A stretch of DNA of 55,069 nt from a virus, in the IMG/VR virus record IMGVR_UViG_3300046167_000515, positions 1-55,069 of that record; one strand, given 5' to 3'. Positions 1-55,069 of the stretch are shown here, one piece after another. The translations under genes were made by a program, and so were the position numbers. The notes under the pieces are model-generated. The model was not told the DNA's origin. It did no database searches and saw nothing but the letters and a program-made list of their open reading frames with translations. Each line of letters opens with the position of its first letter. Positions within the stretch are counted from its first letter, which is position 1.

Positions 1-3000
1 GTTTATAACGTTAGACAAATTAGACATAGCCTCTACTTCCTCTACGGTTGATGATCGCCCAAACTCAGAAACCCCAACCCAGTGCTCTAAAGAGCCTAAT
101 CCGTATGGCGTGTCCTTTACCTTCTCTTCTAATGCTTCAATAGCTTCTTGATACTCTAGCCTTCTTTGCTCCTTCATTTGAGCTGAAGCAGCATTATCCC
201 TTCTGTTTCTTTCTATGGCTCTTCCCTGCCAGGTTTTATACAAGGGTTCTAGCTCAAGAACCTCTCTGGTCTGTCTGTCCTTTTTTAAAGGAATTTTGCC
301 AAGCCTTACATTTTCTCCGTTTTCGTTCGTATAGTTCCAGCCACTTATAGCGTCTGTTTTTCCATTTCCTGTCTGTAAAACCCACCAGTTCCAAAAGTGC
401 CAGCCGTCTTGAAACTTCTTGCTCATGAAGTTTGCGCTCTCTTTCGTTTGCTGTATGTTGACAAACCTTTCAGTGTAGTTCATAGTGAACGGCTTGTCTG
501 GCATACCCATAAACCTAGAGTCTTTTTTAGCGTCTTCCGCTTGCTTTTTATCTTCTTCAGCTTCTTTTTGAACGAACGTATCGTAAATGTCAGTCCCGAA
601 AACGCTTTTAGTAGGAACCTCAATCTCCTTGAACCCAAGCTCTTCTAAAGAGGTAGATTGATTGAGATTGTAAAACTTTCCACCCTTAACTCTTAGCCCA
701 TACTGATACTGGCTTGTTTCACCTAGACCAAACTTAAGGCTCCCTTGAGTGTCTTTTGACGCCTGCTTAATCACCTCGACAACAGAAACTCCTACGATCT
801 TATCCTTAACATCCCCCATACCTTCAAGCATAGGGCTTTTTATTTTTTTAGATATAGCGTTACCAACCTCTTTAGGAACAACGGAAGACAAAGCCTTAAT
901 TATCTCAGATCTCTGGGCTATGGTTATTTGTGACGCAGCTAACTTACCATCCGACATTCCTGCCCACTCTTCCAGATACTGATCAACAGCCTCAGCTACT
1001 TCAGTTTTATTTTTAGCTTTCTTTAAAGCCTCAAAAGCTTCTGCAATTTCAATAGGGGCTTTTCTTAAGATTTCAAGATCTTCTTTTTGAGCCAAAGGCT
1101 CACCTACCACCTCTCCTTCTGGAAACCTACTGTCGAATCCTTTATTTTTAATTCTAGACAAAAACTCATCTCGTTCAACTGCGGAGTCAAAAGTAGCGGT
1201 TCTTTTCCTAACGCTGCTTCCTTTTTTAGCCCTAAAGCCATACTCAACTGTATATCCTGACTTACCTAAAGGAACGTACTTAGCCTTAGCTCCCTTGCCC
1301 ACCTTTTTAACCCTAAGGACCGACTCGTGAGCTTCAATTAGAGCTTTTTTTATTTTTTGTGCGTCTTTAGGGGATTTGGCAAGCCGAAGCTGAATGGCTT
1401 TAGTGGTCTCTAAAAAGAAAGTAACATTACTTCTGTTGGCGTCTTCACCCATCATTCTATAAAAAACAACCAGCTTGTTGTTTCCAGTTTCTGACAGAAG
1501 GGTGTTTACATTTCCTGAAATCCTAGATAGCGTTCCTGGATTACTCACAGCTATAACAGCTTTTCCAAACCCTTTATCCTCTAGCCTCATCTTTTCTGAG
1601 TCCATGCCAGACCTTATGAGGTAGTCTCCTACTTGGTTGTTTCCAACCTGGTCAAATGCAACGCTAATCGAGGCTAGTTCTTTTACGTTAAGCTGTCCGT
1701 TTTCGTCTATAAGACCACTGTCTTTTAGTATGTTTAGAATTTCAGGGTTATCAATCCTTACACTTTTGTCTAGCGAGCTAAGGTTTCCGTCTAGATTATT
1801 TGCTATCCTTGATATATCGGCTGGGCTTGCTGATTCTCTTGAGATTCCTTCCGCCTCAAAAGCTTGATCAACTACAGCTGAATCAAACCTTCTGTCTAGC
1901 TCGTTTAAGCCAGATTCTGTAAAGTTCTGATAGGTCTGAGCGTACTCAGAAATAACAGCCTGAGTAGTTCTTCCAGACTGCTCCATTTGAGCTGTAGTTC
2001 TTTGTGTACCGTACTTAGAGGCTACAGTTGAGGCAAGATCTTTTAAGGCTTGGTTTTTGTACTCACCTCCTTTTACTTCACGTAAAACACCAACTACAAT
2101 CTCCTCGTTTAAATCTTGGCTGTCTGAATACTCTCTTCTTCTGGCTTCAGCAATTCTTCTAACGTCCTCGTTGTCAGACTTTAACAGCTCTTCAGCCATC
2201 TCCTCAAAATTCATTCCCTTGCCGTTGACCTCATCGTGTATCATCTCCTCGATAACATCAAATGAAGAAGCCTCAGGAGACAGGTGTACCGTTCCCGTCT
2301 TTGGGTCGTATTGAGCTTTTGTTTGCAGTCTTTCAGCTGTAGGAACAGCCGCGAAGTAGTCCTCAAGGCTGTCGTATACCTCTACTTTGCCTCCAACAGT
2401 CATAGCTGCATATGCGGTAGTCGAAGAAACCTTATCTAAGTATCCTTGGATCTCCTCGACTGGTTTGCCGAACTTCTCAGCTAACTCGGAAGCTTCGTAC
2501 TGCGTATCCTGCTCTAGGTCCATTAGCGGCTTTTGCAGACTTTCTTTTACTGGTGCAACTTTATTTCCTTTGTTGAATTTATCCAAGTGCTCTCTAGCAG
2601 CCTCAAACGCAAGATCTAGCTGCTCTCTAGCTTTCTGTGCTTGCTGAGACAGTGCGACTCTCCCAAACTCTGCACTAACAAACTCTTCGTTTTTTGCGGC
2701 TTGCTCCAGGCCCTCAGCTGTACTTGCAAGCTCGACTAATGTGGCTGCTAGCTCTGGCCTACCTGAATTGGAAACCTCTCTTGCTATATCCCCCAACGCT
2801 TCATTAGAGACCTCCATCTCATTTATAGCTTCGTTGAGGTTGTTTTCTAGCACACGAATATCCCCTGGCTTTGAAGACTCAGATTTATTAGCGGTCTCTA
2901 GGGCTCTAGCTGCTTTCTCAACTTTTTCCTGATCGGCAAACTTAACGTTAGAAGCGGTAGCTATCGTGTTATTTTGATGAACAATTTCAAGGGTTTTAAA

Positions 3001-5067
3001 CCCAGTCTCCATTCTTTGCCATAAGGGTTGGTTTGCGTCCCCTAACTTATATGTAGTAGAGGCTCTTTGAGCTGCAAACATTGTAGAACCTATTGCTCCC
3101 CCTGAAATAGCCCCTGTCCCAGAGGCTTGTATTACTCTTGCGGCAGCCTCTGATGGGCTTATGTATTCTCCCTTTATAGAAGCGTCAGCCATAATGGTTA
3201 AGTATTCTGTGGTTGCCTCTTGACCCGCCTCAATACCAAATCCTTTGCCGCCCGCCTTTAAAGCTCCTTGAAAGAACCTGTCTAGAGCTATCTTAGACCC
3301 ACCCTTAGATATGCTCTTGGTGATAGTTAAAAGAGCGTGAGCACCAAAAGCCTCTGGAGCACCTTCAGCTAAACCAACAGCAAAAGAGTACCCTAACCTT
3401 TGTCCCGTTCCTTTTTTCACATCTACTCTCTGACCGTCTACAATCATGTAGCTGCCCTCTTCGTCTGACATTACGTTAGGCCCTTCAAGGGATGTGTACG
3501 CGCTCTGTATCTTAAGAGACATGTTTGCTCCGTCTACGGTCCTAGTGTCTAGCTTTTTACCGTTAACAGAAAACTCGTCAAAGTTTGAGTCTAGTTTAGA
3601 TTCCTGATACGCTTGAGCCCCAGCAAGGTAGGTCATCGCAGCAACGCTAGCGGTGGGGCTTTTTGTTACTGCTCCAACCCCAAGGGCCGCTAAAGTAAAC
3701 GGAAGGCTCTCTATGGCGCTTCCGACCATTGAGTCAATGTAGTCGAACAGCCTATCGCCTTCCAGGTTCCCAAACTTATAATCTTCGATTAGGTTAGAGG
3801 AGTATTGAGTCTTTTCAGATCTTAAAGATTCTTTTCTTAATCTCTGTTCAGCCATGAAATCTCTCAATGACTTTTCAGCGCCTGGTACTTGAGCTAATTC
3901 AGCTAACCCGCCCGCTCCAGCAGCAACAAGAGTAAGGGCAGATTCTAACATCAAAGCTAAGTCAATGGACCTGTCCTTGGTCGTGCTTGAAGGCTCTCCA
4001 AAAACACCATCATCATCTATATCAACTGGAATACCTCCTTTAAATAGGTCTTCCTCAATAGCCCTGACCCTTTTCACCCACTCACCCATTACTATCCTGT
4101 CTGAGCCCTCTGGTGCTTTTTGAACTTTTCTGTAAGCAGACTCAAGAGCCATCCTTCTTTCCCTTGCTATAGCGGTCTGCTGGTCATCAGCCATTTTAGC
4201 CATCATAGACGAAAGGGCTTCTTCATCCCCAAGACGTTTTAGCCTAGCCGACTGACCCTCCATCCTCATGTAAGAAGGAGCACCAGGCATTGGTGTGTCG
4301 TCTTGGTAGTTGTTCTCCTCTATCCTAGCTTTAATCTCTTCTAGTTTAGAAGCATCTTTACTTCTTAAATCAATGTACCCTTGATCCTCATTGACAGCTT
4401 TAGATAGTTTTTCATCAGTTAAAGCATCAAACAAAAACCTAGTGTCTTTTGGGTTTTTTTGATGAGCCCTGAATAGCGTTTCATATATATCCCTCTCTTG
4501 TGGACTAGCCTCGGATTCTAGCATCAATGCCTTTGCAGCCGCTCTTGCGTTACCCATGTATTCGAGGGATGTTGCGGCTGGACCCTCCATCATGGATTTG
4601 TATCGCTCGTAAGAATCTTTCCCTCTACCAAAAGCAACAACTCTTTTCTTGTCTGTTTTTACAGGAGCCCCAAAAAAAGATCTTTCCTCCTCGCTAAGAG
4701 GTAGCTCATTAACCGAAACCTCAGAAGGGATATTTGCTTTAATCTCTTCAACAGATGGTTTTACAAACATCTCCCCTTCTGGAGCAACTTCAACCTTTCC
4801 GTCCTGAAGGATTTTCTTTTGCAGGATTGTTTTGCCCTGATACCAGTCAAGTACGTCAGCGTTTGGGCTAGGAGATACAGACTCCGATAAAGAGTCTACC
4901 GATGCTAACCCCGTATCTACTAGGCTTGGATCGGGTTTTTTTTTTTGATTCCTGGCCTTTGAGACTTGATCGCTATTAAAGCCAAGGCTGTATAGGTTGA
5001 TGTCGTCCGCTCCCTGATCAATTAATTCATTAAGATCTGGAGGCGATGGAGTTGGTCCTGAATTCAT
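1..5067 (-). CDS. Giant polyvalent virion protein, N-terminal 1689 codons (runs off left edge)
   Basis: The frame is open from ATG at 5067 to base 1 and exits on a codon boundary. It joins in frame to the piece ending at 55069, giving 2745 aa in total. I recognise no enzyme with confidence. The N-terminus is Pro/Asp-rich. Around residues 440-640 lie Ala/Gly-rich hydrophobic stretches that may be membrane-active. Near residue 930 the pattern GTVHLSPE...EEMIHDEV resembles the zincin peptidase domains of large phage polyvalent proteins, but the first metal-binding His of HExxH is replaced by Glu. Charged coiled-coil-like segments follow. By analogy with polyvalent proteins it is probably packaged in the capsid and ejected with the DNA (inference). 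It follows two internal-protein-like genes and precedes the holin across the circular junction. Confidence 0.85.
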   Translation of the reverse strand, partial: MNSGPTPSPPDLNELIDQGADDINLYSLGFNSDQVSKARNQKKKPDPSLVDTGLASVDSLSESVSPSPNADVLDWYQGKTILQKKILQDGKVEVAPEGEMFVKPSVEEIKANIPSEVSVNELPLSEEERSFFGAPVKTDKKRVVAFGRGKDSYERYKSMMEGPAATSLEYMGNARAAAKALMLESEASPQERDIYETLFRAHQKNPKDTRFLFDALTDEKLSKAVNEDQGYIDLRSKDASKLEEIKARIEENNYQDDTPMPGAPSYMRMEGQSARLKRLGDEEALSSMMAKMADDQQTAIARERRMALESAYRKVQKAPEGSDRIVMGEWVKRVRAIEEDLFKGGIPVDIDDDGVFGEPSSTTKDRSIDLALMLESALTLVAAGAGGLAELAQVPGAEKSLRDFMAEQRLRKESLRSEKTQYSSNLIEDYKFGNLEGDRLFDYIDSMVGSAIESLPFTLAALGVGAVTKSPTASVAAMTYLAGAQAYQESKLDSNFDEFSVNGKKLDTRTVDGANMSLKIQSAYTSLEGPNVMSDEEGSYMIVDGQRVDVKKGTGQRLGYSFAVGLAEGAPEAFGAHALLTITKSISKGGSKIALDRFFQGALKAGGKGFGIEAGQEATTEYLTIMADASIKGEYISPSEAAARVIQASGTGAISGGAIGSTMFAAQRASTTYKLGDANQPLWQRMETGFKTLEIVHQNNTIATASNVKFADQEKVEKAARALETANKSESSKPGDIRVLENNLNEAINEMEVSNEALGDIAREVSNSGRPELAATLVELASTAEGLEQAAKNEEFVSAEFGRVALSQQAQKAREQLDLAFEAAREHLDKFNKGNKVAPVKESLQKPLMDLEQDTQYEASELAEKFGKPVEEIQGYLDKVSSTTAYAAMTVGGKVEVYDSLEDYFAAVPTAERLQTKAQYDPKTGTVHLSPEASSFDVIEEMIHDEVNGKGMNFEEMAEELLKSDNEDVRRIAEARRREYSDSQDLNEEIVVGVLREVKGGEYKNQALKDLASTVASKYGTQRTTAQMEQSGRTTQAVISEYAQTYQNFTESGLNELDRRFDSAVVDQAFEAEGISRESASPADISRIANNLDGNLSSLDKSVRIDNPEILNILKDSGLIDENGQLNVKELASISVAFDQVGNNQVGDYLIRSGMDSEKMRLEDKGFGKAVIAVSNPGTLSRISGNVNTLLSETGNNKLVVFYRMMGEDANRSNVTFFLETTKAIQLRLAKSPKDAQKIKKALIEAHESVLRVKKVGKGAKAKYVPLGKSGYTVEYGFRAKKGSSVRKRTATFDSAVERDEFLSRIKNKGFDSRFPEGEVVGEPLAQKEDLEILRKAPIEIAEAFEALKKAKNKTEVAEAVDQYLEEWAGMSDGKLAASQITIAQRSEIIKALSSVVPKEVGNAISKKIKSPMLEGMGDVKDKIVGVSVVEVIKQASKDTQGSLKFGLGETSQYQYGLRVKGGKFYNLNQSTSLEELGFKEIEVPTKSVFGTDIYDTFVQKEAEEDKKQAEDAKKDSRFMGMPDKPFTMNYTERFVNIQQTKESANFMSKKFQDGWHFWNWWVLQTGNGKTDAISGWNYTNENGENVRLGKIPLKKDRQTREVLELEPLYKTWQGRAIERNRRDNAASAQMKEQRRLEYQEAIEALEEKVKDTPYGLGSLEHWVGVSEFGRSSTVEEVEAMSNLSNVIN

Positions 5068-5084
5068 AAAGCTAATTTACAAAA

Positions 5085-6722
5085 TTATTGACTTAGCTCC
5101 GCCTGGAGCTTATCATAGTCTACGCCGCCCATGTCTTCCACCGCTTTCCTTACCTTCTTTTCAAACTCTGGGTTTGTTCCTTTAGATAAAGCGATAAGAC
5201 CGACGTAGTAATTTGCCTGATTAAGGTCTAGTGACTTATAAAAATCTAACACTACTTTAGACTCACTTTTATCAAGGAGTTTTCCTCCAATCGCCTGCAA
5301 CGCTTCTGTGTGGTTGTCGTCACCCAACTGAAGTACAGCCCCTCTGGAATCAACGCCTGGCTTTGTAACAGGGTTAATACCAGCCTCAGGAATACCTTCG
5401 GTTACAATCTTGTCAAAAGTTCCACTTACCTTTAAATAAAGGTCCCCGTTGTCAGAAAAAGAAGCGTTTTTAATAGTTACCCGACTGCCCGCGTCCGTAA
5501 TCCCAGGAAGAAGTGCTGGCGCTTCGATTTGAACACCAGAAGGCATTTGAGCAACTCCAGTCATGAATTCAATCTGGCTATCAATAGACCCCTCCCCCAT
5601 CATAAACATACTCTTCGCCTCCTCAATCATATCAGGATTTTCAGTAAACACCTCAAACTGTTGATCTTCTACAACCCCTTTTCCATCAGTCGCTTCGCTA
5701 GATCCAGTCTTCTTGGCTGGTTCGCTAGAAACCAAGTCTGTCATTCTTTTTGTCCAGTCTTCTTTAAAACCGTCAACCGCCTCCGCTATTTCGGACTGCT
5801 CTGCAAGAACCTGGCTAACAGGTATTTTCTCGTTTAAAGCGTGCTGAGATATTGCTGTCATGAATATAGGGTCAGACGTAGGGTCCTCTCCTCCAAAGTG
5901 AGTCTCAAAGAAGTTTTCCATTCTAGCCGTATTTGTAGCGTATCCTGGAACTCTCTTAGAGCCTTTATCGTTTAGCGTTTGCTCAGAAAAAAGCTCGTCA
6001 ACAGTTTGATTGTAGTTAAGCTTAGGCTGGCTGATAAAACGCTGACCTACTGTCTCTAGCTGACCTCTTGTCCACTCCTCGGCTGGCAATGACTGACCTG
6101 ACTGAGTGTCTCGAACCATTAGCGTGTAGTTCTCGTCAATAAACCCTTCAAAGCGCCCTGGAGTATTTAGCTCTGACATGTTGTTTTGAAACATCACATC
6201 ATCATAAGCCTCTACCATCCCAGGTTGTCCTGTGATTGCCCTTCCCGCTTGAGTTGTAAGGTTGAGTCCTTTTGCTATGTTTTTTCCGTGAAGACTCTCA
6301 AGCTGTGTTGTGAAGCCGTCTATTTGTTTTGACATAGACACAGCATGGTCCATTCCTTTCGCTTCGATTATGTCTCCATAGATTGAAGAAAACTTATCAA
6401 CCAGACCTAGAATGGGGTCTGAGTGAGACCTAAATAAACCCCCATCGTCAATCGGAAGGTCATTGAGCATTTTTTGCTCTGCGGTTCTTTGAGCTTCTTG
6501 TGCTTTCCTTTGGTTCTCTATAACCTTAGCATACTGCTTCATCTGCTCCTTCTGGAGATCGCCCTGAGCCTTGGCCTCTGCCACCTGAACAGCCTGTTGC
6601 TGCTTCTGCAATAGCGTGTCTTTAGCTACGCGCTCTCCTTGAAGACCGATAAAGTCGTTGACTACCTGACCAGCAATATTACCTTGAGGATAAAAACTTT
6701 GTGTTGATTTGCTTTCAGCCAT
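5085..6722 (-). CDS. Probable internal virion protein, 545 aa
   Basis: No family recognised. Residues about 30-90 form a Gln/Lys/Glu/Ala-rich segment (QKQQQAVQVAEAKAQ) of coiled-coil type. The rest is soluble and mixed alpha/beta. The start ATG overlaps the stop of the upstream gene at 6722, and the stop lies 17 nt before the giant polyvalent gene. Its place between tail genes and the giant protein is typical of podoviral internal or ejection proteins. Function is inferred from order alone. Confidence 0.7.
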   Translation of the reverse strand: MAESKSTQSFYPQGNIAGQVVNDFIGLQGERVAKDTLLQKQQQAVQVAEAKAQGDLQKEQMKQYAKVIENQRKAQEAQRTAEQKMLNDLPIDDGGLFRSHSDPILGLVDKFSSIYGDIIEAKGMDHAVSMSKQIDGFTTQLESLHGKNIAKGLNLTTQAGRAITGQPGMVEAYDDVMFQNNMSELNTPGRFEGFIDENYTLMVRDTQSGQSLPAEEWTRGQLETVGQRFISQPKLNYNQTVDELFSEQTLNDKGSKRVPGYATNTARMENFFETHFGGEDPTSDPIFMTAISQHALNEKIPVSQVLAEQSEIAEAVDGFKEDWTKRMTDLVSSEPAKKTGSSEATDGKGVVEDQQFEVFTENPDMIEEAKSMFMMGEGSIDSQIEFMTGVAQMPSGVQIEAPALLPGITDAGSRVTIKNASFSDNGDLYLKVSGTFDKIVTEGIPEAGINPVTKPGVDSRGAVLQLGDDNHTEALQAIGGKLLDKSESKVVLDFYKSLDLNQANYYVGLIALSKGTNPEFEKKVRKAVEDMGGVDYDKLQAELSQ

Positions 6723-8341
6723 TACTTTCTGTTTTTTGCTTGCTCTCTAAACTTCTTAGTAAGGGACAAGTACCACTTAGATAGTGGGTTGTTAGGGTCA
6801 TTCTTGGCGAGTCTAATTCCTTTTGCTGTGTCGTCTGAGTTAACGATCATCTCAGCACTCTCCACCTTACCTACCATCTTTCCCGTCTGAGCGTCTCTCA
6901 TGTCGATATCAACTCCGTCATGGTCGTATCCTTCTGGGGTGACTACAGCGCCTCCTTCTTGAAATTCTCTTGTAAGGGCGGCTAAAAGATTTTTTAGTGG
7001 TCCTTGATTAAGGATCTCTTCATTTATCTCTCGAACTCTTTGGCGGTTGATTTTCTGTTGTTCTGGGTCTAAGAATCTACCATCATAAGCATACCTCTCA
7101 AATGGATCGTAATTTGGAGAGGACATATTTAGAGGATTGTTCGCTGCGTCATAAAACGGAGTACGACCTCCCCTAAACTTGTCGGCGATGTTTGGAAGCC
7201 CTACTTTGTTTCCTGCTCCGTACAGAGGGAAGTCTTTTTCGGGAAGCGGTTGGTCCTCTTCTTCATATGGATCAAGAGTCTTAAGGCTTAACGGTTTGTT
7301 TCTTGCGTATTCCATTAAATCTCCTAACTCCTCTGGAGATAAATCACTTACCGACTCCGTAAAGCTTTCGTCGTCTTCTAAATTACTAGGGTCAAACTTA
7401 GGAAAAGTAGGGTCTTTAGCTTCAGCCTGTGCTTGCCGACCATTGTATCCAAGAAAATCTGCAAGCTTTTGCTTAGCTATAGGCGTTGTAGCGGATTCTG
7501 TCAACGCCTGAAGAACTGATTTGTTGTCAATTCTGCTTGGGTCAATAGAAGACATGCGTTCTGGAGACTGAAGATCGCTGCTGTAAGTAACCCTATTAGG
7601 AGCCTGTTGGTCCTGCTCCAAAATCCTAACCGAAGGGGCAAGGGCTGAAGATCCAACTGTCTGTCTGTTAAGGGCTTTCTCAACGTTTTGATCAATCTTA
7701 ATTGAATTGTCCTCAGGAAGTATGCCTTCAACCGCAGCCTCTCTTTCCTCGGCAGTCATAACTCTTGGTTCGTCGGCCAAGTTCTGGGTTCCTGTCTTAT
7801 CTCTTACGGCTTTCATTCCTCCAAGACCATCAAAAAATCCAACGCTATCCCCCAGTATAGAGCCTAGCGTACTAAGCCCCATCATGTTTAGTCTGTTCTT
7901 GGCGGCTTCTGCGCCAGCAACTCGCTCTTCTTGCATTCTATCCTGTATCAGGTTAGAACGATCAATAGCTGAGTTTCTTGCGTCTAGCATTTGATTGCCC
8001 CGCACAGCCTGGGCGTTGATGGCATTGCGCTGTCTAGTATCTGACTCTGAAATTTTAGCAGAGCCTGTAGCTAGCTTATCCAGCAGCTGGTTTACATTCT
8101 TGGGGTTGTTTGCCAGGGCTTGCTGTACACCTCTCTCTAGTCCCTCCTGAGCTACAGATGTTTGCGTGGTATTGCCAGCTCTGTTCAGGTTTTGAAGAGC
8201 AGCATCCATCTGCAAGCGATCTTGCTTAATCGGCTCTTGATTCCTAAGTCTTTCTACCTCGTTCTTGATATTCTTCTTTCCTTGAAAATATCCAAAAACC
8301 TCAGGGAGGTACTTTATCAGTTCTATTGCTTTCTCGGCCAT
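6722..8341 (-). CDS. Probable internal/ejected virion protein, 539 aa
   Basis: The first 200 residues are rich in Gln, Asn and Arg and look helical (ALNRQ, RNAINAQAV). A short Gly/Leu/Ser hydrophobic patch (MMGLSTLGSILGDSVGF) follows near residue 155. The C-terminus has a conserved-looking block, EGGAV..PEGYDHDGVDIDM....GKMVGKVESAEMIVN, a type I associate with large phage structural proteins. A TAnnTTTG box ends only 4 nt upstream of the ATG, so the mRNA may be leaderless. Function is inferred from position. Confidence 0.7.
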   Translation of the reverse strand: MAEKAIELIKYLPEVFGYFQGKKNIKNEVERLRNQEPIKQDRLQMDAALQNLNRAGNTTQTSVAQEGLERGVQQALANNPKNVNQLLDKLATGSAKISESDTRQRNAINAQAVRGNQMLDARNSAIDRSNLIQDRMQEERVAGAEAAKNRLNMMGLSTLGSILGDSVGFFDGLGGMKAVRDKTGTQNLADEPRVMTAEEREAAVEGILPEDNSIKIDQNVEKALNRQTVGSSALAPSVRILEQDQQAPNRVTYSSDLQSPERMSSIDPSRIDNKSVLQALTESATTPIAKQKLADFLGYNGRQAQAEAKDPTFPKFDPSNLEDDESFTESVSDLSPEELGDLMEYARNKPLSLKTLDPYEEEDQPLPEKDFPLYGAGNKVGLPNIADKFRGGRTPFYDAANNPLNMSSPNYDPFERYAYDGRFLDPEQQKINRQRVREINEEILNQGPLKNLLAALTREFQEGGAVVTPEGYDHDGVDIDMRDAQTGKMVGKVESAEMIVNSDDTAKGIRLAKNDPNNPLSKWYLSLTKKFREQAKNRK

Positions 8342-8345
8342 TGTG

Positions 8346-8353
8346 CAAATATA
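8346..8353 (-). promoter_or_regulatory. TATATTTG -7 box abutting start codon
   Basis: On the minus strand TATATTTG is followed by CACA-type spacing and the ATG at 8341. It matches Bacteroidetes TAnnTTTG. No TTG lies 20 nt upstream. The transcript would start at or next to the ATG. Confidence 0.5.
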
Positions 8354-8354
8354 G

Positions 8355-8957
8355 TTATTGTTGCCCTAAAGGGTGATGTAGTTTAGAGCTTGTGATATGC
8401 GTGTTTACGCAATATAACTCATGTGGTGTGGTTAGGCTGTTGGTTAGCTCTATTTCTGCCCAGTTGCCTCTCATTGTATCCTTAACGTCTTGCTCAAAGT
8501 AAATCTGCTTACCTGTTGCGCTGTCGTTCCCTGGCTCTATCAATAGTGTTATAGTGCCTGATGACTGGTCATAAGAGTCAACAGACCCAAATGCCGTGTA
8601 AACCCCGCCGTCTAGAAAGTAAACCCCTTGTCCTGTGATTTGACTGCCAAGCTTGTTAAACCTAGGGTAATCACTCATAGTACACACCTTCACAGTCCTG
8701 CTAGCGAGGGTTCCTAAATAGGTGTATTTTGTCGATGTGTCTCTAGGGAAAGCCGAATAAAAAGAGCCTTCTTTTTCAGTAAAGGTTACAGGAATATCTG
8801 ACGTCTGGCCCAGGTTTGTTGTAATCCCAGAGGTTATTGAATACCCACTACCACTACCCTCGTAAGAGACAGCATTGAAAACCTTAACTTCAGATGGGGA
8901 CATCTTTGAAATAACCTTAACGGAAGTAGGGTAAGCTGTTCCGTAGAAGGTGTTCAT
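8355..8957 (-). CDS. C-terminal piece of giant stabilisation/tail protein (frame-broken)
   Basis: This frame is open from 9041, well before its first ATG at 8957, and continues the protein of the 9037-12750 gene. Removing one G of the GG at about 9041-9042 turns the upstream end SNYCSIG-stop into SNYCSI followed by DNKLLSGFWYENTDD and then the present frame. The joined product is 1464 aa. The NTFYG and EVKVFNAVSYEG motifs are typical of the end of crAss-like-type stabilisation proteins (family recollection). It is very unlikely to be an independent gene. Confidence 0.75.
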   Translation of the reverse strand: MNTFYGTAYPTSVKVISKMSPSEVKVFNAVSYEGSGSGYSITSGITTNLGQTSDIPVTFTEKEGSFYSAFPRDTSTKYTYLGTLASRTVKVCTMSDYPRFNKLGSQITGQGVYFLDGGVYTAFGSVDSYDQSSGTITLLIEPGNDSATGKQIYFEQDVKDTMRGNWAEIELTNSLTTPHELYCVNTHITSSKLHHPLGQQ

Positions 8958-9036
8958 TGTAGTTGACTTGTGGTTGTTGAACAGGTAAGACTGCGTGTCA
9001 TCAGTGTTCTCATACCAAAAACCAGATAAAAGTTTG

Positions 9037-12000
9037 TTATCCTATAGAGCAGTAGTTTGACGGTTTGAAGTCATACCTGCTGATCCATCTTTTGTCTGAT
9101 ATAGAATAGCCTATGGTAACCCCAGCGTAAGTTGTGCTAGCCCCGCTAACCTTAGGTTCTATGGTTAACAAATATAAGTTTTCGTCTGGGTCATACCCGC
9201 TTATAATTCTACCTCCAGATCCAGTAGCGACCTCCATGTCGTTTATCTCAGCCTCAAGAAATGAACTCATCTCTATGTCTGAAATAGAAATCATGTTTGT
9301 CCCACTCGCCATCATAGACTTCTGTCTAGATTTATCTACAAAGAATACCATTCCGTCTCTAACTAGAGCGGATGATTGGTCAGGGCCTATACCAAAGTCT
9401 CCGTTCGCTTCCTTGTGCGTTCCTAATACGCTCGCGTTTGCTGTGACCGCAGAAGATCCGTCAGCGTACTCGATGATGTTTCTCTTTACAGGAATGTAAG
9501 ACAGCTTATTCTCTTGTATGGCTACAAGACCTTGATTGTACTCATTTATGTAGTTTACGCTTCCGTAATTAGCTGGAAGATCCTTAAACGAATTTGAGCC
9601 TGGGTTGAAGCTAGAAAACTTGGTGTCCCCAAGCGGGTCAACATGTTCGTCGCTATATACAATTCTGTTTTCTAGGGTTTTAGTTTTTGCCTGATCATAT
9701 TTTACGTGAGCTCTTCCTTTGCTCCAGCACCTAGAGGCCACAAAATCAGAGGCGTCCATAGACTCCATCTCCCTTGTGTCGTAATCAAAGTCCTCTATGT
9801 TGGTGTCAGAGAAAGAGGTCATAGGGTTTCCGTCACCGTCGTCGTAGACATTAGGTGTTATTACCGATCTAGTCCCGTAGTAAACGCTCCCCTCCGTAAG
9901 GCTTACGGCATCTCCATGTCTGTTCTCACCGTCTCTAGGGTTTTCTAGTAGAATAGATGCTCCTATTTCGTAAAATATTTCGGTAGGTGGGTCTTTTCTT
10001 GGGGTTAGTATCTCCACCAGGCACTCGTTATCCCAGAAGTTTGTTCCGCCTGGAACGAAGTTTGCTACCGCCTGACCTCCTGGGGGAATAACCTTCAGGA
10101 ACTTTCCAACCCTGTTCGTTTGAACAAAACTATCAGTATACTCAGGGTTTATATTAGACGTGAATACTTCGATTCCAGCTACGTCATGTATATCCGCATC
10201 GGAGGTAGAGTAAAACGTTGGGGCGTTGGTTGTCGTGTCTTTATAGCTTATAATCCTTAGCTTGTCTCCTGGGGTGTACACGTAGTCCTTTATGGCTCCT
10301 TTTTCAGATTGATATCTAGACAGGGTGTTAATGCTGACATAAATGGCGTCAGTTTGAGATTTGTACCGAGGCGTCTCGGCGACACCAGTGCTTCCAGCAA
10401 CAGCAGCACCTCTATCGGTTTTCTTATACGTTCCCCCACCAACAACAAATGACTCAAATTTTTCCCAGCTCCCCATATCAGAGTAAACTATCTGATAAGA
10501 CACAGCCCACGAAGGAGGATCGGAAGTAATAGTAACGCTAATTGTACATGGTCCGTTATCACCCGACCTGCCTGTGTCCCCAAACGGCAATACATAAGTA
10601 TCGCCTAGTTCGTTTACATTACCGCATCTACCAAATTCATCAAAGTAAACAACACCAAACTTGTGAGTGCTTCCTGCCTTAAAGGTTCTCCTCTTGAAAG
10701 ACTGAGAAACAATAAGGTTAAACGCTGAGGCTCCATTCTCAAAGGGATCGAGGTCGTAGTTCTCCCACTTGTCTGGAGTTCCAGATGTAAATATTCCGTT
10801 CTTATTTGCTGGGGCGGTGGCTGGGGCGGTGAAGTAAAGAGACTGAGCAACCGCGTCTAGGGATGTTGCGGCTGAAACCCCGTTTCCGAGGTCGAAGTCT
10901 ATATAAAAGTCACTATCGCTTAACACAAAAACACCCTCACTAAATACAGAGGTAAAAGCATTTGAACCAACTGGTAGGTCCCAGCTTCCAACTCTTGGAA
11001 CGCACTTAATTTTATCGTTGGTAAAAGAGCAATTAAAGTTTAAGTCAAACTTAACCCTCCTCATATAAAGGTCATATAGGTTGTCGGAGGCATCTCTTAA
11101 CTTCCAGACAACAGGGGCGCTACCAACCGTTTTAGGTATACTGTAAGTGTATGTAGCTATTTCATTCTCAAGAGCCTGGATCAACTTGTTGCAAGCATTG
11201 CTCCTGCTGCTCTCCTCATCTATAACTACAAACGCAGAAAAAACCCTAGAGTTTACGTTAACACTATCGTTAGCGTTCAGCGCCGACATATTTAAAGCGC
11301 CGTCAAAATCACTGCCTGCACTGTCGTCAGCCTCTCCAGCCTGTAGCGTGATAGATGTTCCGTCAGCCTTAGTAAACGAAAGATCTAGAATAGAGTTGTC
11401 TATGTCAGCCCCTCCGATTCCGCTTGCGCCATAAAAACCGTACTGCTTAAACTGTGTTGGTTTATAGGTAAAAGAAACAGAAAGCCTTGAATTAGCCGTT
11501 ACAGTACTTGGAACGGAAGAAACATCAAGCTCAAAAGACCCGTCGTAAGTGTTGTTTCCGTGAGTTACACTGGGGTTTGAGTCAGAGTCAGTAACAAACA
11601 CTCCAGAGGGCGTTTCCTCATAGGTGACCGCAAGAGTCCCTTGCACGTTGGTGTTCTCATAACCAGAAGTAGGGCTTGAATACATAAGCCTACCACCAGA
11701 AACAGCCTGCCCGACAGCCTTGTGTGGGACGTCATCAAACACCTTGTCAGTTACAGAACCGCTTTCGTAAAGGTACAATCCATCGTTATAGAATGAGTAT
11801 ATACCGCTGGCGGAGCCATAAACAGTAGAACCATTCTTTACTAGGTCTTGGTTTGGATCAAAGCTGTCTACAACGAAGAAGGGGTTTGTGTTTACCGTTC
11901 TAGCAAGAATTACAATTTCTTTAACGTCTGTCTTGTTGTACGAAACGGTAGAGGGCTGATTGACCCATCTAGTGTTTATTTCGGCTTTGTTTTCTTCGGT

Positions 12001-12750
12001 TACAGACCCCAATAAATCTGCATCTGAGGACTCTATACCCTGAAGGGACATATACTTGGGGTAAACGACCTTCGAATGAGGGGATAAAGCAGACTTCTCT
12101 CCGTTGGTGTACACATACTGTACAGCAAATTGTAAGACGGTTCCGTAAAGATTGTTAGTCTTTCTGCTTGTGTCTGTTTTTAGTTCTACGGTAGGAGGCA
12201 AAAGGCTAGGCGCTTTTACGACGGCTAAAGAGTGCTCTATTTCTTGACTGGAAAAACCCTGAAACCTGTGCTCTAAAGCCTGCTGTACATTTATCTTTCT
12301 TGGACTGTTCTTCCCGTCAGTAAAGTATATCATGGTCTCTAAAGACCCCTCTCTCCTAAAGTGTCCACTTACAACGTCAGCCTTAACAAATCCATATTCG
12401 TCAAAGTCTAACACCGTAGACCTTATAAGTACCTTGTAAGTGTCTGCTGATGCGTCGTATTCATAAACACCGTGAACAGACGGACTGGTAGACCAAACAA
12501 AAAAGTAAACCTTCCCGTTAGCATCGTCAGAAACACTTCCTATTACCCTAGATCTTTGGTTAGGTATTTGATCGCTCGTAGTTGCAGCAGATCCAGGGAC
12601 GGTTCCCTTAGTGTTTTTTACAACACCTCCAGACGTTTCTCCATCAGTAGACATAGTGACGTTTCTAGCGTCAAGCATGTCGCCTTCAGCAAAGAACCTT
12701 TCGTCCTTGTCTTTGGCTAGACCTCTAAGTTTTATTTTATCAATCGCCAT
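9037..12750 (-). CDS. Giant tail/stabilisation protein (crAss-like stabilisation-protein type), N-terminal 1237 aa
   Basis: The N-terminus, with KLRGLAKDKDERFFAEGDML followed by DARNVT, matches the opening of stabilisation/tail-hub proteins in Bacteroidetes phages. Long beta-rich repeats follow, with many YxY and SGS segments. It probably sits at the neck or tail below the portal. The stop at 9037 is caused by a one-base frame break; the true protein continues to 8355. Its start ATG overlaps the stop of the neck protein gene by 1 nt. It is the longest intact-start structural gene apart from the polyvalent protein. Confidence 0.75.
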   Translation of the reverse strand: MAIDKIKLRGLAKDKDERFFAEGDMLDARNVTMSTDGETSGGVVKNTKGTVPGSAATTSDQIPNQRSRVIGSVSDDANGKVYFFVWSTSPSVHGVYEYDASADTYKVLIRSTVLDFDEYGFVKADVVSGHFRREGSLETMIYFTDGKNSPRKINVQQALEHRFQGFSSQEIEHSLAVVKAPSLLPPTVELKTDTSRKTNNLYGTVLQFAVQYVYTNGEKSALSPHSKVVYPKYMSLQGIESSDADLLGSVTEENKAEINTRWVNQPSTVSYNKTDVKEIVILARTVNTNPFFVVDSFDPNQDLVKNGSTVYGSASGIYSFYNDGLYLYESGSVTDKVFDDVPHKAVGQAVSGGRLMYSSPTSGYENTNVQGTLAVTYEETPSGVFVTDSDSNPSVTHGNNTYDGSFELDVSSVPSTVTANSRLSVSFTYKPTQFKQYGFYGASGIGGADIDNSILDLSFTKADGTSITLQAGEADDSAGSDFDGALNMSALNANDSVNVNSRVFSAFVVIDEESSRSNACNKLIQALENEIATYTYSIPKTVGSAPVVWKLRDASDNLYDLYMRRVKFDLNFNCSFTNDKIKCVPRVGSWDLPVGSNAFTSVFSEGVFVLSDSDFYIDFDLGNGVSAATSLDAVAQSLYFTAPATAPANKNGIFTSGTPDKWENYDLDPFENGASAFNLIVSQSFKRRTFKAGSTHKFGVVYFDEFGRCGNVNELGDTYVLPFGDTGRSGDNGPCTISVTITSDPPSWAVSYQIVYSDMGSWEKFESFVVGGGTYKKTDRGAAVAGSTGVAETPRYKSQTDAIYVSINTLSRYQSEKGAIKDYVYTPGDKLRIISYKDTTTNAPTFYSTSDADIHDVAGIEVFTSNINPEYTDSFVQTNRVGKFLKVIPPGGQAVANFVPGGTNFWDNECLVEILTPRKDPPTEIFYEIGASILLENPRDGENRHGDAVSLTEGSVYYGTRSVITPNVYDDGDGNPMTSFSDTNIEDFDYDTREMESMDASDFVASRCWSKGRAHVKYDQAKTKTLENRIVYSDEHVDPLGDTKFSSFNPGSNSFKDLPANYGSVNYINEYNQGLVAIQENKLSYIPVKRNIIEYADGSSAVTANASVLGTHKEANGDFGIGPDQSSALVRDGMVFFVDKSRQKSMMASGTNMISISDIEMSSFLEAEINDMEVATGSGGRIISGYDPDENLYLLTIEPKVSGASTTYAGVTIGYSISDKRWISRYDFKPSNYCSIG

Positions 12751-13595
12751 TAGAACTTAGGTGACTGTTTGAAATTCTTCCTGATTGTCTTTAACGCTTC
12801 CTCTTTAGTGAATGACTTCATTCTTGAGTTTGCTTTTCTTCTTTCGTTGTAGTATTCTGTACGTGCTCTTGCTTTTTCGTTAGCAGGAACCGAAGACTTT
12901 CTTTCGATGATTTTATAGTACATGTAGGCCATCAAAGCTTCTTCTACATAAACGTGAACGTCTGGGTTCTTAGACCTAGCCTCGTCAGCTACATACTCGA
13001 TTACAACCTCGCTAAAAGACTGAGATCCTCCAAGCTCAATTCTGTTCTGGTCAAAGTTTACTCTAAACTGGCCGTAATACTGTCCCCCTCCGACTCCGTA
13101 AATGGCTCCCGCGCCTCCGTACACGTAGTTCCTGAATACGCTTGAATTAAGCCCCTGTGAGACATCATCCTGGCTTCCAGGGGATCCACCCCCAGTGGCT
13201 GTCTTTGAGTCTATTCTGTCGTGTATTCCGTCACTATCATCATCCGCCGCCTCAGCCTGGGTTCCTACCTTAACGCCTAAGTGGTTAGAATAAGCTTGAG
13301 ATTGATTAATGTTTTTGTTCTCACCCAACACGTAAACAATTCCATCGGCTCCGACCACACCCACCTTACTCCAATCCACGTAATCGTCTGGAAGCTCAAC
13401 GGTATTGTTAGCCGTGTTAACCGACAGCTTTAAAGACTTAATCTTTCGGGACATATCAAACCCAATCTCTCTTAGCCCTCTAAGGGCGTGAGTTCGAATC
13501 TGAGTGTCAGAAGCTTGGTTAGCGAAGTCATCCTCACCCATCGTGATTATGAAGTCGCTAATAACTTGCGATAAGGGTACTGTATTTCTAGCCAT
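12750..13595 (-). CDS. Neck/tail-tube-like structural protein, 281 aa
   Basis: The N-terminal helix VISDFIITMGEDDFANQASD and the phrase ...RTHALRGLREIGFDMSRKIKSLKL resemble head-tail connector or tail-tubular proteins of podoviruses. So does VELPDDYVDWSKVGVVG. The C-terminus is basic and helical (AYMYYKIIERKS...KARARTEYYNERRK). It overlaps both neighbours by 1 nt, indicating translational coupling. Function is inferred from motif style and position between capsid and stabilisation genes. Confidence 0.65.
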   Translation of the reverse strand: MARNTVPLSQVISDFIITMGEDDFANQASDTQIRTHALRGLREIGFDMSRKIKSLKLSVNTANNTVELPDDYVDWSKVGVVGADGIVYVLGENKNINQSQAYSNHLGVKVGTQAEAADDDSDGIHDRIDSKTATGGGSPGSQDDVSQGLNSSVFRNYVYGGAGAIYGVGGGQYYGQFRVNFDQNRIELGGSQSFSEVVIEYVADEARSKNPDVHVYVEEALMAYMYYKIIERKSSVPANEKARARTEYYNERRKANSRMKSFTKEEALKTIRKNFKQSPKF

Positions 13596-13993
13596 CAGAA
13601 TGTCTCAGCTTGTTTTCTTGTTTGCATCTCCTGACCCGTGTAGGCCACGATCTGTTGGTCTCTAAGGTTAAGACCTATCATCTTTCCGATTTCATAAACG
13701 AGATCAGAAGTGTAGTGAGAGGGAAGGTCAAAGTCAACCAAGCCAACGCCAGAGGCGTTTACAGACGGCATATCAGTTGTTCTAGCTCCAGTAGTCTTGC
13801 TTCTTCCTTCTGGTTGCTTGTAGTACCTAACGTCAATCTTTCTTATAGATGTAGGAAAAATCTGAATATCTTCAGAAATTAATGCGACTGGAAAGTCCTC
13901 TGTAGGTGCGCTAAGGTTATTCAGTAAAATTCTTTCAATCTTTTCCTCGTCATAGCAAACCTCTACTGGAACCTTAGTAGAAATATCAAGCAA
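13595..13993 (-). CDS. Small neck/head completion protein, 132 aa
   Basis: Unrecognised as a family. It is acidic, with LLNNLSAPTEDFPVALISED and VDFDLPSHYTSDLVYEIGKM, the latter typical of small connector proteins encoded next to tail-tube genes. It overlaps the upstream gene by 8 nt. Probably structural, by position. Confidence 0.6.
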   Translation of the reverse strand: MLDISTKVPVEVCYDEEKIERILLNNLSAPTEDFPVALISEDIQIFPTSIRKIDVRYYKQPEGRSKTTGARTTDMPSVNASGVGLVDFDLPSHYTSDLVYEIGKMIGLNLRDQQIVAYTGQEMQTRKQAETF

Positions 13994-14333
13994 GGATATC
14001 TCCAGCGGTATATATACCCACGATCCTAGCGAGGTCGTCAGGCTTAGTAAACCCGTCTCCCGACTTAGACAGTGTTAACTTCTTAGAAAAGAAAGCCAGA
14101 TCTTCTTGTACTCTTTTAGTTCTTGACTTGTCTCGTCCTGGGTTGAACCCAGCCTTAGACATCCTCATTGAATCTTTGAGCTCGTCAAACAATGAGTTGA
14201 ATATATTTAGTTGGGCAATCTCGGCAAAGCGAGAAAATTCTGAGTCGCTAATAAAGCCCTGCTGATCCTTATTTGTAAGGTTCTTCAAGGTGTCATAAAC
14301 AACTGTTGAGCTAGCCCCGTATGCTTGTGCCAT
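13986..14333 (-). CDS. Small structural protein, 115 aa
   Basis: Helical protein with VYDTLKNLTNKDQQGFISDS and EFSRFAEIAQLNIFNSLFDE, a pattern I associate with small neck-region proteins of Bacteroidetes phages. It starts 5 nt after a TATATTTG box, so the mRNA is probably leaderless. It follows a terminator and therefore opens a new transcription unit for the neck/tail genes. Confidence 0.6.
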   Translation of the reverse strand: MAQAYGASSTVVYDTLKNLTNKDQQGFISDSEFSRFAEIAQLNIFNSLFDELKDSMRMSKAGFNPGRDKSRTKRVQEDLAFFSKKLTLSKSGDGFTKPDDLARIVGIYTAGDILA

Positions 14334-14337
14334 GAGA

Positions 14338-14345
14338 CAAATATA
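14338..14345 (-). promoter_or_regulatory. TATATTTG late -7 box
   Basis: TATATTTG on the minus strand is followed by TCTC and the ATG at 14333. It lies directly downstream of the terminator at 14347-14375, so transcription restarts here for the neck and tail genes. Confidence 0.6.
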
Positions 14346-14346
14346 C

Positions 14347-14375
14347 GAAAAAGAAAAAGCCCCCTTTCGGAGGCT
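14347..14375 (-). terminator. Rho-independent terminator
   Basis: On the minus strand AGCCTCC-GAAA-GGGGGCT is followed by TTTTTCTTTTT. It ends the unit that contains the capsid gene and the 14400-15203 gene. Confidence 0.8.
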
Positions 14376-14399
14376 CTTTCGCGTATATAATAGATTCCC

Positions 14400-15203
14400 T
14401 TAGGTTAGCTGACGCTCAATCTCGTTAAGGACTACAGAACCTGTCTCGGTCATGCAATACCTAACAAAGATGTCAGCTGGGTCCTTACCTTCTGGAACGG
14501 CGATAATATGTTTGTTTGTGTCCGTCCATACGATGTGACCACCTTTATGAGAAATTAGATTATACTTCATAGCCTTCTTGACCTTAGCCTTAGTCTCAAT
14601 GACTGGGTTGTCGAAAGCTTCGATAAATGATTTAGGGTTCTTTTTAGCAAAGACCAGGAGGTCGTGTCTTACTTCATCAACCATCCGATCTGTGTTGATC
14701 GCAAAGGCTGTTGCTACTGACATGATTTCGTCGATTGACTTGTTACGGACCAAATTAACAGCGTCTGCATACAAGAAGTCTGCGGCTAGCTCTTTTTTTG
14801 CTAGTTCTGCATGGTCTACTCTTCTAAAAATAGACCCCCCATTGACCTGATTGTCTGGGTGAAGATCAAGAAATTTCTTTAGGTTTTGATTTTGTTCACC
14901 AACAAATAACCTACCCTCTCTAAACACCACGCTTCCTTTTGGTGAGCTGTCATTTTGTTCGTCCTTCATTATGCTAGGCTCATTAGGGCAATACCTTAAC
15001 GAAACCTGTTTTTTGGTTTTTTTGTCAAAGTGCATAACCTCTGACCTGTTGAGCATGTATACAATCCCTGCCCTCCCGATGATTTCGTATTCAGACGGGA
15101 TCTTAATCCCATTGTCAAACTTAGATAAGTCTACCTTTTTTTCTGCAATAATTGCAGGTTCCGCCGCTTTTGCTGGGCGTCCGCGTTTAGCTGTATTAGC
15201 CAT
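14400..15203 (-). CDS. Capsid-adjacent conserved phage protein, 267 aa
   Basis: Function unknown. It opens with KRGRPAKAAEPA, an AT-hook-like basic motif. A middle region of beta character follows (EIIGRAGIVYMLNRSEVMHF), then a helical C-terminal half ending EIERQLT. It lies between the capsid gene and a strong terminator and may be transcribed with the capsid by read-through of the hairpin at 15234-15272. Confidence 0.65.
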   Translation of the reverse strand: MANTAKRGRPAKAAEPAIIAEKKVDLSKFDNGIKIPSEYEIIGRAGIVYMLNRSEVMHFDKKTKKQVSLRYCPNEPSIMKDEQNDSSPKGSVVFREGRLFVGEQNQNLKKFLDLHPDNQVNGGSIFRRVDHAELAKKELAADFLYADAVNLVRNKSIDEIMSVATAFAINTDRMVDEVRHDLLVFAKKNPKSFIEAFDNPVIETKAKVKKAMKYNLISHKGGHIVWTDTNKHIIAVPEGKDPADIFVRYCMTETGSVVLNEIERQLT

Positions 15204-15233
15204 TTTTTTTGATTTTAAATTAAATTAAGAAGA

Positions 15234-15272
15234 GTATAGAAAGGAGGAGCCGAATTGCCCCTCCCTCTATAC
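15234..15272 (-). terminator. Hairpin after capsid gene, likely partial terminator
   Basis: On the minus strand GTATAG pairs with CTATAC, with a GGAGG/CCTCC inner stem, followed by a T-rich stretch. It lies just downstream of the capsid stop and upstream of the next gene. It may lower downstream expression relative to capsid. Confidence 0.55.
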
Positions 15273-15280
15273 AGATTATA

Positions 15281-16621
15281 TCACTTGAACAAGAAGTGCT
15301 GGTTTGCACCTCGAACGCACAAGTTACACTCAGAACGGTAGTTGAACTTAGCCAAGTCCTCTCCGCCAGTGTTGTAGCCGAGTACTCCGCCACCTTCTAC
15401 CCAGTGCTCCATCTCTCTGCTGTAGTTGCCAGCAGACTTGTAGTTCATCTCCAGCGAGTGGTGAGAGTTACCAGTCTTAGCGTCTACGATTACAGACAAA
15501 GGAATCAAAGCACCTTTTACGTCAGAAGCACCGCCCATTGTTGGGTCGTTCAACAACTTCCAGTCATGCTTGTGGAAAGTGTACCCACCACGAGTAAATG
15601 ACTTAAAGCCCATAGCGATAGCCATGTCTTTATTGTTGTTAAACGCACCGAATCCAGCAGCAGCTCCGATACCGCCTCCTCCCATTCCAGCAGCAGCGAT
15701 TTGATTGTCGCAAGCGATAGACAAGGCTCTGTTTAGGTACAAAGCATTTTCAGCTGGAGCACCTTGCTTGTCAATCTCTACGATAATTGCGTCGAAGCTT
15801 TCAGTTGCATCGAAAGCAGCCTCAAAAGGATTTGTAGCAGTTCCACCACGGGCGGCAACAGCAGCTACGTATCCTTCAGATCCTGGCGATCCTCCGCCAT
15901 ATGCAGGTGGAGTGGCGTTAGTTGAGTTCTTCTCACCGAAGACCAACATGCCCTCACGCATATTCATGAACTTGCGACGAGCGTCGAGCTCACCCTTCAA
16001 GTACCACATGTTCTGACCGCCTACGTTTACCCAACCGATGTTAGAAGCTTGAGATCCACTTACATGGAAGCTCTCTTTTACAATAGTGAATGGGTTTGCA
16101 TAGCGAGTCAATCTAGGCTGAAAAGGCTTAGCTGGTTGATCCGTTCCCTGAGGGTAAGCATTACCAATAATGGTGTGGTCTCCAGCAGCAGCAGTAGCAG
16201 CCGCTCCAGTTGACATGTCCACAAAGGAGACCGCGCCATCTGAGGTGGCAGCTGATGTAACCAAGAGTCTAGCAGAACCCTTAAGCAAAACATCATACTG
16301 TCGAAGAGCGTTATCCTCATCGGTCATGGCAACCCCATCCATGTGTGTTACTACATTGGCAGTGGTGAGCGTAACCGTTCGGCCTAAGCGACCTTCTTCA
16401 TACCAAATTGTTTCGTCCGAAGAACCAACGTTCTTCTTAGCTCCAATTACTTCTACGAGACCGCTTAAGCCTTGGTCTCCATAGGCTGAGACGTAGATAT
16501 CTCTAACGTCGTCTTTTGTTCCGTCTACTAGGTCTCCGAGTGAGACATAGGTTTGTGGCGACTGGTCGTATCCCAAAGGACCTTTACCAGCAGCAGCTGT
16601 TGAGTCAATAGCGTTAGCCAT
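15281..16621 (-). CDS. Major capsid protein, 446 aa
   Basis: Recognised from size, position after a scaffold-like gene, and sequence style. VSLGDLVDGTKDDVRDIYVS is at the N-terminus. Then comes the LKGELDARRKFMNMREGMLV helix, a Gly/Ala-rich loop (AAGMGGGGIGAAAGFG) near residue 320, and the C-terminal SREMEHWVEGGGVLGYN. These resemble HK97-fold capsid proteins of Bacteroidetes phages. A terminator-like hairpin follows 9 nt after the stop. Confidence 0.8.
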   Translation of the reverse strand: MANAIDSTAAAGKGPLGYDQSPQTYVSLGDLVDGTKDDVRDIYVSAYGDQGLSGLVEVIGAKKNVGSSDETIWYEEGRLGRTVTLTTANVVTHMDGVAMTDEDNALRQYDVLLKGSARLLVTSAATSDGAVSFVDMSTGAAATAAAGDHTIIGNAYPQGTDQPAKPFQPRLTRYANPFTIVKESFHVSGSQASNIGWVNVGGQNMWYLKGELDARRKFMNMREGMLVFGEKNSTNATPPAYGGGSPGSEGYVAAVAARGGTATNPFEAAFDATESFDAIIVEIDKQGAPAENALYLNRALSIACDNQIAAAGMGGGGIGAAAGFGAFNNNKDMAIAMGFKSFTRGGYTFHKHDWKLLNDPTMGGASDVKGALIPLSVIVDAKTGNSHHSLEMNYKSAGNYSREMEHWVEGGGVLGYNTGGEDLAKFNYRSECNLCVRGANQHFLFK

Positions 16622-16641
16622 AATATATAGTTATCTAATTT

Positions 16642-17211
16642 TTAAAACATGCCTCCGTTTGGCTTCAGAATTTGTCTGAGCTGTTGGGCGAGGTTGTCCC
16701 CATCTGGTTGTGATGGTTGATTAGGTGATGTAGGTGAAACATTTGCGGCTTTTTCCACAACGCCTCGCTGTCCATCCGACAAGCCTTGACTGTACACATT
16801 GCTAACAATGCTTTCTACATTGTCGATTACAGCTCTGTGCATGTTAAGCATGTCATAATCCCAAACACCATCGTCATTAATATATGGATCAAAAAACTCG
16901 TCTAAACGAGCGTTCTTATCCGCTAACTGACCTTTGTACTCTGAAGTAAGACCGAACGTAAATGTTTTGTCATTTCCAAGATTGAATTCAATCCCTTCCA
17001 TTGCATCTAGTTCAGACTTCATTCCAGAAATCCAATTGTCATCAATGATGGAGCTGTTATCGTTCTCCTGCGTTACTGGGGCTTGATACTCTGATCTAAG
17101 AGCTTCAATGCCTTTTCTAGCTTCCTCCGAGTCTAGCTTCATCTGGAGCTTAGAAAGTGTAACCTCTTGCTCTGTGTTTAAATCAGGGTCGAGTTTATAC
17201 TTGCTAGACAC
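16642..17211 (-). CDS. Scaffold-like protein, C-terminal piece (frame-broken)
   Basis: The frame continues the upstream 17204-17716 ORF. Dropping one base in CCTTATCT joins ...SDYPNL to SQQEIQVLVSSKYKLD, giving one 357 aa protein. The C-terminal part is acidic and helical (LQMKLDSEEARKGIEALRSE) and ends in an Asn/Gln/Pro-rich tail. It sits immediately before the capsid gene, the standard scaffold position. The annotated ATG is probably not a real start. Confidence 0.7.
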   Translation of the reverse strand: MSSKYKLDPDLNTEQEVTLSKLQMKLDSEEARKGIEALRSEYQAPVTQENDNSSIIDDNWISGMKSELDAMEGIEFNLGNDKTFTFGLTSEYKGQLADKNARLDEFFDPYINDDGVWDYDMLNMHRAVIDNVESIVSNVYSQGLSDGQRGVVEKAANVSPTSPNQPSQPDGDNLAQQLRQILKPNGGMF

Positions 17212-17716
17212 TAGAACCTGAATTTCTTGCTGAGATAAGGTTTGGATAGTCCGATGCCATTTTTACCTGGATCGCAGTCATGTCATCCATTTCGGATGGG
17301 TTCATGGACTGATAAACAAACCAATCTCTAGGGTCTCTTCCTGTCTTTTCGACAAAATCTGAGATTACAGAAATCCTTTCGTCTAGAGCCTTTTGCTCCG
17401 TCTGTTGTGCCTGAAAGTCATCAATAGACTTAATCTCCCTACCAAGCCTTTCGCTTAGGTAATTGAAGACCGCCCCTTCGAGTTCTTCCTGACTATATTG
17501 ATCTTGAGATGCAGATTGATCGGGCTGCACCTCATTCACGTTTTCTTGTTGTGGCTCTTGCGTCTCTTCCTGAACGATAGGCTGTTGTGCTTGCGCTACC
17601 TCTTCGTCTGAAACAAACGTAAATGAACTCTCTTCTGTTTGCGGCGTAGATTCAACCGTTGTTGTCTCCTGCTGCTCTACCTGAGGCTCTTGAGCTTCAA
17701 TGTTATTTTCCTCCAT
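17204..17716 (-). CDS. Scaffold-like protein, N-terminal piece
   Basis: Highly acidic and Gln/Glu-rich for the first 95 residues (EAQEPQVEQQETTTVESTPQ), then helical, with TGRDPRDWFVYQSMNPSEMD. The last residues (after YPNL) are out of frame because of the one-base change near 17240. With the downstream piece it makes a 357 aa protein. A TATATTTG box lies 19 nt upstream of the ATG. Scaffold role inferred from acidity and position before the capsid gene. Confidence 0.7.
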   Translation of the reverse strand: MEENNIEAQEPQVEQQETTTVESTPQTEESSFTFVSDEEVAQAQQPIVQEETQEPQQENVNEVQPDQSASQDQYSQEELEGAVFNYLSERLGREIKSIDDFQAQQTEQKALDERISVISDFVEKTGRDPRDWFVYQSMNPSEMDDMTAIQVKMASDYPNLISARNSGSSV

Positions 17717-17734
17717 TAGAATTTAATTTAAGTG

Positions 17735-17742
17735 CAAATATA
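17735..17742 (-). promoter_or_regulatory. TATATTTG late -7 box for scaffold-capsid unit
   Basis: TATATTTG on the minus strand, 19 nt before the scaffold ATG. There is no TTG at the -33 distance. Confidence 0.5.
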
Positions 17743-17760
17743 TAAACTATTTATTAGTAG

Positions 17761-17988
17761 TCATTTAGACTTCCAAGAAACTCGTTTAGTGCTTTTTTTA
17801 GACCTCATGCCCTTTGAGGTACACTGAGACAGCGTAGGGCGACAAGCAGGGTAGCCTGTTCCTCTCTTTGATCCAGCCTTCTTTCTTCCACACGGGACGA
17901 ACTTACCAGATCTTTTGGAGGCTTTACAGTCAACCCAGCCCTTTCCTTTGTTTCGGCTGAACCACTTCTTTAGACCCTCCTTCTTCAT
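17761..17988 (-). CDS. Small basic DUF5872-like protein, 75 aa
   Basis: Contains LKKWF, GKGWVDC, FVPCGRKK and GTGYPACRP, the pattern I recognise from DUF5872 proteins of phages and giant viruses. The ATG at 17988 overlaps the stop of the preceding gene as ATGA and is preferred over a GTG at 18036. Strongly basic, probably nucleic-acid binding (inference). It is the last of three consecutive tiny basic genes. Confidence 0.75.
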   Translation of the reverse strand: MKKEGLKKWFSRNKGKGWVDCKASKRSGKFVPCGRKKAGSKRGTGYPACRPTLSQCTSKGMRSKKSTKRVSWKSK

Positions 17989-18149
17989 TTCTTTTTGGAC
18001 TTTTTGCCCCAGCTGCTTGCACCTACTTTTCGGCACTTAACTAGAGCTCCAGACGCATACGCAGAGGGCCAAACCCTGTAGCGTGACTTAACCTTGTGGT
18101 AGCAGGCATCCTTTACAGACCCTCCCTTCTTATACTTCTTTACCTGCAT
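17985..18149 (-). CDS. Tiny basic conserved viral protein, 54 aa
   Basis: The sequence contains CYHKVKSRYRVWPSAYASGA followed by LVKCRK, a short family I know from many phages and other viruses, function unknown. The start ATG at 18149 overlaps the upstream stop as TGATG. An in-frame ATG at 18161 is possible. It is easily missed because it overlaps the neighbouring reading frames. Confidence 0.7.
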   Translation of the reverse strand: MQVKKYKKGGSVKDACYHKVKSRYRVWPSAYASGALVKCRKVGASSWGKKSKKK

Positions 18150-18421
18150 CAGCAGCGCCATTTACGAAGGGCTAGAGCCTTTCTTGTTGGTTTTCCATTA
18201 GGCTTCTTCATAGGGCCTTTTACCCCCTTCATTCTAGCGCAAAAAGATCTTCGCCTTCCAGCTCTCTTCCCCTTAGGGTTGGCCTCGGTGACGGCCATCT
18301 TAAGCTTACTGCCAGTTTCTCTGTTGTATTTAGCAATGCCAGCACGAGTAAGCCCTCCAGAACGGGACTTGTGCTTACCCATCTTAAGACTAACTCTTTT
18401 CTTCTTCTTTACCTTAGGCAT
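18149..18421 (-). CDS. Small basic DUF6321-like protein, 90 aa
   Basis: Shows GGLTRAGIAKYNRETGSKLK, then RRRSFCARMKGVKGPMKKPN and PTRKALALRKW, a pattern matching DUF6321-type proteins from memory. Extremely Lys/Arg-rich. A TATCTTTG box ends 4 nt before the ATG, so it probably starts a leaderless transcript for the three basic genes. Role unknown; packaging or nucleoid binding is possible. Confidence 0.75.
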   Translation of the reverse strand: MPKVKKKKRVSLKMGKHKSRSGGLTRAGIAKYNRETGSKLKMAVTEANPKGKRAGRRRSFCARMKGVKGPMKKPNGKPTRKALALRKWRC

Positions 18422-18425
18422 AAAG

Positions 18426-18433
18426 CAAAGATA
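18426..18433 (-). promoter_or_regulatory. TATCTTTG -7 box abutting start codon
   Basis: TATCTTTG on the minus strand is followed by CTTT and the ATG at 18421. It matches Bacteroidetes TAnnTTTG. Confidence 0.6.
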
Positions 18434-18454
18434 ATAAAAATAGGATAAGGCTTT

Positions 18455-18667
18455 TTAAGGCATCAAAGACGCTATCAGTGCTTTATCTGATTCTGATAGA
18501 ACTCCTTGCTGTTGAATAATTTCTGCTTCATCATCTGAAATAACGCCATTGTTATCATAGGATGTAATCATTGCCAATTTTACCTGCAAACTGTAATCGC
18601 CGTCGACTATGTGTTGGATAACTAAATCCTCACCTAACAGATCCACAACTGCTTTTATCTTGTTCAT
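18455..18667 (-). CDS. Small acidic protein, 70 aa
   Basis: Unrecognised. Acidic and helical, with LGEDLVIQHIVDGD and ISDDEAEIIQQQGVLSESD. Its ATG overlaps the stop of the receptor-binding-like gene. It ends the fibre cluster and may be a fibre assembly or tail-associated factor (inference). Confidence 0.6.
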   Translation of the reverse strand: MNKIKAVVDLLGEDLVIQHIVDGDYSLQVKLAMITSYDNNGVISDDEAEIIQQQGVLSESDKALIASLMP

Positions 18668-19521
18668 TATCCAACGTTTAAGTTACTATTACCTGCGTTA
18701 TTATTGGTAAGACTCATTGGCCCAACGTGTGCCATTTCAGTGTAGTTTACTCCATCATTTGACCCTTCAAACAATAAATAAAAAGCGTACAGCACGTTCA
18801 AGTTCATGCTCTTAATAATTGGAGGGGTGCTATAGGTTCCTGGCTCAAATTCAATTTGAAGGTATTTTGGAGTACCGCTTATGCCCCAAAATCTCGTATA
18901 AGCACTGCTGTCAAAAGCATTGTACTTATAATTGGTTGAATACACAGCTGACGAGGTTAAAGCGATACCCGTTTGACTTGTGTTAGAACTAAGGTTTGTG
19001 GTTGGGTGATTTGTTCCTGTTTGACCCGCCCCCTCATACAAAGACCAGTCTCTTATAGCCAACCATGAAGTACCTGATTGCCCTTTGCTGGCGTTCGTGT
19101 TGGTCAAGCGGATATATCTATAAGCAGCGAAAGACGGCGTATAGGTCAATGTTAGTGCTGCACTTTGTACGTTATCCCCAAACTCCTGAGCCTTGACTGT
19201 TACGGTGCGTTCTGCTGTGCTTGTGCTTGTATCGCTAAAGGTCATGACTGGCCCCAATGAATCATCGCCATTGTCCATAGAGTGATTTACATCTGCATCA
19301 GCAACGATTTCCGTACCGCCAATTGACACGGATACTGAATAATTAGGGTTTGTATAGCTAGAGTGATTACTAATTATGACTGAACCCTGCCCAAAACCGA
19401 AGGAGATTGAAGCCGTCGGTGTGGTTGTAGTTGTACCACCACCACTGCTTCCCTTCTCAATACCGTTTATCTTAGATATACTAGCCATTTCTGTTCCGTT
19501 GTATTTTAATACTGTTGACAT
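18667..19521 (-). CDS. Receptor-binding-like fibre protein with discoidin-like domain, 284 aa
   Basis: The N-terminus (VLKYNGTEMASISKINGIEK) looks like a short attachment segment, followed by a Gly/Thr linker and an Ig-like beta stretch. Residues about 130-275 resemble F5/8-type carbohydrate-binding domains: YRYIRLTNTNAS, WLAIRDWSLYEG, YLQIEFEPGTYSTP and LLFEGSNDGVNYTE. It probably binds a surface glycan of the host. It lies directly after a fibre gene. Confidence 0.65.
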   Translation of the reverse strand: MSTVLKYNGTEMASISKINGIEKGSSGGGTTTTTPTASISFGFGQGSVIISNHSSYTNPNYSVSVSIGGTEIVADADVNHSMDNGDDSLGPVMTFSDTSTSTAERTVTVKAQEFGDNVQSAALTLTYTPSFAAYRYIRLTNTNASKGQSGTSWLAIRDWSLYEGAGQTGTNHPTTNLSSNTSQTGIALTSSAVYSTNYKYNAFDSSAYTRFWGISGTPKYLQIEFEPGTYSTPPIIKSMNLNVLYAFYLLFEGSNDGVNYTEMAHVGPMSLTNNNAGNSNLNVG

Positions 19522-19522
19522 A

Positions 19523-19723
19523 TCATGAACCTATCTCTAAGTAAGTCGCCTCAGGATTAAAGTACATCACAGATGTTGTTACCGAATGGCCCATGACTCT
19601 CTTGAATTGACCTTGACCTGGAGACGTATTTGTGATTTGAGCTTGAGTTCCTAAAAAACATTGTTGTGCGGCGGTTAAAGTAGTACCCGTGTTTACATAC
19701 CCTTTAAGTAAAAAAACCAGCAT
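19523..19723 (-). CDS. C-terminal piece of tail fibre (frame-broken)
   Basis: Continuation of the 19704-20651 fibre. The upstream frame ends EDAGFFT-stop in a run of seven T. With six T it reads EDAGFLLKGYVNTGTTL and continues to YFNPEATYLEIGS, making a 375 aa protein. The listed start has no independent support. Confidence 0.7.
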   Translation of the reverse strand: MLVFLLKGYVNTGTTLTAAQQCFLGTQAQITNTSPGQGQFKRVMGHSVTTSVMYFNPEATYLEIGS

Positions 19724-20651
19724 CCTCAGTGCTACCTAAAGCCATGCCAAGAAAGGCTTTGTTACCAGCCTCTACATTGCTCGCTGCAAACTCCCAGCTA
19801 CTACCGTCATAATAGTAAACCCTTCCAGCTGTGGTTCCTGCGCCTGAGTCAATTCCAAAATAAGTAACTATAGAGCCGTGGCCGTGGTCGCCAGCACTGC
19901 TAAGCCCAGTATTCTGTGCTGTTATGTCTGTGGCTAAAAATGTGCCACAACTAAGGCTTAGGGTTCCAGCGTCTACCGATACTCCAGACAGCAATGTCTT
20001 CTTGGCGGTGTTTCCTACATGGGTGTTTCCAGAACCATCACACTTAATTAGCTCTCTACTTGTACCACCATCATCGACCCCTCTAATGGCGTTGTTGTTT
20101 GTGGTTAGCGATAGAAATTGGCCTACAAACACACGATTGGCAGCGGTAAGGTGGTTGCCGTCAAATGTAAGGTTAGACTCGCCATCTATATTGCCATCAC
20201 TGTCGCCCGCTGTAAGGACTCTGTTTTCCGCGTAGTTATCTATACTAACACTTCCACTCCCAGACGGCGTGTCGATCCAGGATAGATCACCAGTGGCGTT
20301 AGCCTCAAGTATTCTGTTTGCTGAGCCTGGGGCTGAAGTAGGAAGCGTAATGGTGTAGCTGGAATGGACTTCAGACTTAGGTTTTAAGTCTATATACTGT
20401 GCGTTATCCCCGTCGCTTAACCTAATCCCGTTGGCCGATCTAGAGTCAAAAACCCCATTGACGTTATCAAACTGATAGCTTACTGTGTTTGAAGAGCTTG
20501 CAAACTGTACAATACCCCCCTTTAGTCCAAGCCTACTGGTGTCTCCGTTAAGATCATAAGTCCTAGGAGATCCAGCCTGAGTTAGATTGCCAGAACCAAG
20601 ATTTACAGTTACCGCATCACCCTCTAGTAATATTTTTTTCCATTCGGCCAC
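19704..20651 (-). CDS. Tail fibre-like protein sharing anchor with second fibre
   Basis: The first residues, MAEWKKILLEGDA, are identical to the start of the 21033-22268 fibre, suggesting a common virion attachment segment. Beta-rich repeats follow, with SLTTNNNAIRGVDD and YFGIDSGAGTTAGRVYYYDG. The stop is caused by a homopolymer frame break; the protein runs on to 19523. Confidence 0.7.
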   Translation of the reverse strand: MAEWKKILLEGDAVTVNLGSGNLTQAGSPRTYDLNGDTSRLGLKGGIVQFASSSNTVSYQFDNVNGVFDSRSANGIRLSDGDNAQYIDLKPKSEVHSSYTITLPTSAPGSANRILEANATGDLSWIDTPSGSGSVSIDNYAENRVLTAGDSDGNIDGESNLTFDGNHLTAANRVFVGQFLSLTTNNNAIRGVDDGGTSRELIKCDGSGNTHVGNTAKKTLLSGVSVDAGTLSLSCGTFLATDITAQNTGLSSAGDHGHGSIVTYFGIDSGAGTTAGRVYYYDGSSWEFAASNVEAGNKAFLGMALGSTEDAGFFT

Positions 20652-20657
20652 CTATAC

Positions 20658-20828
20658 TTATGCTTTTTGAAGTTTGGAATCTTCTTTTTGCTGAAGTTTT
20701 TGAAGCCTTTCGAACTCCTTCTCTAGCTTCCCCATAAGAGAAACAATAGTACCAGCGTCTGAAGCCTTGATGTTTGCCTGCTTTGTTACTTCAGCTAAGA
20801 AGTACACTTCTGAGATGTCTAATTTCAT
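20658..20828 (-). CDS. Small coiled-coil protein, 56 aa
   Basis: Starts MKLDISEVYFLAEVTKQ and continues with a heptad-like Lys/Glu/Leu/Gln helix (KLEKEFERLQKLQQKEDSKL). It lies between the two fibre genes, so a fibre chaperone or connector is possible. Confidence 0.55.
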   Translation of the reverse strand: MKLDISEVYFLAEVTKQANIKASDAGTIVSLMGKLEKEFERLQKLQQKEDSKLQKA

Positions 20829-20852
20829 TTGAATTTAATTAAAGGTTTGAAA

Positions 20853-21026
20853 TTACTTAGCCTTCAGTTGATTCTGAAGTTTATTTACTACGTCTGCCAA
20901 CAAAAGTACATCTTTTCCTTCAAAACTACAATCATGTAGTGTCTTTAAAATAAACGTAAGCTCTTGTTGGGTCAAGGTGTCAGTGGTAATACCACCAGCA
21001 GCCTTGCCCTTGTTCAAGATTCCCAA
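20853..21026 (-). CDS. Small protein between fibre genes, 57 aa, TTG start
   Basis: No ATG is present. The frame starts at TTG 21026 (MGILNKGKAAGG...) or TTG 21017, just after the stop of the upstream fibre. The body, TDTLTQQELTFILKTLHDCS and DVLLLADVVNKLQNQLKAK, looks like a real short helical protein similar in style to its neighbour. Function unknown. Confidence 0.5.
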   Translation of the reverse strand: MGILNKGKAAGGITTDTLTQQELTFILKTLHDCSFEGKDVLLLADVVNKLQNQLKAK

Positions 21027-21032
21027 TTAGTA

Positions 21033-22268
21033 TCAGCTATCAACGTAAACAAACATTGACTTAGAGGTCGATGCGTAATACATAGAGCCAACGCCTGCAA
21101 CTGGAGCTGCGGTTGGGTCGCCTGCTGCTGAGGTTTGTACCATGATCCTTCCCGCTGTAGTTGAGGTTCCTCTTTTTCTTAGAGACCAACCAGCAAGGTG
21201 AGCATTATTACTCCAGAAGACGTGAGGATCTTGAGTTGTATCCCCAGTCATAACCTCAATACCACCATCATTACCGTTCGCGGCGGTTGGGCTACTCGTG
21301 TTGTTGAGTTGAATCAAGTGATCCTCGACCCGCAGGTTAGTGGTGTCAATAGTGGTGAGTGTGCCGTTTACATCCAAACCTCCGTTTATAACGGCCCCGC
21401 CTGTTACAGTGAGAGCACCCGCAACGGTAACGTCGTCTGGAAGACCAACAGTAACTGTCGTTCCTGAAACCGAGGTTTCGATTTCGTTTGCAGTACCAGC
21501 AATAGTCAGTGATTCAGAATCAAGGTCAACAGCACCTGTTGTTCCTCCATCGCCTGCAAGATCAAGGTCTTGAGCTGTTACTTGAGTCGCAACGTAATCA
21601 ATTACAGCGGCGTTAGTAGGAAGGTGGCTGTCGTCGTCAGAGTTTGCGATTCCCTCTGACTCTATGGTGACGGCAGCAGGAGCGAGCTTAGCAAAAGTAA
21701 CGGCAGCAGTATCAATTTTGGCTGTTGTTACAGCACTGGCTGCAAGCTCGGCGGTGTCAATCTCTCCATCCGTAACGGCAAAGGTTACGGCGTCGCCTGC
21801 GGGGGTCGTAACAATGGTGATTGCATTTCCAGCAACAAAGGTCAAGGTGTCCGAAGTAGCGTCTGCGACGACGTCGGTCTGGCCCGAAACAGCAATAGTT
21901 GAAAAGGCGTCCTGGTTAGGCTCACCAGAGTTGGTAGACCAAGCAATAGTATCGGTGCTAGCTGTATACGTCAGCACTCCGTCATTCGATCCGCCGCCAT
22001 CAAGGGCAGAAACCGTATTAAGGGCGTTAGCAACGAGAACGGAACCTTTAGGGGCTGCCGTGATGCCAGTACCACCGTCTCCGACAGCAAGTGTACCAGT
22101 GATTGCACTTGCTGCGAGATCTACGGCTACCTCTGCCGACTCGATAACAAGACCTCCATTGGCCTTTAAGTCTGCCGAGACAACACCTTCGGACGAGACC
22201 TCAATACCGTCACCTCCAGTGGCGTTATTAGCATCGCCCTCTAAAAGGATTTTTTTCCATTCAGCCAT
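21033..22268 (-). CDS. Tail fibre-like protein, 411 aa, cyanophage-style repeats
   Basis: It shares MAEWKKILLEGDA with the other fibre. The middle is Ala/Thr/Val-rich. It holds ELAASAVTTAKIDTAAVTFA, SLTIAGTANEIETSVSGTTV and NLRVEDHLIQLNN, a modular domain I associate with structural proteins of marine cyanophages and pelagiphages. The base composition is visibly more GC-rich than the neighbours, which suggests horizontal acquisition (inference). A TATATTTG box lies 31 nt upstream. Confidence 0.7.
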   Translation of the reverse strand: MAEWKKILLEGDANNATGGDGIEVSSEGVVSADLKANGGLVIESAEVAVDLAASAITGTLAVGDGGTGITAAPKGSVLVANALNTVSALDGGGSNDGVLTYTASTDTIAWSTNSGEPNQDAFSTIAVSGQTDVVADATSDTLTFVAGNAITIVTTPAGDAVTFAVTDGEIDTAELAASAVTTAKIDTAAVTFAKLAPAAVTIESEGIANSDDDSHLPTNAAVIDYVATQVTAQDLDLAGDGGTTGAVDLDSESLTIAGTANEIETSVSGTTVTVGLPDDVTVAGALTVTGGAVINGGLDVNGTLTTIDTTNLRVEDHLIQLNNTSSPTAANGNDGGIEVMTGDTTQDPHVFWSNNAHLAGWSLRKRGTSTTAGRIMVQTSAAGDPTAAPVAGVGSMYYASTSKSMFVYVDS

Positions 22269-22299
22269 GATATATTTTTTTGATTTCTAAATATTTCAA

Positions 22300-22307
22300 C
22301 AAATATA
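22300..22307 (-). promoter_or_regulatory. TATATTTG late -7 box for fibre genes
   Basis: TATATTTG on the minus strand, 31 nt before the fibre ATG at 22268, with an A/T-rich leader between. Confidence 0.5.
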
Positions 22308-22318
22308 CAACGTTTTTA

Positions 22319-22813
22319 TTATGTCACCCCGAAGTACAGGTTGTCATCCGTGTCAGCATACATACCCCCCTCAAAAGCGTCAGGGGGTGAAGCTGGATCA
22401 AACTGCTTAAACTCTACAAGACCGTCCAAATTAATCTTTCCAGTACCTGTTGGAGTAAATTGGATGTCAGAGCCACTATTGGAGTTTACTATGGATCTTG
22501 TCGTCCCGTCGTAAAATACGTCGAGGTTCCCGCCAAGCTGTGGGGATGCATCTTCATGGACGTTTTCTATACCAGAGCCTGTACCCCCTCCTATTTCCGT
22601 CCAATTGCTAGTGGTTGACCATCCGCCACCGTTATACACGTATGGGGTGCTACCAACTATAGCTAAGTACCCAGTCACCTGAAGACCCGCAGCTAGGTTA
22701 TTCCTGTCCGAAATAGAGGAGAAAAAACCAAATCCCACGACCTGATTACCCGTTGCGTTTACAATAGGTGCGTTAGGGTTATTGTGCGATACTGGTCCTG
22801 GAAAAATTGGCAT
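22319..22813 (-). CDS. Structural protein, 164 aa
   Basis: Short beta-rich protein with YNGGGWSTTSNWTEIGGGTG, a module common in phage tail appendages. SQLGGNLDVFYDGTTRSIVN-like phrasing and a C-terminus describing displayed beta repeats follow. It overlaps the collagen-like gene by 1 nt. Probably a fibre or appendage component. Confidence 0.6.
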   Translation of the reverse strand: MPIFPGPVSHNNPNAPIVNATGNQVVGFGFFSSISDRNNLAAGLQVTGYLAIVGSTPYVYNGGGWSTTSNWTEIGGGTGSGIENVHEDASPQLGGNLDVFYDGTTRSIVNSNSGSDIQFTPTGTGKINLDGLVEFKQFDPASPPDAFEGGMYADTDDNLYFGVT

Positions 22814-24024
22814 TAGAAGTCTACTTTTAATGTCTGACCAACAGCAAAAGCATCATCGTATGTGCTTCTGTAGAATCGGTAGGACGTTGTTACACCATAC
22901 TCGTTTGTTAAATTATAATTTACTGGTGATTCAAAGTCACTAAGAACATCAGTAACCCCCTGAAGAAGTATCTGGTTTGGAGTCCCCCAAGCGTTAGGGT
23001 ATGCAATCCAAGTATACTTGCCTTGAGTGTCCATGCCTGCGTCTCCACTTGTTTGAAAATCTCCTTGAGCCACGAGGCTATTAAGAGGAGCCGTAAGTTG
23101 AGCCCATAAGGTAGCAGCCTCGCCGTCCGACGTTATAGCGGTGGACGTACTTGAACCTATTCTAACCCTGAAGTACCACCTAAAATTCATGCTACCACTG
23201 GTGATCGTGTTGTTGGTTCCGCTTCCATCGTCAATAGCGGTTACCTTGTAAGACCTTGTGGACTGAGACGTTAGGTCTCTAGTTATAGTAGTAGATAAAG
23301 TTTTAGCTGCGTTGTCGTCAGAAAACCCACTTTCAAGAACACTATTGTTTTCATAAAACACAACAGATGTGTCCGCAGTTTGTGTGTTGTCTCCGATGTT
23401 ATAATCAAATCCCTGTATCTTAATTCCCCTACCAACCTCAACTGTTTCTCCGTTTGTGTCATTTACAAATGAAGCATATGATCCGTCGGTGTTCTCAAGA
23501 GCTCTACTTACGTTTTGAAGGGATATGCTCGTTATATTGTACTTCTCTAGAATGTCTCTAACCACAGCTTCAAGAGACGTTCCAGAAGCTATAGGGCTGC
23601 TCATGTGAGCAAACGCAGCGTCGTTATTAGTAATGGTTATGGCGGAAGTGAGCACTGGGTTTCCACCGTCAGCCCCATCAGCTCCAGCAGCCCCATCAGC
23701 TCCAGCAGGACCTGTAGGACCAGTAGGACCCGCAGGTCCCTGATCGCCCTGAGCGCCCGCCGCTCCGTCAGCTCCAGCCGCTCCGTCAGCGCCAGCAGGC
23801 CCTTGATCACCTTGCGGTCCTTGAGCGCCAGTAGGCCCTTGAGGGCCAGTTGCCCCAGCAGGTCCAGCGCCAATAGCTCCAGCTACAGAAACGTTATTAT
23901 TTGCAGCCTGATTTAAAACTACGACCTTAGTGTCGGTACCTCCTTTTACGACAGATACTTTAATGATATCTCCGTTCTCACTAGATATCTTTATGCTTTT
24001 TGGTTGTTCTACACTTATCGGCAT
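22813..24024 (-). CDS. Collagen-like tail appendage protein, 403 aa
   Basis: After a beta N-terminal head of about 50 residues comes a run of roughly two dozen Gly-X-Y triplets (GPAGATGPQGPTGAQ and onward), which should form a collagen-like trimeric stalk. A beta-rich distal domain of about 270 residues follows. Its stop precedes the next gene by 1-nt overlap. Probably a trimeric fibre or whisker. Confidence 0.75.
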   Translation of the reverse strand: MPISVEQPKSIKISSENGDIIKVSVVKGGTDTKVVVLNQAANNNVSVAGAIGAGPAGATGPQGPTGAQGPQGDQGPAGADGAAGADGAAGAQGDQGPAGPTGPTGPAGADGAAGADGADGGNPVLTSAITITNNDAAFAHMSSPIASGTSLEAVVRDILEKYNITSISLQNVSRALENTDGSYASFVNDTNGETVEVGRGIKIQGFDYNIGDNTQTADTSVVFYENNSVLESGFSDDNAAKTLSTTITRDLTSQSTRSYKVTAIDDGSGTNNTITSGSMNFRWYFRVRIGSSTSTAITSDGEAATLWAQLTAPLNSLVAQGDFQTSGDAGMDTQGKYTWIAYPNAWGTPNQILLQGVTDVLSDFESPVNYNLTNEYGVTTSYRFYRSTYDDAFAVGQTLKVDF

Positions 24025-24033
24025 AATAGTATC

Positions 24034-24429
24034 TTAAGCTGCTGTTTCTGACACGTCTTCAATAACTCTTACCGTTCCGTAGATTAAAGTAGTTACAACT
24101 GCTCCTGACTTCTGTTCGATATCATAAGCATAGAGTCCAGATGGCATCGTCTTCATTGTGGTCGCGGCCAAGGTGAGATCAATATACTTTGCGGTAACGT
24201 CGTCAGAATCTGCCGTTACTGTAATCACAAATTCTACAACAGGGTCGGAGGTGTTTGCGACTGGGTTGCCCGTGTCGGAATTTCTAACCTCCATCAAAAA
24301 AACATCTCCAGCGGTAAAACCAACAGTATCGTCAGCATTGGTTATATTAAGTCTCAAGGAAAAGGTATCACCCTTCCTGCAAGTGATGTCAACCCTTTCA
24401 GATGTATCTAAGTTTATTTTTGTAGCCAT
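24034..24429 (-). CDS. Ig-like structural protein, 131 aa
   Basis: All-beta pattern with RKGDTFSLRLNITNADD, VFLMEVRNSDTG and GLYAYDIEQKSG, resembling the N-terminal domain of baseplate upper proteins (BppU-like, inference). It sits between portal and collagen-like fibre and could anchor appendages to the head or neck. Confidence 0.6.
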   Translation of the reverse strand: MATKINLDTSERVDITCRKGDTFSLRLNITNADDTVGFTAGDVFLMEVRNSDTGNPVANTSDPVVEFVITVTADSDDVTAKYIDLTLAATTMKTMPSGLYAYDIEQKSGAVVTTLIYGTVRVIEDVSETAA

Positions 24430-24430
24430 C

Positions 24431-26818
24431 TTATTCGTTGATTATTTGTGGTGTTTCATCCCCTTGTCTTTGAGCTATGAGCTTGCTTTGCTCGGCAGAC
24501 TGCTTTTTAACTCTATCGTCTTTGCGGTCCTCTTTAAGGACTTCAAGTTTTTCTTTGAAGTTTTCGTCAGTCTCTTTGAAGCCAAGGGTAGCTTGAGCTT
24601 TAATAATTTCAATCTCTTTCCTAAACCCGTGCTTTACCTCTTCTAGTTGAGCCTCCAGCTGAGTCTTAAGCTGCATCTCTTGCGCTTTTAGCTGAGCTTC
24701 CATTTGCATCTCTTGCTGCCTAGCCTGAGAAGCAGACTGTGCTGACTGCTGTTGAACCTGAGCTTGCTGCTGGGAGTTCTGCTGAGCCATCTGCTGGTTG
24801 CTAGCCATTCGCTTCTTCCTTCTAACGATCAAAAGCCTCTCAGCCTGGTTTACGTCCCTAAGCTGTCGTATAGCAAGGGCATCCTCAAGGTCTATCTCTT
24901 TTTGAGACAAGGCTATCTGTATGTTCTGCTCCAAGAACTGTCTCTCGTTCTCTTCCATCTCTTTTACAACCTTTACGCCGAAGTTAAACATCGACAGGTT
25001 TCTGAAGGAAGACAACACTTTCATGTTCTCCTTACCAACAGCGTTTTCATACATAGAGTATAGAATAGAGTCTGGATGAATAACCTGCAAGCACTTTACC
25101 ACATCGCTACAAACTTTCTTGTACAAAACCATAGAGGAGTTCGTGATGTCATATATAGCGTTGTTTGCAGCAGCAAGAGCTTGTTGCCTAACTCCCACCA
25201 GGGCGTCTCCTTTAGGTGAAGAGGCGTCCATCACCTCGTTGATTCCCGTGGAGTCTCTGATCATCCTGAGGTAGTGGTTATACAAACCAGTTAACTCGTT
25301 AATGTTACGGATGCTGTTGCCGATCTCTCGAATAGGAGGGTTTTGAAAACCTCCTTCTGGGTTCTTGCTTCTATAGTAGAACACACCAGTCTGCTCGTAT
25401 ATGTCGTGCAGCTCAAGCGGCTGAAGTTCTCCGCCCTTTCCTAACTGTACGTTTTCCAGTCCCTCAATATCAATGATGATACCGTCTGGTTTTGCCTTCG
25501 CTACAGCCTGTTGAATCTTTAAGTGAGTAAGCTGAAGTTGATCGGCGAACCCGATGCAGCTATCCACCATAGACTTAGGCATCATGTCCATCATGTTCGT
25601 AGCACAAACAGAATAAGACAAAGATGCTTTTGTTATGTCGTGAATGTTTTTTGGTATGTTGGTCTTCTTTCCATAACCAAAGACCATATCACAACCAAGG
25701 ATGTAGTATCCACCGTAAACACATGTGTTGTCTAACCTCACAGAGTCTCTGTTGAAAACAGAGTTTTGTGGTTGACTATAGTTGTTTCCCTTGTCGTAAA
25801 ACCCTACATTTCCGTACTGGTTTTCTTTTGACTCGTAATAGGTTGAATCTACCGAGAGAAACTCAAATTCAAGCACCTTTACAGTGTGCTCTTCCGTGTC
25901 CATACCAGGTCTATTTGAAGTCTTGTTATACAGCCCAGATGTATTGTTCTTCTGACCAGAACTAGCCACCTTCTTGTAATCCTCTTCGGTTAGCTCATTA
26001 CCAGCAATTCTTTTAAGCTCAGCAATAGGCATTGTTTTTACATGACCAGCATAAGTCATGTCTCCGAAAGAAGGGTCTTCTGTGTAGCTGTGGATAAAGT
26101 CAGACGGATCAACGTATTCGGTTTTGATTCCGTAGCTAGGGTCGTTAGTTCTTTTAACAACAGCCATACCAAGTATGGTCATGTCGTTCACGCACCTTCT
26201 AAAAACAGAATCATTAAAGTCGTTCCACTCCAGGGTTAAGTTAGTGGCTATCTGAGCGGCGATTTCTGAAGAAGCCTTAACGTTGGTACCCATGAATATT
26301 TCAGCCTCCTCAAGGGTTTCTGGAATAGATTCGGGATCTCCAGCTACCTCAACTCCAAGCTTGCTTTTAATACCCTGAAGAGCAGCCTTGGATTTTACAG
26401 CAAATTCAATCTTCTTCTTCTCTAAATCCTTTTCCGAAGTAGATAGAGGGTCGATAGCCTCCAGGTTTGGGTAAGGAGACAAAGAAAGAATCTTGTTTAC
26501 TACAATACGGACAAACTTGGGAAGGATTGGAACTGGGGTAAAGTCCAGGTTCAGCATACTTCCGTCGCCGTTATTAGGGTCAAGAGACGTAAGCAAGGAT
26601 CTGTATATGGCCGTGTCTTGGGTTCCGTTAGCGTACTTCCTGTTCTTCTCGAAAGTTCGGTTCCTGTTCTTGTAGGTGGACCCGTCCTGATCCATTTTAC
26701 CCCACTGCTGATATATAGCCTTAGCGTATCCTAGTCCGTACTTCTTTCCTCCTTTTTCTTCTGGAGGGCTAAGCGGATTAGGAAAGCCTGATTTTTTGTT
26801 GTTGATGTTCATTTGCAA
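24431..26818 (-). CDS. Portal protein, 795 aa
   Basis: Identified by position directly after the large terminase, by size, and by portal-like segments: LGYAKAIYQQWGKMDQDG at the N-terminus, DPSDFIHSYTEDPSFGDMTY near residue 235, and the long helical SIRNINELTGLYNHYLRMIR near 500. It ends in a Gln-rich coiled-coil of about 130 residues (NSQQQAQVQQQ), longer than in many portals. It forms the DNA channel at one capsid vertex. Confidence 0.75.
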   Translation of the reverse strand: MQMNINNKKSGFPNPLSPPEEKGGKKYGLGYAKAIYQQWGKMDQDGSTYKNRNRTFEKNRKYANGTQDTAIYRSLLTSLDPNNGDGSMLNLDFTPVPILPKFVRIVVNKILSLSPYPNLEAIDPLSTSEKDLEKKKIEFAVKSKAALQGIKSKLGVEVAGDPESIPETLEEAEIFMGTNVKASSEIAAQIATNLTLEWNDFNDSVFRRCVNDMTILGMAVVKRTNDPSYGIKTEYVDPSDFIHSYTEDPSFGDMTYAGHVKTMPIAELKRIAGNELTEEDYKKVASSGQKNNTSGLYNKTSNRPGMDTEEHTVKVLEFEFLSVDSTYYESKENQYGNVGFYDKGNNYSQPQNSVFNRDSVRLDNTCVYGGYYILGCDMVFGYGKKTNIPKNIHDITKASLSYSVCATNMMDMMPKSMVDSCIGFADQLQLTHLKIQQAVAKAKPDGIIIDIEGLENVQLGKGGELQPLELHDIYEQTGVFYYRSKNPEGGFQNPPIREIGNSIRNINELTGLYNHYLRMIRDSTGINEVMDASSPKGDALVGVRQQALAAANNAIYDITNSSMVLYKKVCSDVVKCLQVIHPDSILYSMYENAVGKENMKVLSSFRNLSMFNFGVKVVKEMEENERQFLEQNIQIALSQKEIDLEDALAIRQLRDVNQAERLLIVRRKKRMASNQQMAQQNSQQQAQVQQQSAQSASQARQQEMQMEAQLKAQEMQLKTQLEAQLEEVKHGFRKEIEIIKAQATLGFKETDENFKEKLEVLKEDRKDDRVKKQSAEQSKLIAQRQGDETPQIINE

Positions 26819-26843
26819 TGAGTCGAGTTCTTATAACTCAATG

Positions 26844-26851
26844 CAAATATA
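26844..26851 (-). promoter_or_regulatory. TATATTTG late -7 box for portal
   Basis: TATATTTG on the minus strand in the 39-nt gap between terminase stop and portal start, 25 nt before the ATG. Confidence 0.45.
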
Positions 26852-26857
26852 GTAAAA

Positions 26858-28978
26858 CTAGGAGTGCCACACTTTAGGCTTGAAAGTCCTTATAAACTGC
26901 TTGTTTGTGAAATTAGATTGCTTCTTTTCTTGCTTTACTTTTTGAGCAGCTAAAAGAGCGAGGCCAGAGCTTATAGTAAGGTCAAACTTAGTCCTGTTGT
27001 CTATCTTGTAGCCAATCCAGTCTTCTAGGGTTTTGTTAAAGTACATGTTCCCGAACTCATTAGACTCTGGTTTGATGCCTACGTGGTTATGTATATAAGC
27101 CTCAATAGCTTGCGCGTGAGACTGTATAACGTCCTGGGAGTTAGATGGTATGCCCTTTGTTCTCACGTTCTTGGACGATCCTGGAACCTTTAGGAAGTCA
27201 GGACGGTCCATTAAGTACCCGTCGTAACCCCTTGATTCAAAGTACCTTACGATACCGTACTTATTGTTCTCTACAAGTAAAGGGTATCCATAAAAGAAAG
27301 CACACATCAAAACGTCCTCATAGAAAATACTGGCCAGGTCTGGGCGAGAAGCGTATTCCGCAACGAACATGTTGGCAGGGCCTTCCATATTGAACTTGTT
27401 GTACATGTGTAAAGCGCCCTTAGATCCTCTGCCGTCAACCGTCGAATCCAGATCGTAGGAGTCAACACCTCCGCAGCCTATGTGTCCGTTTGGAGCAACC
27501 TTCTTGCCTCCTTCTTCTTTCTTTACGTTCTTGTTTTTAGGCATCCAGGAAACCCTAAACCTGCCGTTTGGGTCAGGGGAAAAAGCCACCTCCTCGTCTT
27601 TTTTAACCCACACAAAGTTACCTTTCACTACAGGGTTAGGAAACAAGTCGTCGTTGTATTCTATCTGCTGGTAAATCTTACCCAGGTTAAAGAGGCTGCC
27701 CTGAATGCTATCTCTAAACGCTTCATCCTCGGTAAACGGAAACTGACGAACTATTTCGTTTAGTTCGGAGGGGTCGTCCTTAAAGGACTGGCGATCATTC
27801 TTCAAATATCGCTTACTACCCTCTTCGATAGGATCACCATCTATACCTTGGATGTTTTGGAGAGGATCGTCAACAATAGAGTTTCCGTATACATCGAAAA
27901 AACCTTCAAGCGCATCATAAGCTGGGATGAATATCCTGTATAGCCCAGACCTGGTTCGTCCGTTATTATTTCTTTCAGTAGGCTTTGAGTCTTTCCACAA
28001 CTCCCTGTACTCACTACCTCCCTTGTTCATAGGGTTTACTGTAGACCCAACAAGGGCCTTGCCTACGATCCTCTTACCCACTATAAGGCAGGTTCTTTCT
28101 ATCCTCCAAGCCTCTCTAATATCTGTGGGCTTTTCCCATTTACCAGCCTCATCAAGATATAGCATGTGAAGCTTCTCTCCGTCATAAGCGTTGTTAGTGG
28201 TGTTCTTCCAGTTTATAACCGTATTAAGAGCATCGCCCCTGTGGGACGTTTTGTTGTTCTTGGTTATACGCTTGGAAGGCTCACGGAATGCCAGCTCCAT
28301 ACGAGGGTTTGTGGTACCGTCCTGGATAGGCTTAAAAAAGAATGGGTAGCTGCGAAAGATCGCAACCACCTTCTTCATGAAAATATTCTCCTGCGAGTCT
28401 TTACCAGTTTTCGACTGTATGCCAAGAAGCTTCTCTTTAACTTGACTAGCTTCATCCACCAGAACAGCAGAGCATATGTTAGTGTAGCCAGAACGACGAC
28501 ACTTAGTATAAAGCTGACCGAAACAACGAGGGTCAACTTCACAAGCAGCCATGTGCGTAAAGATGTCTTTTTGGAAAGAGAGGTATGATGGATATCCGAC
28601 ATCAATTTTAGACCATTGTAGAAACATATAGTGTCTCCCTGTAATATACGTAGGTTTCCCATTATTGTAAAACCATACACCGTCGCGCCTACGCTGAAAC
28701 TCTTGTTCGATGTAAGAACGAAACTTGTTGCGAAACTCGGCAGGTTTTTCGAACCACTCATCCATACTGCGTATCCTTTGCATCTCCTCTGGCATAGGTG
28801 AGCGTTTCCACATTTGCAACCTCTTTGGCTGATCATGGAAGAGAATTTTCGATTTGGTCGGTTTCTTTGGAAGGACCACGAGTAGCCCGTGGAGCTCGAT
28901 AACTTCTCCTTCTGTACCGTTAGGGTCGATCTTAATCCCTTTAGTTTCATACCCTTTTATGTCGATTAAAGCAGACAT
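26858..28978 (-). CDS. terL: Terminase large subunit, 706 aa
   Basis: DNA-packaging motor. The ATPase motif near residues 159-166, KCRRSGYT, is a degenerate Walker A. Walker B is LYLDEAG near 273-279, followed by KWEKP. The nuclease domain starts with GCGGVDSYDLDST near residue 505, with further acidic residues in FYEDVLM. The last third (LEDWIGYKIDNRTKFDLTIS) matches large terminases of this type. The ATG overlaps the stop of the upstream zinc-ribbon gene. The small subunit was not identified. Confidence 0.9.
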   Translation of the reverse strand: MSALIDIKGYETKGIKIDPNGTEGEVIELHGLLVVLPKKPTKSKILFHDQPKRLQMWKRSPMPEEMQRIRSMDEWFEKPAEFRNKFRSYIEQEFQRRRDGVWFYNNGKPTYITGRHYMFLQWSKIDVGYPSYLSFQKDIFTHMAACEVDPRCFGQLYTKCRRSGYTNICSAVLVDEASQVKEKLLGIQSKTGKDSQENIFMKKVVAIFRSYPFFFKPIQDGTTNPRMELAFREPSKRITKNNKTSHRGDALNTVINWKNTTNNAYDGEKLHMLYLDEAGKWEKPTDIREAWRIERTCLIVGKRIVGKALVGSTVNPMNKGGSEYRELWKDSKPTERNNNGRTRSGLYRIFIPAYDALEGFFDVYGNSIVDDPLQNIQGIDGDPIEEGSKRYLKNDRQSFKDDPSELNEIVRQFPFTEDEAFRDSIQGSLFNLGKIYQQIEYNDDLFPNPVVKGNFVWVKKDEEVAFSPDPNGRFRVSWMPKNKNVKKEEGGKKVAPNGHIGCGGVDSYDLDSTVDGRGSKGALHMYNKFNMEGPANMFVAEYASRPDLASIFYEDVLMCAFFYGYPLLVENNKYGIVRYFESRGYDGYLMDRPDFLKVPGSSKNVRTKGIPSNSQDVIQSHAQAIEAYIHNHVGIKPESNEFGNMYFNKTLEDWIGYKIDNRTKFDLTISSGLALLAAQKVKQEKKQSNFTNKQFIRTFKPKVWHS

Positions 28979-29166
28979 TAATAGCTCTGTCCGTGTGCGT
29001 CCATTCTGCCCAACGAAGGTACGCCTTTTTTAGGGTTTTTAATCTCCATTTGTTCGCCGCATTCGCATTGGCCTTCGGGGTAGTAAACACTACCGTCCTT
29101 GAACTTCATGGTTAAACTCCTTACGGATTTCTCTGCTTTACATTTTTTGCAAATTAAGTCTGGCAT
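28978..29166 (-). CDS. Zinc-ribbon small protein, 62 aa
   Basis: CKKC near the N-terminus and CECG about 25 residues later form a treble-clef or zinc-ribbon pattern. It is encoded immediately before terL with a 1-nt overlap, so it could assist packaging (inference). Confidence 0.65.
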   Translation of the reverse strand: MPDLICKKCKAEKSVRSLTMKFKDGSVYYPEGQCECGEQMEIKNPKKGVPSLGRMDAHGQSY

Positions 29167-29183
29167 GTTATTTAATTTTATTG

Positions 29184-29257
29184 TACCCCCGCTAGGACTC
29201 GAACCTAGGACCCACAGCTTAGAAGGCTGTTGCTCTATCCAGCTGAGCTACGAGGGC
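29184..29257 (-). tRNA. tRNA-Arg (TCT)
   Basis: Full cloverleaf on the minus strand. The acceptor GCCCTCG pairs with CGGGGGT. The D-arm is GCTC...GAGC. The anticodon stem ACAGC/GCTGT has loop CTTCTAA, anticodon TCT. The T-arm is CTAGG-TTCGAGT-CCTAG. CCA is not encoded (ACAA follows). It reads AGA codons, frequent in this genome. Confidence 0.95.
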
Positions 29258-29338
29258 GTGTAGTTTATGTTTATGTGACCGCTTGTAACTGACTGATTTT
29301 TAAAATCATAGTCATCCCAATAGACAAGTCCGCTGGGG

Positions 29339-29629
29339 TTACTTAGAGAACCTTTCTGCGAATCCTCCTGAGTAGTCTTTGTCTTTTTCGATTTCTCCAT
29401 TGTCGTTTAGTTCTTTAACCATTTGTTCTAGCCTCTGGCGCTCCACCAAAAGCTCTTTACAGTCGATGGCAGTTTGCTTTATGGATTGGAGCTCGGCCTT
29501 ACGCGCGGATCCTCCAGCCTCAGGATCGACAGGCTTTTTTACCTCTTCGATCATGTTGTCGATAGCAACCTCCATGCTATTCATTAGCCTTTTGGCCGCC
29601 GATATAGTAGTGAATTCAAGCTTCGACAT
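29339..29629 (-). CDS. Small coiled-coil protein, 96 aa (C-terminus possibly frame-broken)
   Basis: Helical protein with AKRLMNSMEVAIDNMIEEVK and RQRLEQMVKELNDNG. After DYSGG the frame stops at 29339. Dropping one G of GGAGGA opens a frame reading SQKGSLSNPSGLVYWDDYDF and onward to a stop at 29248, inside the tRNA. That would make 126 aa, so an indel is possible but not proven. It overlaps the GroES-like gene by 14 nt. Confidence 0.6.
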   Translation of the reverse strand: MSKLEFTTISAAKRLMNSMEVAIDNMIEEVKKPVDPEAGGSARKAELQSIKQTAIDCKELLVERQRLEQMVKELNDNGEIEKDKDYSGGFAERFSK

Positions 29630-30200
29630 AGTATATATCGTCTAGTCTTGTCCTGTAGAACGTGTCTCCGTCGATCTTGAAGGAGTAGTCAGAGTCTTTC
29701 TTCACCCCAACTATATCTCCTTTCTTCACGCCTAAGTCTTTTAGCTTTTTATTTTCAAAAGCGACTTTAGCTGTTTTAACTTGAGGCTCCTTGAGTTTAA
29801 CAATTTGTATGCTACTTGAAGAAGCTTCGGGCTTTTGCTCAACATGACTGAGAATTGACCAGGAAGAGAGAGCAGAGATTTTACCAGTCCTTTTAGACTT
29901 GTAAGCAAAAGCTTGAGAACTAACGGCATGGTCAGGATGATAATGAACAACAAAATGATTGTCGTCAACAGGAAGAGGCTGAGCGTCAGCCATAACAACG
30001 AGGTGATGAAAGTAAAGGGTGTCCCCTTCTTCAACGCCTGTTTCGTGTTTCGCAGGAACAGCAACAACTTCTCCTTCATTTACTCTGTTTTTAAATGGTT
30101 CAAATTTGGTGTCTATATAAAGCTTTAGGCCACCCTCTGTTTCTATCTCGTCTTCAAACTTTTTTTCGAGATAAACAATAAAGTTATTTAGACTTTTCAT
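29616..30200 (-). CDS. GroES-like co-chaperonin, 194 aa
   Basis: The first 110 residues read like Hsp10: FIVYLEKKFEDEIETEGGLK, GEVVAVPAKHETGVEEGDTL and a roof/base-loop-like VDDNHFVVHYHP. A second half (KLKDLGVKKGDIVGVKKDSD) repeats part of the fold. T4 gp31 is the known precedent for a phage co-chaperonin replacing host GroES to fold the capsid protein. It lies in the packaging/structural operon, consistent with capsid folding. Confidence 0.6.
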   Translation of the reverse strand: MKSLNNFIVYLEKKFEDEIETEGGLKLYIDTKFEPFKNRVNEGEVVAVPAKHETGVEEGDTLYFHHLVVMADAQPLPVDDNHFVVHYHPDHAVSSQAFAYKSKRTGKISALSSWSILSHVEQKPEASSSSIQIVKLKEPQVKTAKVAFENKKLKDLGVKKGDIVGVKKDSDYSFKIDGDTFYRTRLDDIYYVEA

Positions 30201-30201
30201 G

Positions 30202-30438
30202 TTAAAAGTTTAAGTCAAATTCAATTATGCACGGCATATCCTCCACGCTTTTCCATAGCATTGTAGATCCGTCGCGCTCTATATACACAAGATACCTTTT
30301 TATTGATTTCTTGAAAAGCAGCTCATCGTCTAAAACAATAGCAGACACCAGGCCATTCCCTGCTCTCATGCCTACATAATAAGCCATGCCTTCTTTCGGG
30401 TTTGGCCCGATAACAATCTTTCTAATAAGTCCTTCCAT
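30202..30438 (-). CDS. Small unknown protein, 78 aa
   Basis: Unrecognised beta-rich protein (GLIRKIVIGPNPKEGMAYYV), ending IEFDLNF. It lies 1 nt from the GroES-like gene and overlaps the upstream stop by 1 nt, so it is part of the same operon. Confidence 0.6.
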   Translation of the reverse strand: MEGLIRKIVIGPNPKEGMAYYVGMRAGNGLVSAIVLDDELLFKKSIKRYLVYIERDGSTMLWKSVEDMPCIIEFDLNF

Positions 30439-30734
30439 TAGTTCAGGGATATTCCTAAATCACCCAAGAGGCTGTCTAGTGAGTCGTCATCTGAATAAGC
30501 GGTATCCATAACCTGCTTCAATGTCTCTAGCTCATCCCTGTTCTCAAGGTTGAAGCTGTACATCGTCTTCATTTCTGCGCTGTCATCATCATCCTGAACG
30601 GCGTCGAAGTCTATAACTCCTACGACTATGGAGGCAAGGGTGCGGTCTTTCATTTCGAACTCATCAATCGTCTCTTCCATCTTCTTGACGAGAGAGTACA
30701 TTTCGGCAAAGAAGAGGGTGTCCTTAGGGTTCAT
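30438..30734 (-). CDS. Small acidic protein, 98 aa
   Basis: Unrecognised. Starts PKDTLFFAEMYSLVKKMEET and ends with the acidic stretch DDDSLDSLLGDLG. First gene of the terminase-side operon; a TATATTTG box is 19 nt upstream. Confidence 0.6.
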   Translation of the reverse strand: MNPKDTLFFAEMYSLVKKMEETIDEFEMKDRTLASIVVGVIDFDAVQDDDDSAEMKTMYSFNLENRDELETLKQVMDTAYSDDDSLDSLLGDLGISLN

Positions 30735-30753
30735 GATGTAAATTTGTTTGAGT

Positions 30754-30761
30754 CAAATATA
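30754..30761 (-). promoter_or_regulatory. TATATTTG -7 box
   Basis: Minus-strand box in the 40-nt divergent gap between the 30438 and 30775 genes. Confidence 0.45.
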
Positions 30762-30774
30762 CGACACATTTTAC

Positions 30775-31191
30775 ATGCCTAGATCAACAGTTAGGAAAAC
30801 AAGATTGTTTAGAGATGTTTCCATGCTTCCAGAAAAGTATGTGAAGCACAATTACTTAAAGCACATAAGGAGTGCTACAGACATATTTTTGGACGGAAGC
30901 GATCTAACCAGAAGCTACCTGTACTTTATGCTGTTTATATATGATCTTGAGTTCTTCACTATCTCCTGGGTGGCTAGCGAATATGGAATGAATAAGAAGA
31001 ATCTAGCTGACAGGATGATATACCCGCTAGTGTCTATGGGGTATATATACAAACACTTCGACAGACTCACTCCTTCGTCAACGGCTGATGATCACTTGTT
31101 TCGTGATGAGACAAAATATAACTACAGAGTTCGTTATGCGCTATCACAGAAAGGAAGGCTAGCGGTGCAGCGTTTTTACAACACCTTATAG
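30775..31191 (+). CDS. Probable winged-helix DNA-binding regulator, 138 aa
   Basis: RSYLYFMLFIYDLEFFTISW followed by GMNKKNLADRMIYPLVSMGY and KYNYRVRYALSQKGRLAVQR reads as helix-turn-helix plus wing, MarR/PadR-like. The ATG at 30775 is preferred; a TTG at 30748 would overlap the opposite-strand promoter. It is one of only two plus-strand genes within the late block and ends overlapping the M15 gene tail-to-tail by 16 nt. It may regulate the late switch (inference). Confidence 0.6.
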   Translation: MPRSTVRKTRLFRDVSMLPEKYVKHNYLKHIRSATDIFLDGSDLTRSYLYFMLFIYDLEFFTISWVASEYGMNKKNLADRMIYPLVSMGYIYKHFDRLTPSSTADDHLFRDETKYNYRVRYALSQKGRLAVQRFYNTL

Positions 31192-31637
31192 TACACGCCT
31201 TTTTCATCTCGGTAGGCTCTCTTGATCTGACATCTATTCCCTCCGCCCTCTTTGAATGACACATGTATCCAGGCAGGGTTTTCGTCATCACCGAACTCCC
31301 AGATCATTTGGTCCCACTCAAGGTTCTTCTTAATGAAGTCAAATATCTCTGAGTTGTTAACCCCCCCATACATATCGGCGTCTATATCAATAGCTTCCCC
31401 GATCATATGCTGAGAGTATTTACTCCCTCCAATCGCTTTGTTCAACTCCTTTGATCTAAACCCAGAGGTAACCCCGATGGGTACACCGAAGTGATCACGC
31501 ACTGGCTGAAAGATATGGTCCGCTACAGCTTGGAGGTTATGTATAGTCCACTTATCTGGGGTGTTGTCTATCCCCTTTCGGGTCGCGGTGTTTGATTTCA
31601 CCACCTCCTTTAACGTAAGGTTTTTGCTTAATTTCAT
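31176..31637 (-). CDS. M15-family cell-wall peptidase (endolysin), 153 aa
   Basis: Shows GVTSGFRSKELNKAIGG, then SQHMIGEAIDIDAD, the SxHxxGxAxD zinc motif of the M15 peptidases, and a second ligand in WIHVSF. No signal peptide, so it would need the holin for release. It cleaves peptidoglycan cross-bridges during lysis. It is separated from the holin gene by half the genome but in the same late direction. Confidence 0.85.
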   Translation of the reverse strand: MKLSKNLTLKEVVKSNTATRKGIDNTPDKWTIHNLQAVADHIFQPVRDHFGVPIGVTSGFRSKELNKAIGGSKYSQHMIGEAIDIDADMYGGVNNSEIFDFIKKNLEWDQMIWEFGDDENPAWIHVSFKEGGGNRCQIKRAYRDEKGVYYKVL

Positions 31638-31718
31638 TCTTCTGAGCCACCCAAGACGGGTTGATTCTTTTAATTCGAGGGTTGTGATAATATTTCTTCA
31701 ATCTATGATTGAATATAG

Positions 31719-31726
31719 CAAAGTTA
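31719..31726 (-). promoter_or_regulatory. TAACTTTG -7 box for endolysin
   Basis: TAACTTTG on the minus strand, 81 nt before the peptidase ATG. Fits TAnnTTTG; the -33 element is unclear. Confidence 0.4.
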
Positions 31727-31813
31727 GAAAAAAAATTTGTGAGATCGAAAAGTTTGTCTTACCTTGAGATCAGCAAACCGAATTTACGAAACAATTTAAA
31801 ACAGTTATTTGCT

Positions 31814-32011
31814 ATGAACAATTCATTCTTTATCCCCGCTACACTGGTAGCAATCTTTTTCGCTGTGTCTGCAATCTGCATCCTCGATACAGCACCCCGT
31901 CCAACTGGCGATGTCGTCAAAAGCCAGGCTCAACTATTTGAGAACCACATTGTGGAGGGCATGATTGCCCGACAACAAGCTAAGCTAGACGCTATTAAAA
32001 AGAAGCTTTAA
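31814..32011 (+). CDS. Small single-span membrane protein, 65 aa
   Basis: FFIPATLVAIFFAVSAICIL forms one N-terminal transmembrane helix, followed by a charged helical tail (GMIARQQAKLDAIKKKL). The ATG at 31814 puts the membrane helix at the N-terminus, unlike the longer upstream start. Possible lysis accessory (spanin- or antiholin-like) given the neighbouring peptidase, but no direct evidence. A weak promoter, TTTG-N20-TACCTTGA, lies upstream. Confidence 0.6.
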   Translation: MNNSFFIPATLVAIFFAVSAICILDTAPRPTGDVVKSQAQLFENHIVEGMIARQQAKLDAIKKKL

Positions 32012-32813
32012 TTACAGGCTGATCAGCTTGTAGGAAGAACCCTCTTTGAGTAGGGTCTTTATAAACCTCGGACATTACCATTGAGTTGATCGCACCGCGA
32101 TTTTGATTCCTGGTAAATAGTTCGGGGTTTTTTTGTGCTAGTTCTTTCATGAACTCCATTGCATATGGATCTCTAGCATTTACTCCTGCCTCTTTCATGA
32201 GCTCAAACACCTTTGGTGTAGCATACATGTCTTTTCCGTCTTGTCTAAACCCTTGAGCGAAAGCATCTTTCGCGCCACCTATCGTTCTGTATCCAGCGTC
32301 TGGGTTCGTAGCGTCCTTTCTGGTATAAGCTCTTACGTTAGATGTGGTAGGTTCAAACATAATTGGCTGTGAAGAAGACTCCTCTCTAGGCTGTTCTTCT
32401 TTTCTTCCTCCCATAAGCATTCTGGCTAGGTCTTGTCTGATTGGTTGAGGGCCTCTTGATCTAACGGGCATCATGTTTTCACCTCGTGGGGATTCTTCTG
32501 GGGCTACTGGTTCACCAAGGCCAAGTGGTATCCCTTTTATCATGGTAGCTGAATTGTCCCTTCCTACGGTGAAACCTCGCTCCTCATCACCTCTAGCCAC
32601 ATCAGCATTAGAACCAGAAACCTCGCCGCCTCGTAGAAGGGCTAACAGTCTAAGAGATTCCTCAGGTGTTATGCCATCTTTTTCTGGATCTCCCTCAACT
32701 GGACCTCCTACAGCGTACTTTTTTACCATACCGCCAGCTCTATACTTATTGCAGCCTGCACATTTAGGCTTTCCGCAGCCACAACCGCCAGACTTGGATT
32801 TCGTTACCATCAT
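31995..32813 (-). CDS. Cys-rich-N-terminus virion-type protein, 272 aa
   Basis: The N-terminus is GGCGCGKPKCAGCNKYRAGG followed by MVKKYAVGGP, with five Cys in 14 residues that could bind metal. A disordered Pro/Glu/Arg region follows, then a compact helical C-terminal third (YATPKVFELMKEAGVNARDP). Unrecognised. A TATATTTG box abuts its start. It overlaps the plus-strand 31814 gene tail-to-tail by 17 nt. Confidence 0.65.
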   Translation of the reverse strand: MMVTKSKSGGCGCGKPKCAGCNKYRAGGMVKKYAVGGPVEGDPEKDGITPEESLRLLALLRGGEVSGSNADVARGDEERGFTVGRDNSATMIKGIPLGLGEPVAPEESPRGENMMPVRSRGPQPIRQDLARMLMGGRKEEQPREESSSQPIMFEPTTSNVRAYTRKDATNPDAGYRTIGGAKDAFAQGFRQDGKDMYATPKVFELMKEAGVNARDPYAMEFMKELAQKNPELFTRNQNRGAINSMVMSEVYKDPTQRGFFLQADQPVIKASF

Positions 32814-32817
32814 ATCG

Positions 32818-32825
32818 CAAATATA
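32818..32825 (-). promoter_or_regulatory. TATATTTG -7 box abutting start codon
   Basis: TATATTTG on the minus strand, followed by CGAT and the ATG at 32813. Predicts a leaderless mRNA. Confidence 0.5.
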
Positions 32826-32928
32826 ACTATATTTTTTTATCCAGGATAATAGCTATTGGAGTAGTACATACCCTGAGGCTGTTGGTACTGAGGGCCTCCA
32901 GAGTTCACTGCGCCCCCCAACGTTTGGA

Positions 32929-33567
32929 TCAAAACCGTAGCTCAAGCTGAGAGTTATCCTCCATAGACACTTCAGGTAGTGCTATTGGTTCTGGTTTTAG
33001 GGTTTTATATATGTCCATACCCACATCTACTACAGGCTTAACTGTGTCTACCACCTTCTTTACCTTCTGAGCTCCCTGTAGGATCTTTGCACCCGTGCTC
33101 AACGCTGTCGTACCTGCCGTGGTTGCTGCCGTAGTACCAGCTCCAGCCACACCAGCCGCTCCAGGAGCTGCGCTTAAACCAGATAATAACCCACTTACAG
33201 CGGTAGTCCCTCCAGTTCCTGCGGCCCCAGCACCAGCAAATGCACCCAATGCACCTGCCGTAGCCACTGTTCCTACCGCTAAAGCAGTTCCAGCAGCTAT
33301 GTTTCGGGTTCTTTTCTTGCCTAACTCGTCAAAATAGCGGTCAGCATTCTGTTCTTGGGCATTGTATTGCTTATACCCCTCGTATCCGTCTATAATCTGG
33401 TCTCCACGGCGCTTAGCTTTACGCTTAGCACGTCTATTGACACGATCCTGCTTGTTCTGAGCTCTTTTATACTGTCGAAAGTCCTTTCCTTCGAGATCCC
33501 CACCAGATAACTCAGCGGCTGCTTCGCGATCCCTCTCGTTTCCCACTCTATATTTTAATCTAGACAT
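32929..33567 (-). CDS. Basic/Gly-Ala-rich virion protein, 212 aa (C-terminus frame-broken)
   Basis: A highly basic N-terminal third (NRRAKRKAKRRGDQ) is followed by a long Ala/Gly/Thr hydrophobic segment (AAGTALAVGTVATAGALGAF) that could insert in membranes, then helices. Compare podoviral ejection proteins. After the stop at 32929 the sequence to 32837 still looks coding in other frames (FDPNVGG, then NSGGPQYQQPQGMYYSNSYY), with a frame change at six G. The real protein is probably about 242 aa. Overlaps the next gene by 8 nt. Confidence 0.65.
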   Translation of the reverse strand: MSRLKYRVGNERDREAAAELSGGDLEGKDFRQYKRAQNKQDRVNRRAKRKAKRRGDQIIDGYEGYKQYNAQEQNADRYFDELGKKRTRNIAAGTALAVGTVATAGALGAFAGAGAAGTGGTTAVSGLLSGLSAAPGAAGVAGAGTTAATTAGTTALSTGAKILQGAQKVKKVVDTVKPVVDVGMDIYKTLKPEPIALPEVSMEDNSQLELRF

Positions 33568-33802
33568 TTCTTTTAGATCCTTTTAGTCGTGATGCTTCTC
33601 TAATACCCCTGTTCTGGGAGGCTGTCATTACTCTCGCCTTTCCTTTCTTATGGTGTACGTCCTTGCCATCACCCTTTTTAACCTTACCCTTCTTAGCGAA
33701 GAGCCTACGTAGCTTATTTCTTAAAGCACGGCGCTTTTTTTGTTTACCAGACTTCTGGAACTTCTTGTATTCCTTCTTATAATTGCGCTTCTTGGCTTTC
33801 AT
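33560..33802 (-). CDS. Very basic small protein with HNH-like DVHH motif, 80 aa
   Basis: Almost half Lys/Arg in the first 45 residues (KKRNYKKEYKKFQKSGKQKK), then GDGKDVHHKKGKARVMTASQ and NRGIREASR. DVHH..., with a later Asn, is reminiscent of HNH or ribosome-like nucleic-acid binding folds, but too short for confident assignment. First gene of the late block; a TATCTTTG box sits 5 nt before its ATG. Confidence 0.6.
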   Translation of the reverse strand: MKAKKRNYKKEYKKFQKSGKQKKRRALRNKLRRLFAKKGKVKKGDGKDVHHKKGKARVMTASQNRGIREASRLKGSKRNV

Positions 33803-33807
33803 AGGAT

Positions 33808-33815
33808 CAAAGATA
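33808..33815 (-). promoter_or_regulatory. TATCTTTG -7 box opening the late block
   Basis: TATCTTTG on the minus strand is followed by ATCCT and the ATG at 33802. It faces away from the early block. Confidence 0.6.
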
Positions 33816-33881
33816 CGATAATACAGTTTTTGCGCCTTTACAACTTAATTAGTTTGACTGACGCTCCGTAGCTACTGTTTT

Positions 33882-34590
33882 ATTACTTACATAAGTAATC
33901 CTAAAGACAGCTTCGTAGGTTTAAAACATCTATGAAGCTTTATCGCTGAATAGCTTTGGCGAAGTTACAACTTTTTTCTTACAAAGTCAAGTCAGCAAAA
34001 TGCTTTAGGTAAACCCTATAAGTCACTAAGTGACAGCTTCTTAACCCGTATATAGTGGTAGCGCGTTGATAACTCAGTTGATAAGCCACGTTCGAAAAAG
34101 GGGCCAGCAATACAGATCGTGGGGATTATATGTATCATGAGTTGGTTGGGGTATCACCCCAAAACCAGATGCTTAAACCCCGTAGGTATAATGCAAGGGG
34201 GTTTTTGCCAAGGATTCTGGCTTTTAACCACAGCTAGTAAGCTGTGTTTAAGTAGGATGACCACCTTTGGTAGGACTCAAACAGCAGTAAACGTAGTTTA
34301 AACAGCAATCAATCAGCTTGGAACAATCCCCCCTCTTAACCTCTGGTTAAGTATATACCTTCATTTATGAAGGTCCAGTGGCTTCGAGGAAAATCTCTCC
34401 AATGTGTATGAAATCCCTTTAGGGATCGCGTCATTGGTAGTCAACCCGTGAGTATTAGCAAGCTAATACCGTAGGTTGAATGGAGTAGAGATAGAGTATA
34501 TGAAGAAGGAGTCTTATGACTTCTTCATTTACTCTTTATCTCTTAAGGTTGGTTTTGGAAGTCGACCATCCTTGAGGAACTCAAAATCTC
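33882..34590 (+). ncRNA. Large hairpin-dense structured leader/non-coding RNA candidate
   Basis: There is no convincing gene in this roughly 790-nt gap between divergent blocks. It is packed with perfect stem-loops. Examples: ATTACTT/AAGTAAT (33882-33899), CTTCGTAG/CTATGAAG (33911-33937), GTCAC/GTGAC (34022-34034), TTGGGG/CCCCAA (34146-34162), AAACCCC/GGGGTTT (34175-34204), CACAGCT/AGCTGTG (34229-34246), CTTAACC/GGTTAAG (34335-34351), ACCTTCA/TGAAGGT (34357-34374), a nested TCAACC[GTATTAGC aa GCTAATAC]GGTTGA (34441-34479), and a long arm AGAGATA...TATCTCT (34487-34543). A TAGCTTTG box at 33951-33958 could start transcription. The strand is assumed from the downstream gene. The region may also hold the replication origin. 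Confidence 0.65.
34581..34590 (+). repeat. TCAAAATCTC leader element
   Basis: Copy of a 10-mer also found before the genes at 35759 (35743-35752), 37250 (37234-37243), 39286 (39270-39279) and 38146. Here the ATG follows after 4 nt. Confidence 0.6.
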
Positions 34591-34594
34591 TACC

Positions 34595-35371
34595 ATGTCG
34601 AAGACATTAGAAAACAAATCAGCTATGCTGAAAGACCTCAAGAAAGCTGTAAACAGCTTTGTTTACTCTCCAACGGAGAGCAAGTTGGCAAACTGCCGAC
34701 TCCAAGTTACTGAACTTGTTCAGTTCCTTCAGTCCATCGAAGTTCCGAAGGAAGAGGCTAAGAAGCCAAAGGCTTCTAAGTCAAAGTCCAAGTCCAAGCC
34801 GAAGGCTACTAAGAAGCCAAAGGCTTCGAAGTCGGAGTCTATGACTGTAAGTCATAAGGAGATTGCCGATGCTCTTGGCTTAAAAGCCAAGTCTCCAAAG
34901 CCGAAGGCTTCTAAGTCTTCGAAGAAGACGGGGCGGAAGGCTGAAATCGAAGCCCTTCTATCTTCTGGTAAGAAGATGAAGAGAGCAGAACGTTCCGTTC
35001 TGAACAAGGAGTTGTTTGCTCTGCAAACAGCAGAGAGACGCTCTTCGAAGAAGAGCAAGTCGAAGACTGTCCGTCGTCCTAAGAGGACGTCAGAAGCTGG
35101 TCTTGAGTTAACTCAAGCTAAGGACGGCATCGGAATTGGCAAAGCCAAAAAGACAAAAGCTGTTGCTCTTGACGGTAGTCAAGCTATGCCCTTCGAGCCT
35201 AGGAAGGAGGTTGAAGTTTCCGAACCAAAGGTTCGTAAGAAGGAGTTCATGAAAGTTACCCTCTTAGAGGGTGAGACTCCTCAGGAAGCGATGGCTCGAC
35301 TCCGCTCTGCCGAGATCGAGGCTGCCCGCCTTGAAGCTGAAGCTTTGATTGCTGACACTGCTCCATTCTGA
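34595..35371 (+). CDS. Lys/Ser/Ala-rich histone-H1-like protein on a hairpin-studded mRNA, 258 aa
   Basis: First early gene. The N-terminal 50 residues look helical. Residues about 55-95 repeat KPKASKSKSK-type motifs as in histone H1-like proteins. The C-terminal 40 residues are acidic and helical (EMARLRSAEIEAARLEAEAL-like). Probably nucleic-acid binding (inference). The nucleotide sequence is exceptional, with more than 20 perfect stem-loops about every 32 nt. Examples: AAAGCTG/CAGCTTT at 34643, AGAAGCC/GGCTTCT at 34761, CTTGGCT/AGCCAAG at 34874, ATCTTCT/AGAAGAT at 34960, CTTGAGTTAACTCAAG at 35102, CGAACC/GGTTCG at 35221. The hairpins encode different peptides, so the structure is not just a by-product of a protein repeat. 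Confidence 0.7.
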   Translation: MSKTLENKSAMLKDLKKAVNSFVYSPTESKLANCRLQVTELVQFLQSIEVPKEEAKKPKASKSKSKSKPKATKKPKASKSESMTVSHKEIADALGLKAKSPKPKASKSSKKTGRKAEIEALLSSGKKMKRAERSVLNKELFALQTAERRSSKKSKSKTVRRPKRTSEAGLELTQAKDGIGIGKAKKTKAVALDGSQAMPFEPRKEVEVSEPKVRKKEFMKVTLLEGETPQEAMARLRSAEIEAARLEAEALIADTAPF

Positions 35372-35421
35372 TAACGTAGTTATCAATTCATTAGTTATTA
35401 AACCCTTTAAATCATAGATTT

Positions 35422-35664
35422 ATGTCAATTTACTCTTTTATCTTCCCCCTTGGGGAATCAGAATTCCGCACCAAGATGTGCTTCGCTAGGCTTGTAGACG
35501 CTCAGACTTGGGCAGCAGGGCAACTCCTCAAAGATGGGAGTGAATGGTGTCTCCTCAAGGAGGTTCCTTCGAGCGACTACGTGTTCGACCCCGTGGAGGA
35601 GGCGCATCATGCTGTCCGCTGGACTGCGGATATGCCTCATTACGATACTCTCTTCATCGACTAA
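35422..35664 (+). CDS. Small early protein, 80 aa
   Basis: Unrecognised soluble protein (SIYSFIFPLGESEFRTKMCF; aromatic-rich, ending HYDTLFID). Hairpins continue in its DNA (TTCCCC/GGGGAA at 35446-35460, TCCGC/GCGGA near 35620). The palindrome ACCCTAAAGGGT follows the stop. Confidence 0.65.
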   Translation: MSIYSFIFPLGESEFRTKMCFARLVDAQTWAAGQLLKDGSEWCLLKEVPSSDYVFDPVEEAHHAVRWTADMPHYDTLFID

Positions 35665-35690
35665 CTACCCTAAAGGGTAAAAAAATAAAT

Positions 35691-35721
35691 TTGGAATAAC
35701 GGAAAGTCTGTTATATCTTTG
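35691..35721 (+). promoter_or_regulatory. Early Bacteroidetes-type promoter P1
   Basis: TTG (35691-35693), 20-nt spacer, TATCTTTG (35714-35721). The leader carries a short GGC/GCC hairpin, then TCAAAATCTC and ATG 6 nt later. Same architecture as 37183 and 39220. Confidence 0.85.
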
Positions 35722-35758
35722 CAATCGGCAATTCAGCCAAACTCAAAATCTCAATCCT

Positions 35759-35926
35759 ATGCTCAACAGCACAGATACACAGCGCAAGAAAGCGCAAATG
35801 GCTTCGGCTCTCTTCAACGATGTTCAACTCCTTGGCTCTGCAATCACTTGCACGGCAGGCTTCGATGCCCTGTCCTGCGACGATCAGATGCGCCTTGAGG
35901 ACTTAATCGGTGGTGAAAATGTATAA
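35759..35926 (+). CDS. Small early protein, 55 aa
   Basis: Unrecognised. Starts MLNSTDTQRKKAQMASALFN and ends DQMRLEDLIGGENV. First gene after promoter P1. Overlaps the next gene by 8 nt. Confidence 0.6.
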   Translation: MLNSTDTQRKKAQMASALFNDVQLLGSAITCTAGFDALSCDDQMRLEDLIGGENV

Positions 35927-36056
35927 TCATTTTCTTGAATTCTCCCTTGAGGAGATGGTAGATGCCTACGTCTACTTCAACTACATCCACGACTACGAAG
36001 GTTGTCAGCTTGTTGCTGATGCCTACGATGCTCACACTTCTTTAATTTTCAATTAA
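35919..36056 (+). CDS. Small early protein, 45 aa
   Basis: Acidic, Tyr-rich (MYNHFLEFSLEEMVDAYVYF). Unrecognised. Start overlaps the upstream stop in the same operon. Confidence 0.5.
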   Translation: MYNHFLEFSLEEMVDAYVYFNYIHDYEGCQLVADAYDAHTSLIFN

Positions 36057-36068
36057 TCTTTTTCAAAT

Positions 36069-36500
36069 ATGAATACAATGTTCTCAACCCACGCTATTCG
36101 CCTTGCCTATGGCAGAACCCTAATGGATGGCGGCTCATCCCTACTCACATCAGACGGCTACGACTTTGAAGTCCCTTATAAGGGCTTCATGGTGGGTGGT
36201 CTGTCAGGAGAAACCAAAATCCCTTTGGACATCTGCGATGCCAACACGTTCCACACCATCTGGCTCAAGTATGCAGTCGAAGTGCGCAAGCTAATCAAGG
36301 AGTCCAGACTTAGCGGAGTCTCATATGCCGTAGGCACTTGGGTTGACAATGACTGCATCGTCTTCGATGTGTCGGAGAAAGTTGCTACGTCTCGTTCTGC
36401 CTATGCTTTGTGTGTAGAGCGCAACGAAGATGCCTACTACGATGTAGATGAAAGAAAAAGTGTTTTCATAGAAAAAGATAACGACAATGCAGAAGCCTGA
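36069..36500 (+). CDS. Early hypothetical protein, 143 aa
   Basis: Unrecognised. Mixed alpha/beta with YDFEVPYKGFMVGGLSGETK and NTFHTIWLKYAVEVRKLIKE, acidic C-terminus. The phrasing is typical of early genes of Bacteroidetes phages. Overlaps the next gene by 14 nt. Confidence 0.65.
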   Translation: MNTMFSTHAIRLAYGRTLMDGGSSLLTSDGYDFEVPYKGFMVGGLSGETKIPLDICDANTFHTIWLKYAVEVRKLIKESRLSGVSYAVGTWVDNDCIVFDVSEKVATSRSAYALCVERNEDAYYDVDERKSVFIEKDNDNAEA

Positions 36501-36756
36501 AGAAAAGAAGTTCTATATGCTATGCTCATACAAGGAAGCAGGCAGACCTGTAGGCAATGACGAGCTGCGTGATGCCTTTGATGAGGCGGTTTACGAGGCG
36601 GCTTACTTTGCGCCTGAAGTTGGCGATGATGGAGAGGTTGACCAACTCGGATACCTCGAAGACTTGGATAACGCTGAAACCAGCGTGGCTGAGTCCATGC
36701 TCGACAGGATGAGTCCTAAAATCAAATCAATTTTATTATCTCATGAAGAAGCCTGA
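36487..36756 (+). CDS. Early acidic protein, 89 aa
   Basis: Unrecognised. Very acidic (FAPEVGDDGEVDQLGYLEDL). Overlaps both neighbours by 14 nt, indicating translational coupling. Confidence 0.6.
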   Translation: MQKPEEKKFYMLCSYKEAGRPVGNDELRDAFDEAVYEAAYFAPEVGDDGEVDQLGYLEDLDNAETSVAESMLDRMSPKIKSILLSHEEA

Positions 36757-36913
36757 ATACAAGCACGACATGACAGACGCTGAATACTCTGTATTCCTCG
36801 AAGCTGTCCTCAATCGCTTCACTGCGCAATGCAGAGGCGAGATACCCGTCGATCCCGTAGAGGAGCGACCTAAACCAAACAAATTTTTGAATCCATTTTT
36901 AATGATGTCCTAA
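36743..36913 (+). CDS. Small early protein, 56 aa
   Basis: Starts MKKPEYKHDMTDAEYSVFLE, helical then basic tail ending NPFLMMS. Unrecognised. Its stop overlaps the next ATG. Confidence 0.55.
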   Translation: MKKPEYKHDMTDAEYSVFLEAVLNRFTAQCRGEIPVDPVEERPKPNKFLNPFLMMS

Positions 36914-37173
36914 TGAAAACAAAGTTTATGAACAAGCGGATAATTCGCAAGGGTACACAGGTAGTGTATCGTGGGGGCTTCGGCTCTGACCCACAGAAAA
37001 TTGCAGTAGTAACAGGCGTAGAGCGCACGGAATACCCTCGCGAGAAATACGGGGATGAGGTGGAGAGCGTGAACTTGGATGAGCATTACGTACTGACCCT
37101 GAACAACGGACACTGGTGTTACTCAGACCAAGTTGATGGAGTGGTTGTAATCCCCTCAGAATCAGCGGCTTAG
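36913..37173 (+). CDS. Small early beta-barrel-like protein, 86 aa
   Basis: IIRKGTQVVYRGGFGSDPQK...NLDEHYVLTLNNGHWCYSDQ suggests an SH3-like or KOW-like small beta fold. Unrecognised. Last gene before promoter P2. Confidence 0.6.
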   Translation: MKTKFMNKRIIRKGTQVVYRGGFGSDPQKIAVVTGVERTEYPREKYGDEVESVNLDEHYVLTLNNGHWCYSDQVDGVVVIPSESAA

Positions 37174-37182
37174 AAAATAAAT

Positions 37183-37213
37183 TTGGATTAATGGATTCTG
37201 TCCCTTATCTTTG
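37183..37213 (+). promoter_or_regulatory. Early Bacteroidetes-type promoter P2
   Basis: TTG (37183-37185), 20-nt spacer, TATCTTTG (37206-37213), GAC/GTC hairpin, TCAAAATCTC (37234-37243), ATG at 37250. Confidence 0.85.
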
Positions 37214-37249
37214 TATCGACAACAACGTCAAAATCAAAATCTCAATTAC

Positions 37250-37642
37250 ATGAAATGTACACACAACACATTGACCCACTTGCTAGGTGCATGGGACAGA
37301 CTAGAAGTAGTCGGAATCAACCCCGACAATCACAAGTCCATACTCACAAGCACATTACTACCTCATCGCAATGAGTTCGGAAAGAGGCAAGTCAAAATAG
37401 CTATCGAGTATCGAATCGAAGATGGCTTTGCAAGAGCCGCTCCGTATATATATGCCTTCCTCGTCATGTACGATCAAAACGGACACCGCAGAAGCGTCAT
37501 CAAGAATGGCTCATGGGGTTGTCATGGTGAGGATATGATGGAGTTCAAGTTGTGGTTTTCAAAAAAGATGCGGGCTGCTCATGATATGCAAGAGGAGCGC
37601 ATCGAGAATGCACAGGACAGCATCACTGACTTCCTGTCATAA
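37250..37642 (+). CDS. Early hypothetical protein, 130 aa
   Basis: Unrecognised. Starts MKCTHNTLTHLLGAWDRLEV. Contains NEFGKRQVKIAIEYRIEDGF and YIYAFLVMYDQNGHRRSVIK. The start at 37250 is chosen because an upstream TTG lies inside promoter P2. Followed directly by the structured RNA region. Confidence 0.65.
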   Translation: MKCTHNTLTHLLGAWDRLEVVGINPDNHKSILTSTLLPHRNEFGKRQVKIAIEYRIEDGFARAAPYIYAFLVMYDQNGHRRSVIKNGSWGCHGEDMMEFKLWFSKKMRAAHDMQEERIENAQDSITDFLS

Positions 37643-37650
37643 CGAATCCC

Positions 37651-38088
37651 AATGAGTGTGAGTTAGGCGAAACCAACCACTGCAAACGTAGGCTATATGG
37701 CGTGTCTACGGCTCATTACATACAAGCAACTACATCAATCACCTTGCTGAGATGTAGCCAAGTTTACAAGTAGGGTTGCCCGATACCTTGTGGGTACAAC
37801 GAATCAAGGTAGGTGGGGGTGTGCAGGTTGAGATGTACACCCTCCCCGCAACATAGCGATAATGACCCTGCATGAATACAGGGGACGGCATCGGCAACGA
37901 TTCGCTTCGAAGGTCTTGGTGGGCTTAGCTTACCTTTAAAATTCAGAGACAGCCTTCGATAACCTCGGCAGAGGGGCGGACACGGTTGAAGGTGGGTTCG
38001 ATTCCCACTATCGCTACAACGGTACCCACCAATTAAATCTGGTAGGTGGGCTAAGTCGATACCAGGACCACTGAGCGCGAAAGCGTGG
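37651..38088 (+). ncRNA. Structured non-coding RNA with tRNA T-arm/acceptor mimic
   Basis: A 500-nt gene-free stretch rich in helices. AATGAG/CTCATT encloses CGTAG/CTACG (37651-37717). Others are CTACATC/GATGTAG (37730-37757), TACCTTG/CAAGGTA (37784-37811), CCCTG/CAGGG (37866-37883), ATCG-GCAA-CGAT (37890-37901), TCGAAGG/CCTTCGA (37907-37959), CCCACC/GGTGGG (38025-38050) and a CGC-GAAA-GCG cap (38076-38085). A perfect tRNA T-arm GTGGG-TTCGATT-CCCAC (37992-38008) is followed by TATCGCT, which pairs perfectly with AGCGATA at 37855-37861. No D-loop or anticodon arm fits between. Not tmRNA as far as I can see. Strand from the T-loop orientation. Confidence 0.65.
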
Positions 38089-38121
38089 ATAGAAGGGATA
38101 AACAAAGCCAATCTTATTAAT

Positions 38122-38131
38122 TCAAAATCTC
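38122..38131 (+). repeat. TCAAAATCTC leader element
   Basis: Fifth copy of the leader 10-mer, here 14 nt before the ATG at 38146 and immediately after the structured RNA, without a nearby TAnnTTTG box. Confidence 0.5.
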
Positions 38132-38145
38132 AAACACATAACACA

Positions 38146-38316
38146 ATGATGACACGACAAGAAAAGATTGAACGCTACATCGAATGCGTAATAGACAACA
38201 TGGACTACAAAACCATGTATAGATACGTCTACGACACAATTAAGTACAGCATGGAGCATGACCACACAGACGAAGAGATTGACGATTTGTACAACGAATA
38301 CTTTGAAGAACAATGA
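38146..38316 (+). CDS. Small early protein, 56 aa
   Basis: Acidic, Tyr-rich helix (QEKIERYIECVIDNMDYKTM, ending NEYFEEQ). Unrecognised. The stop overlaps the next ATG. Confidence 0.6.
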   Translation: MMTRQEKIERYIECVIDNMDYKTMYRYVYDTIKYSMEHDHTDEEIDDLYNEYFEEQ

Positions 38317-38633
38317 TGACAGATAAACAAGCCCTAGCCTTCATGCAGAAGGTAGATGCAAACGCCCCATTCTGGGTGGAGTTGCACGACGAAGACCGAC
38401 CGACGATGAACATCAACGGAAGAGACGTACCGCGATGCCTATACAATCTTATGCTCACCAAGCGCGACATCAGGTTGTATGCAGACCATGACATGAAGCC
38501 TAACCGACACTGGAAGATAGGTGATGTAAAGAAATACTTCGGACTCAAGGGTGGCAAGGGTAAAATCAAGGACGCCATCTTCACAATCCACGACGAGTTT
38601 ATTGGACGAATAGAAAACCAAGACAATGATTAA
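38313..38633 (+). CDS. Early hypothetical protein, 106 aa
   Basis: Unrecognised. MTDKQALAFMQKVDANAPFW...RCLYNLMLTKRDIRLYADHD and a basic KKYFGLKGGKGKIKD stretch. Compact, probably folded. Overlaps upstream gene by 4 nt. Confidence 0.6.
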   Translation: MMTDKQALAFMQKVDANAPFWVELHDEDRPTMNINGRDVPRCLYNLMLTKRDIRLYADHDMKPNRHWKIGDVKKYFGLKGGKGKIKDAIFTIHDEFIGRIENQDND

Positions 38634-38640
38634 TTTAAAA

Positions 38641-38790
38641 ATGACTGAGCAAACATTCACTGCCGTAGCTGATTGGGCAGAGCGCATACAAATGATGACG
38701 CAAGAGAACAGACTTATTAATTCACAGGATATCGTACACGATGTGTTCGGTATGCTACGAGACGACGAACACTTTTTACCACGACTATGA
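38641..38790 (+). CDS. Small early protein, 49 aa
   Basis: MTEQTFTAVADWAERIQMMT with an acidic end. Unrecognised. The stop overlaps the next ATG by 4 nt. Confidence 0.5.
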   Translation: MTEQTFTAVADWAERIQMMTQENRLINSQDIVHDVFGMLRDDEHFLPRL

Positions 38791-38959
38791 CGAAGAAAGA
38801 ATTGATTGACCTTCATGTCAGGACTACCCCGATGATGCACCCGTAGTAATCGAGGTGCATGACACCACACTCTACGAAGACCTCTATGACTTTACCTTCG
38901 ACGGAGTATCATGGAAACGCTTTGACTTTCAAAGCCAATACAGAACAAGAAATGCATGA
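38787..38959 (+). pseudogene. Small early gene with frame break, about 57 aa if repaired
   Basis: ATG 38787 reads MTKKELIDLHV, then hits an early stop. Adding one C near 38818 gives LHVQDYPDDAPVVIEVHDTT and continues to the stop at 38957. That reading has the KELI...YPDDAPVVIE signature common in small phage proteins. Most likely a sequencing deletion, alternatively a decayed gene. Confidence 0.55.
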
Positions 38960-38992
38960 ACTGCGCTTATGCGCTATAAACCACAGCGATAA

Positions 38993-39238
38993 ATGACAAA
39001 CTTTGAACAACACATCGGGCATGAATTGCCTCAGGCGATACTCGATCACATCGACGCACACTCAACGGAGGAACTCATGCGACAAGCGGAGAAGCTTAAG
39101 TTTGATTCAATCTGCCCCGTGCTTATGGAGAATGACTCACCTGAACTGCGCAAGGAATTAAAAGAAGCAAGCGAACTGCTATTCAAATACATTGATTTTC
39201 AGTTAGTTACAGATGAAATTTGGAATTCTGAAAACTAA
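38993..39238 (+). CDS. Small early protein, 81 aa
   Basis: Helical (MTNFEQHIGHELPQAILDHI, LRKELKEASELLFKYIDFQL). Unrecognised. Its 3' end overlaps the -33 region of promoter P3. Confidence 0.6.
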   Translation: MTNFEQHIGHELPQAILDHIDAHSTEELMRQAEKLKFDSICPVLMENDSPELRKELKEASELLFKYIDFQLVTDEIWNSEN

Positions 39239-39250
39239 GTCTTATCTTTG
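39220..39250 (+). promoter_or_regulatory. Early Bacteroidetes-type promoter P3
   Basis: TTG (39220-39222), 20-nt spacer, TATCTTTG (39243-39250), GGCAA-tg-TTGCC hairpin, TCAAAATCTC (39270-39279), ATG at 39286. Confidence 0.85.
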
Positions 39251-39285
39251 TAGCGGCAATGTTGCCAAATCAAAATCTCAATCTA

Positions 39286-39807
39286 ATGAAATTATATGCA
39301 TCCCTACATGGAGTATGTGGACTAGCCGAGGGCTACTCCGATACCACGGTTCAGTTCTTTAAGACACTTGAACAAGCCAAGGAACACAAGGCTAGGCTTC
39401 TTGCCCTCCTGATGAAGGAAGAACACGAAGAGATAATCACCCATACAGACGGCACACAGGACATCATCGTCATGAATGACCTAGAGAGTGAGCATGAGAT
39501 ACTCAAGATAATTGAGGTCAACCCACTATGGGACATAGACAAACCCGACCCTGCTAACAGCAATGTAAGAGAGTGGTTGATGTGGAATCAGATGGACTGC
39601 GAGGTAATGTACGATGGTGAGTTCCTACCCACAGACATGGGGTGTATCAAGGAAGCTACCGATGCCCTGTATGGAACTAATGAGTCGATGCCGCTAGATG
39701 AGTGGGCTGACTTTGTTGGTGGCATCTTTTACCGAGGTGAAGCCATGCTTGATGCAGACGATGTGTGCATCCACTTCTTTCGAATCCCTAAATCAGACAC
39801 ACTATGA
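39286..39807 (+). CDS. Early hypothetical protein, 173 aa
   Basis: Acidic, mixed fold (YASLHGVCGLAEGYSDTTVQ, DEWADFVGGIFYRGEAMLDA). Unrecognised. Start chosen 6 nt after the leader element, not the TTG inside the leader. Overlaps the next gene by 4 nt. Confidence 0.65.
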   Translation: MKLYASLHGVCGLAEGYSDTTVQFFKTLEQAKEHKARLLALLMKEEHEEIITHTDGTQDIIVMNDLESEHEILKIIEVNPLWDIDKPDPANSNVREWLMWNQMDCEVMYDGEFLPTDMGCIKEATDALYGTNESMPLDEWADFVGGIFYRGEAMLDADDVCIHFFRIPKSDTL

Positions 39808-39971
39808 ACGAGGAAATATCAGAACGAATGTATGCGCTAGAAAGTATGTGCAACATCCTAAACAAGTGCGGGTTTCAAGTCGACGGCTCATCCCAAGACA
39901 CTGAGTACGTGTTATGGGCAGAAAAGCTTATCAATGAAGTAGTAGAACAATATAATACAAACAAACGATGA
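39804..39971 (+). CDS. Small early protein, 55 aa
   Basis: MNEEISERMYALESMCNILN, acidic helix. Unrecognised. ATGA overlaps on both sides. Confidence 0.55.
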   Translation: MNEEISERMYALESMCNILNKCGFQVDGSSQDTEYVLWAEKLINEVVEQYNTNKR

Positions 39972-40114
39972 ACGAGGAATACAACTGCGAGTTTTGCGAT
40001 AAGCAAATGACTGAGGAAGAGCACGACTTCTGCGATATATGTGGCGATTGCCGCGAAGAAAATGACGAAGAAATAGAAGACGATATCGTTCTTCTCGTAA
40101 GTAAAGTACTATGA
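39968..40114 (+). CDS. Small zinc-ribbon protein, 48 aa
   Basis: CEFC near residue 7 and CDICGDC near residue 23 form a four-Cys zinc site, followed by an acidic tail. Could be a small nucleic-acid or protein-binding adaptor. Confidence 0.6.
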   Translation: MNEEYNCEFCDKQMTEEEHDFCDICGDCREENDEEIEDDIVLLVSKVL

Positions 40115-40506
40115 ACAAGAAATACCACATGAAAAAAGAAATCATTAACCGCCTCGAATACGTAGAGGAAACATATGCAGGTGAACTAGAGACGTGGCTT
40201 GACCCCGTTACCGATACATACTACCACGTACCTATCGAGATCACTAGACGTTGGGATGAAACAGAAGCACTTGAAAGCGATAAACAAAACACAATGACAC
40301 ACGAACGCAAAGAAGAACACATACGAAACATAGCTTTCTGTATCCGTGATGGAGCATCAGGATATGTAACTGACAACTTCAGGATTGAAGACTTACCTAC
40401 CCCACAGAGGACAGGCACTATGACACAGCAGGACACGTACTCCAAGCACAAGGCACGACAAATCTTCGAGGCTTTCCTCGAACAAAACACCGAAACAAAT
40501 GACTGA
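40111..40506 (+). CDS. Early hypothetical protein, 131 aa
   Basis: Starts MNKKYHMKKEIINRLEYVEE, with WLDPVTDTYYHVPIEITRRW and ARQIFEAFLEQNTETND. Unrecognised. An internal ATG at MKKEII is possible. Confidence 0.6.
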   Translation: MNKKYHMKKEIINRLEYVEETYAGELETWLDPVTDTYYHVPIEITRRWDETEALESDKQNTMTHERKEEHIRNIAFCIRDGASGYVTDNFRIEDLPTPQRTGTMTQQDTYSKHKARQIFEAFLEQNTETND

Positions 40507-40741
40507 CATAAACGAAGACGGCATCTACACTGGCACTGAAGTACAGTGGGGTGTGGAGGATATAACACGAATCCTTTTTGAGCGAGGTAAATATGCGTCA
40601 AGCAGGGAAGACCTTGAGCGAATACTGAAGGCATCCTTTCAGGACAACGAGATGGTAATGAATGCAATCCACGAATCTATCGTAATAACAATTGACTACA
40701 TGCTCGACGAGGGCGAACTTAAACTAAACGACAATGAGTAA
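40499..40741 (+). CDS. Small early protein, 80 aa
   Basis: Acidic helical protein (EVQWGVEDITRILFERGKYA, SIVITIDYMLDEGELKLNDN). Unrecognised. 8-nt overlaps with both neighbours. Confidence 0.6.
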   Translation: MTDINEDGIYTGTEVQWGVEDITRILFERGKYASSREDLERILKASFQDNEMVMNAIHESIVITIDYMLDEGELKLNDNE

Positions 40742-40910
40742 CTACGCAGTATACCGCGTCTTCCGTGATTGGGAGAAGCGACCAGAAGTCCTAATGGATG
40801 GACTCACACGAGAACAAGCACAGACTATCGTGAAGAACACACCGAGTGATGACAGAAGCATGGTGGTGTTCGATGAAGAACCAAAAGATAAACAATGGGG
40901 CAGACGCTAG
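40734..40910 (+). CDS. Small early protein, 58 aa
   Basis: MSNYAVYRVFRDWEKRPEVL...GLTREQAQTIVKNTPSDDRS resembles short phage proteins with a ferredoxin-like domain that process a value by EQAQxxV. Unrecognised by family name. Confidence 0.55.
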   Translation: MSNYAVYRVFRDWEKRPEVLMDGLTREQAQTIVKNTPSDDRSMVVFDEEPKDKQWGRR

Positions 40911-41083
40911 TGTGTGTCCGATCAAGTGTACACGTCAACCCAACACAGGACTTCAATGAGTGGGCGGAGTACACATTCAATCAAGTTAAACAAAATTATA
41001 AATCAAAAATCTCATGTACAAAGTTAGATTCCACCTCGGACGAGGCGAACATTTCATGCACTGGCAAATCAAATCCAAGCTAA
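40895..41083 (+). CDS. Small early protein, probably about 40 aa
   Basis: Real-looking up to NEWAEYTFNQVKQNYKSK, then runs through the leader and start of the next gene. The leader here has five A (TCAAAAATCTC) where all other copies have four. With four A this frame stops 16 nt after the next ATG. So the listed 3' end is probably an artefact of one extra A. Confidence 0.4.
   Translation: MGQTLVCVRSSVHVNPTQDFNEWAEYTFNQVKQNYKSKISCTKLDSTSDEANISCTGKSNPS
41003..41013 (+). repeat. TCAAAAATCTC leader element with one extra A
   Basis: Sixth copy of the leader element, directly abutting the ATG at 41014. The extra A may be a sequencing insertion. Confidence 0.45.
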
Positions 41084-41286
41084 ATACAGGCGATGGCACT
41101 GGTGCTAAAGAAGTGGTAAGCTACGTAGACCCACAAGACAATCAGCTAGCTATGCTAGGCTGTAAGCTAAGCGTACAACCAACAGCGGCTAAGAAGATTC
41201 ACGACGGTGCTAACAAGACTGTGTGTGCATGGATAGAGTGCGAGGCTGTCCAAGGTACTGGAGGTCAATCGGCTCAAGCCAAATGA
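41014..41286 (+). CDS. Early protein of HxWQIKS type, frame-broken (90 of about 144 aa)
   Basis: MYKVRFHLGRGEHFMHWQIK is a start I know from unnamed marine-phage proteins. After CAWIECEAV the frame is wrong. Dropping one C of CC at about 41250 gives AVKVLEVNRLKPNEQDYRIK, continuing WTDGYNNIVSGNEYEILFTN to the stop at 41449. So the true gene is probably 41014-41449. Confidence 0.65.
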   Translation: MYKVRFHLGRGEHFMHWQIKSKLNTGDGTGAKEVVSYVDPQDNQLAMLGCKLSVQPTAAKKIHDGANKTVCAWIECEAVQGTGGQSAQAK

Positions 41287-41485
41287 ACAAGACTACCGCA
41301 TCAAGTTCAACCCGCGTCAAAGTCCTAACTGGACTGACGGATACAACAACATCGTTAGCGGTAACGAATACGAAATACTATTTACAAATGACAGGACTCT
41401 ATGGGTGGTTGGTGACGCTTATGAGTGTGGAACTTCCGACTTGGTTTAACAACAAGTTTGGATGGTTCTTTAAAAACGGAAACAA

Positions 41486-41668
41486 ATGAGCGAGCCAAGG
41501 ATATCAATATATACGAATCAGTCAGCTGAACACACGAAGAACGATGGGCGTAAGCTGTTCATGAAATTCATGGAGGTGATGAGATCACCCGAAGCTGACT
41601 ACTACGACGGAACACTAGACATTAAACTTAAAAAACTATACGAAGATGGGATGGAATACGGATTCTGA
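41486..41668 (+). CDS. Small early protein, 60 aa
   Basis: MSEPRISIYTNQSAEHTKND, then FMKFMEVMRSPEADYYDGTL. Unrecognised. Overlaps the next gene by 23 nt. Confidence 0.5.
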   Translation: MSEPRISIYTNQSAEHTKNDGRKLFMKFMEVMRSPEADYYDGTLDIKLKKLYEDGMEYGF

Positions 41669-41792
41669 AATTACACAGCAGCTCTGGAGCTATGAGCGAG
41701 ACGGCAAGACATACTACACCCCGTCTGGTGCATACGCTGAGAAGACAGGGCTTCAACATTCAACAAGGTACTATGACATCACTTATGACTAA
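41646..41792 (+). CDS. Small early protein, 48 aa
   Basis: MGWNTDSEITQQLWSYERDG, then KTYYTPSGAYAEKTG. Looks genuinely coding. Unrecognised. Overlaps its neighbours on both sides. Confidence 0.5.
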   Translation: MGWNTDSEITQQLWSYERDGKTYYTPSGAYAEKTGLQHSTRYYDITYD

Positions 41793-41907
41793 CGAACAAG
41801 CAATCCAAATCGTATTGGAAAACAAAGACCCATCTAACGCAGAACGTCTAGCAGGCCTATGTATGCTTGCGACGATATACTTGAGTCAGACATTGACGTA
41901 TGGCTAA
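41785..41907 (+). CDS. Small early protein, 40 aa
   Basis: MTNEQAIQIVLENKDPSNAE, then ERLAGLCMLATIYLSQ. It may instead be the N-terminus of the next ORF with a lost base near 41860. Uncertain. Confidence 0.4.
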   Translation: MTNEQAIQIVLENKDPSNAERLAGLCMLATIYLSQTLTYG

Positions 41908-42104
41908 GCAAAGATGTATCAGAGTATCTACCTCAGTTCCCTGATATCGCAGAGAGCTTAGGTCGAAGACCTACTCAAGGAAGGACAGCATATCCTGTGG
42001 AGCGTGTAGCTAACAGCCTTACCGAAGTGTCAAGGTCTATGTATCACTACGTCAGGTTTTACGAAACACTCAGCAGCTACGACATAGCATTGTCAGAACG
42101 CTGA
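41859..42104 (+). CDS. Early hypothetical protein, 81 aa
   Basis: Acidic then basic: SDIDVWLSKDVSEYLPQFPD, TAYPVERVANSLTEVSRSMY. Unrecognised. Could be continuous with the 41785 ORF. Ends just before the structured RNA. Confidence 0.55.
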   Translation: MYACDDILESDIDVWLSKDVSEYLPQFPDIAESLGRRPTQGRTAYPVERVANSLTEVSRSMYHYVRFYETLSSYDIALSER

Positions 42105-42105
42105 C

Positions 42106-42207
42106 AAGGGGAGAGACGGATGGTGCGCAGGGAGATCCTGTGACGCGCCGTGTGCTGGAGACAGTACAACATTGAGAGCGTTGAGAAACAAAGTCTCTCC
42201 TTTCCTT
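42106..42207 (+). ncRNA. Cloverleaf-like small structured RNA
   Basis: The 8-bp closing stem GGAGAGAC (42110-42117)/GTCTCTCC (42193-42200) can extend to AAGG/CCTT. It encloses three hairpins: GCGCAGG...CCTG.CGC, GTGCTG-GAGA-CAGTAC (GNRA loop) and CAAC...GTTG with a GAGA in the loop. A T-rich stretch follows. It fills the gap before the DnaA-like gene. No tRNA T-loop. Could be a small RNA, a cis-regulator of replication genes, or a processed element. Confidence 0.55.
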
Positions 42208-42250
42208 GCATTAATAACATTTAAACTTTAAATTTGAACCAGCAAACCCA

Positions 42251-42619
42251 ATGAATGATGACATCAAAAGGCTACAAGAGGAGTACTATGCTACCCTCGA
42301 CCTCACCCCCAATACATCTAGGAAGGCACCACAAGTTCAGGCACGAGCCGCACTGATGGTTGCTATGGCTCAGCACATGACCAAGACGGAAGTGGGCAAG
42401 AGTTTTGACAGAGACCACAGCACAGTAGTACACCACTCTGGTCAGCACGAAGCCAACTTGTTCTCATGGGATGGGTATGAAGACAAGTACCTGTTAGCTG
42501 TAAGGCTGTGTAACATGCACCTCCGATACAACAGTATTGAAGACAAGCTAAAAACTATTCGAATCCAAATCAAAAGGCTAGAGGGTCTAGCTGAAAATCT
42601 AAAACAAGAACTCGTATGA
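42251..42619 (+). CDS. DnaA domain IV-like DNA-binding protein, 122 aa
   Basis: ARAALMVAMAQHMTKTEVGK, then DRDHSTVVHHSGQHE: the DHSTV helix is the DnaA-box-recognising signature of DnaA C-terminal domains. There is no AAA+ ATPase part. A C-terminal coiled-coil (IRIQIKRLEGLAENLKQELV) may dimerise it. Probably binds host or phage origin DnaA-boxes; first gene of the replication/recombination cassette. Overlaps the next gene by 4 nt. Confidence 0.7.
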   Translation: MNDDIKRLQEEYYATLDLTPNTSRKAPQVQARAALMVAMAQHMTKTEVGKSFDRDHSTVVHHSGQHEANLFSWDGYEDKYLLAVRLCNMHLRYNSIEDKLKTIRIQIKRLEGLAENLKQELV

Positions 42620-43191
42620 GTAATTACAAATTCAAGACCACGAACATTCGTGGCAAGCAGTACGTTGAAGTCAACGAACGAATCAAGTTCTTCCGACAGG
42701 AGGAGCAGTACAAGAACTGGAGCCTTATCACAGAGTTTACTGTGCTAGACGAAGCTCAATGTGTATGCAAGGCGTCGATCGTAGATGCTGACAATCGCAT
42801 CATATCAGTAGGTCATGCACATGAAGTGCAAGGCAGTAGCAACATCAACAAGACTAGCTACGTAGAGAACTGCGAGACATCAGCTATCGGTCGTGCATTG
42901 GCTATGCTCGGTATTGGTATTGACACATCAATCGCTTCGGCTAACGAGGTTTCTGATGCTATCGCTAAGCAAGACACAGCTGCGCCTGCCGCACCTACCA
43001 AGGCTGATAAGATGATCAAGAAAGTGCAGGAGAAGTTTGATACTGACCCGCCTGAAAACATCATGGACAAGGCTGTTGCTTACATCAAGTCGCAGACCGA
43101 CAAGAAGAAAGCATATGAGTCTATCGTAGGTAAGTACGGAGGTAGCCTTACCGATAAGCAAATGTCTGGCTTACAGAAGTTTGTACGATGA
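42616..43191 (+). CDS. Probable single-strand annealing protein, 191 aa
   Basis: KQYVEVNERIKFFRQEEQYK, then INKTSYVENCETSAIGRALA and GIGIDTSIASANEV. ENCETSAIGRAL is typical of a widespread phage family I place near ERF/DUF1071-type ssDNA annealing proteins. The exonuclease-like partner two genes downstream supports a Red-like role. The C-terminal region is helical, basic. Family assignment is an inference. Confidence 0.6.
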   Translation: MSNYKFKTTNIRGKQYVEVNERIKFFRQEEQYKNWSLITEFTVLDEAQCVCKASIVDADNRIISVGHAHEVQGSSNINKTSYVENCETSAIGRALAMLGIGIDTSIASANEVSDAIAKQDTAAPAAPTKADKMIKKVQEKFDTDPPENIMDKAVAYIKSQTDKKKAYESIVGKYGGSLTDKQMSGLQKFVR

Positions 43192-43496
43192 ACAAGTATC
43201 CAGTACAGAACCGCAAGCTAACTAACATAGCTACGTTCCATAGGTTTCGAACACAGTGTCTGAACTCTAACATGCCCAAGCGTTGGGTAGACAATGACAC
43301 CGAATTGCCTATGTGTACTGGGCTTTACTTCATCAAGCATAAGGACTTTCTCGGTGACGTGGACATTGCAGAGTATCACATTAACAGCAAGGGTAAAACC
43401 TTCTGGTGTACTGCTGGCAAGCCTACTCACTGGGCTGAGATAGAAACCTATGAGTACATGCTTGAAGACGGCACACCATTATACGAAGACCAATGA
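43188..43496 (+). CDS. Hypothetical protein, 102 aa (DUF551-like phrasing)
   Basis: WVDNDTELPMCTGLYFIKHK, then TAGKPTHWAEIETYEYMLED. The W...LP...G.Y...THW pattern recalls DUF551-like phage proteins. Between annealing protein and nuclease with 4-nt overlaps. Confidence 0.55.
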   Translation: MNKYPVQNRKLTNIATFHRFRTQCLNSNMPKRWVDNDTELPMCTGLYFIKHKDFLGDVDIAEYHINSKGKTFWCTAGKPTHWAEIETYEYMLEDGTPLYEDQ

Positions 43497-44275
43497 ATAT
43501 ATCAGATAAATTAATGGAGCGGTACGGCAAGTCTCACTTGTCGTACTCGTCTCTCAAGCAAGCCCTAGGCGACATGGCTCAGTTCGATCGCTACATGAAG
43601 GGGGAAGTCAAATACAAATCAGATGCGCTAGACTTCGGTACTATGTACGATATGCTGTTGTTCGAACGGGACAAAGCATTCGAGAAGTACACGGTGATGT
43701 CTCCGTCTGCTATCGTAACCACTCTGTCGGACAAGGCTCAAGCCTCCAAGAAACCTACACTTACTGCCGAGTATAAGGCTAAGCTGTCGGAAATCAAGGA
43801 GGAGGCGGCTGAGGAAGGCAAGACAATTGTGTCGGGTGATGAGTGGAAGATGGCTAACGACATGATCGACAGGCTAGCCACATGCGGTTTGCTTGACTCT
43901 CACCTCAAGGGTGACTATCAGGTAGGATTCCTTGAAGAGCTGCATGGCGTACAAGTCAAAGGGTTTCTAGATTGCTTAGGCGATGGATTCATTAGCGACA
44001 GTAAGTCAGCACGTAGCTCAGAGAAGTTTCGGTATGCTATCAAAGACTTCTCATATGACATCCAAGCTTACATCTACACAGAGGTGTTTAGCATAAAAGA
44101 TTTCTATTGGGTTGTACAAGAGAAGACTTATCCGTACCTTCCTGCCCTCGTTAAATGTTCTGACTCCACCCTGTTTACAGGAGAGATGAAGTTTCATGAC
44201 GCACTCAAGCGTATCACAAACTTCTTGGAGCAGGACTATAACCCTCAAACAGATTACCTAAACTATGAAGTATAA
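43493..44275 (+). CDS. PD-(D/E)XK exonuclease, RecE/DUF3799-like, 260 aa
   Basis: Motifs: HLSYSSLK near the start, FGTMYDMLLFE near residue 45, the catalytic GFLDCLGDGFISDSKSA near 155-172 (D...D-x-K), and motif YDIQAYIYTEVF near 190. These match PF12684-type phage exonucleases. Processes DNA ends for recombination or concatemer formation, probably with the annealing protein. No helicase domain. Overlaps the tiny next ORF. Confidence 0.8.
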   Translation: MNISDKLMERYGKSHLSYSSLKQALGDMAQFDRYMKGEVKYKSDALDFGTMYDMLLFERDKAFEKYTVMSPSAIVTTLSDKAQASKKPTLTAEYKAKLSEIKEEAAEEGKTIVSGDEWKMANDMIDRLATCGLLDSHLKGDYQVGFLEELHGVQVKGFLDCLGDGFISDSKSARSSEKFRYAIKDFSYDIQAYIYTEVFSIKDFYWVVQEKTYPYLPALVKCSDSTLFTGEMKFHDALKRITNFLEQDYNPQTDYLNYEV

Positions 44276-44342
44276 AAAAGCAATCAAGGTAGTAGTAAAA
44301 CTAGCGTTAATACATTTTTTCATAACCAATATAATTCATTAA
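44265..44342 (+). CDS. Possible 25-aa hydrophobic peptide
   Basis: MKYKKAIKVVVKLALIHFFI, a basic start and one short hydrophobic helix, located in the only gap between nuclease and SSB. Could be a toxin-like or membrane peptide, or chance. Confidence 0.3.
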   Translation: MKYKKAIKVVVKLALIHFFITNIIH

Positions 44343-44345
44343 AAG

Positions 44346-44648
44346 ATGAGTGAACAAACAAAGAAGTACGAGAGCGTACTAGTAGGTTGGGCCGATGAGC
44401 CTAGCTACAATGACAATGGCGAGTTAATGGGATGGTCTTTCCGTCTCAAGGATAACGAGCTTAAGGATGCCATCGACCAGTACACCACCAAGCGTGATGC
44501 ACAAGGTCAGGGCGGCAACGTTAGATTTCGACTATTTATGTCGAAGAATGGCAAGCCATGCCTAAGTGTGTGGGATCCTAATAGCGAGGCTGCTCAAGAG
44601 CGGCGGACATCAACTAAAGCAGAGGGGTCGTCTGACCTTCCGTTTTAA
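44346..44648 (+). CDS. Single-stranded DNA-binding-like protein, 100 aa
   Basis: Beta-rich core (SVLVGWADEPSYNDNGELMG, KDAIDQYTTKR, VRFRLFMSKNGKPCLSVWDP) and a C-terminal SSDLPF, similar to the hydrophobic tip of bacterial SSB tails. Position between exonuclease and replication genes fits an SSB. The OB-fold is an inference. Confidence 0.6.
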   Translation: MSEQTKKYESVLVGWADEPSYNDNGELMGWSFRLKDNELKDAIDQYTTKRDAQGQGGNVRFRLFMSKNGKPCLSVWDPNSEAAQERRTSTKAEGSSDLPF

Positions 44649-44670
44649 TTAATACAGCTTGGTTAAGCGA

Positions 44671-44700
44671 GGGGGTGTGGGTTTCGGCTCCACCCCTTTT
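44671..44700 (+). terminator. Terminator-like hairpin after SSB-like gene
   Basis: GGGGTG/CACCCC with a GTTTCGG loop, followed by TTTTCTTT. Separates the recombination cassette from the next genes. Confidence 0.6.
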
Positions 44701-44716
44701 CTTTCCCCTTTTGATT

Positions 44717-44965
44717 ATGGGACGACCTATATACTCCATGACCGCCAAGGTCATCACGATAAAGAACAAGCGACCACAAACCAGAAGCGTGTGGATCGTA
44801 AGCCAGTATGACAACCCAGCGGACATTATGAAGAAGGATGGAAAAACAATGTCAAGACTTGAGCGTGAGCTGTTTACCGCTAAAGCTAAGAATAAGACCA
44901 TTGTGATTGATTCCATAACTTCGATAAAACAAGTTGGAACAACATCAATACCACATGAAACATAG
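44717..44965 (+). CDS. Small early protein, 82 aa
   Basis: MGRPIYSMTAKVITIKNKRP, then DIMKKDGKTMSRLERELFTA. Basic, unrecognised. Starts just after the terminator and overlaps DUF3310 gene by 11 nt. Confidence 0.55.
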   Translation: MGRPIYSMTAKVITIKNKRPQTRSVWIVSQYDNPADIMKKDGKTMSRLERELFTAKAKNKTIVIDSITSIKQVGTTSIPHET

Positions 44966-45275
44966 CGACAAACAAGTAGGCGGTAAGCACTACAAGGAAA
45001 TGAAGATTCAGCCCACTGACTTCATAGCTGCAAATGACATACCCTTCATAGAGGGTAATGTAATTAAGTACGTATGCCGACACGAATTCAAGAACGGCAA
45101 GGAGGATGTCCTGAAGGCTATCCACTATTTAAATCTACTACTCGAATACAAATACTCGGATGAACGTAACGATATACAAAGACCTGTACAAGAAGTCAAA
45201 GGCGGATGCCCATGTGATTCCGATTGTGACTGCCCTCAAAAGAATACAGGAGGGGACTTCTGCGCCAACGATTGA
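44955..45275 (+). CDS. DUF3310 protein, 106 aa
   Basis: HSDKQVGGKHYKEMKIQPTD, then EGNVIKYVCRHEFKNGKEDV and AIHYLNLLLEYKY match DUF3310 (SaV-like). The last 40 residues (GGCPCDSDCDC) overlap the helicase start and may be an artefact of a missing stop. Function unknown; sometimes called a nucleotide kinase-like protein. Confidence 0.75.
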   Translation: MKHSDKQVGGKHYKEMKIQPTDFIAANDIPFIEGNVIKYVCRHEFKNGKEDVLKAIHYLNLLLEYKYSDERNDIQRPVQEVKGGCPCDSDCDCPQKNTGGDFCAND

Positions 45276-46977
45276 AGCTGTTCGTGGTGGAGAAAAAGAT
45301 TTCAAAAAGAGCCTACCCGTTGTACTATTCAGCGGTGAGTTTGGCGACAGGAAAGACCAAGCGATTGAGAAGCATAGCGGATACATTGTTCTGGACTTCG
45401 ATCATATTGATGTTAAGGCATCCAAGGCGCTTCTCAGTACGGACCCGTATGTATACAGCTGTTGGGTATCTCCGTCGGGTGACGGCCTCAAGGCGTTAGT
45501 CAGGATAACACATCCTGAGAGGCACCGCGATCACTTCCGTGCATTACGCACATACTTCGGAAAGCAGTACGACCTTGAGGTGGACGAGTCAGGCATCAAT
45601 GAGTCTCGCGCATGCTTCGAGTCACACGACCCAGACATCATCATCAAGGATGAATCATCTACCTTCGGGGCATTCGCTACGGAGAAGAGTGAGTCGCAGG
45701 TAGCTGTCTCACAATCAGGAGTTTACACAGATTACTTAAAGTTAAATCTAGCCGCACGTATGATACGTCAGTGCGATGACGGGGAGAAACATGCTACCCT
45801 TCTTCGTGCTGCTAGGTTGTGTGGTGGGTATGTAGCCGCTGGACGTATGGAAGAGGACGAGGTAGTCCGTGTACTTACTCGTGAGATACTCAAGCGTGAT
45901 GTAGATGATGAGAAGCATACCATCAATACCATACGAGACGCCATCGAAAAGGGTAAGCAAGACCCTATCCGAGCTACCATCGACGACGAGAAGAAGGCTC
46001 AGCGTGAGATGCTCGTTAATGACGGGGACATGTCTTTCATATCCTCGGACGACGAGGACTTCAGGTGGATTGATGATTACGCTAATGGACGCATACCTGT
46101 AGGTTTGGACACGGGCGACAAGGATCTCGATCAGTACTTCAGGTACAAGCGAGAGTTCACTATCATCAATGGGCATAGTAATGTCGGTAAGACTACGATG
46201 GCTCTGTACCTCATGGTTAACGCTACCGTGCGGCATGGGTGGAAGTGGGTGGTTTACTCGTCAGAGAACCGTACAGCATCACTTAAGATGACCCTCATAC
46301 AATTTGCCTTAAACAAGCCAATCAGTTCTATGAACTATATGGAGCGTAAGAAGGCATACGAGTGGGTAGGGAAGTACTTTACAGTGATTAGCAACAAGCA
46401 AGTGTACAGCTACTCAGACATCATTGTGTTCCTTGAGAAGGTAATGAAGCAGCAGGAGGTTGACGCTGTGTTTGTAGACCCATACAACAGCCTCAAGCTT
46501 GACATGGGTAAGTCGGGTATCGGTGTACACGAGTATCACTACGAGGCAGCCTCTGAGTTCCTTACATTCTCTACAGCAAACAACATCGCAGTGTGGTTGA
46601 ACATGCATGCTGTTACTGCTTCACAGCGGATCAAGGGTGAGGACGGATTGCCCGTAGCTCCATACGCTGAGGACACTGAGGGTGGAGGTAAGTTCGTGAA
46701 TAGAGCTGACTCGTTCTTGACCATACACAGAAAGGTGCAACACCCAACACCATCTGAGCGCAAGATTACAGAGTTTCATGTACGTAAGGTGCGTGACGTA
46801 GAGACGGGAGGCGAGCCTACCCCACTTGAAGAGCCGTTCAGATTTGAAATGAACACATCTAGAACTGGTTTCCGTGCGTTTAAGACTCAGAGAATGATGT
46901 TTGAGTCTGTTGATTTAGAGGGGGGAAAGCAAGAACCATTTGTTTTTCCCATGAATACTTCGTTTTTAGACACTTAG
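45160..46977 (+). CDS. Primase-helicase: BT4734/VirE-like domain plus DnaB-like helicase, 605 aa
   Basis: Residues 1-180: primase-like domain with RGGEKDFKKSLPVVLFSGEF, the acidic motif YIVLDFDHID and CWVSPSGDGLKALVRI (PF08800-type, archaeo-eukaryotic-primase relative). Residues about 190-275: helical linker of PriCT type. Residues about 310-600: RecA-fold helicase with GRIPVGLDTGDKDLD, Walker A GHSNVGKTT, VVYSSEN, Walker B AVFVDPYNSL. It would unwind and prime the phage fork. No polymerase gene is nearby. The start overlaps DUF3310 by 116 nt. Confidence 0.85.
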   Translation: MNVTIYKDLYKKSKADAHVIPIVTALKRIQEGTSAPTIEAVRGGEKDFKKSLPVVLFSGEFGDRKDQAIEKHSGYIVLDFDHIDVKASKALLSTDPYVYSCWVSPSGDGLKALVRITHPERHRDHFRALRTYFGKQYDLEVDESGINESRACFESHDPDIIIKDESSTFGAFATEKSESQVAVSQSGVYTDYLKLNLAARMIRQCDDGEKHATLLRAARLCGGYVAAGRMEEDEVVRVLTREILKRDVDDEKHTINTIRDAIEKGKQDPIRATIDDEKKAQREMLVNDGDMSFISSDDEDFRWIDDYANGRIPVGLDTGDKDLDQYFRYKREFTIINGHSNVGKTTMALYLMVNATVRHGWKWVVYSSENRTASLKMTLIQFALNKPISSMNYMERKKAYEWVGKYFTVISNKQVYSYSDIIVFLEKVMKQQEVDAVFVDPYNSLKLDMGKSGIGVHEYHYEAASEFLTFSTANNIAVWLNMHAVTASQRIKGEDGLPVAPYAEDTEGGGKFVNRADSFLTIHRKVQHPTPSERKITEFHVRKVRDVETGGEPTPLEEPFRFEMNTSRTGFRAFKTQRMMFESVDLEGGKQEPFVFPMNTSFLDT

Positions 46978-46994
46978 GCTGTATCTTAGCCTGA

Positions 46995-47483
46995 GTGAAA
47001 CGACAGAAAAGCGGAACTCCTAAGCGTAAATCAGCGAAAAAACGCAACCTAGGTAAGTATAAAAGCGGATTAGAGAAGACTTGTGCAGACTTATTGTCTG
47101 AGCATAAGATCGGCTTCACCTATGAAACTCACGAGTACATGCTCGTAGAGAAGTTTAGGTATCCAGGAACTTACTTGAAGATGACTACCAAGCGGAAAGA
47201 CTTATCGGATCGTAGCGGTGCGATAGTCCTTCCCATTAAATACACTCCAGACTTCGTAGGACCAAACGGAGAATGGATTATTGAAACCAAAGGGTACACT
47301 CCTTCGCATCATGACTTTCCGATGCGTTGGAAGCTGTTCCTTAAGCACTTGATAGACTCAGGAGAACCAGTCCCCGCTTTGTTCATCTGTAAAAACAAAC
47401 ATCAGATTGAGCAGGCTATAGTGAAACTTAAAGAACTAGGATATGGCAAAAAACGAGTTAACAAAGGAACAGCTAGGAGCTAG
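46995..47483 (+). CDS. Endonuclease I-like Holliday junction resolvase, 162 aa, GTG start
   Basis: Basic N-terminus, then YKSGLEKTCADLLSEHKIGF, KYTPDFV and WIIETKGY. The E...D...E-x-K order fits T7 endonuclease I-type PD-(D/E)XK resolvases. Resolves branched DNA before packaging. GTG 46995 is the only sensible start. Overlaps next gene by 41 nt. Confidence 0.75.
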   Translation: MKRQKSGTPKRKSAKKRNLGKYKSGLEKTCADLLSEHKIGFTYETHEYMLVEKFRYPGTYLKMTTKRKDLSDRSGAIVLPIKYTPDFVGPNGEWIIETKGYTPSHHDFPMRWKLFLKHLIDSGEPVPALFICKNKHQIEQAIVKLKELGYGKKRVNKGTARS

Positions 47484-47727
47484 CTACAGGATAGCCACCG
47501 TAAGGCTTCATGAACTCATTGATGAGTTTTTTGAAGAGCTATTCGATGAGAACGGAGATCCCCGTGAGGATTCTGGGAACGTAGCCAACATGGTTGCGGG
47601 TATTCGCGTAATGATGAATCAGGAGCTTGACCTTGTTAAGGAGGCTTCGTTTGAACACTCTGAATCAAACCACGATGCAAAGTCAAAGCAGGAAACGATA
47701 TTCGTTCTCAACAGGAAGGGTAGCTGA
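47443..47727 (+). CDS. Small acidic protein, 94 aa
   Basis: AKNELTKEQLGASYRIATVR, then LIDEFFEELFDENGDP and MVAGIRVMMNQELDLVKEA. Unrecognised helical protein. Overlaps both nucleases' genes. Confidence 0.55.
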   Translation: MAKNELTKEQLGASYRIATVRLHELIDEFFEELFDENGDPREDSGNVANMVAGIRVMMNQELDLVKEASFEHSESNHDAKSKQETIFVLNRKGS

Positions 47728-48175
47728 AGTACGCTTCGAGCGTGCGGCAAGAGACCTAGGACTTCAAGTCGTAAAGTCAGGTAGAAAAGACGATGTGCAT
47801 ATGCATGTTGACTTCTGGATGCAACACGAAGAGGTAGAAGGAAGGTGGGGAGTAGATGTAAAAGGCAATAACCTACCAGATGAGATTTGGTGTGAGTTTA
47901 AAAACGTAGCTGGAAACCCAGGATGGATGTATGGGGGTGCTAAAATTATAGCATTCGACATGCCAGAAGAGGGTGGATTCAGTATCGTTGATCGCGAAGA
48001 CCTAGTGTCTTACTGCGAGGAGAATGTGGAAGATGTATTTGTGTCGCATAAGCGAGATTCATACAAGAAAAAGTACACTCGAAAAGATCGAGAGGACGTC
48101 ATAACAACTCTTAACTTGTTGGACCTCAAGTCTTTAGAAACGTACAGGGTGTGGAAGTATTTTAAGGACTATTGA
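47675..48175 (+). CDS. Putative PD-(D/E)XK nuclease-like protein, 166 aa
   Basis: The core FSTGRVAEVRFERAARDLGL, HMHVDFWM and RWGVDVKGNN has an E...D-x...D-x-K arrangement. WCEFKNVAGNPGWMYGGAK follows. Similar unnamed proteins are common in phages and annotated as hypothetical. The ATG at 47675 is preferred. A terminator hairpin overlaps the stop. Confidence 0.6.
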   Translation: MQSQSRKRYSFSTGRVAEVRFERAARDLGLQVVKSGRKDDVHMHVDFWMQHEEVEGRWGVDVKGNNLPDEIWCEFKNVAGNPGWMYGGAKIIAFDMPEEGGFSIVDREDLVSYCEENVEDVFVSHKRDSYKKKYTRKDREDVITTLNLLDLKSLETYRVWKYFKDY

Positions 48176-48196
48176 CTATCTTAGTAGTCCGTTTTT
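48166..48196 (+). terminator. Rho-independent terminator before ribonucleotide reductase
   Basis: GGACTA (48166-48171)/TAGTCC (48185-48190) then GTTTTT. Overlaps the stop of the preceding gene; the reductase may have its own promoter in the AT-rich gap. Confidence 0.6.
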
Positions 48197-48216
48197 AATT
48201 TTTAAATTTTTTTAAT

Positions 48217-50109
48217 ATGTATGATCCTTCACTTGTCCCTTGGGGCGAGGTAGGGTATGCTGTCTATAAGCGTACCTATTCCAGACAAACTGCCGATGGC
48301 AAAACAGAAGAGTGGGAGGACACCGTTGATCGAGTGATTGATGCGTGTCGCGACCAACTCAACGTAGGCTTTACCCAATTCGAAGAGGGTGAGCTGAAGA
48401 AGATAATGATGGAGCTGAAAGGCACTGTGGCAGGGCGATTTCTCTGGCAGCTAGGTACTAAAACAGTTGACCGATTGGGGTTACCGTCTCTACAGAACTG
48501 CGCTTTCGTAGTGGTAGATGATCCTATTCGTCCGTTTACATGGGCGTTTGAAATGCTTATGCTTGGCTCAGGTGTGGGTTTTAACATCCAGCGAGAGAAC
48601 GTGTACCAGCTACCAAAGGTTAAGAACCGAGTTAAGGTAGAGCGTATAGACGAGAACGACGCAGACTTTATTGTTCCTGACAGCCGTGAGGGGTGGGTAG
48701 AGCTTTTACAGCGCGTCCTGGAGGCTTCATTTGTTACAGGTGAGGACTTTACATATGCTACACATCTTATTCGATCTAAGGGCTCTGCCATTAAAGGATT
48801 CGGAGGGACAGCTTCAGGGCCTGAGGATCTGGTCTGGGGCATGCAAGAGATAAATGACATCCTAAACAAGAAATCAGGTCAGCGTCTCAGCCCTGTTGAC
48901 TGCCTCGATGTAATGAACATCATTGGTAGAATCGTTGTAGCTGGTAACGTTCGTAGATCTGCGCAGATTGCTATCGGAGACTGCGATGATGTAGAGTACT
49001 TGCAAGCAAAGCGATGGGACCTAGGAGGTATTCCTAACTGGAGAGCGATGAGCAACAACTCTGTCGTTTGTGATGATATCTCAAAGCTGCCTGCTGAGTT
49101 CTGGGAGGGATACAACGGTAACGGAGAGCCATACGGACTCATCAACCTAGAGGCTTCACGACGCATGGGACGCACATTTGAAGTCGAGTACCCAGACCCA
49201 GACGTACAAGGGTTTAATCCTTGTGCTGAGCAGTCGCTAGCTAACTTCGAGACTTGCTGCTTGGCTGAGATTTACCTTCCAAACATCGAGCACTACGAAG
49301 AGCTTAAGAAGGTTGCGCGTTATCTTTATAGAATTAACAAGCATAGCTTGGCTATCAAATGCGCTGTGAAGGAGACCGAGGATATCGTACACAAGAATAT
49401 GCGTATGGGTATCGGAGTCACTGGATACTTGCAAGCTACTGAAGAGCAGCGATCTTGGTTGGCTGATTGCTATGACTACATCAGAGCATATGACAAAGAA
49501 TACTCTCAACTGGCAGGATATCCAGCATCCATTAAACTTACAACAGTCAAGCCATCTGGAACGCTTAGTCTACTTGCTGGCGTTACACCAGGAGCGCATC
49601 CAGGATACAGCGAATATTATATTCGACGAATCAGAATGTCAGCTGATAGCAGTCTGGCACATGCCGCCAGGGAGCACGGGTACCCTGTGGAGTTCGTGCT
49701 AAACTTTGATGGCACAGAAGACAAGTCTACTATCGTTGTAAGCTTTCCATGTAAGTTCCCTAAAGGAACCATGTTTGCTAACGACATGACAGCCTTGGAT
49801 CAACTGGAGGTTATCAAGCGTCTGCAAGCTGAGTGGTCTGACAATGCTGTATCGGTTACCATTTACTATCGTAAGGAAGAGCTGGACGGCATCAAGGAGT
49901 GGCTCGACAAGAACTTCAAGAACGTAAAGTCTGTATCATTCTTGCTTCATAATGAGCATGGATTCAAGCAGGCTCCTCTGGAAGAGATTGACGAAGGCAC
50001 ATACTTGGAGATGCGTAAGACGGTGACACCGATCACGTCAATAGCCCAGCTAGAGATGGACGAGGTGGAAATTGATGACTGCGAGGGCGGTGCATGTCCA
50101 GTACGATGA
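48217..50109 (+). CDS. nrdJ: Class II (cobalamin-dependent) ribonucleotide reductase, 630 aa
   Basis: Converts ribonucleotides to deoxyribonucleotides using adenosylcobalamin, like monomeric Lactobacillus RTPR. Visible motifs: LQNCAFVVVDD (substrate-site Cys), MLGSGVGFNIQRENV, GNVRRSAQIAIGD, the radical-site NPCAEQSLANFETCC, the loop TVKPSGTLSLLAGVTPGAHP, and a C-terminal redox pair CEGGAC. It is about 100 aa shorter than the Lactobacillus enzyme. No thioredoxin gene is seen. It is the last early gene. Confidence 0.93.
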   Translation: MYDPSLVPWGEVGYAVYKRTYSRQTADGKTEEWEDTVDRVIDACRDQLNVGFTQFEEGELKKIMMELKGTVAGRFLWQLGTKTVDRLGLPSLQNCAFVVVDDPIRPFTWAFEMLMLGSGVGFNIQRENVYQLPKVKNRVKVERIDENDADFIVPDSREGWVELLQRVLEASFVTGEDFTYATHLIRSKGSAIKGFGGTASGPEDLVWGMQEINDILNKKSGQRLSPVDCLDVMNIIGRIVVAGNVRRSAQIAIGDCDDVEYLQAKRWDLGGIPNWRAMSNNSVVCDDISKLPAEFWEGYNGNGEPYGLINLEASRRMGRTFEVEYPDPDVQGFNPCAEQSLANFETCCLAEIYLPNIEHYEELKKVARYLYRINKHSLAIKCAVKETEDIVHKNMRMGIGVTGYLQATEEQRSWLADCYDYIRAYDKEYSQLAGYPASIKLTTVKPSGTLSLLAGVTPGAHPGYSEYYIRRIRMSADSSLAHAAREHGYPVEFVLNFDGTEDKSTIVVSFPCKFPKGTMFANDMTALDQLEVIKRLQAEWSDNAVSVTIYYRKEELDGIKEWLDKNFKNVKSVSFLLHNEHGFKQAPLEEIDEGTYLEMRKTVTPITSIAQLEMDEVEIDDCEGGACPVR

Positions 50110-50143
50110 AGCGGATAGATCAATGCTGGGTGTCCCAGCTATA

Positions 50144-50818
50144 CTACTTGAATGGAAAGGGGCTTCGGCCCCTTTCTAGTTTCAAGACTGGTCGTGGCTC
50201 CTCCCTATAAAAAGGATCAAGTTCGGCACCGTAACATATTGTACCCCACTGACCTAACATAATTTGAAAGTCAATTACGTTAAAGTATCCATTGCCGTTT
50301 AGGTCTCCAGGGGTCCAGTATAAGTCTTGCCAGTTTTCCAGCATGAGCATAAGGTCAACCATACCCACTACGTGGTCTCCGTTTATATCCCCTAAACAAT
50401 AAGGGTCTTGATCGGTAATTCCTGGACGAGAGATTGGCAGTATGTAATGTATGCGCTCAATCTGACCAAGAGTAAAGTTCGTCCTACACGAATCGGGATA
50501 ATAATCCATGTGGTTATTTGTTTCGTAGCCATACAAAGCTGGAGGGCATATAGGGTTCTCGCAACTAAAGTTTAACTTTGTGGGTGGAGTATCGCAAACG
50601 TAGTCGCCTGACTCATCGCAAGGCCCTAAGTCCTCACCACAGAAATCTACGTTTTTGAACACGTGTTGCAACCCGACATAGTGTCCTACTTCGTGTATTA
50701 GAGTTTTGTTTTGATCTCTGTCGTCATACGAAAGCTGTGGACCGTAGTTCCCGAATACATCAGACCTAACCCACACACCGTCCAGCTCGGTGCTAGAGTG
50801 TGTAAGACGTCCAGGCAA
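50144..50818 (-). CDS. Secreted metalloprotease, catalytic and dockerin-like piece (frame-broken)
   Basis: Contains HEVGHYVGLQH, the extended zinc motif HExxHxxGxxH of metzincins (pappalysin/M43 type), then a Met-turn-like NNHMDYYPDSCRTNFTLGQI. The C-terminus has two Ca-binding dockerin-type repeats, DINGDHVVGMVDL and DLNGNGYFNVIDF. It joins to the 50793-51278 piece after removing one base in GGGTTT (about 50817), giving 377 aa. The listed start is a TTG with no support. Confidence 0.75.
   Translation of the reverse strand: MPGRLTHSSTELDGVWVRSDVFGNYGPQLSYDDRDQNKTLIHEVGHYVGLQHVFKNVDFCGEDLGPCDESGDYVCDTPPTKLNFSCENPICPPALYGYETNNHMDYYPDSCRTNFTLGQIERIHYILPISRPGITDQDPYCLGDINGDHVVGMVDLMLMLENWQDLYWTPGDLNGNGYFNVIDFQIMLGQWGTICYGAELDPFYREEPRPVLKLERGRSPFPFK
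50155..50176. terminator. Hairpin at convergence of early and late blocks
   Basis: Perfect GAAAGGGGC-TTCG-GCCCCTTTC. It lies 45 nt after the reductase stop and inside the last codons of the protease gene. Likely bidirectional stop, though T-runs are short. Confidence 0.6.
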
Positions 50819-51278
50819 ACCCTAGTATTCCGTTACAAAACTTAGGGAATATATGCACGTTCATGTACACCTCTCTATCCCATACTAAATCCTCTACGTA
50901 GGCATCCATCCATTGGAACCCGCTCTGGCTATACGGTACGCATACGTTGTTTTGCTCTAAGATTACAGGGGCGCCCCAGAACTCATCAAAGTCATGGTAC
51001 ATGATCGAGACAAGATCGAAGTTAATCATAGCCTCGTCGAACTCCTCGTTCAGATGCTCGTGAGCGTCCATGATGATGTCCTCAGGTATGTAGCTATCTG
51101 GAAAGCTGTCGGTGTAGTATATGTGGTATACGTAATCTATCTCCTCCCACTGCATAGGCTCTGGTACGTACCCCATCATTCTAGGCTGAGTGGTACTACC
51201 TCCGAATACAGCGCAAGAATCCTGCCCTACAATCACGTACTGTGAGAGCAGGCAGAGTGTAAGGATCACAAACCTCAT
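50793..51278 (-). CDS. Secreted metalloprotease, signal peptide and propiece (frame-broken)
   Basis: Signal peptide MRFVILTLCLLSQYVIVGQ followed by DSCAVFGG. The body has IDYVYHIYYTDSFPDSYIPE and ends FPKFCNGILGFAWTS, where the frame is lost just before the zinc motif. Export through the host inner membrane is expected. Its ATG overlaps the upstream small membrane gene by 4 nt. Confidence 0.75.
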   Translation of the reverse strand: MRFVILTLCLLSQYVIVGQDSCAVFGGSTTQPRMMGYVPEPMQWEEIDYVYHIYYTDSFPDSYIPEDIIMDAHEHLNEEFDEAMINFDLVSIMYHDFDEFWGAPVILEQNNVCVPYSQSGFQWMDAYVEDLVWDREVYMNVHIFPKFCNGILGFAWTSYTL

Positions 51279-51484
51279 TGCATCTGGTTCTTAGCTAAAA
51301 GAAGTTTAACCTCTTGAATCTCCCTTAGAAGCTGCTTCATGTCTTCTTTAAACTCTGAGTTGTCCGCCTCAAGAACAGCAACACGAGACGAAAGCCTGTT
51401 GTAGTCTGATTGAAATTTTATCCACCCACCGACCAAAGCACCCGCCACTGCTAAAAATTCAAAATGACTTAAGTTATCGGGCAT
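51275..51484 (-). CDS. Small membrane-anchored coiled-coil protein, 69 aa
   Basis: One N-terminal hydrophobic helix (FEFLAVAGALVGGWIKF) then a coiled-coil (RLSSRVAVLEADNSEFKEDM). Directly follows the holin with a 1-nt overlap. Could be a spanin-like or holin-modulating protein (inference). Confidence 0.65.
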   Translation of the reverse strand: MPDNLSHFEFLAVAGALVGGWIKFQSDYNRLSSRVAVLEADNSEFKEDMKQLLREIQEVKLLLAKNQMQ

Positions 51485-51912
51485 TATCTCCTGGTTTTTT
51501 CTACGGTCCTACCAGCAAAGTAAGCTCCGAATACGGTTAACATTAATATCTCAAGCAAAGATACGTAACTATCTTTTACGTTAAATGGCTGATTATCAAG
51601 GCTGTCAAGAAACATTGTTGTTACAAAAACGACTATTAATACAATTAACATAACAGGTCTAATAAGTTTCGCTAGCTTAATATCACTGCTCATGTCCGCT
51701 TGCCAACGCTCTGTCACGTTCTTTTGAAACTGAACCTCTGCGTCTACCTTAGCCTTTGCTTCGGCTGGATCAATGTCTGGCTCTTTCTTCAGTAGGTTCT
51801 TGACAAGACCAAGACCCCCTCTGTCTGGAAGTAGGTCGCCTACCGTGTCAAGCACTCCAGGAGCCTTGGCTTTTAGCCAGGTTCCGAGTTTAGTGTCCTT
51901 AATCTTCTCCAC
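51484..51912 (-). CDS. 3TM-type holin, 142 aa
   Basis: ERWQADMSSDIKLAKLIRPV, then LIVLIVVFVTTMFLDSL, SYVSLLEILMLTVFGAYFAG and RTVEKTRR match the 3TM holin family (PF11351-like). The N-terminal 70 residues are soluble. GTG 51912 overlaps the stop of the polyvalent gene and is preferred over an ATG further upstream inside that gene. It makes holes for the M15 peptidase. Confidence 0.8.
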   Translation of the reverse strand: MEKIKDTKLGTWLKAKAPGVLDTVGDLLPDRGGLGLVKNLLKKEPDIDPAEAKAKVDAEVQFQKNVTERWQADMSSDIKLAKLIRPVMLIVLIVVFVTTMFLDSLDNQPFNVKDSYVSLLEILMLTVFGAYFAGRTVEKTRR

Positions 51913-54900
51913 GTAGTTGTTTGTATTTTTTATTAAACCCAGCCATAGTCTTTCTTTGAACTTCGTACATCTCAAATATTCTATTCTGTCTGTCGATGTA
52001 GTTCTCTATATCTCTAGCCTTCTTTACTTCAGCTCGAATTTGCTTAAGCAGCTTGTCTGATTTTTTAAGTTCTTCGTTAAGAGATTGAATCCCATTATAT
52101 CTTCCTTCTTCTCTTATGATTTTATTCTCCCTTATTTCTCTGAATAGCTGCTGAACTTCTTTTTGGTTTTCCTTAAACTTTTCTACATCGTAGAAAGGGG
52201 AAGCCTCTCCGTATATCTTCTTTACGATAGGCACATCGTTATACCTGATTTTAACCTCTCCGTCTTCTCCAAAGCCATGAGCTAACCCGTTGGCTATACC
52301 TTTGATGTCCTTAGCTTCTGCGGCCTTCTTAGCTGACCTTCTAGTCATTTCAAAAAGGTTTCTTGCTTGCTCCCCTGACTCTAAAATAAAGTCGCCTGAT
52401 CCTCCGATCATGTACTCGAAAAGGTACCAAGAGTAGTCAGGGTTGAAGTCAGCCCACCCAGACTTAAACTGAGAGCCTCCAGTAGATTCGTTCATGTGCT
52501 CAAAGAACTCCTGCATCTTTTGAGGGGCTCTAAATGACAACTCAGAACTAGGGACTGGAGTTCCAAACGGAAGCTGAGACCCAGTAACAGGAGCGCCAAA
52601 GAATGTTTTATTCTCAGCCATCTCAACAAAAGGCTTTATTACCGTAGGAGATAAAGATCTTAGAACAAACGGTCCTGGGTTTTCGCCTATACCACCAAAC
52701 GATATAGGTGAGAATGACGTAAAGGCTGTTGTTCCCAACATCATTAGGGCTGAATCTGGCGTTCTATTTCCTGTAGATACCTCAGCTAAAGACATGCCCA
52801 TGTTGTTAAACAGGCCATACCCATATGGTAAAGGAACCTTTAGGAAGTCGTCTTTACCTTGACCGTAACAAAGAATCATGTTCCTTGATTTGTCGTACTC
52901 AGACAGCTTGTTGTACCACAACTCATCATCCTCTGGATCCCTACCGCTAACAGCTAGGTTCAGTAGGGTCAACATACCTGAGAATCCAGCCATACCCGCA
53001 GCTATCTTTTGAGCTCCTGTAGCTCTCTCGTTCCACTTTCTGGTTGATCCATCAGGTCGCTGAGCTGGCTTAACACCCTTGAGAGAGTTGTAAACCCTTA
53101 GGTTACCTTGAATGGCAGCGTTAAAGAACAGATAGATGGAGTTAAGAACTGGTCCAGCCTCTCCTGATCGGTTAAAGTTTACCGTTATGTTCTTTGAAAA
53201 CACGGCAGCCTTTTGAGCAGACGCCCCTCTATTTCTTGCAGTTACATAAGCTGAGAGACGTATGCTGTTTTCAAACGCTTCGTTGACACCTTCAACCCAA
53301 TTAAAGAACTGCTGAGGCTTAGAGAACAAAGCCTCTCTAATAGCCTTACCTTTCGTTAAGTCGTCCGCATCTGTAGATAGTTTAGCTTCTATCTCTTTCA
53401 GGTCCTCTATGTAGCTCCATCCTGTTTGACCACCAGAAGCTTTCCATTCATCTACCCAAGACTGGGTTTCTGCGTCCATCTCTCTACCCAGAGCGTTGGT
53501 AGACAGCATTGATTTAAGGTACTTAAATGTGCTTCCATACAATTCCTTTTTAAATCCTTTGGTGTCAATATCTCCTAGCTCGCCTTGCTCTAGGTCGGCC
53601 TCAGCACTGTAAAGCGCACCCCCAAGGTCTCTAGCAAAGTTTGACACAAAGAAGTTAGGATCCCACTGAGTAAACACGCCTCTTAGCCACCCTACTGGAG
53701 CTCTCATCATTCTGATAAAGCTGTTGGATGACTCCATCGTCATTCCGTTCAAGGTAGCCGCGTAGTAGGGGTCTTTAAAGTATATGAATTCCTGTTTTCC
53801 GTTAATACGTACTGCCACAGTCCTAGGGTCAGCCTCCATCTCCATCATGGACATTGCTGTCTGTCTTCCATTCTCATCCAGTCTAGTCAATGGTGACATC
53901 TGGTTTACAACAGACCAAACATCCTCCATTGGATTCTTTTTAGCTAGCTCGTGGAGAGACTGAAGGGTTCTGTTCTTTTCTGCCCATTGGTGAGTGACAG
54001 CATTCTGCATCACAATGTTAGCCAGCACGTTAGCCGCCTCTGACTCACGACCTATAGCAGCTTTCGTTTTGGTGCCGTATACGCTCATGCCAGCACCTCC
54101 AGTAGGGTAGCTGTTAGAGTTTAAGTCTAGCTCATCTTCAGCAAACCCCTGAAGCGGAACGTAGTTCTTGTACAAAGCGTTCCACGCATCAAGTCTGTCT
54201 TGGCTCTCAAGACCCTCGTCAAGCATAGTCTTTCTGGTGTCATCAATAACGTCAGTAAACATCTTAGTGAGCTCTCTGAACTCCTTGCTATCTAACCTTG
54301 AGATAATCTCATTGGCAACCTCAGTCTCCATACCAGATCCTGCGTCAAGGTCTGGTCTTGTCTTGCTGATCTTTTCGTTTCTTTCCTGAGCGTGTAGAGC
54401 ATACATGAACTGGCTTAGGTCCTTATGAGAAACCCCAAACTCCTTCATTTTCTCCCTTGCATTATTCATGACAACCTCTAGGTCATCCATAGCCTTTCTG
54501 GAGCGACCATACATAAGCTGTTCTACCTCGCTAAACCGCTGAGACTCAGGAACTTTCTTGCCTTTACTTTTCTCTATAGATTCTTGAATTCCTATTACGT
54601 CTGCGTATTTATTTACGAGCCATGTGTTTAGGAAGTCAACAGACCCTTGGTATCCTCCTCTTTCTTCCTTTAGTTGATAGAACCTAGGCGGCATAATTCG
54701 TGAAGACTTTGCATCACTATCATCATATTTGCGGCCAGCCTCTAGGTCAGCCACAGCCTGTCTTAGACCGTCTTTACTATATGGCTTTTTAAATCCTTCA
54801 GCAAGGCTTGCACTTGAAGAAGGAAGAGAAATGTTCACTCCTAGCTTCCACCCTCTGTCTGTCTTCTCTACGGTATGAGACATAGCCTCAGACGTGTTGG

Positions 54901-55069
54901 TCAAGAAGTTATACCTTCTGTGAAACTTCCTCATCTTACCAAGGAATAGCGTCTCGCCGTTAACAAAAGAAGACGCAAGCTCTACGGAAGTAAAATCTGA
55001 AGTATCGAGCTCACTATACGTTCTAGGCTTCCACTCAAGTTTACTACCCGTTTCTAAGCTGTTAGCTTT
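51899..55069 (-). CDS. Giant polyvalent virion protein, C-terminal 1056 aa (enters from right edge)
   Basis: Open from base 55069 on a codon boundary and continuous with the 1-5067 piece (junction SNVIN-KANSLE). It contains the region typical of large polyvalent proteins (LPD38-like, from memory): FTQWDPNFFVSNFARDLGGA, FNWVEGVNEAFENSIRLSAY, KNITVNFNRSGEAGP and IYLFFNAAIQGNLRVYNS. A Gly/Ser/Phe-rich membrane-like zone follows, then a long Lys/Glu coiled-coil C-terminus. Probably ejected with DNA. Confidence 0.85.
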   Translation of the reverse strand, partial: KANSLETGSKLEWKPRTYSELDTSDFTSVELASSFVNGETLFLGKMRKFHRRYNFLTNTSEAMSHTVEKTDRGWKLGVNISLPSSSASLAEGFKKPYSKDGLRQAVADLEAGRKYDDSDAKSSRIMPPRFYQLKEERGGYQGSVDFLNTWLVNKYADVIGIQESIEKSKGKKVPESQRFSEVEQLMYGRSRKAMDDLEVVMNNAREKMKEFGVSHKDLSQFMYALHAQERNEKISKTRPDLDAGSGMETEVANEIISRLDSKEFRELTKMFTDVIDDTRKTMLDEGLESQDRLDAWNALYKNYVPLQGFAEDELDLNSNSYPTGGAGMSVYGTKTKAAIGRESEAANVLANIVMQNAVTHQWAEKNRTLQSLHELAKKNPMEDVWSVVNQMSPLTRLDENGRQTAMSMMEMEADPRTVAVRINGKQEFIYFKDPYYAATLNGMTMESSNSFIRMMRAPVGWLRGVFTQWDPNFFVSNFARDLGGALYSAEADLEQGELGDIDTKGFKKELYGSTFKYLKSMLSTNALGREMDAETQSWVDEWKASGGQTGWSYIEDLKEIEAKLSTDADDLTKGKAIREALFSKPQQFFNWVEGVNEAFENSIRLSAYVTARNRGASAQKAAVFSKNITVNFNRSGEAGPVLNSIYLFFNAAIQGNLRVYNSLKGVKPAQRPDGSTRKWNERATGAQKIAAGMAGFSGMLTLLNLAVSGRDPEDDELWYNKLSEYDKSRNMILCYGQGKDDFLKVPLPYGYGLFNNMGMSLAEVSTGNRTPDSALMMLGTTAFTSFSPISFGGIGENPGPFVLRSLSPTVIKPFVEMAENKTFFGAPVTGSQLPFGTPVPSSELSFRAPQKMQEFFEHMNESTGGSQFKSGWADFNPDYSWYLFEYMIGGSGDFILESGEQARNLFEMTRRSAKKAAEAKDIKGIANGLAHGFGEDGEVKIRYNDVPIVKKIYGEASPFYDVEKFKENQKEVQQLFREIRENKIIREEGRYNGIQSLNEELKKSDKLLKQIRAEVKKARDIENYIDRQNRIFEMYEVQRKTMAGFNKKYKQLRGED

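Follow-up and report, generated by a model that had tools for sequence, protein, structure and literature searches.

The window, that is, the whole 55,069-nucleotide stretch of the IMG/VR virus record IMGVR_UViG_3300046167_000515, carries on its minus strand (51278-50144) a split protease gene whose two halves lie in different frames of the open reading frame (ORF) list for the window record. The 5' half (50793..51278, 161 aa; ORF call and alignment with intact relatives) encodes a signal peptide, a short pro-segment and the N-terminal part of the catalytic domain before it ends in the frame break, and the 3' half (50144..50818, 224 aa; ORF call and Pfam) encodes the active site, the Met-turn, a dockerin-like domain and the tail GAELDPFYREE. 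Judged from the ORFs and the alignment, the break corresponds to the overlap of both frames (50793..50818, minus), where relatives are continuous. An earlier note on this DNA had placed a gene with a broken frame at 50144-51278, in a lysis-side position. These coordinates are right, with the gene on the minus strand; the break is present in the record, where the N-terminal frame ends at 50793 and the C-terminal frame opens at 50818; and a holin and a small Rz-like membrane protein do lie directly upstream of the protease. The Rz-like protein (51275..51484, minus, 69 aa) has an N-terminal membrane helix and a coiled coil by eye, with weak PHROG spanin matches (E 0.012-0.017), and its stop is overlapped by the protease start by 4 bases. 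The holin lies at 51484..51975 (minus; PHROG 3427, E 8.6e-21), and the endolysin (31176..31637, minus; PHROG 894, E 1.5e-38) is located away from it in the window genome. At 51899..55069 (minus; ORF, Pfam and PHROG) lies the C-terminal region of a giant polyvalent protein (LPD38), whose frame is cut off by the window end and probably resumes at 5067-1. Seen by eye at the 3' end of the protease gene, between it and a convergent RNR gene, a GC-rich palindrome (50157..50174) is possibly a two-way terminator; the terminator scan did not call it.

The gene product is a pappalysin-family (M43) metzincin according to Pfam, PDB sequence and fold comparison, which bears out the M43/pappalysin-like assignment made in the earlier note. 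Pfam places Peptidase_M43 on the C-terminal half of the window gene (E 1.4e-12, 48.2 bits, cut-off 23), with a weak match on the N-terminal half (E 0.081), and six short-form relatives that were tested score 49.7-68.3 bits against the same cut-off of 23. Intact short-form relatives are 334-397 aa long. The expected HExxHxxGxxH motif is present as the zinc-binding motif HEVGHYVGLQH in the downstream frame (50663..50695, minus; translation and Pfam), followed by the Met of the Met-turn NNHMDYY (50507..50509, minus; translation and alignment). Among the 35 representatives (<95% identity, from 49 loci with a complete frame), on which the linkage counts below also rest, the zinc ligands and catalytic Glu (H194, E195, H198 and H204) and Met256 are invariant (35/35). 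At the eighth position of the motif HExxHxx[G/N/D/S]xxH, 17 of the 35 have G and the other 18 have S. The PDB sequence matches are ulilysin, mirolysin and PAPP-A/PAPP-A2, followed by a cellulosomal protein that is reached via the dockerin part (E 0.009). The unicellular pappalysins (M43B) include ulilysin from Methanosarcina acetivorans and mirolysin from Tannerella forsythia. An AF2 model of the intact relative L019 has a mean pLDDT of 71.9, with values under 50 in segment 16-36 (the pro-segment) and in most of 206-263, and superposes on ulilysin with Z 18.6 (rmsd 2.9, 209 residues) and on mirolysin with Z 18.4, compared with Z 12.2 for the best non-pappalysin metzincin. Both share with the phage protease the catalytic fold, the extended zinc motif, the Met-turn and a Cys in a short N-terminal segment, at 23-26% identity over the part aligned with the L019 model; unlike them, the phage protease has an extra dockerin-like domain and the GAELDPFYREE tail, and its gene sits in phage lysis cassettes. 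The eighth motif position is N in ulilysin and D in mirolysin, the latter according to PMC6949598. As a member of the M43 family, the phage protease would be expected to show calcium- and zinc-dependent proteolysis.

The dockerin-like domain is a pair of calcium-loop motifs (DINGDH..., DLNGNG...; 50258..50395, minus) that falls just below the Pfam cut-off for Dockerin_1 (E 1.3e-4, 22.5 bits, cut-off 22.9). Among short-form relatives, the four that matched Dockerin_1 score 15.4-22.7 bits, and L072 and L087 have no listed match. The two DxNxDG repeats described earlier hold as two Asp-rich loops in a dockerin-like tail, but neither is literally DxNxDG. A cohesin partner had also been suggested; a search covering the window record found no cohesin domain (PF00963). 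The tail around GAELDPFYREE that comes after the dockerin-like domain is conserved in 32/35 representatives, the DPFY core is absent from all other proteins in the searched loci, and the tail is possibly a retention or binding signal.

At the other end of the protein, the proposed signal peptide is present by inspection as a signal-peptide-like start, MRFVILTLCLLSQYVIVG (51225..51278, minus), with the cut expected before the Q that follows, and similar starts are seen by eye in the representatives. Eleven Cys are invariant among the 35 representatives, an odd number, and one of them, Cys22 (51213..51215, minus; 35/35), lies just past the expected signal cut and is a candidate cysteine switch, a function suggested by mirolysin (PMC6949598). 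In mirolysin, as that source describes it, Cys23 blocks the zinc and cleavage is preferred before basic residues. Position 33 is Arg or Lys in 27/35 representatives and is a possible activation site. The residue after Cys22 is A, V, I or Y in 34/35 and G in 1/35, so that, unlike in the mirolysin switch described in PMC6949598, Cys22 stands outside a Cys-Gly motif. Since a Cys close to the N-terminus is invariant, the short form may still use a cysteine-switch mechanism, and by analogy with mirolysin the phage protease may combine such a switch with self-activation.

Compared with six intact close relatives, the window shows a one-base length change where its two frames overlap. A single open frame over the part present is found in 59/60 related viral loci, 10 of the 59 being cut by a contig end, and only L073 is broken. 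A programmed frameshift was considered and rejected: there is no conserved shift, 59/60 relatives keep one frame, and such a shift is unlikely because the relatives have none. For both halves of the window gene, comparison with eight intact relatives gives dN/dS of 0.03-0.13, equally low as among those relatives (sixteen comparisons, of which one was saturated and gave no value). Because dN/dS is this low in both halves, the break is, judging from these comparisons, recent or a sequencing or record error, not old decay. The earlier note had allowed for a decaying gene if the frameshift were real and lacked a shift site; the answer here is partial, in that the record has a break without a conserved shift, but purifying selection acts on the two halves and most copies are intact. 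When near-identical records were sought, an exact 48-base pattern beside the break gave zero matches, and a gapped pattern at the break matched only a contig already known to be intact (L006/L022). In the broken relative (L012/L073, IMGVR_UViG_3300050343_000155), the protease gene at 3823-4927 contains many small indels, and the four neighbouring genes compared contain none. This would fit a protease that is dispensable, though decay or poor sequence are alike possible.

The combination of features had been called unusual, but the gene is not a lone oddity: the first relative search returned 12 related viral loci and the alignment search 60, which makes it a widespread viral family. A search for a cultured phage with the gene gave only one weak match, to an unannotated fecal fragment (MT837139). 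In a hand-picked, non-random set of 39 records, 27 bear M43, with one copy each (21 short, 6 long). The large terminase of the window matches 118 records, all at <60% identity, and the matches with named hosts are Flavobacterium, Cellulophaga, Tenacibaculum, Maribacter and Azobacteroides phages. Since the terminase is closest to Flavobacterium, Cellulophaga and other Bacteroidota phages, the host is taken to be a member of the Bacteroidota, in line with the Bacteroidetes host group named earlier. A quick tree built from 85 catalytic domains (midpoint root, no bootstrap, several long branches flagged) puts 36 short viral forms on one side of a branch (SH-aLRT 93) with three long viral forms beside them (SH-aLRT 98); the 39 sampled proteins from Bacteroidia and the remaining six long viral forms stand apart from the short group. 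The short form is hence a virus-only clade in this tree. A profile search finds M43 proteins in 151/395 Bacteroidia genomes at E<=1e-20. For host relatives of the short form, a single-protein query returned 0 matches and an alignment query one distant match, from Saprospiraceae (22%). Capture of the gene from a host, as had been proposed, is plausible as an old event because M43 is common in Bacteroidia, but not as a recent one, the short forms being separate from the 39 sampled Bacteroidia proteins.

Linkage to lysis genes extends well beyond the window. At least one of holin, Rz-like, amidase and DUF5675 genes lies within 3.5 kb of the protease in 32/35 representatives, the exceptions without a scored lysis gene nearby being L033, L041 and L058 (3/35). 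Within that distance the 35 representatives have a holin in 27, one Rz-like type in 12, another Rz-like type in 7, an amidase in 6 and DUF5675 in 8, where the second Rz-like type and DUF5675, to which PHROG and Pfam give no function, are scored as lysis-type solely from their position and anatomy. Among the 37 loci where the gap to the upstream gene was measured, 20 have an overlap of exactly 4 bases. The same protease occurs beside different endolysin-type genes (amidase; DUF5675) and in different gene surroundings, and since the surroundings beyond the cassette vary between locus groups, the protease travels with the lysis genes across phage types. It is not obligate for such lysis, because 52 of the best 80 of 349 loci with the same holin have no M43 match. 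In 6/35 representatives a 104-106-aa exported protein lies between a second Rz-like gene and the protease (L028:1800-2120, L040:2051-2371 and others); it is thioredoxin-like by eye and has no Pfam or PHROG match.

Type IX secretion (T9SS), which the earlier note had raised for the window protease, found no support: the sorting domain PF18962 is present in 0/22 records (the window and 21 short-form records), compared with 7/18 other records searched, and TIGR04183 and TIGR04131 are absent from L019 and L087. Long M43 proteins of related phages (635-721 aa where complete) have tails that look type IX-like by eye, and NCBIfam gave no type IX confirmation for the three long M43 tails tested. A scan by simple rules of our own, which did recover the lambda Rz1 control, covered -3 to +4 kb around the gene in 33 loci and the window stretch and found no ORF with a lipobox, the protease itself included. 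Protease-less holin loci likewise have no convincing lipobox ORFs, and therefore the absence of a spanin lipoprotein is not specific to protease loci. The idea that the protease specifically replaces a spanin is weakened by this, as the protease-less loci concerned carry the same holin.

The gene next after the holin encodes another exported protein in 13/52 protease-less loci, counted with a crude signal-peptide rule and manual reading among the 52 from the best 80 of 349 holin loci. Directly after the holin, protease-less relatives can carry large exported proteins of 687-844 aa with GCTDPxAxNYNPxAN-like repeats (L105:6423-8543, L106:6547-8964, L129:6423-8954 and L146:6547-8607), after which comes a 347-348-aa exported protein. 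L105 passes the NCBIfam cut-off for type IX type A sorting domains (27.1 against 23 bits) and L146 fails it (20.3). The exported proteins near the holin in L107 (6780-7793) and L092 (6646-7551), both on the minus strand, reach 33.4 and 33.7 bits for type B, just under the cut-off of 35, and the one in L107 adjoins a long M43 gene. The pattern suggests a 'slot' for exported proteins beside the holin. A broader version, which we think rather unlikely as a whole, is that Bacteroidota phages have an 'export slot' co-translated with the holin and filled with interchangeable cargo, latent M43 proteases in one branch and large type IX cargo in others, and that in the protease branch a proteolytic last outer-envelope step would replace the lipoprotein spanin.

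The reading we prefer, with about even confidence, is that the gene encodes a virus-specific M43 protease of the lysis cassette, a Sec-exported latent zymogen that would cut envelope or surface proteins, or debris proteins, at lysis. It builds on what the sequences show, namely the family with its motifs, their conservation, the purifying selection, the linkage to the cassette and the overlapping start codons, from which we infer the export, latency, timing, substrate and benefit. The protease would be translated jointly with the holin and Rz-like genes in podovirus-like Bacteroidota phages, and the host's Sec pathway would carry it into the periplasm. There, Cys22 would block the zinc and keep the enzyme latent until self-cleavage frees its activity. 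Because it has no type IX sorting tail, the protease is expected to stay periplasmic, and it would be retained there until holin and endolysin open the cell. The active protease may then cut envelope or surface proteins, so that the outer layers give way or virions are freed from debris. If true, this would add to holin and endolysin a third type of lysis enzyme, conserved and wired into the cassettes of many uncultured phages; little is known of how Bacteroidota phages open the outer membrane and the surface layers. Our limited search of the open-licence PMC literature turned up no pappalysin-family protease described for a phage lysis cassette. What is new is the short M43 form, virus-only in our tree and usually within a lysis cassette.

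Other readings share much of this evidence. A protease placed in the lysis cassette might instead shave receptors, trimming host surface proteins so that sister virions no longer adsorb to the dying cell, its debris or neighbours (superinfection exclusion), and the other exported holin neighbours of related phages, some with type IX sorting matches, also point to the cell surface; we consider it fairly unlikely, given that the short form, for want of a type IX sorting domain, could get to the outer face only once the cell has lysed. An auxiliary role in nutrition or on the matrix, as an exoprotease taken from a host and kept to degrade extracellular protein or biofilm matrix, would agree with the abundance of M43 in the Bacteroidia genomes and with the sense in which PMC8776804 discusses a metallopeptidase of the marine phage Molly. 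The tight lysis linkage with its 4-base overlaps and the grouping of the short forms apart from the sampled host enzymes speak against such a role and make it distinctly unlikely.

That the protease follows the giant polyvalent gene, with which it shares its strand, could indicate a virion component, packaged in or attached to particles and acting at entry, but the signal-peptide-like start seen by eye would send the protein out of the cytoplasm, the site of virion assembly, and we regard this as very improbable. For the window genome itself, the gene may be decaying and yield no product: its frame is broken where relatives are continuous, hence with no programmed shift, and the second broken locus, L073, has many indels. 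Against this, dN/dS in the two halves matches the low level of the intact copies, and 59/60 relatives are open over the part present, and we consider decay improbable, too.

For the preferred lysis-protease reading, the closest experimental parallel is the phage-derived Mtz/Tim pair of Listeria monocytogenes, which, in the part of the source available (PMC8235301), brings about lysis through an active metzincin where phage lysis is normally hampered, its expression raising free virions about five-fold. Like the phage protease, Mtz/Tim involves a secreted metzincin tied to phage elements, a likeness drawn here without sequence comparison, but its host is Gram-positive, it has a TIMP-like lipoprotein partner, and the same part of PMC8235301 describes neither a dockerin nor a holin-coupled gene. 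Phage-encoded type IX cargo, in Cryophage (PMC7468147) and as the BACON proteins of crAss-like phages (PMC6949934), likewise consists of exported proteins of Bacteroidota phages; these proteins, glycosidases and others, have type IX sorting domains, whereas the short M43 form does not. The cassette resembles the lambda-type holin/endolysin/spanin cassette in that the holin and Rz-like genes are clustered with overlapping starts, but the gene after the Rz-like gene encodes an exported protease in the window cassette and the lipoprotein Rz1 in lambda. A 2025 survey states that Bacteroidetes phages use one-piece spanins only (PMC12596118).

Elsewhere in the window genome, the two parts of the giant LPD38-type open frame (1-5067 and 51899-55069, minus) are in matching frame at both ends and together amount to about 2,745 aa, and both match L002-L004 in the same order. 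Since the frame matches across both ends and the order is the same in L002-L004, the 55,069-base record probably represents a nearly complete genome in circularly permuted form. Near the endolysin gene it also encodes a GroES-like co-chaperonin of 194 aa (29616-30200, minus; PHROG 13932, E 5.9e-41).
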